A stretch of 27,486 bases of DNA from the NCBI RefSeq assembly GCF_000003605.2, contig NW_003145294.1, positions 158,333 to 185,818 of the forward strand, in the 5' to 3' direction. This stretch comes from Saccoglossus kowalevskii (taxonomy: Eukaryota; Hemichordata; Enteropneusta; Harrimaniidae). The translations under genes were made by a program, and so were the position numbers. This document shows positions 1 to 27,486 of this stretch, one piece after another (within the stretch, counting starts at the first letter, position 1; each line of letters starts with the position of its first letter). The notes under the pieces are model-generated. The model searched no databases. It worked only from the letters and a program-made list of their open reading frames with translations, and was not told where the DNA came from.

Positions 1-319
1 AGCTTTAAACTACTTCGTGATCACAGCATGGTAGGATTCTATTAGAAACGTATTTATTGTTTTCTATGCTGAAGCATACTAATGTATTCCATGTGATTTG
101 TTCCCGTTGAATTCTGTCTACCACCACCACATACAATAAATGTTACTAAAATCACAATGCTGACATTTTCCAATGTTGGAGTACTTAACTCTTCACATGC
201 GCTCTCTGTCAATTATCGAAAGTACCACTGAATTGTACGCTTGTGGTCAAATACTAATTCATTCAAACTTCAAAATATTCACCATTTTAGTAATATTTCA
301 CTCAATAATATTAATATTA

Positions 320-369
<50 letters not shown>

Positions 370-3151
370 TTAACATCACACAAACTTGCATTTAGTGTGT
401 GATCTTTAACTAGATCGACCCTCGGTGACAATGGTTACCATGCATCCAAAAATGTCAAAGACCGCTAGTGATGAAAGGAGTAGTGAAACATTCCAAGGGA
501 AATTAAAATGGAGATAAAGATTTTCGTGATCAGTTTATTTCGACGTCTTTTATACACTGGTACTACGTCCAACAAAAGCAAATCTGCTATATACTATCTG
601 TAGTATGTAGTTGAAAACAGATCTAATCCGTCAAACTTTTAAATGTTCGACTAGCCCTTCTTGTCTGAGAATGCTGAGATGTATCTTTCAATGAGCTAAA
701 CGTATTGGTTCATCTGAACAGCTGCTGTAGTTTGTTTCATGTTAAGGAGCACTGAACCAATTAAACTACAAAACACAGAGGTAGCAATTACAAAGGTTCT
801 TGTGAACTTTTATTCTCGTTAACTAACAAGTATTACATAAGAACATGTCTTATTCCCTGCGAGATCCGTCGCTATGTTGAGTACGGTTGATACATACAGG
901 GTGACCAGACTAACAGGTCTTGCAACATACAACCGACAATCTAATTTTAAGAATTGTCGCAACTACTTTGGAATGATATAGCTGCCAATATTTGGGCATG
1001 TTTTATTATTCTCCGTGCTAAACGCTGCTCGTTTGTCGCTTTAAGTAGGCAAGGTACAAACCAATCTATCGGGTATATCAGAATTTTCGACGTATTTCGA
1101 AATATTCTCGTACGATTCTAGTACTTTATTACCATTTTAGATAGTTGTTTCATAGGATTAACCTTACTACTGTATAGTGTAGAACGTAAAGAAATTGCAA
1201 ACTAATTCGAGCATACCCTTATTTTACTCTATATTTTACCAGTGTCTATTCTGCATGGCATACACAGAACATGATGAAAGCATAAGGTGATCACAGCGCT
1301 AACGACTATCAGGAATCTCAATGTTGCAAATAGATTTATTCGCAGAACTGAGGCTTTCTTCAAACGGATTACAGTTTGTCAATTAATCGAGACTTATCTA
1401 TTTCAGCTGCGCCGAATCGATACAATTATTTACAAATACAATAGGTTTTCAGGGTTGGCATTGCATTCATGTAATCGATATTACAATTTGGCAATAACAA
1501 GCACAGAATTGATACATGTCTAATGATAATACTGAACTTCTTTATTTTACCTTATACTCAAGGTTTGACCACGACAAAAAGGGTAGAATCACTTTTTCGC
1601 CAGTGGCAAATGTGAGCCCAAACGAATGTGTTAAGTTCGGCTTGCGTGTGTGTAGCCTGTTCAGTGACAATACGATGGCAGTAAGGTAATTAACGGAAAT
1701 ATGCGAGTCGATAAAGAGACCGACGCATTGACGTTTGAGATCCTGTACGATAATTATAACGAAAAAAAAGAATCTCCGTTGATCAATACAATTATCTGTC
1801 GAAAGTAAATCAATTTCGAAAACTTAATTACTGTTGTTTTTAAATAGTCGTCGTGTTGATTCTTTAAATCCAATGAAAGGTGAACGTTATGATCCCAAGT
1901 CTTTGTCCATAATAATAACTTTTGTGTATTCGGACAAAGATGTTGTGTGTTAATACAGTATGACATCAATGCAGCTAAGAATCGTCACATTGAAGTACAA
2001 CGTTTGAAATGTTAGTACATGAAAGAATACGTGTTTCGTAGCAGCATGTTGGCATGGGTTGACGCTACGACATTTGCGTATTCCTACTATATGTCATAAT
2101 CCACTAATCTACGCAATTATATGCGCTTTATAAGCTGCCTTTTCAAACATTAACACATCACGTACATTACTATTTATCAATAACCCACAAACCGGTCTAA
2201 TCTTTACCCTCCTGAGATTAGTCGAGTCCTCTAGATAACATTGTTAAACAAAGGAATATTGATAATGCAGAGAATGCAGGGAAAGGGAAACCACAGTCTT
2301 TGTTCGAGCGTAAGATTAAAGAGTACTCATACTCGTAATAAGAAAACTAATCAAATATTGGTACGTCTACAATTTTTTTTTTATCGAGAGTATTCCCAAT
2401 TCGTCACAAGTATTATATACACCTACAATGTGCTGAAGGTCTAACAACACATTGTCCATTGTATTATCTATGTAAGTATATTTGTTGCGTTACATATCTT
2501 ACACAAGGTCTTTGCCGCTCACTTTGAGCAGGGATGAAAATGCAACACGGTATTACTGTCTGAGACAGTGGAGTGATTTTAGTAAATGTTCTACTCTCCG
2601 GAAAGCGGAATTCTCTGAACCATTACTAATCGTAACTACTTTATGCCGCTTTATTATTACAACACAACGTTAGTCGTTAATTTTAATCATACCGTACTAT
2701 TTAAAATAAACGTTATACACGTACGCACTTACAAAACGTTTAAACGGGTAGATAAATAAATGTTTATATACATCAATCAATTGAGTGGTAATCATCTTTA
2801 CGGCGCACCTGCTCACGTGATACAAATTTTACACACAGAAATGTTTTAGGATAAAAAACAAGATAGAAATTATCTAGTTATGTAAATTGTGAGTGATATT
2901 ATTATTGTATTTTAGAAATGTACGTATAACGTATATATTGGGAAAAATATGCGACATTGTTTAGCGTTTCGAGTTTCTATTTGCATAGTGTGGACTCTTT
3001 TCGGGTAATATTATATTAAGGATAATAATATTTTTTCATTAACGCATCATATGCTGTATTAATAATATTAGGGATTTATAGTTAAATCAAATTGTGCTGA
3101 CGAGAAATACAGATTGAGTTCTTTAACAAGTTTTATCTATGTCGGTAAAGT
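1..3151. other. AT-rich non-coding DNA
   Basis: Apart from the (TAA)n array, nothing recognisable. ORFs are short, lack domain signatures and have no supporting splice or promoter context. Confidence 0.7.
321..363. repeat. (TAA)n microsatellite
   Basis: About 14 perfect TAA/AAT triplets. It produces a poly-isoleucine tail in a spurious ORF on the plus strand. Confidence 0.95.
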
Positions 3152-3349
3152 TCATCTTTTTGGGACATATTTTACGAGCATGTACTTTACAATTTGCTCA
3201 CGTGATACACTAATAAATGAATCTATAATTCTGAAAACCCGAGCATCGCCTACCGTTTGTGACGTGAAGTATTCAATAATTTGACATAACCTTGTTTCAG
3301 TAGTCCTGTCGTGTAATTTCAAATCGTTGTAGCGTAAGGAATTGACAAT
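3152..3349 (-). CDS. Possible terminal exon with CARD/death-fold-like pattern
   Basis: Following a pyrimidine-rich acceptor (TATTTCTCCTCAG at 3350) there are 65 codons to a TGA at 3152. The translation has balanced amino-acid use, unlike the AT-biased noise ORFs nearby. Its hydrophobic spacing (R-L-C-Q-I-I-E-Y-F, then A-R-V-F-R-I-I-D-S-F-I, then E-Q-I-V-K-Y-M-L) resembles helices 3 to 6 of CARD domains (LLxxL, AFxxFxxxL, QxxLxxxL), adaptor folds greatly expanded in several marine deuterostomes. The helix 1-2 region would have to be on an upstream exon that I cannot identify, and no AATAAA is near. It could be a pseudogene remnant or chance. Confidence 0.25.
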   Translation of the reverse strand: MVNSLRYNDLKLHDRTTETRLCQIIEYFTSQTVGDARVFRIIDSFISVSREQIVKYMLVKYVPKR

Positions 3350-6300
3350 CTGAGGAGAAATAGCGGAGGTTGATATTGCTAATAAAGGCATATGCAGCCA
3401 CGTATAATATTTGCAAAATACATGGAGCAATACCGGTATATATTGTACATGTGCTGAAAAATGTTCAGGTAAATGATTGTGATTATTTCAACATTTGCCG
3501 CTGGTTTTGTAGCATGTAGTATGAATATTTTTTTCCGCGGCACCACAAATACACAGTAGAATACACTTGTAATGTACAAAAGTGAACACAAGAATGAACA
3601 ATGTGAGGTATGCATACAAATATATCTTATATAGACATATAAATGAATAAACGTGTATCGGCGAATTCAAGTGACAACAGAAATACCGAATTCGGATATT
3701 TATATAAAAACATAAAACTATGAAAAGAGAGAAATAAGTACCGACGAATGTATATTTACTTTCATGTATAGATAAGCATACTGCCTAACAACTGACACAG
3801 GAATGACAAATCGAGTTAGAAATAATAAGAGAATTTCTTATGTAGTTGTCAAATAGAAAAAAAAGATATAAAAAGCTAGATACATTTATGTATAGTTTCT
3901 TTTTTTCGTTCAGTTTTTACAGTTTCGCCAAGTTTGTTGAACTAGAGCTAGAAGTCAAAGAAACATACTAGATAAAGACGAAATACAATTAACAATAAGT
4001 GAAAATTGTTTACCTTAAGTTGCTGCGTTGCCTGAATCGTAGGATGAGGCTTGGGTGCTGATAGCGAGAAGACTTCTTAGGTTTTTACCTTATATATCGT
4101 CTAAAGGCTATATTCATCAATTGATCTCACATTGAAACGGACAGCTAACAACGAAAAACCTCGTTTTCGTGTATCTGCGTGTGTGATGATTGGCGATCGT
4201 CTCTTCGCTGTGTCCGTTACCACAGCTACCGGATGAACGTCACTTCATTGATAATTTATTTCTCACAAATAATGAAATCTGCATTACTTTGCAAATGCGC
4301 TGTATGATGCCATACCCCGGCTGTCATGACGACGATGATCATAATGTAATACCAATGGTTTTCAATGGAAAATCATGCGTGTAATCCTAAACTCCCAGCG
4401 CTGTGTCCATCCTTTCATTCCCTACTAACTAATGCCGACATACGATTGTCAAAAAATACCAACAATTACATGGTCGATGTGTGACGTGACATTCGGTCTC
4501 TGATAGTAAGTCCATGTGGACTTTGTGAGAAATTTCACCTGAAATATAATGAAAGCTCATTTCCCCCCATAATCAAAATTTTCTCATTACAAAGTAACAT
4601 TGATCCATAGTTGTTATTATCGTTGATCAACCAGTCAGTGGTCTCAAATGCATTATGTTCACGTTGCAAATGGTTCAATATAACTTCAACATAAATATAT
4701 ACTAGTTTCGTATTGGATATTTTGTGATATGTCTTTTTGAGCACACTCGCAATAAAAGTAAATCAAATCGGTGTGATTTTATCATTGTTATGTTGTATAT
4801 TTATAAAATCATAAAATTATGTTTGGCCATTTAGAACTCGCTGAAATACGGATGCTGGAAATGATAAGCATCACGACGGGAAAAGTTCATGAAAATTACA
4901 CATAAATTATATTTATCAGTTTGTCTAATTAAATTGCCATGCATATGACACAGAGACGCACTGGGATTTGTAAGATAAAATTATTTACATAATTCAGTTG
5001 AAATTACCACTTTTCCTGGCGTTGAATCACAAATCGGGTATTGTAGTGTGTGGATCCTTACATATTCACTCATAAAGGCTATTCTCCCTTATCTAGTTTA
5101 AGTTTAAGCTGTATATTATTCAAGCCACGGACGCACATTACGATGGCCTTACTGGCTAGTATATATTTCCGAATAACGACATAGACTATAAATAACATTA
5201 CAGTATTACAATATATTTATACCAGTCGATTAATGACCAATATACTAACTAATGCGTTCATTCTTTTTTTTGTAATTTATAGGGACTTCCTTTATTTCAA
5301 ACTGCTATAGATGTTATTTCCTCGTTTACTCTTTTATTAGCTGCGCTACCAGAAATGTAGTCAATTGACGTCATTTACATGTCAATAATAAATAACCGTG
5401 TTGGAGTAAACAGCATCAGTAAATTCATAACAGAAACTAATCTTTAGGTAATATTGTTTGTACGTCTTCGGATAATATAGTGTAATACACACAAATGAAT
5501 ATTTGTTATGTCACAATTGCTTCTACAATAATAGTATTCACAGAAGAGCAAATAATTGACATTTCTAACAATGTTGAATTGCATTATGTAACTAAGCATA
5601 GTATGATATAACTTTTTTACATTAGTGGGAACATCGGCGAACATTAGAGATATCAAAAAGACCATATACTATATTTATTATTACCCGAAGGCATTTAAAT
5701 ACACAGAATTTACACTGCCGGTTTGAAAATATAAGACGAGTGGGAACACTAATTGTCAACACGAATATATAATCAATCAGAGATTCATTCTATTTCGAGT
5801 TCTCAAATTGTTATGCATATATTCAGACATACACCATGATCAATGTCAAACCTACTATACAAATTGTGAACGTGCAAATGGCATCGTAATTTTACCTGCG
5901 TTTAAAAAACACGATCATCTTCAATTTGGTTTGTTAAAATAAAGTGAATCTGCGCATCCTTTTTATCACAGCAGGTATACATCAGCTACTCTGAATTATG
6001 TGAGTACTGGCTTCGCCTACAGCATATTTTATACACAGTAATGTAACTTGTATTGCACTTGTAATGTAGTACTAAATATCTTGCCAATTTTGTCGTGATG
6101 AAGATATTAAAATAGAATATGTGCCTGTTTGGAAGGTGACTCATATTGCGGAGACAATTTTATTTATTTGCACACATAATTAAAATGAGAAACGCACTCA
6201 CGACTGCCAATTTCCAAGTTCCATAAACGCAAAGATTAAATTAAGGCTCGCAATCCCATCACGAAAGGTTACGACACAACTTTAGCGTTTGAGTCAACAG

Positions 6301-8785
6301 TGATTTTTTAGTAGCACATGACATCGAAAAGCAGCAATCTTGAATTGTTGCAATGGTAATAATAATATATATCATATTTATTTTAAGGTATGTCTTATCA
6401 TAACAATTTTTATCATGCCCTCTATTGCACAGAAATGGGAATTCTTCTGATTAAGTGTGAGATTCTTATGAATGTAAATATATAATAAATATAAATATGA
6501 CAGTGATTTATTAGTAGGTGCTGAAGTTACTTCGATCCGCCATGAAGACACTCCTATTCGACATATACTAAAGATATTTTCAAATTAAGAGTAACTATCG
6601 ACATTATTTGTTGACATCGAATCAACACTTTTTTCAAAGTGTTCTTTTTATTGAGTTATAACTAGTAATTTGTAGATGTGGCAATTGACTATCTTTGGAT
6701 CAAGTCCAGGTACAATTAACCAATACTAGTAAAAGAAGAACCCTGTTTCTCATTTGTTACCTGACAAAGTGAGGGCGATTCAAAGCTATTTGCACCAATA
6801 GCAATTGGCGTTACAGAAACGGGTGGCGTGGTTACGAGAAAATAATTGTCCTCGCGACAGGATGGAGTAAAATCCAATGCGCATCTTGTATTGACTAACT
6901 CAATTGTCAGTCTATTTTCTTTCTGATTGAGTAGGTTTTAATATCGCCACAGCCATCAGAATTAACTTAAAGAAACAAATTGGACTGTTTCTCCGGCAAA
7001 ATGACATTTTTATTAGATAAATTAGCTTTGTGAAAACGATGAACTGAAAGCCGAGCCGTAATACGCGTGCGTTTTAGGGCGGAAGGAAAACACTGCGCAT
7101 AGTATTAATACATAAATAGAGGAAAACGTCATTTTCAATCCATAGTTGTATTATCAGAAATACAAAGACAGTATATATAAAGAGCTTTAACATACCTAAT
7201 ACTTATCCATCTGAAAACATTATATTTAATAATTTAAAAGTAATTACTAATCAAATACTAAACATGGCGTCTAGCAAAAATACAATACAGTGATTTAAAA
7301 TATAAGTTCATGCATTTTTCATGTTCAATGTTCTACCTTGTTTCGCTACGTTAGATTCATTTAGTTTACAAAGGCATTCAAGTCTTAACTACGTTGACGC
7401 GGTAAAGAAGACTGCATGACTTTGATAGCGATCTATGGTGTTATCCCGGCCGTGGAGACCTGCGTCATATTTCTGTTGACAATTAAATGCAATGTTTTAA
7501 GTTAGTGCACAGCTGAGTGACCGGCGTTATGTTATAAAATTCACGAATAGTACCGAAGTAAACTCACAGATTGTTCTATTTGGGAAATTATATCCCATAT
7601 CTAATATCTAATTAGTAACTAGTTTGTTGTATGTACATGCACAGCTATAGATAAGAGACACATTGATGAGTAAAAAACATATCTGATCTGATACCAATTA
7701 TTAATCTACCAGCAAAGTTACCACGAGTACGGCAATTGTTTGAAACAACAGAAATAAAAGACGTTAACCACGTTCACTTTTTAGGAAAAATTTCACATTT
7801 GTAACATACTAAATGTCTTCATCGCATTCATGATTTTCTGTCGCACGAGGAATGAAAATTACTTTTTTGATGTCTTATTATCCGGTTTGATAGCTTATCC
7901 TTAACAAGTAAATGCCCACAACTACAGTATAATCTCAGAACAATTAATTGCCAATGACATAGTGGAAGTTGCAGTTATGTTTAATTTGAAGCTCGATCTC
8001 ACTTGACCTTGAGTAATTTATATCCGTTTACTCGGCGGCTATTATGCACGTTTTTCATTGTTCGAACTTATCTGCCATGTACATTTCAATACTCCAACGC
8101 AAAGCTGTATACATGATAACAAGACTATTTGCAGCCGGCGAGGGAGCATCGAGAGAAATTATTCAGATTTGTTGATCATCCCTCAACAGATTGATATGTC
8201 ATTTCTTGTTATGATGAATTCAGTCATGATTATACTCGGTTATCGAATGCTATTAGCGTGTCTTAGTACATCCCCGGGACTGATAAGACATGTTCATCAG
8301 AAGAGAAACAAAAAATAAACGGCGTCGTTCACGACCTAACTATAGTCTGCCTTAAGTGTATATTTGGCACATCATTGCACAATACGTATATTTATTCACA
8401 CGTTATATAGGTGTGTATTAGTTTGTCGTAAACAATTAATGACGTGACAACTGTAATCGCTACAGAAATGAATTAGAAATGAATATTATATTCTTAGAGT
8501 GAACAAAATTTACGCATTTGATTGTAGTAGCTTTTTACACAAGCCATTTCAACTCCATGAATTGTATGTTAATACGCGAAACACCCCAGAGAAACAAATA
8601 TTATTAGAGATTGAGAAAGACAATCTTTAAAAAAAGATATAAAATATAGTAAATACTGAGGATATTGTTCGAGTGTAGAGTGAGAGATAACATATACAAT
8701 GTAATTGCCCGAGAAATACCAATACCAATGTTTTTGACAATAAAGATATTATTCAATAATTATATATTTTTCTTTGGAAGGATGG
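3350..8785. other. AT-rich non-coding DNA
   Basis: No exon or element could be supported. Short ORFs at 4190-4384 and 8058-8318 (one hydrophobic stretch, basic tail) have no recognisable domain. Confidence 0.65.
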
Positions 8786-8855
8786 TACAGTACAGTACAG
8801 TACAGTACAGTACAGTACAGTACAGTACAGTACAGTACAGTACAGTACAGTACAG
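8786..8855. repeat. (TACAG)14 microsatellite
   Basis: Fourteen uninterrupted TACAG pentamers, followed by TACTT. Its perfection points to a young, probably polymorphic array. It is in frame with spurious short ORFs. Confidence 0.97.
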
Positions 8856-9310
8856 TACTTATTTTGAGGATCAAAACGGAATATGAATACCACCGTTTTA
8901 AAAATCAGCTACCTAAATTTGAAACAATTTGGGCAGTGAACGGTGTGTTATGTGACATTCAGAATGATGCACTTCAAATTCATCTGTAATCTGCCACCAT
9001 GGTTTTACTTGTCCACTTCGCTGTTTAGGGCTTTTGCCCTATTGAGCCATAGTTGGTCTTTATGTATCCTTTTTGGTAATTGCTGTGTTAATCCCTGGTT
9101 TCGTGACATTAGTCGTGTCAGAGGATTTTGTTCTTATGGCGGATGTCAGTCTACACACACAAACACTGAATTGCCACCCTCTTGGCTTTTCATTTTCCTC
9201 AACAAACTGAACGCGCGGGTGAACGCGGTGCTTTTCAGCGCTCCCGTATTATTACAGGTTTTGCCTCGCGACTTAGTCGTGTCGGCTTTCAGCTTTAAAA
9301 CATTTTTTTA

Positions 9311-9498
9311 TGTCCTGGGCACGACGTTAAAACTGCATCTGATTGTGGAGTTGTTGTACTTGGGAGAATGAGGTTACCCTTTGCCGCAACTACCTCCAGG
9401 TCACCCTTGGGCAAGGTGTAGCACCTGTCAGCCTTGGGTGCCAACTTCCCACATAATAAGTTTGGTTGACGTCAGTAAAGGCATACGGTCATAGAAAC
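9311..9498. repeat. 185-bp repeat unit, copy A
   Basis: Begins TGTCCTGGGCACGACGTTAA and runs through TTGGGAGAATGAGGTTACCC, CACCCTTGGGCAAGGTGTAG and GTTTGGTTGACGTCAGTAAAG to GGTCATAGAAACC. Relative to copy B it has a 6-bp insert (CACCTG). The CCTGGGCAAGACGTTAA style motif resembles the body of tRNA-derived SINEs of marine invertebrates, but no A/B box promoter was found. Confidence 0.88.
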
Positions 9499-9576
9499 CT
9501 TGCACCAACTCAACCTCACATGTGAGGTATTACCTGATAATGGCAACGTTTACGTTTATTTAAATTTGTATATATT

Positions 9577-9758
9577 TGTCCTGGGTAAGATTTTAAACTA
9601 CATCCGGTTGTGGAGTCTATGGACTTGGGAGAATGAGGTTACCCTTTGTCACAACTACCTCCAGATCACCCTTGGGCAAGGTGTAGTCAGCCTTGGGTTC
9701 CAACTTCCCACGTAATAAGTTTGGTTGACGTCAGTAAGGGCATACGGTCGTAAAATCC
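9577..9758. repeat. 185-bp repeat unit, copy B
   Basis: Second direct copy of the unit at 9311, beginning TGTCCTGGGTAAGATTTTAA, separated from copy A by 78 bp of other sequence. Differences are mostly scattered transitions. Confidence 0.88.
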
Positions 9759-9970
9759 GCATAGGTGGACAATATTTCATGTAAATATATGTATATGTAT
9801 ATGTATGTTTCAGTTTTCCTTAGCATTTGGCAGGGGGTCGTAACCTCTTGTAGTGAGAACCAGTGTGACTGGCCTGTCCACGGGATGTTAAGGTTTTCAT
9901 AGTAAAAGTTATCAGTCACATCCGTTATTGTAATTTCGTTTTTATTTGTCCGTAAATCAAAAATCAAAAG

Positions 9971-10041
9971 TACAGTACAGTACAGTACACTGAATTGCGC
10001 TGCGCTGCGGTGCGCTACGCTACGCTACCCTACGCTACACT
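9971..10041. repeat. (TACAG)3 plus degenerate GCGCT/ACGCT pentamer array
   Basis: Three TACAG units at 9971-9985, then nine pentamers from 9997: GCGCT, GCGCT, GCGGT, GCGCT, ACGCT, ACGCT, ACCCT, ACGCT, ACACT. The stepwise drift from GCGCT to ACGCT shows replication slippage with mutation. Confidence 0.9.
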
Positions 10042-13000
10042 ATACATGTGTTGACAAAAATGGTAATTTCTGAGTGACTCCACTGACAGTTTCGATCATG
10101 AGTGTCATATTTACGGCAATTGCATAAAAGTGCAACAAAGTATACTCACTACCCACGTAATAATTTGTTGTATTGCTATAAAGTGTAGGAGTTGGGCTCT
10201 GTTGGGAAAAGAATTGACTTATTTATTTATTTAATTTTCCATACAACCAACTTCTATAGAAACGTATTGAACCTGCGTTATGCAGAGTATGTAGGAATAA
10301 TACCATTGCCATTATACATGCAATAATTGTGTTCCAGACTTATTTATTTGCCGGTCACCTTGCATAATTACCGGCGATTTGGTGAAGAGTTTTTGTAAAC
10401 ATAGAGGATATATCGTGGCTGATCCTACAATATCATACAATTTCGCTATAACTATTTCTTGACGATAATGACAGATCACGAAGGTGATATCCTGCTCATT
10501 ATATGTATTTTTGTTTCGTGTGTTTTACAGTCAGTGTGTTACTAACAGAAATATTCAACATAATATATTTCCTAAACATAAACAAGGAAATGTTGTGTAA
10601 AACCACCACCACCATTCATTTGCGTTTGACCCAGTGTGTCATCTACTTGCCTCTGATTATACTTATGCTCTACACGAGTACATGTTATGCATTCAAACGC
10701 TATGCACCATTCGAGGAATGAACATGAACAAAAAGCGGATGTAGGAACTAGCGACTCGCACGCTGTCACAATTGGTTCAAAATGATATTGTGAGTCGGTA
10801 ATTATTGTTATATCATCAAAGGTTTCGCGCGAGAAACATATATATATATAGGATTAGCATACTGTTTTACGGGAATACATTTTCCGACTGTTTCGCCATG
10901 CCATAGCACGATTCAAGACTATTCTCCGCGTATTACCATATGTAATTATATATAATTATATATAATTAACGTAAATACCACGAAAGGAAATCGTCGCCAT
11001 TTAGATGACCGAATAAGTTGACGCGCATAAGTCATATATTATTTATGTATTGCAGATCACCAAATTCAGATGGCCCATATCCGTATATACCGATATGGCG
11101 ACGTGACGATATACTCTTAACAGTTCAATGTAACACACACCTTACAACTGAGACCAAGGTAATGCACGGCGCAACTAAACTTTATATTGTTGATTAACAA
11201 GGAAATTGAATGATCGAATCGCACTGGAAGCGACATAATCTCTCCATGTCAAATGGATCATAAAGCTTTTACAAATTAGTATTTCGGAAATTTGAGGTTC
11301 ACGATTATGCAAGTACACCGATAGGGAATTGTTCTGGTAGTATTTCCTTCCTTTGACAAATTGTTTTCCTAATATTATAGTGCAACAAGCCAGAAATGCA
11401 GTATAATATGATTATTATGTGGTCCGTGATCGAGTGAGCGTAAGTTCACTGATATATAAACGCAATGAGTCTACTAAACACGGAGGCTTGTTAACTGACG
11501 GCAAATCTTGCAGTGCGAGCACAAAGTCAAGAAGGGAAGCTAAAGATTATCTGAATTTAAGGCAGTGATACACAGTTTAACTATGAAAAAATTTCACACA
11601 AACTGAATAAAATATATTGTTGACACATTATACCACAACCACGATCGCGCAAATATCAACCTTTTTTCTGTGTTGGAACACGTTTGAAGGGTTTGAAGCG
11701 TACGATAGCGACCATCACAACCATTGACTTGATGCTGATTAGCGACAATAGTGGGCGGGCGTGATTTGGTTATTGCTACTTTGGAAGTATTTCTGTTTCT
11801 ACCAAATAGCCACTTCCCGCATTTGGAGATCAGATAATAAACACTGATGCAACCCTGAGATAATTTTAAAGTTACTGAATATGCGAATTTGCAAGGTAGT
11901 TAGCTTCCATTAAGCCTATTGTCAGATTTCCGAGGCTCCATTTATGCACTTGTGTACACAGAAAATAATTATAGTCGTAGTACTACTTTTTTTGACCCCA
12001 CACACAAACATTAAAGAAAGTATGTATCATTGGTTGAAATGGTAAATAGGTCTCATCATAGCTCAATATTTCGTTGAGATGAAGTTATATAGTGTGTAAA
12101 GAATTGTGGAAACAATTTGGAACATAGTATTTAATGCTATGAAAAGATTTCACAAATATGCTTTTTTTTGCCTGTTTAAGTTATTCTCCAAAACATATTA
12201 TGTTTACAAGGTCAAATTTTCTCGAACGACCATTGGCAAGATCTTCAACTTCACAACATTAGCATAGAGTGAATTTGGTTTGCAGCGAAAATATATAAAA
12301 ACCTTGGCAATCCTCTGGGATAGTCAAGCATTGCCAACTGATAACATGTTTTATGTAAATATCACTAGTACAAGACAATTGTTAAGTTGTAACTGTGAGT
12401 TTAAAAAACAAATGTTCTCTAATATCATGTAGTAGTGACATTTATATATATTGACGGCAGTTTTATCATCTCGTGAATAGTTATGCAAACGAACTTCTCC
12501 TATTCACTCTCTAACAAGCGATGTACACTCGTATGATGTTCAGCCTATTGTAATCAAAAATGTAACAATATTCACAATTCACAGGATTTTAGGCACAAAT
12601 TAAGTGACAAGAAATACATTTTATATTCAATTTGAGGAGGAAAGATCTGTAATTTGAAGCACACAGGAGACAGCATTTTGGAAAAATTTCCAATACAAGT
12701 GATAAATAAAAAAACGTAAAACGTAAAAAAGAGCAATAAAAGCATGCCAATTGTGGATATTTCATGCTCCATGTATCGGTTATGGGCATATTCAGTTGAA
12801 GAAAATAAAATGTTATTTAGAACTATTCTGAAATGTTTTGTATAGTTTCTGAAAATATTCACATCAATATCTTAACGCAAAAAACAAGGTCACACAGTTA
12901 ATACATCATGTGAACATGAACATCAAATGTTCAAATAGAGCTTAGACTAACTATTCCCGGTATTGAATTTAGTGAAACACGAGCTACTAAATCAAAAAGC

Positions 13001-15529
13001 TGTTGATGAGTATAACGACGTTTAGTTGATGAACTGTGTTTATTACCTTGGCATTGACGTAGGGGTGAATGATTTGAACATTTTATTGCAATCACCTTGA
13101 GACATAATGAACTTATCCATATATACGAAAAATATAATTATTAGGGTAAACGAAATATAGCCACAAACAGACGTCAAATGTCAGATGTAATTGCGATAGC
13201 CATGGTTCCAAGATATTTAGAACTTTAGAGTGACAAATATAAAGAAATTATGGAGAACTCAGACATATTTACTATCTACACATTTGACACGACCCATACG
13301 ATTATTTATTGAAATTTAATCAAATGTATTTCCTCATCTAAGTAAATATCCCAGAATTACAATTTCGCTTCTCATAAAAATCCAATGGACTTTAATATGT
13401 TATGATCGTGGTTTGATATATATTGATTCTATGAGACCATAATGTTTGTGGCGAAATACAAGAAAATACGCTCAATAACCTCTCATCCTTCACATACATT
13501 CCTATAGTGTATTCAATATCACAGTGCAGAGATAGAAGGTTCACATTTTATTATCGTTAGCAATGTTTTTTATCCTATTTACTTTTGGATATATTGTTAT
13601 ACATGTTTATTAACATTTAAACACGTCTAAAAAAGAATACTTGCATATAGTAAAACAAGACTATAACATAACAGAATATAATAGTTGCAGATCATTTAAT
13701 AGTAAAGTACTGTATAGTCGTCTAAGGAACACTCAATATATATAGTATATATATTTTCATCTACTAACTAACGTAGTTTACATTTGGTACTATTAGCTGA
13801 ATGTATGTTGTATGTAGGCGACATCGTGTTTTCCACTGGTACTATTCAGGTATATAAGTTTGAATGTCCAGTTCGTTTGGTAGATATCACGAGTTAATAG
13901 GAAATACAAGCACACATATGAACGCACACAGCGAATACGCTACACACATTTGGGCATGGATCAGTTGATTGGGTACATGCCGGATTCTACACGTATTTCA
14001 GAATTTACTCAATATTTGCAAAACACTTGATATCACTTTTTGATTGCATGGCTACATGTTCATATATTGTTTCCTTCATAATTGTCTGTGTCTGTTGTTT
14101 GGATTCTTTGGCTTTTAATTGAACATAATTATTTCTACTTTACATTAAATACGGTAAACACAACCGGTCGTCATTTTATATGTTTGAGTTATTATAACAG
14201 TTACCCTCCTCTTTTCAGCCAGTTTGATTATTATCTAAAATCATATATGTAAATATCGTTTGTAAATTTGTGACCTTAAACTTATACATACTTAGCTTTA
14301 TGTTCAACACTAAATTGCGTAATCACACCGTGTTCAATAACAACATGTAGGGGTTGGTTGGAATTTATAGGGGAAATTCTGGGTTATTTGATTAGCATAA
14401 TTGTATGTGAAAACAAATACATACGTATATGTCCAGTGGCAACGCACTTTTGAATGTCACCATGACAGCAGCACGTCGTTGTGTTCACTCAAATTTGAAG
14501 AATGGGAACATGTATACATTTACACATGCTTGGCATTGACCGTGTTAGGATGTATTTTCATAACAATTGGCAATAAAGTCGCCGATATACCATATGTTGT
14601 TATAACATATACACATTAAATTGAATACAATCTGTCGACAATATTCAGGATCCAATATTCAAGAACTCACTGTGATAGTTGGACACATGGTATTTAGTAC
14701 ACACCTACTTGCTCTGAGACGTGTAATGGCCAAAGTCGAAGCAGAACATCAACGGCAGTCACTCTGGCGGTATTTCTTCATATCGATTGAAACAGAAAGG
14801 CGAGCTAGACGTCATCGTCTGCATCGCACGGTTTTCCTGAGACAACAACAGAATAAATTAAACTTGGCCGGTGTTTCAAACTTGTGTTTTATTATTGCCA
14901 ATAATAATAACGACGAAGAAATTCATAAATGCTTATGTTAATGCGATATACAAATTTTCCTTTTTAAATTTATGGCAATTCAAGTCGTGTGGCCAAACTA
15001 TTTTTATGTATAACATTGTAAATATGTGAGGTTCAACTGATTAATACTACTAACTTAAGACTGAAATTGTTTCCTTCAAAGGGATGTCCATACTTTAGTA
15101 ACTCCACTCTATATTGTGTGTGTATGGCACTCAATTGATTCCTTCTTGAATAACGATGGAGAATATGATCAATTTAACTGTCTTTATTTTTTGACACTAA
15201 TCGAAGTTACCGCTTCATAGGGAAAGCTGCTCACTCAGCGGTGTTCACGGTTTGTATGCTTAAGCATTGACTGATTAGTCTAGACTCTGTCCTGAACTCT
15301 TCAGTTAAAATATGAATTCTTTATAATTGCAACAAAAGAACAGAGTAAATGTAAAGTAGGACGACTCGTAGAAGTAAAGCCTCAAATCATATTAATGGAA
15401 ATTCAGGTTTTCAGAAGAATATTTGCGGTTTAATATATGCATATGTTTTTTATATAAATGTAAAGTTGACTGTCTGTTCTATGGTAACCGAGTTGGCTCG
15501 CGCCTTTTAAAAAAAATCTAGTACGATTC
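10042..15529. other. AT-rich non-coding DNA
   Basis: Except for the small ORF at 10590-10721, only simple AT stretches (for example TATATAATTA repeats near 10940-10970). The basic ORF at 14621-14941 (TTG start) shows no domain I recognise. Confidence 0.65.
10590..10721 (+). CDS. Small ORF with signal-peptide-like sequence, 43 aa, unrecognised
   Basis: The ATG at 10590 has a purine at -3. The peptide has a basic/polar start, a hydrophobic stretch (CVIYLPLIILMLYTSTCYA) and then only FKRYAPFEE before TGA. It could be a short secreted peptide or first-exon remnant, but there is no good splice donor, TATA box or poly(A) signal. Random AT-rich DNA easily gives hydrophobic ORFs, so this is weak. 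Confidence 0.18.
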   Translation: MLCKTTTTIHLRLTQCVIYLPLIILMLYTSTCYAFKRYAPFEE

Positions 15530-15705
15530 CGTTTTTGTTTTTCGTTTTAAAATATATTTTTATCTCAAATTCATTTTCGCTTTAAAATTCTTTTTCATTT
15601 ATTAAATTCAATTTCGTTATACAATTTATTTTCGTTTTTAAATTTTAAATTTCATTTTTTGTTTTCAATTTCAAATCCATTTTCGTTTTAAAATCATTTT
15701 CATTT
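15530..15705. repeat. Degenerate low-complexity tandem array (TTTTCGTTTTAAA-type)
   Basis: Repeating variants of ATTTTCGTTTTAAAAT and TCAAATTCATTTTCG occur every 20 to 40 bp, with strong T-rich strand bias. The unit length is irregular, consistent with an old, decayed minisatellite. Confidence 0.75.
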
Positions 15706-16137
15706 GTCATGTTGTCTCATTTAAAACTGTCATGCAATGATTATTTGAAAAGCCGTCAACTGTTTACATAATTGTCACGTAATACACAAAATACATAACC
15801 GTGGTGAAGAAGTTTTCAAATAATAATAAGAAAAATATACTTCTCTTCTTGCTACTTTAATTCTAATATCATATTTCTTGAAACAAAATCACAGACAACT
15901 GAAACAAAATATGAATTTAAAATATAGAGTTCTCAGCAAAAAATGCAACAGCTATGATGTACATATGAATATGTGAGTGAGTTTACAGATGTGAAAATAT
16001 AAGTAGACGTGGTCATGCATTGATTTATAATCATGTTTACAACTGACATTACTTTATGGGTTTATTACTATAGATATGCACAGATTAATCAGGAGAGAAC
16101 AAAACAGCCAAATATCATAATAATGTCAGTTCTCGTA

Positions 16138-16511
16138 ATGTATTGTACAGAACACCTCACTGCGCAATAAATTGTGGAATATTCATAGATATAAATATAA
16201 ATACTATTTTATGTTGTATGTCTATGTTGAATAATAATGTCATGTCTGAATTACTGGCAAGGAACATCACGTACATTTTTCGTTTAAACATCATAAGGGT
16301 TCACCTTAAAATTCATACCAGTAAATGTATTGTACAGAACACCTTACTGCGCAATAAATTGTGGAATATTCATAGATATAAATATAAATACTATTTTATG
16401 TTGTATGTCTATGTTGAATAATAATGTCATGTCTGAATTACTGGCAAGGAACATCACGTACGTTTTTCGTTTAAACATCATAAGGGTTCACCTTAAAATT
16501 CATACCAGTAA
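16138..16511. repeat. Tandem duplication, two 187-bp copies
   Basis: Copies at 16138-16324 and 16325-16511 are in direct orientation with only two differences seen (CACCTCACTG/CACCTTACTG and GTACATTTT/GTACGTTTT). Two overlapping short ORFs here are by-products of the duplication. It is a recent event, or an assembly artefact. Confidence 0.95.
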
Positions 16512-19254
16512 ATCTGTAATATTAATTGTTTATATTGGAAAATAATAAGGGAGACACTTATCAAATCAAGGCAGATGTAGTTATTTGTTGGCTGACATGA
16601 TGCCTTTCTCTCCACTTCAATATAAGTTCAATATGTTTAGTTCGCTGGGTTAATTACGCAAAACTTGATTATTGCGTACTGTTGCTGTTGAGTATGTCAA
16701 TGGTTAATTACGTTTAGATACAGCAGCGTACTGCATTATAGCAGCAGGGTAGAATCGACAACACTCCATTAGTGCGAACAGAACAGATAGATTGATGAGA
16801 TCGAATACACTGCAATACATGGTACGAATACAAAAGCAAAGTAAATCGAACCAGGGATGACATCACGTTTTGCGGCTTCTTGATACACCATGCAGGTACT
16901 TTGATTATTACATGTGCTCGGAGCCCATGCAAATATGTTCAATTTCTAGAACCATGTACGGTTAAGTTACACGCCACCTGTTATCGTCTAGTTAATTGTT
17001 ATTTCCTATGACTTCTGGTCGGCAGTGGCAAAGTTTCAGAATCATTCTTCAGCCAAATAAAAATTAACTACGGTTATCACAAATAATCCACACAATGTTC
17101 GTGCATCTCGTTGAATATAAAAACACTGTTTTATTTGATTTACACTGACAGTTTTTCGTCAATCATAGTTGCCAACAATATCTATTACCTTAGAATCTTT
17201 CGTGAAAAAATTAAGCTATTTTTCGTTATGTTCTTACAGAGTCTATATATGTAACGAGAAGTCATTCGGCGACCTTAATGAGGTGTAATCATTACGCCGT
17301 ATCTTATATCAATATCCTAAACACGAACTATTCAATACTATTTGTTTGTGTATTCATAAAAACACGTTGCGTGAATGTATCAAACTGCAATTTACTTGAC
17401 AGCATAAGTGTGATGACAATTATCGAACTTGGAATATGACCTCCAAATACCTTGAGACTACTTCCTAATTATCATTCCAACTAGTGGTCTATTATTCAGG
17501 ACTGCGAATTACTTCGTTAACGTGTAATGTCGAATTTGTGATTCACCGCCAACATGACCAGCAAGTAAAATCGCGCAGATCAAGATATTTTTAAAAGCAC
17601 GATGTGTCTCTAGCGGGCGCTTTAATCAATATATTATATTAACTGTCAATTCTTCTCAGATATTATGCACAATAACTCACATTCTTGCAATGCAGGATAT
17701 TTTGTAGATAATTTTGATTCGCAATTTTTTTTATTTATTGGAGAATATAATGAAATTGTTGTTTAAGGAAGCATACCCCTATATTTTCTTTTTCTTACCC
17801 TCTTCAAATATAAACTTCTATATTCTCTTTTATAGTGGTATGAATACTAAATCGCAGTTACTTCATGATAACCGCGTTGTACATACTCTCAATATACTCG
17901 TATATATCTTATATCTATACTAATATATTTGTATCTTCGAATCGTCTAGTATTGGAATGTATGTAAACACACGATGGCGCTCTTTCATCTCAAATTGCCA
18001 TTATTTTGCTGCCACGATATATTTGTAAAATGTTGACAGAATGTAACATCAATATGTTATTTGGAAGACAAAATAGAGAACATTTTATTTTTAATAATTC
18101 GTGGGTGCTGAATTTGAAAACTGAGACATGTAGTCGTTTGGTGATTATAATAAATCCCGATTATAAACTGCTTGTTAGTTTAGATTGAAAATAAGAACAT
18201 GGTTAATAACTAAAAACTAATTTGACATATTGTTTTTGACCTATTTACGTTTCTGTATAGTTCGGGAGTCTTGAATCTAAGGTATATGAATAACAATATG
18301 TGCAACTTATAACTACTAATTGTCACATAATATATCCCATACACACAACGAAACAGTCTCAGTTACCATGAATTAGAGATGTAGTACATGAAGTAAACGT
18401 CCGGTTTATTTTAGCCCATCACGTGACGATGACATATTGAGGCAGCAACTTAATAAATATAGTCATTTATTTGTTGACAACTTTAGTTTGGACTATGCAA
18501 ATGATTTTAATCGACTTGCTGATTGCGATAAATAGTCACATTCATTTTGAATCAATTCGTATCACAGCAGGGATGGGCAAGGCAATTCAACTCAACTGAA
18601 ATGAATTTATTGTGTCTATTAAGTTATACTCAGTCATGTGAAACCAAGTATTATGGCTGGTAGTGATAGAAAGAAAACTAAAATTCTTATAAATCCCGGT
18701 TTCTGATGACAGAACGCTTCTGTGACGTGATCATTACGTATAAGGATGAAGACAGTGTCGTTTCAATCGACAACTGAGTCTGTTTTCATAGTCGTTTATC
18801 ATCTAAAGTTTTGCAAAATCATAATCTTCATTCATGGACGACTACAGATCAAAACGATATTGATGTTTTGAACGTCTCTCATGTCACCAATTCACGCTTT
18901 GTCAATAGAGGGCGCATTCTACAGGAACGGTGTAATCTCATCGTTTTATCGATATAATTCCTAAAAACGGAATTAGCATATCTCAGTCTCTAAAGTGGTT
19001 GATGTGGCTATTTAATGTCAAGTTGAATCTGATGAGTCAAATGTTACCAAATTGAATTGGTGAGCAAATGTGCTAAATTGTGAAGGATCGGGAAGAGCAA
19101 ATCCATCATGCATAAGTCGAGTTGTTTTCTGACATTGAGGACTAGATGAATAAGCTGGAATTACAGGGAATACAAATGTCCTGACAAGGCATGGGGTTAC
19201 TCTAGCCAGGTTTGGTGCCATCATCCAATCAAGTATTCAATTAATCAATCAATC
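16512..19254. other. AT-rich non-coding DNA
   Basis: Nothing recognisable except the repeat copy at 17488-17552. The ORF at 19018-19224 minus was tested as an alternative last exon and rejected. Confidence 0.6.
17488..17552. repeat. Dispersed repeat copy A
   Basis: Partner of 20079-20148. Both contain GTCTATT, then TCAGGACTG and GTAATGTCGAATTTG with a few substitutions. No terminal inverted repeats were seen, so this may be a fragment of a longer decayed element. Confidence 0.6.
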
Positions 19255-19259
19255 AATCT

Positions 19260-19516
19260 CAGCGGCGGCACAGGGGGGCAAAGGGGGCTGTCGCCCCTCG
19301 AAAAATATGTTGGGGGGCGTCACCTCTCCAAAATCAAGGTGAAACCTTTTGTGTCAGCAAAATTTTTCCCTCAACAATAGCGTTTCAGAGGGTCTAGATT
19401 TCATAATTTTTAAGGAGGAGCATGCCCCCGGACCCCCTAGTAAGTTTGCGTCTTCGGCCCTAGGTTGGTGAGCAGATCTCGCCCTCCCCATGCAAAATGT
19501 CGTGCTGTCGCCTCTG
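19260..19516. mobile_element. GC-rich hAT-like non-autonomous transposon (MITE)
   Basis: A sharp GC-rich island in AT-rich DNA. The ends are imperfect inverted repeats: left CAGCGGCGGCACAG, right (reverse complement) CAGAGGCGACAGCAC, the CAGNGGCG style of hAT ends. The flanks carry a direct repeat AATCT (19255-19259 and 19517-19521), a 5-bp target-site duplication candidate as in the hAT5 group. There is no transposase. The interior has poly-G/poly-C runs and CATGCCCCCGGACCCCC, a motif type common in marine invertebrate repeats. Confidence 0.65.
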
Positions 19517-19654
19517 AATCTAACGTCTATTATGATGGACGTTGATGATACATATTTTTTGTTTGACGAAAGTAATGCTGCTGATTTTGATTAAGTTGTA
19601 ACTTCATACATAACAGAATTACAACGACCTCCAATGGTGCATTTTAAGATGTCA

Positions 19655-19660
19655 TTTATT
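19655..19660 (-). terminator. Polyadenylation signal AATAAA of the SMB-VWD gene
   Basis: A canonical AATAAA on the minus strand about 160 nt after the TAG at 19819. Cleavage is expected around 19630-19645, and a GT-containing stretch (GAGGTCGTTGTAATTCTGTT) lies just downstream. This implies a short 3' UTR. Confidence 0.65.
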
Positions 19661-19818
19661 GATTTCAAGTTCCAAACCAAAGCGTACGTGGCGTATACGT
19701 CACACGTGCTGCAGGCTACATATACAAAGTTTAAGTGGCTTAGTGGCTAAAGTAAATCCAGCGTATGGTTATGTTTACATGCTTGAATAATCGTTGTTTC
19801 CATCGGCTGACCACTTCT

Positions 19819-19834
19819 CTACATGAAGTCACAT
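19819..19834 (-). other. Coding exon 6: 16-nt terminal coding segment
   Basis: The acceptor is a T-rich tract ending TTTTTTGTAG at 19835. The first A completes the split codon GA|A (E309), then Cys-Asp-Phe-Met and TAG. C310 lies seven residues after W303, close to the W-to-C spacing that ends VWD domains (WKVSSQC in VWF). The polyadenylation signal follows at a normal distance. Confidence 0.72.
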
Positions 19835-22535
19835 CTACAAAAAACAAGACAATACACATTATTTAGAGTCGAATGTGAAACGTTACTGCAGTCGTTGTTT
19901 TAAATGTGTATAATTATTTGTATACAGTGTCACATTAATAATAGATGAGACAACAGAGAGTGCGAGGTCAGATGTAAGTGTATTTCAGAGTGTCATTTTC
20001 AGTCATGCTTGCTAATTAATTTGTCTGATTTGTCTACGAAATGGAATGTTTCAAAGGAAAACATAAATGTATTCATTTGTCTATTTTTCAGGACTGTGAA
20101 ATACTTTGTTTACGCGTAATGTCGAATTTGCAATTACATTCTACGCCAATTTTAATATCTAAGACTATCGCACCTCGATGAAAGTGCCATAAAACAATTT
20201 AAAACAAAACTGCACTTACTCTTTTCCTTCAACTTTCCAGCTATAGCCAAACTCGTCAACGGTATGTGCGGGGGTGCCATCAGGTTTTCTAAAGTCATTG
20301 TGGACATTTCCATCAGCATTACCCAACATACCGCATAGTTTACCCTCGTAATCAGTACCGATAATAGAGGTATCTACGACGTGTTTCTTAAGGGTCCATT
20401 TTATAGTGAACGTTGTTTGCTTCGATGTGAAGCTCGCTAGAAACATATTCCCATCCTGTTGGATCTGTATTTCCCTTTTTGCAGTCGCACTTCCTGCAAT
20501 ATTCTATGGAATAAAAATTAACGGGTTTAACAAATTGTATTTAATTAAACATAATACTCGTTATATAAACGCATGAACAAATTCTTTTAACATACTTGAC
20601 AGACTGAATGTTGTCTTATCGAATATATCGCAATGTCTAGTGATTTGACTATTTCGGTTGTAATGAGTATTTCAAAGAAAATTACGTCAGTGAGTTATTT
20701 GCTAATTGAAGTGAACTTTGAATTTTATTATTATGACCCTTATTTGTAGGTGCAGTGAGTAAAGGAAAATATACTAGCAACAAGTGCAATACCAAAAATC
20801 GATTATTAAATGCTGATCCATTTAGTGTTCCATTATTAATTTGACAAAATAGCAATGTCAGGTTTAAACTCACCGTTATAACGTCTAGACCATCAATATA
20901 TGCAGATTCCCCTCCAACAGTGATGTTAATGGCAACCGTTCTGGTTCTTATGTTTTCAGGAGTGCTATCAGCTCTCGGCCCAAATTTAGCAGTGACTTCA
21001 AACGCATGTTTTGGGGTGCAGTCTTTAAACAGAGTATACCAACACAAGCCCATAAACGTGTATGGACGACCATCGAATGTTCTCATGTGTGGATCGCCTG
21101 ATACAACTGGTGGCTTAGTTGTCGGAGGCTCAGTTGTCGGGGGCTCAGTTGTTGGTGGCTTAGTTGTCGGAGGCTCAGTTGTTGGTGGCTTAGTTGTCGG
21201 AGGCTCAGTTGTTGGTGGCTTAGTTGTCGGAGGCTCAGTTGTTGGTGGCTCAGTTGTTGCTATTCACAGATACGAATTTGAACATATATTAATATATCTA
21301 TCTATATCATCCCAGTGTACATATATATACAAGATATGTCACATAAACTCAAGGCAGCATAGTAAATATAATTTTTTGGGGAAAGAGAGAACACACGCGA
21401 TAGGAATACGAAGAAGTGAACCAATACAAATTGTGAAGATTGGTTTCATAATGAGACACAATAAAATCTACCCGTAAAATAACTGTTTTACACAAGAATA
21501 TTACAAATAGATTAAAAAAGTAAATCGGAGCATATCTAAATTTATAATATATAAACTGATCTATTGATCTTCGAAGCGCCTGGTAAAGTCCTATCTATTG
21601 TTAACTCACTGAAATAATAGAATCAGTACTTACGGGGGCAATACGTCCAATAATCATCGCAACATACGTAGTATTTTACGCATCTTGGACAGCAATAACA
21701 ATTCCCATTACTTTGGCCACCACACATATTATAACACGAGCCATCTAGAGGTAATATATAGTTTTACTTTAGTGGTAGTACGCCATTACAAATACGAATA
21801 ATAACACTTCCTATACAACATATACCTTCGTACATGAGAAACTGAAAGCGTTATATGTCACAAAGGAAAAGTTCGACGCGTGCACATGATGAAATGGAAA
21901 CTCAGATATTTTATATTTTTTGTTCAGCACTACATAATAACTAATTTAACGATGAAAACTGACTGAACTTACATAGTGAAGTGTAAGTGCCTTGTGCTAA
22001 TGCCAGCTCCGTCTCGAGCATACTAATATCAAGCTCGTCAGCCGTCTGTCGCTGTAGCAAAACAAAAACAAAAATAGAAATGTTTTTCCCCAATACTGTC
22101 AGTGGTAAACCCAACTTATGAACTCAGTGAAAACATGCTCTCTAAAGAGCCCATTTTTAGTATATATACTAGAAACAGACAGAAGTACATTATCATACTT
22201 AAGTTACCAAACACCGTTATATCCGATCGACTACACACCTTCACCTTCTTCCCAAGTAAAAAGATGCATTAATGTTGCCGAGTTTTACTTCACATCACAC
22301 GTACAATCGCCCTTGTATCAGCGTTATGTAACTGATCCGTAAAATGGTAGTTAAATATTTCAATATGTTCACAAAAATGCCGGTAATTTAAAGTATACAG
22401 AATTTGTTTCGGTAAATTAAAGACGGTCGAACGATTGTGCTATCGTTCTAGCCTTAGTTGTTAACTTACCTCGGTTAGCCCAGCAGCGACCAGAGTAAGA
22501 CTCGCCAATAAAAAGAGCAATACGAAACGTAACAT
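19819..22535 (-). CDS. Secreted somatomedin-B / VWD domain protein, 6 coding exons, 313 aa
   Basis: Coding exons (minus strand): 22535-22470, 22051-21973, 21744-21634, 21259-20874, 20503-20220 and 19834-19819. All introns are GT-AG, with phases 0, 1, 1, 0, 2, and the coding sum is 942 nt. Residues 1-18 form a signal peptide (MLRFVLLFLLASLTLVAA), and 23-48 an acidic spacer. Residues 50-84 fit the SMB signature C-x-C-x3-C-x5-CC-x-D-Y-x3-C. Residues 87-136 are ten TTEPP/TTKPP units, likely O-glycosylated. Residues 140-310 are a VWD domain: GDPHMRTFDG, GLCWYTLFKDC, the loop CGMLGNADGNVHNDF (probable Ca2+ site) and FGYSWKVEGKEC. One N-glycosylation sequon is N197-I-T. The last exon encodes only the end of E309, then C-D-F-M and stop; it has a strong pyrimidine tract and supplies the closing VWD cysteine. 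Inferred role: secreted matrix or mucus protein. SUSD2 also joins SMB with VWD, but this is much shorter and has no membrane anchor. The function is unknown; the gene model is well supported internally. Confidence 0.9.
20079..20148. repeat. Dispersed repeat copy B, inside intron 5
   Basis: Shares a roughly 50-bp core with 17488-17552 in the same orientation, including TCAGGACTG and TAATGTCGAATTTG, then diverges with small gaps near CGCCAA. Family unknown. Confidence 0.6.
20220..20503 (-). other. Coding exon 5: second half of VWD
   Basis: 284 nt, acceptor TTCCATAG, donor GTAAGT, phase 0 in and phase 2 out, residues 215-309. It contains the C-G-x-x-G-N Ca2+-loop motif (C271, G272, G275, N276, then N283-D284-F285) and the terminal FGYSWKV block, which matches the end of VWD domains in von Willebrand factor. 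Confidence 0.9.
20874..21259 (-). other. Coding exon 4: Thr/Pro linker and first half of VWD
   Basis: 386 nt, acceptor GAATAG, donor GTGAGT, phase 1 in and phase 0 out. It encodes P86, ten pentapeptide repeats (87-136), then the VWD start GDPHMRTFDGRPYTF with cysteines C158 and C166, through residue 214. The opposite strand reads through as a Gly/Val ORF that is only a shadow of the repeat. Confidence 0.9.
21108..21257 (-). repeat. Coding 15-bp minisatellite, ten units (TTEPP/TTKPP)
   Basis: Ten contiguous 15-nt units in frame, each Thr-Thr-Glu/Lys-Pro-Pro. The order of residue 3 is E, E, K, E, K, E, K, E, E, K. Units differ mainly at third positions (CCA CCA, CCT CCG, CCC CCG) and at GAG/AAG. 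An E+K dimer (30 bp) recurs, so it probably grew partly by 30-bp slippage or unequal exchange. Confidence 0.92.
21634..21744 (-). other. Coding exon 3: somatomedin-B domain
   Basis: 111 nt, phase 1 at both ends, encoding one whole SMB module (residues 49-86). Cysteines fall at 52, 56, 64, 66, 67, 70, 76, 77 and 84. Eight match the family's conserved set; C67 (in CYCCPRC) is an extra ninth. SMB is a small disulfide-knotted protein-interaction fold, seen for example in vitronectin, ENPP and SUSD2. Confidence 0.88.
21973..22051 (-). other. Coding exon 2: acidic spacer
   Basis: 79 nt between the acceptor CTACAG and the donor GTAAGT, phase 0 in and phase 1 out. It encodes residues 23-48 (beginning RQTADELDIS), acidic and probably helical, with no cysteine. 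It could be a propeptide or spacer before the SMB module. Confidence 0.82.
22470..22535 (-). other. Coding exon 1: signal peptide
   Basis: Twenty-two codons, from the ATG at 22535 to the donor GAG|GTAAGT. The product has a positive residue at position 3, a Leu/Val/Phe/Ala core and a VAA-G cleavage context. The start is chosen because it is the ATG lying about 80 nt downstream of a TATA box and opens directly into a textbook signal peptide. Confidence 0.88.
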
Positions 22536-22616
22536 AGTCGATGATGTACCAATTACACTCTTCGTAGAACGTTCAAATCAATGTTCCCAAATGATGCTTT
22601 CGATCGCCAAGCATCG

Positions 22617-22640
22617 CTTATAAAGACATTTTATTTGCAT
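22617..22640 (-). promoter_or_regulatory. TATA box with upstream octamer for the SMB-VWD gene
   Basis: On the minus strand TTTATAAG lies at 22624-22617, and the POU/Oct octamer ATGCAAAT at 22640-22633, about 10 bp upstream of it. Transcription would start near 22590, giving a 5' UTR of about 55 nt before the ATG at 22535. An octamer next to TATA is a known arrangement in vertebrate immunoglobulin and H2B promoters. Regulation here is inferred from the motifs only. Confidence 0.55.
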
Positions 22641-22644
22641 AATT

Positions 22645-23535
22645 ATGTGTTATTCTGTAGTTGTTTTAATACCATATGCTACATAATGCTAACCGGATCG
22701 GGTATGGGCACATTTGTAACAATAGTTTGTTTTGTTGGTAACCCTTTCAAACAAAACTGTCAAAAATGTATGACGTAAGAGAATATAGCTCAATATAGCA
22801 CCCTATCTACAGCCGCCATCTCAGTGGGCAAACTAATCTATATTCCCATAAGCAAATTGCCCGAACTGATTTTTGTTTTAGTGTCTAATTCTGACGAGAT
22901 TGAGTAAGACCTTACCCAAAGATCGACTCTCGATACTCGTTCACCGGTGCATTGTGTTACTACTATCATGAATTGAATTTTCACCTACACCGGTATTAAT
23001 ACACCAAGTATTTTGATCTACTGGGCAAGTGATCAGTGGAACACAAGTATCGGCATCAATTATTGTTAAACGCAATATTGTTGTGAAATTTAAAATAAAA
23101 ATGTTCGTTTATTGGCAATGATAATTAATGTAGAGCTGATGTTCATATTTGTCCATTCAAAAACGCGTCATTAGAGCCGCTTGTAACTGAACAAAGAATT
23201 GGAAGATCACATAGATATAATTTTTTTTCGTGATTAGTTTAAAGTCGCTTTCTACGTCTACGCACTGATGTGTTGCTGAAAAACGAAATCAAACTAAAAG
23301 CATTTTGTTTTATTCAGGCTCGAGCTCGTGTCGGGTCCACAAAATTATAGTAAAGACACGGAGAGATGCACTCTACACAACTGAACGCTGTATTATCATC
23401 ACCGTATTGCGCTGTTTAAATTGCAGTTAGTGAATAAAACTATCAAAAAAGGGTGTTCAGAACGATATATTAAATATAAGGAGTGATAAGGCCGATCTCT
23501 CGTGAGCCATATTCAGCGATAGTCAATCAATGTCG
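22645..23535. other. Upstream intergenic region of the SMB-VWD gene
   Basis: Non-coding; may hold enhancers of the minus-strand gene. No repeat or exon was recognised. Confidence 0.6.
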
Positions 23536-23748
23536 GAACCAACACGGAATAGTCTGCTGTTATCGCTAACAGTGACATTAAGCCAATGGTGGCTATACAC
23601 AAACACGAATGCACACAGGTAGACAGGATTTACACATCTTTTCATTGGTACAGTATCGATTGTAACTGTTGTGCCACACGTGTTGGGACACAATAACCTC
23701 CCTCGCTTGGTTGACTATACCACAAAGAACCGGACGCAGTCTGAAACA
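23536..23748. repeat. Dispersed repeat copy 1 (about 215 bp)
   Basis: Aligns in the same orientation with 26616-26839. Shared blocks are CAGTGACATTAAGCCAATG, TATACACAAACACGAA, GGTAGACAGGATTTACACAT and CAGTCTGAAAC. No inverted termini or coding potential seen; family unknown. Confidence 0.82.
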
Positions 23749-24780
23749 CACAAAACTAGACATTTATCGTACGTGTATGATTCATGCCAGACACCGTTTG
23801 ATTCGCAAAATATCTCACATGAATTGAAGTGGACGTCATGAAAAAAAGATATAGAAAAATGGCAAAAAATGACAAATCGCGCCATGTAAATATTATTTCA
23901 ACACCTTATGAAGTTAAGACTTAGTCTCATTCGTATGGAATTTTTTTTAAGTTGGTCTTGCTCATCAAGGGACTATTTACAACTTAGTATAAACTATTTT
24001 GGCGCCTCTGATGTCTATAAAAAGGCATTTTTTTGTCATCGTAGTGTGTTTGCTAAAGACAAACCGGTCACTTCAATAGTGGTTTTATATTAGCCTATTT
24101 ATTACCTAAACACGTATGAAATATATGGAGAACCATAATAACTATATTACGTTTGTGCCACTATATTGGTCTCATTAATCACCTATAAATATTAAAATAT
24201 ACAATGTACATATGTCTTCATGTTTTCCTTTTAGAGAGGTCGGCCTCCTGCAAGAAATATTCATAATAATTATGATTGACTTAAGGTACCATCGTGTAGT
24301 GGTTAATTATTATAATTTATTTCTATGTTGAGTGGCCATATTAGAATTTTACCATGTTTAAGTAATTGCTGTTTTGTGTTCGGCCTGCAAACAACACTTG
24401 GACAGCTCAAAAACAACAGATGTGTGCTGAGAAACCAACTGAGGGCGCTACATACACAATAACATCTCGTGTCACCACAAGCGGCGCTCTTGAGTTTGAA
24501 GTTGACCTGTGCACAGGGGGAGTACTCGTAGTCGTATATCGGGTCGTTGAATTATTTAATCCCTGTTTAGATATTCAACACATCCGTGCTAGGTTTAAGG
24601 TTAAATGTGTTAACGTGATTTCAGTCAAATGGCCAACCATGATGAGAGGTAAGTGAAATATACTAGTTATATAATGATAATAACAAAACAAGAAAATAAA
24701 TCAAGTGAAGTGAACCAGTATATCTCCGCTCCTCATGAACTGGATAGTACAATGGCCAGGATCGGTGATAAGGATGAATA
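23749..24780. other. Non-coding DNA with one unassigned ORF
   Basis: An ORF at 24366-24656 ends just after a GTAAGT-like donor and could belong to an unseen plus-strand gene beyond the window, but it has no domain and no partner exon. Confidence 0.5.
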
Positions 24781-25063
24781 TTAAAGGGCGGTAGTCCTCA
24801 TTTCGGGCATGCGCGAGATATGGGTCTCGTATAAACAAAGATGGCGATTTTGACTGTAGCGTACACCAACTAGTACAAACTGAGAGGTCACCAAGCTTTA
24901 ATTAGGTATTTTGTTTTGTTATTTGGAAGATATCAAAAGAGTCGCCGGTGGTAATTTTTTGCGCCCAGGGCAAAACTCGTACTTGCGCATTGGATTGTGG
25001 GAAAAGCAATGATTATCAACACAAATGTCGCACATGCGCGGCGCAACGACTATCACCCTTTAA
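24781..25063. mobile_element. T2/Kolobok-like MITE with TTAA target duplications
   Basis: TTAA flanks both ends (24781-24784 and 25060-25063). The ends form imperfect inverted repeats of about 39 bp: TTAAAGGGCGGTAGTC on the left and TTAAAGGGTGATAGTC as the reverse complement on the right, with a second matching block around GCATGCGCGAGAT / GCATGTGCGACAT. TTAAAGG ends with TTAA duplications define T2/Kolobok MITEs, first described in Xenopus. About 275 bp between the TTAAs, no coding capacity, internal AAAGATGGCG. Confidence 0.78.
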
Positions 25064-26066
25064 GTAATAGGCTGTCTTTATCCTAACAAAATTATCGTTC
25101 ATAAAAATATATGAAACATACATGATGTATGAATACCATACATTATACAAAAATTATATTAGTTCAATTTTTACCTCGCCTGTATCATTAAAAATGATAG
25201 GGAAAGGTGTATTAAGGGGAAAATGTATGTCTTTGTCGTTGTTGTTGTCGTCGTCGTTGTTAATAATTGTTAATGTGTGCAGAATAAATTTACTAATTCT
25301 ATTTTAAACTTTATCAGACTTAGTTACCTAGCTAATTTATCAGTATAAAATCTTCCCTTAGTGTGAATGACAGATATCCTATCTGGAAATATGCACAAAT
25401 TTAGAAAGTAGTAGTAACAATCTGATAAAAAATGTTGACAATTTCTACTTGGCCAATTACTGGTGATGCACATTCAGAGGTCACTGGTCACAGTGGGAAT
25501 ATGCATTGTTCAATGAAATAAATCATTTAACTTGTCAATATCTTTGTTGGTGTATCTCTCAAATCCCATGGGAATACTAGACTATGCTTAGATCAACTCA
25601 TGGAGAGGATTGTTGCACAGGCTAATATACATTTGCAAACATATCAATAAAATGCATAAACTTCTTTACAGAAAACAAGCTGTCAGATAATCAATATAAG
25701 CACCCATAAATCTTTGGATGCCAAACTTTTGATCAAGATCGATATCTGAAGCCAATAGAAAATTATGTCTGTTCAGTCCAAAGTTATCAAAACAAAAATA
25801 ATGCAATCCTTGTCTGTTCAAATTTACATTCTAAGCTAACAATTTTTAAGCATGTGATGTTTTCTTGATTTTTTTGCATCCCAGTTGAATACAGATTGAC
25901 GTACATTTGTGATTCAAGTCTGAATTCATGAAAACCATACCATGCGAATGTTTTTGCTATACCTGAATTAATACATTTTTTTTCTTCAAAAAGTATACCA
26001 AAATGTTATTCACACTGTAATCCAGACCTGTTGATTTCTTTTAGTAGAGAAAAACATAAAATTATA
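25064..26066. other. AT-rich non-coding DNA
   Basis: Contains a short GTT/GTC-rich triplet stretch near 25230-25262. Otherwise nothing recognisable. Confidence 0.6.
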
Positions 26067-26396
26067 GTCTGCTCCTTATTTGTGCCCTGAATTAAACCTC
26101 TCTTCCCTCAAAGAGTTATTCAGCCCTCAATATGAGCCATATATTAAACCCTCTTGCATGCAGATATGCTGCCCCCAATGTGTGTCTGAATTATATTACT
26201 CCCTCACACAGAGATATGCTAATTTTATGTCTCAAATATGAGTCACTATTCTGCTCTAAATATGAATTATACCCCCCCCCCCAACAGATTTTTTGCTCCC
26301 AATGTGTGATGTGAATTATATCCCATAACAGACTATAAATAATAATTCTCTCGTAAAGAGATATTTTGGTCCTAATATGTGCCAAGAATTAGACAC
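26067..26396. repeat. Degenerate minisatellite, about 6-7 units of 40-75 bp
   Basis: A core like GCTCCYAATRTGTG..TGAATTA recurs near 26071, 26123, 26171, 26231, 26253, 26295 and 26370, often followed by CCCTC and AGAGATAT. An 11-nt C run (26272-26282) interrupts it. ORFs on both strands here come from the repeat. Confidence 0.72.
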
Positions 26397-26615
26397 CAAT
26401 GTTTACATCATTCAAGGGCTTTTGGTAGACTGCTTTCCCACTGCTGTTTCAATCCTAAAACTTGTTTGTACTCAAAATTAATTGTGACAATTAATATTCA
26501 TATTGAAACAAACTATGATAAAGGAGATATTATATAACAAAGGGCAAGGTCACCAGATTTAACTATGTTTGGGTACATGTGACATTTTTAAGGGTGACAC
26601 TGAATAAAGGTGAGT

Positions 26616-26839
26616 AGACCAAGACAGAATACTAGTAGTCTGTTATTATCGTCAACAGTGACATTAAGCCAATGATGGGTATACACAAACACGAACAAAC
26701 ACTGATAAGAACCCCGGTAGACAGGATTTACACATCCTTTCGTTGTATTAATTGTAATTATTATGCCACACATGTTGCAACACAATAAATCTCTTTTACT
26801 TGGTTGTCTACCTAAGAGAACCAGTCACAGTCTGAAACC
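26616..26839. repeat. Dispersed repeat copy 2 (about 220 bp)
   Basis: Partner of 23536-23748, about 3 kb away, with scattered substitutions and a small insertion (around CACTGATAAGAACC). The reverse-strand ORF here is a shadow. Confidence 0.82.
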
Positions 26840-26929
26840 CTAACAACATTATGTACAATTATAGTTTATTCCCCGGGATGGGGGTGGCTGTATGTTGTTG
26901 TGGACACATTTGTACATTGATTTTATTTT

Positions 26930-27486
26930 TTTTATTTTTTTGACCTTGACAGGTGACCACAAAATTAATTGTAGTATTAACATCATTCATGATTAATTAC
27001 TAATGAAGCTCATTTAGTTTCTTTATTTGATTCAAAATGTCAAACTGGTGGCCAGAGATTTTTCAGGGATTTTTTTGACAGATTTGGCTTAAATTTGGTC
27101 AATTCAAGACATAATTAGTTGAACTACTAAACTTTCTTGGTAAAAAAAGCAATAAACCACATCATTTTTAAACATGCATTCAAGTGTCTCTTAGCCATAC
27201 GTTTGCCGATCTCATTCAAACTTACACCTGACTGGTGTCTATTTTTCTCACCCATATACAAAAAATGAACATTTATGAATAAGTTTCGAAAACATGCCTT
27301 GACCGATTTCAAACATGGCATCACACTCATGAGTTTAACTGGTGCACACAAGATTTGTTTCAAACTGGTTGATTGATGGCAACATTGGGTTCATATGTCT
27401 TTAATTATTTCTCAGACATACCATACTGGTGGCCAAATCTGTTGAAAGTATACGTACGAAGACAATATATAATGGGATACATAGTT
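26930..27486. repeat. Decayed tandem or dispersed repeat region
   Basis: Phrases such as GACAGATTTGGCTTAAATTTGG, GCCGATCTCATTCAAACTTACACC and GACCGATTTCAAACATGGCATCAC recur about every 100-130 bp, and ACTGGTGGCCA occurs near both ends (27044 and 27430). It resembles the common marine-invertebrate repeat phrase CCGATTTGNNTNAAACTTGG. The minus-strand ORF 27127-27363 lies inside it. Confidence 0.45.

What the first reader, a model, noticed from the sequence alone, without database searches (positions are those of the whole stretch)
19819..22535. Compact secreted protein with an SMB - (TTxPP)10 - VWD architecture
Signal peptide, SMB, mucin-like linker and VWD are seen directly, with splice phases consistent over six exons. 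SUSD2 contains SMB and VWD but also AMOP, sushi and a membrane segment. A 313-residue soluble SMB-linker-VWD protein is unusual and may be a lineage-specific matrix, mucus or adhesive component.
Basis: partly seen in the sequence, partly recalled or inferred. Interest (0 to 1): 0.75.

Follow-up and report, generated by a model that had tools for sequence, protein, structure and literature searches.

The report
Small secreted SMB-stalk-VWD animal protein
An animal gene with six exons encodes a small secreted protein made of a somatomedin-B-like knot, a mucin-like stalk and one von Willebrand D domain that carries a known self-cutting motif; its parts are familiar, but their compact combination looks unusual.

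Summary
The gene is real. VWD is certain (78.5 bits, Pfam cut-off 22.9). SMB keeps eight framework cysteines and finds SUSD2's SMB first among solved structures, but stays below Pfam's cut-off (17.4 and 21.1 against 23.1). No AMOP, sushi or second membrane segment was found in the protein.

The VWD carries GDPH (140-143), the Asp-Pro cleavage motif. C158 and C310 match the FCGBP disulfide C4097-C4255, and C310 comes from the 16-nt last exon. There is no cysteine to tie strand 1 to the domain, and the second cysteine of CGLCG is leucine. SMB has a ninth cysteine (C67).

Best reading: a secreted matrix or mucus glycoprotein whose SMB-stalk could be split from the VWD. SUSD2 data argue against cleavage without a tether. 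Species, expression and animal relatives could not be tested: the genome and structure services did not complete. New variant of a known kind; modest interest.

The parts
22470..22535 (-). Exon 1: start codon and signal peptide (residues 1-22)
   Evidence: ATG, GTAAGT donor, phase 0; hydropathy maximum 2.28 at residues 2-20
21973..22051 (-). Exon 2: short acidic N-terminal segment (about residues 23-49)
   Evidence: AG acceptor, GTAAGT donor, ends in phase 1
21634..21744 (-). Exon 3: SMB-like module (C52-C84, nine cysteines), with a phase-1 intron on each side
   Evidence: Pfam Somatomedin_B 21.1 bits against cut-off 23.1; SUSD2 SMB 2cqw E 0.026
20874..21259 (-). Exon 4: ten TTxPP units and the first half of VWD with GDPH
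   Evidence: Pfam VWD 48.1 bits alone
21108..21257 (-). Coding tandem array, 10 x 15 bp, giving (TTEPP/TTKPP)10
20220..20503 (-). Exon 5: second half of VWD with LCGMLGNADGNVHNDF
   Evidence: Pfam VWD 31.1 bits alone; GTAAGT donor
19819..19834 (-). Exon 6: 16-nt last coding exon, gives C310, DFM and stop
   Evidence: highest pyrimidine content (0.78) of the 11 acceptors that one search listed down to 18900
22617..22624 (-). TATA-like TTTATAAG, 82-89 bp upstream of the ATG
   Evidence: read in the sequence printed
19655..19660 (-). AATAAA, starting 159 nt past the last base of the stop codon

Best explanation
A functional animal gene for a small secreted extracellular glycoprotein. The signal peptide is removed. 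The SMB-like knot and a stiff Pro/Thr stalk, which offers 20 threonines for O-glycosylation, are displayed ahead of one stand-alone VWD domain that keeps a calcium-site-like motif (recalled). The VWD is closed by C158-C310, the latter delivered by the 16-nt last exon. The GDPH motif (G140-H143) is of the type that is cut, apparently by itself, between Asp and Pro in the secretory pathway. Here it lies right at the end of the stalk, and the usual strand-1 cysteine and its partner are both missing. So cleavage, if it happens, would leave the SMB-stalk held only by strand-1 hydrogen bonds, or free. The ninth SMB cysteine gives an odd total of 13, so at least one thiol is free or linked to another chain, plausibly coupling the SMB part to a second copy or to a mucus or matrix partner. 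Shown: gene model, domains, motifs, cysteine inventory. Inferred by homology: disulfide pairing, calcium binding, cleavage. Inferred only: O-glycosylation, multimerisation, mucus or matrix role.
For: Exact six-exon frame and consensus splice sites. VWD 78.5 bits; each half passes on its own. Best solved relatives are FCGBP and VWF VWDs, then MUC5AC/MUC5B. GDPH is present, with the D and H that FCGBP D10 cleavage needs (PMC10880436 section 2.4). FCGBP disulfide C4097-C4255 (passage): C4097 is Asp+17, and C158 is D141+17; C4255 is Asp+175, and C310 is D141+169. CGLCG stands in all 7 distinct FCGBP and VWF domains whose printed alignments cover the site, here LCGML (other matched chains were not printed). 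VWF D2 has Cys where P136 stands. Nine SMB cysteines, 13 in all.
Against: SMB is below Pfam's cut-off. In SUSD2, C95A, C115A, the double mutant and the mutant without C-terminal cysteines were not cleaved (PMC6696261 section 2.5), so a protein without inter-fragment cysteines may not cleave. The SUSD2 authors also infer a serine protease, since Pefabloc lowered cleavage (abstract), so the cut may not always be self-made. At the FCGBP Q4094 position this protein has Met (by offset, Asp+14), and Q4094 mutants cleaved only partly, although three other GDPH-bearing FCGBP domains also show Met there. No expression, glycan or partner data. The pairing of the lost strand-1 cysteine with the second CGLCG cysteine, and of C166 with C271, is recalled, not read.
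Confidence: 0.5

Rival explanations
1. Same secreted protein, but it stays in one piece: GDPH is a structural turn only, and the protein acts as an uncleaved SMB-stalk-VWD linker or matrix component.
For: SUSD2 cysteine mutants were not cleaved; [quoted passage not shown] Met at the Q4094 position (and offset).
Against: D and H of the motif are intact; SUSD2 and FCGBP D10 are cleaved at the motif, MUC4 putatively.
Confidence: 0.35
2. The 313-aa model is one isoform or a fragment of a larger gene (SUSD2-like or a full D assembly), with further exons not recognised here.
For: Exon 5 ends in a strong donor; short exons escape ORF scans; only 17 of the ORFs outside the gene were scanned, out of 144 listed in all.
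Against: The 16-nt exon follows the most pyrimidine-rich of the 11 acceptors listed, supplies the expected closing Cys, and AATAAA follows soon after; no Pfam family reached its cut-off in the 17 ORFs; a TATA-like box and a signal peptide mark the 5' end.
Confidence: 0.13
3. A pseudogene or truncated duplicate of a SUSD2- or mucin-type gene.
For: SMB scores low, two usual VWD cysteines are missing, and the protein is short.
Against: No frameshift or premature stop in 313 codons and all splice sites intact; two of the three variable sites in the 15-bp repeat unit are silent, the third is Glu/Lys; the two missing cysteines are, on recalled pairing, partners.
Confidence: 0.04

Closest known systems
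SUSD2 (SMB-AMOP-VWD-sushi type I membrane protein)
   Same: SMB and a GDPH-bearing VWD in one secretory-pathway protein; SMB cysteine spacing alike (2cqw); SUSD2 is cleaved at GDPH
   Different: SUSD2 is 822 aa with AMOP, sushi and a membrane segment and its fragments stay linked by disulfides; here none of these domains was found and there is no usual inter-fragment cysteine pair
MUC4
   Same: tandem-repeat region upstream of a VWD with GDPH; putative split into a mucin-like alpha and a VWD-bearing beta subunit (passages)
   Different: MUC4 is large and membrane-bound, with NIDO, AMOP and EGF-like domains; no SMB is named there
FCGBP, VWF and gel-forming mucin VWDs
   Same: VWD sequence, GDPH in FCGBP, MUC2 and MUC5AC, closing disulfide of FCGBP D10
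   Different: those mostly sit in VWD-C8-TIL-E assemblies; the FCGBP and VWF domains printed keep CGLCG; here a lone VWD without it
Proteoglycan 4 (lubricin), recalled
   Same: SMB and Pro/Thr-rich repeats in a secreted protein
   Different: lubricin ends in hemopexin-like repeats, not VWD; comparison recalled, not run

Membership tests
VWD domain (Pfam PF00094) | Pfam gathering score | tested here: met
   78.5 bits against 22.9, profile 3-156 of 156
Somatomedin-B domain (Pfam PF01033) | Pfam gathering score | tested here: not met
   17.4 (whole protein) and 21.1 bits (exon alone) against 23.1
Somatomedin-B domain (Pfam PF01033) | eight framework cysteines in SMB spacing | tested here: met
   alignment to SUSD2 SMB 2cqw, 8 of 8; recalled signature pattern matched at 64-84
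SUSD2 | SMB plus VWD | tested here: inconclusive
   VWD met; SMB by cysteine pattern only
SUSD2 | AMOP and sushi domains | tested here: not met
   neither among the 5 families at E up to 1 in the 313 aa
SUSD2 | membrane segment | tested here: not met
   hydropathy maximum beyond residue 40 is 0.83
Gel-forming mucin / VWF / FCGBP D assembly | C8-TIL-E after VWD | tested here: not met
   protein ends three residues after C310; no such family
GDPH-cleaved VWD | GDPH with intact D and H | tested here: met
   140-143
GDPH-cleaved VWD | cleavage between D and P | not testable with these tools
   needs protein
GDPH-cleaved VWD, FCGBP type | cysteine pair that ties strand 1 to the domain | tested here: not met
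   no cysteine between C84 and C158; second CGLCG cysteine is Leu; which two pair is recalled

The most novel reading that the evidence does not exclude
A self-splitting secreted protein: GDPH cleavage at the stalk-VWD border, without the usual strand-1 disulfide, releases an SMB-tipped, O-glycosylated stalk that multimerises through its ninth SMB cysteine while the VWD remains as a separate calcium-binding unit. This would be one precursor yielding two extracellular components.
Probability: 0.2. Interest if true: 0.5.

Novelty: new variant of a known kind. Interest (0 to 1): 0.3.

Why it matters
The purpose of GDPH cleavage in VWD domains is said not to have been revealed (PMC10880436 Discussion). 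A small, soluble, two-domain natural protein that has the motif but not the tethering cysteines would let the question be tested cleanly: does cutting need the tether, and does the first strand then leave?

Tried and rejected
Relatives: one scan of viral contigs with the 313 aa gave no relative; genome contigs (bacteria and archaea) was not scanned. Further domains: 17 ORFs outside the gene, of 144 stop-to-stop ORFs listed in all, were scanned against Pfam; 5 of the 17 gave weak matches, none at its cut-off. In the protein itself Extensin_1 (42.9 bits, cut-off 105; the Pro repeats), Transposase_23 and DUF7437 also appear below their cut-offs. Second copies: tblastn of the protein against the window found five of its six own exons (the 16-nt one is too short) plus one chance hit, E 4.6. 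RNA genes: none at the default settings. Alternative last exons: 11 acceptors listed; the one at 20173 would also give a Cys (ECDSLRY) but leaves a 46-nt intron, so it is less likely, not excluded. If intron 5 is kept, an in-frame TAA inside the donor ends the protein after E309, without C310 (sequence).

Literature: 10 searches were answered. Those pairing SMB or somatomedin with VWD gave mostly SUSD2 papers or unrelated ones; one search gave none, (with 'mollus') one on astacins; one search listed 30 of 36 papers, none of those 30 with the phrase 'SMB domain'. Nine papers were opened: PMC10880436 (abstract, passages, sections 2.4, 2.7, Discussion), PMC6696261 (abstract, Introduction, sections 2.1, 2.5), and by passages PMC11933400, PMC8660890, PMC11237159, PMC9080433, PMC7037938, PMC6739602, PMC10082768. 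The sea-anemone mucin and sea-urchin adhesive papers do not hold the words somatomedin or SMB in their main text.

Full report
What was checked. The finding places a six-exon gene on the minus strand at 22535-19819. The SMB exon has a phase-1 intron on each side, as is usual for exchangeable extracellular modules (recalled). A TATA-like box lies 82-89 bp before the ATG, and AATAAA starts at 19660, 159 nt past the stop.

Domains. Pfam gives VWD at 78.5 bits over residues 138-291, covering 3-156 of the 156-position profile. Its two halves sit on different exons, and each exceeds the cut-off alone (48.1 and 31.1 bits). The Somatomedin_B model scores 17.4 bits in the full protein and 21.1 for the exon alone, below its cut-off of 23.1. 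Against that, the exon alone finds the SUSD2 SMB (2cqw) first, E 0.026, the only SMB among six hits at E up to 10, with all eight framework cysteines aligned; the other five are zinc-finger and E6 chains at E 0.15 to 6.3. The recalled SMB signature matches at 64-84 and is met by 35 of 2,000,000 shuffles of the same residues. The low score goes with a ninth cysteine (C67), which takes the place of the Asp usual after the C-x-C (recalled); SUSD2 has His there. Ten TTxPP units follow. Their DNA units vary at three sites: two silent and one Glu/Lys.

The VWD begins SGDPH. FCGBP, MUC2, MUC5AC, BMPER, RGM proteins, MUC4 and SUSD2 are reported to be cut, or putatively cut, between Asp and Pro of this motif (PMC10880436, passages and sections; PMC8660890 passages; PMC6696261 section 2.1). 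FCGBP D10 needs the Asp and the His; both are here. The FCGBP paper names a disulfide C4097-C4255. Counting from the motif's Asp, C4097 is +17 and so is C158 here. C4255 is +175, and C310, from the 16-nt last exon, is +169. The tiny exon therefore looks like the supplier of the domain's closing cysteine, which makes its reality more likely.

Missing tether. The same paper says that in some cleaved VWDs the first strand stays attached by a disulfide, while in others the disulfide is lacking and the protein could fragment. Here no cysteine lies between C84 and C158. The second cysteine of CGLCG, present in all 7 distinct FCGBP and VWF domains whose printed alignments cover the site, is Leu, and VWF D2 has Cys where P136 stands. 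From recalled VWF D3 pairing these two are partners, so the loss looks concerted. That leaves four VWD cysteines (two pairs) and nine in SMB, 13 in all: an odd number.

Evidence against release. In SUSD2 the mutants C95A, C115A, both together, and one without C-terminal cysteines were not cleaved. If that need for cysteines is general, this protein would stay whole. The SUSD2 authors suggest a serine protease, since Pefabloc lowered cleavage (abstract), and their GEPH and GDAH mutants were still cut, so the motif may not always act by itself. Recombinant MUC2 with GDPH was uncleaved from CHO cells and needed acid. Met stands where FCGBP D10 has Q4094, whose mutants cleaved partly. I therefore hold cleavage at about even odds and release at about one in five.

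Family. It shares SMB and a GDPH VWD with SUSD2 but fails the AMOP, sushi and membrane tests, so it is not filed as SUSD2. It fails the D-assembly test of mucins, VWF and FCGBP. It works most like a minimal secreted counterpart of the MUC4 or SUSD2 plan: a stalk followed by a VWD with a cleavage motif.

Limits. No animal database, species name, transcript or structure could be reached: ten requests for the host genome and five for a fold did not complete (listed in Tried and rejected). Rarity rests only on ten answered searches of an open-access library, of which one carried 'mollus' and two 'invertebrate' as terms, and cannot be claimed. Interest is set at 0.3: a clean, real gene with a compact architecture that may be uncommon, and one testable idea.

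Noticed in passing
window 16137-16513: Near-exact tandem duplication of about 187 bp (98% matches, two copies).
   Followed up: no
window 8785-8858: Perfect pentanucleotide array (GTACA) x14.8; a short run of the same motif recurs at 9970-9989.
   Followed up: no
window 9311-9499 and 9577-9758: Two 86% identical direct copies of about 189 bp in the most G+C-rich kilobase of the profile.
   Followed up: no
window 23550-23747 and 26636-26838: Dispersed repeat, 75% identical over 211 aligned positions, possibly a family of short mobile elements.
   Followed up: no
window 17487-17538 and 20079-20130: 52-bp repeat, 88% identical; the second copy lies in intron 5 of the gene.
   Followed up: no
window 24629-24648: ATGGCCAACCATGATGAGAG followed by GTAAGTG on the plus strand: possible first coding exon of a divergent neighbouring gene.
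   Followed up: no
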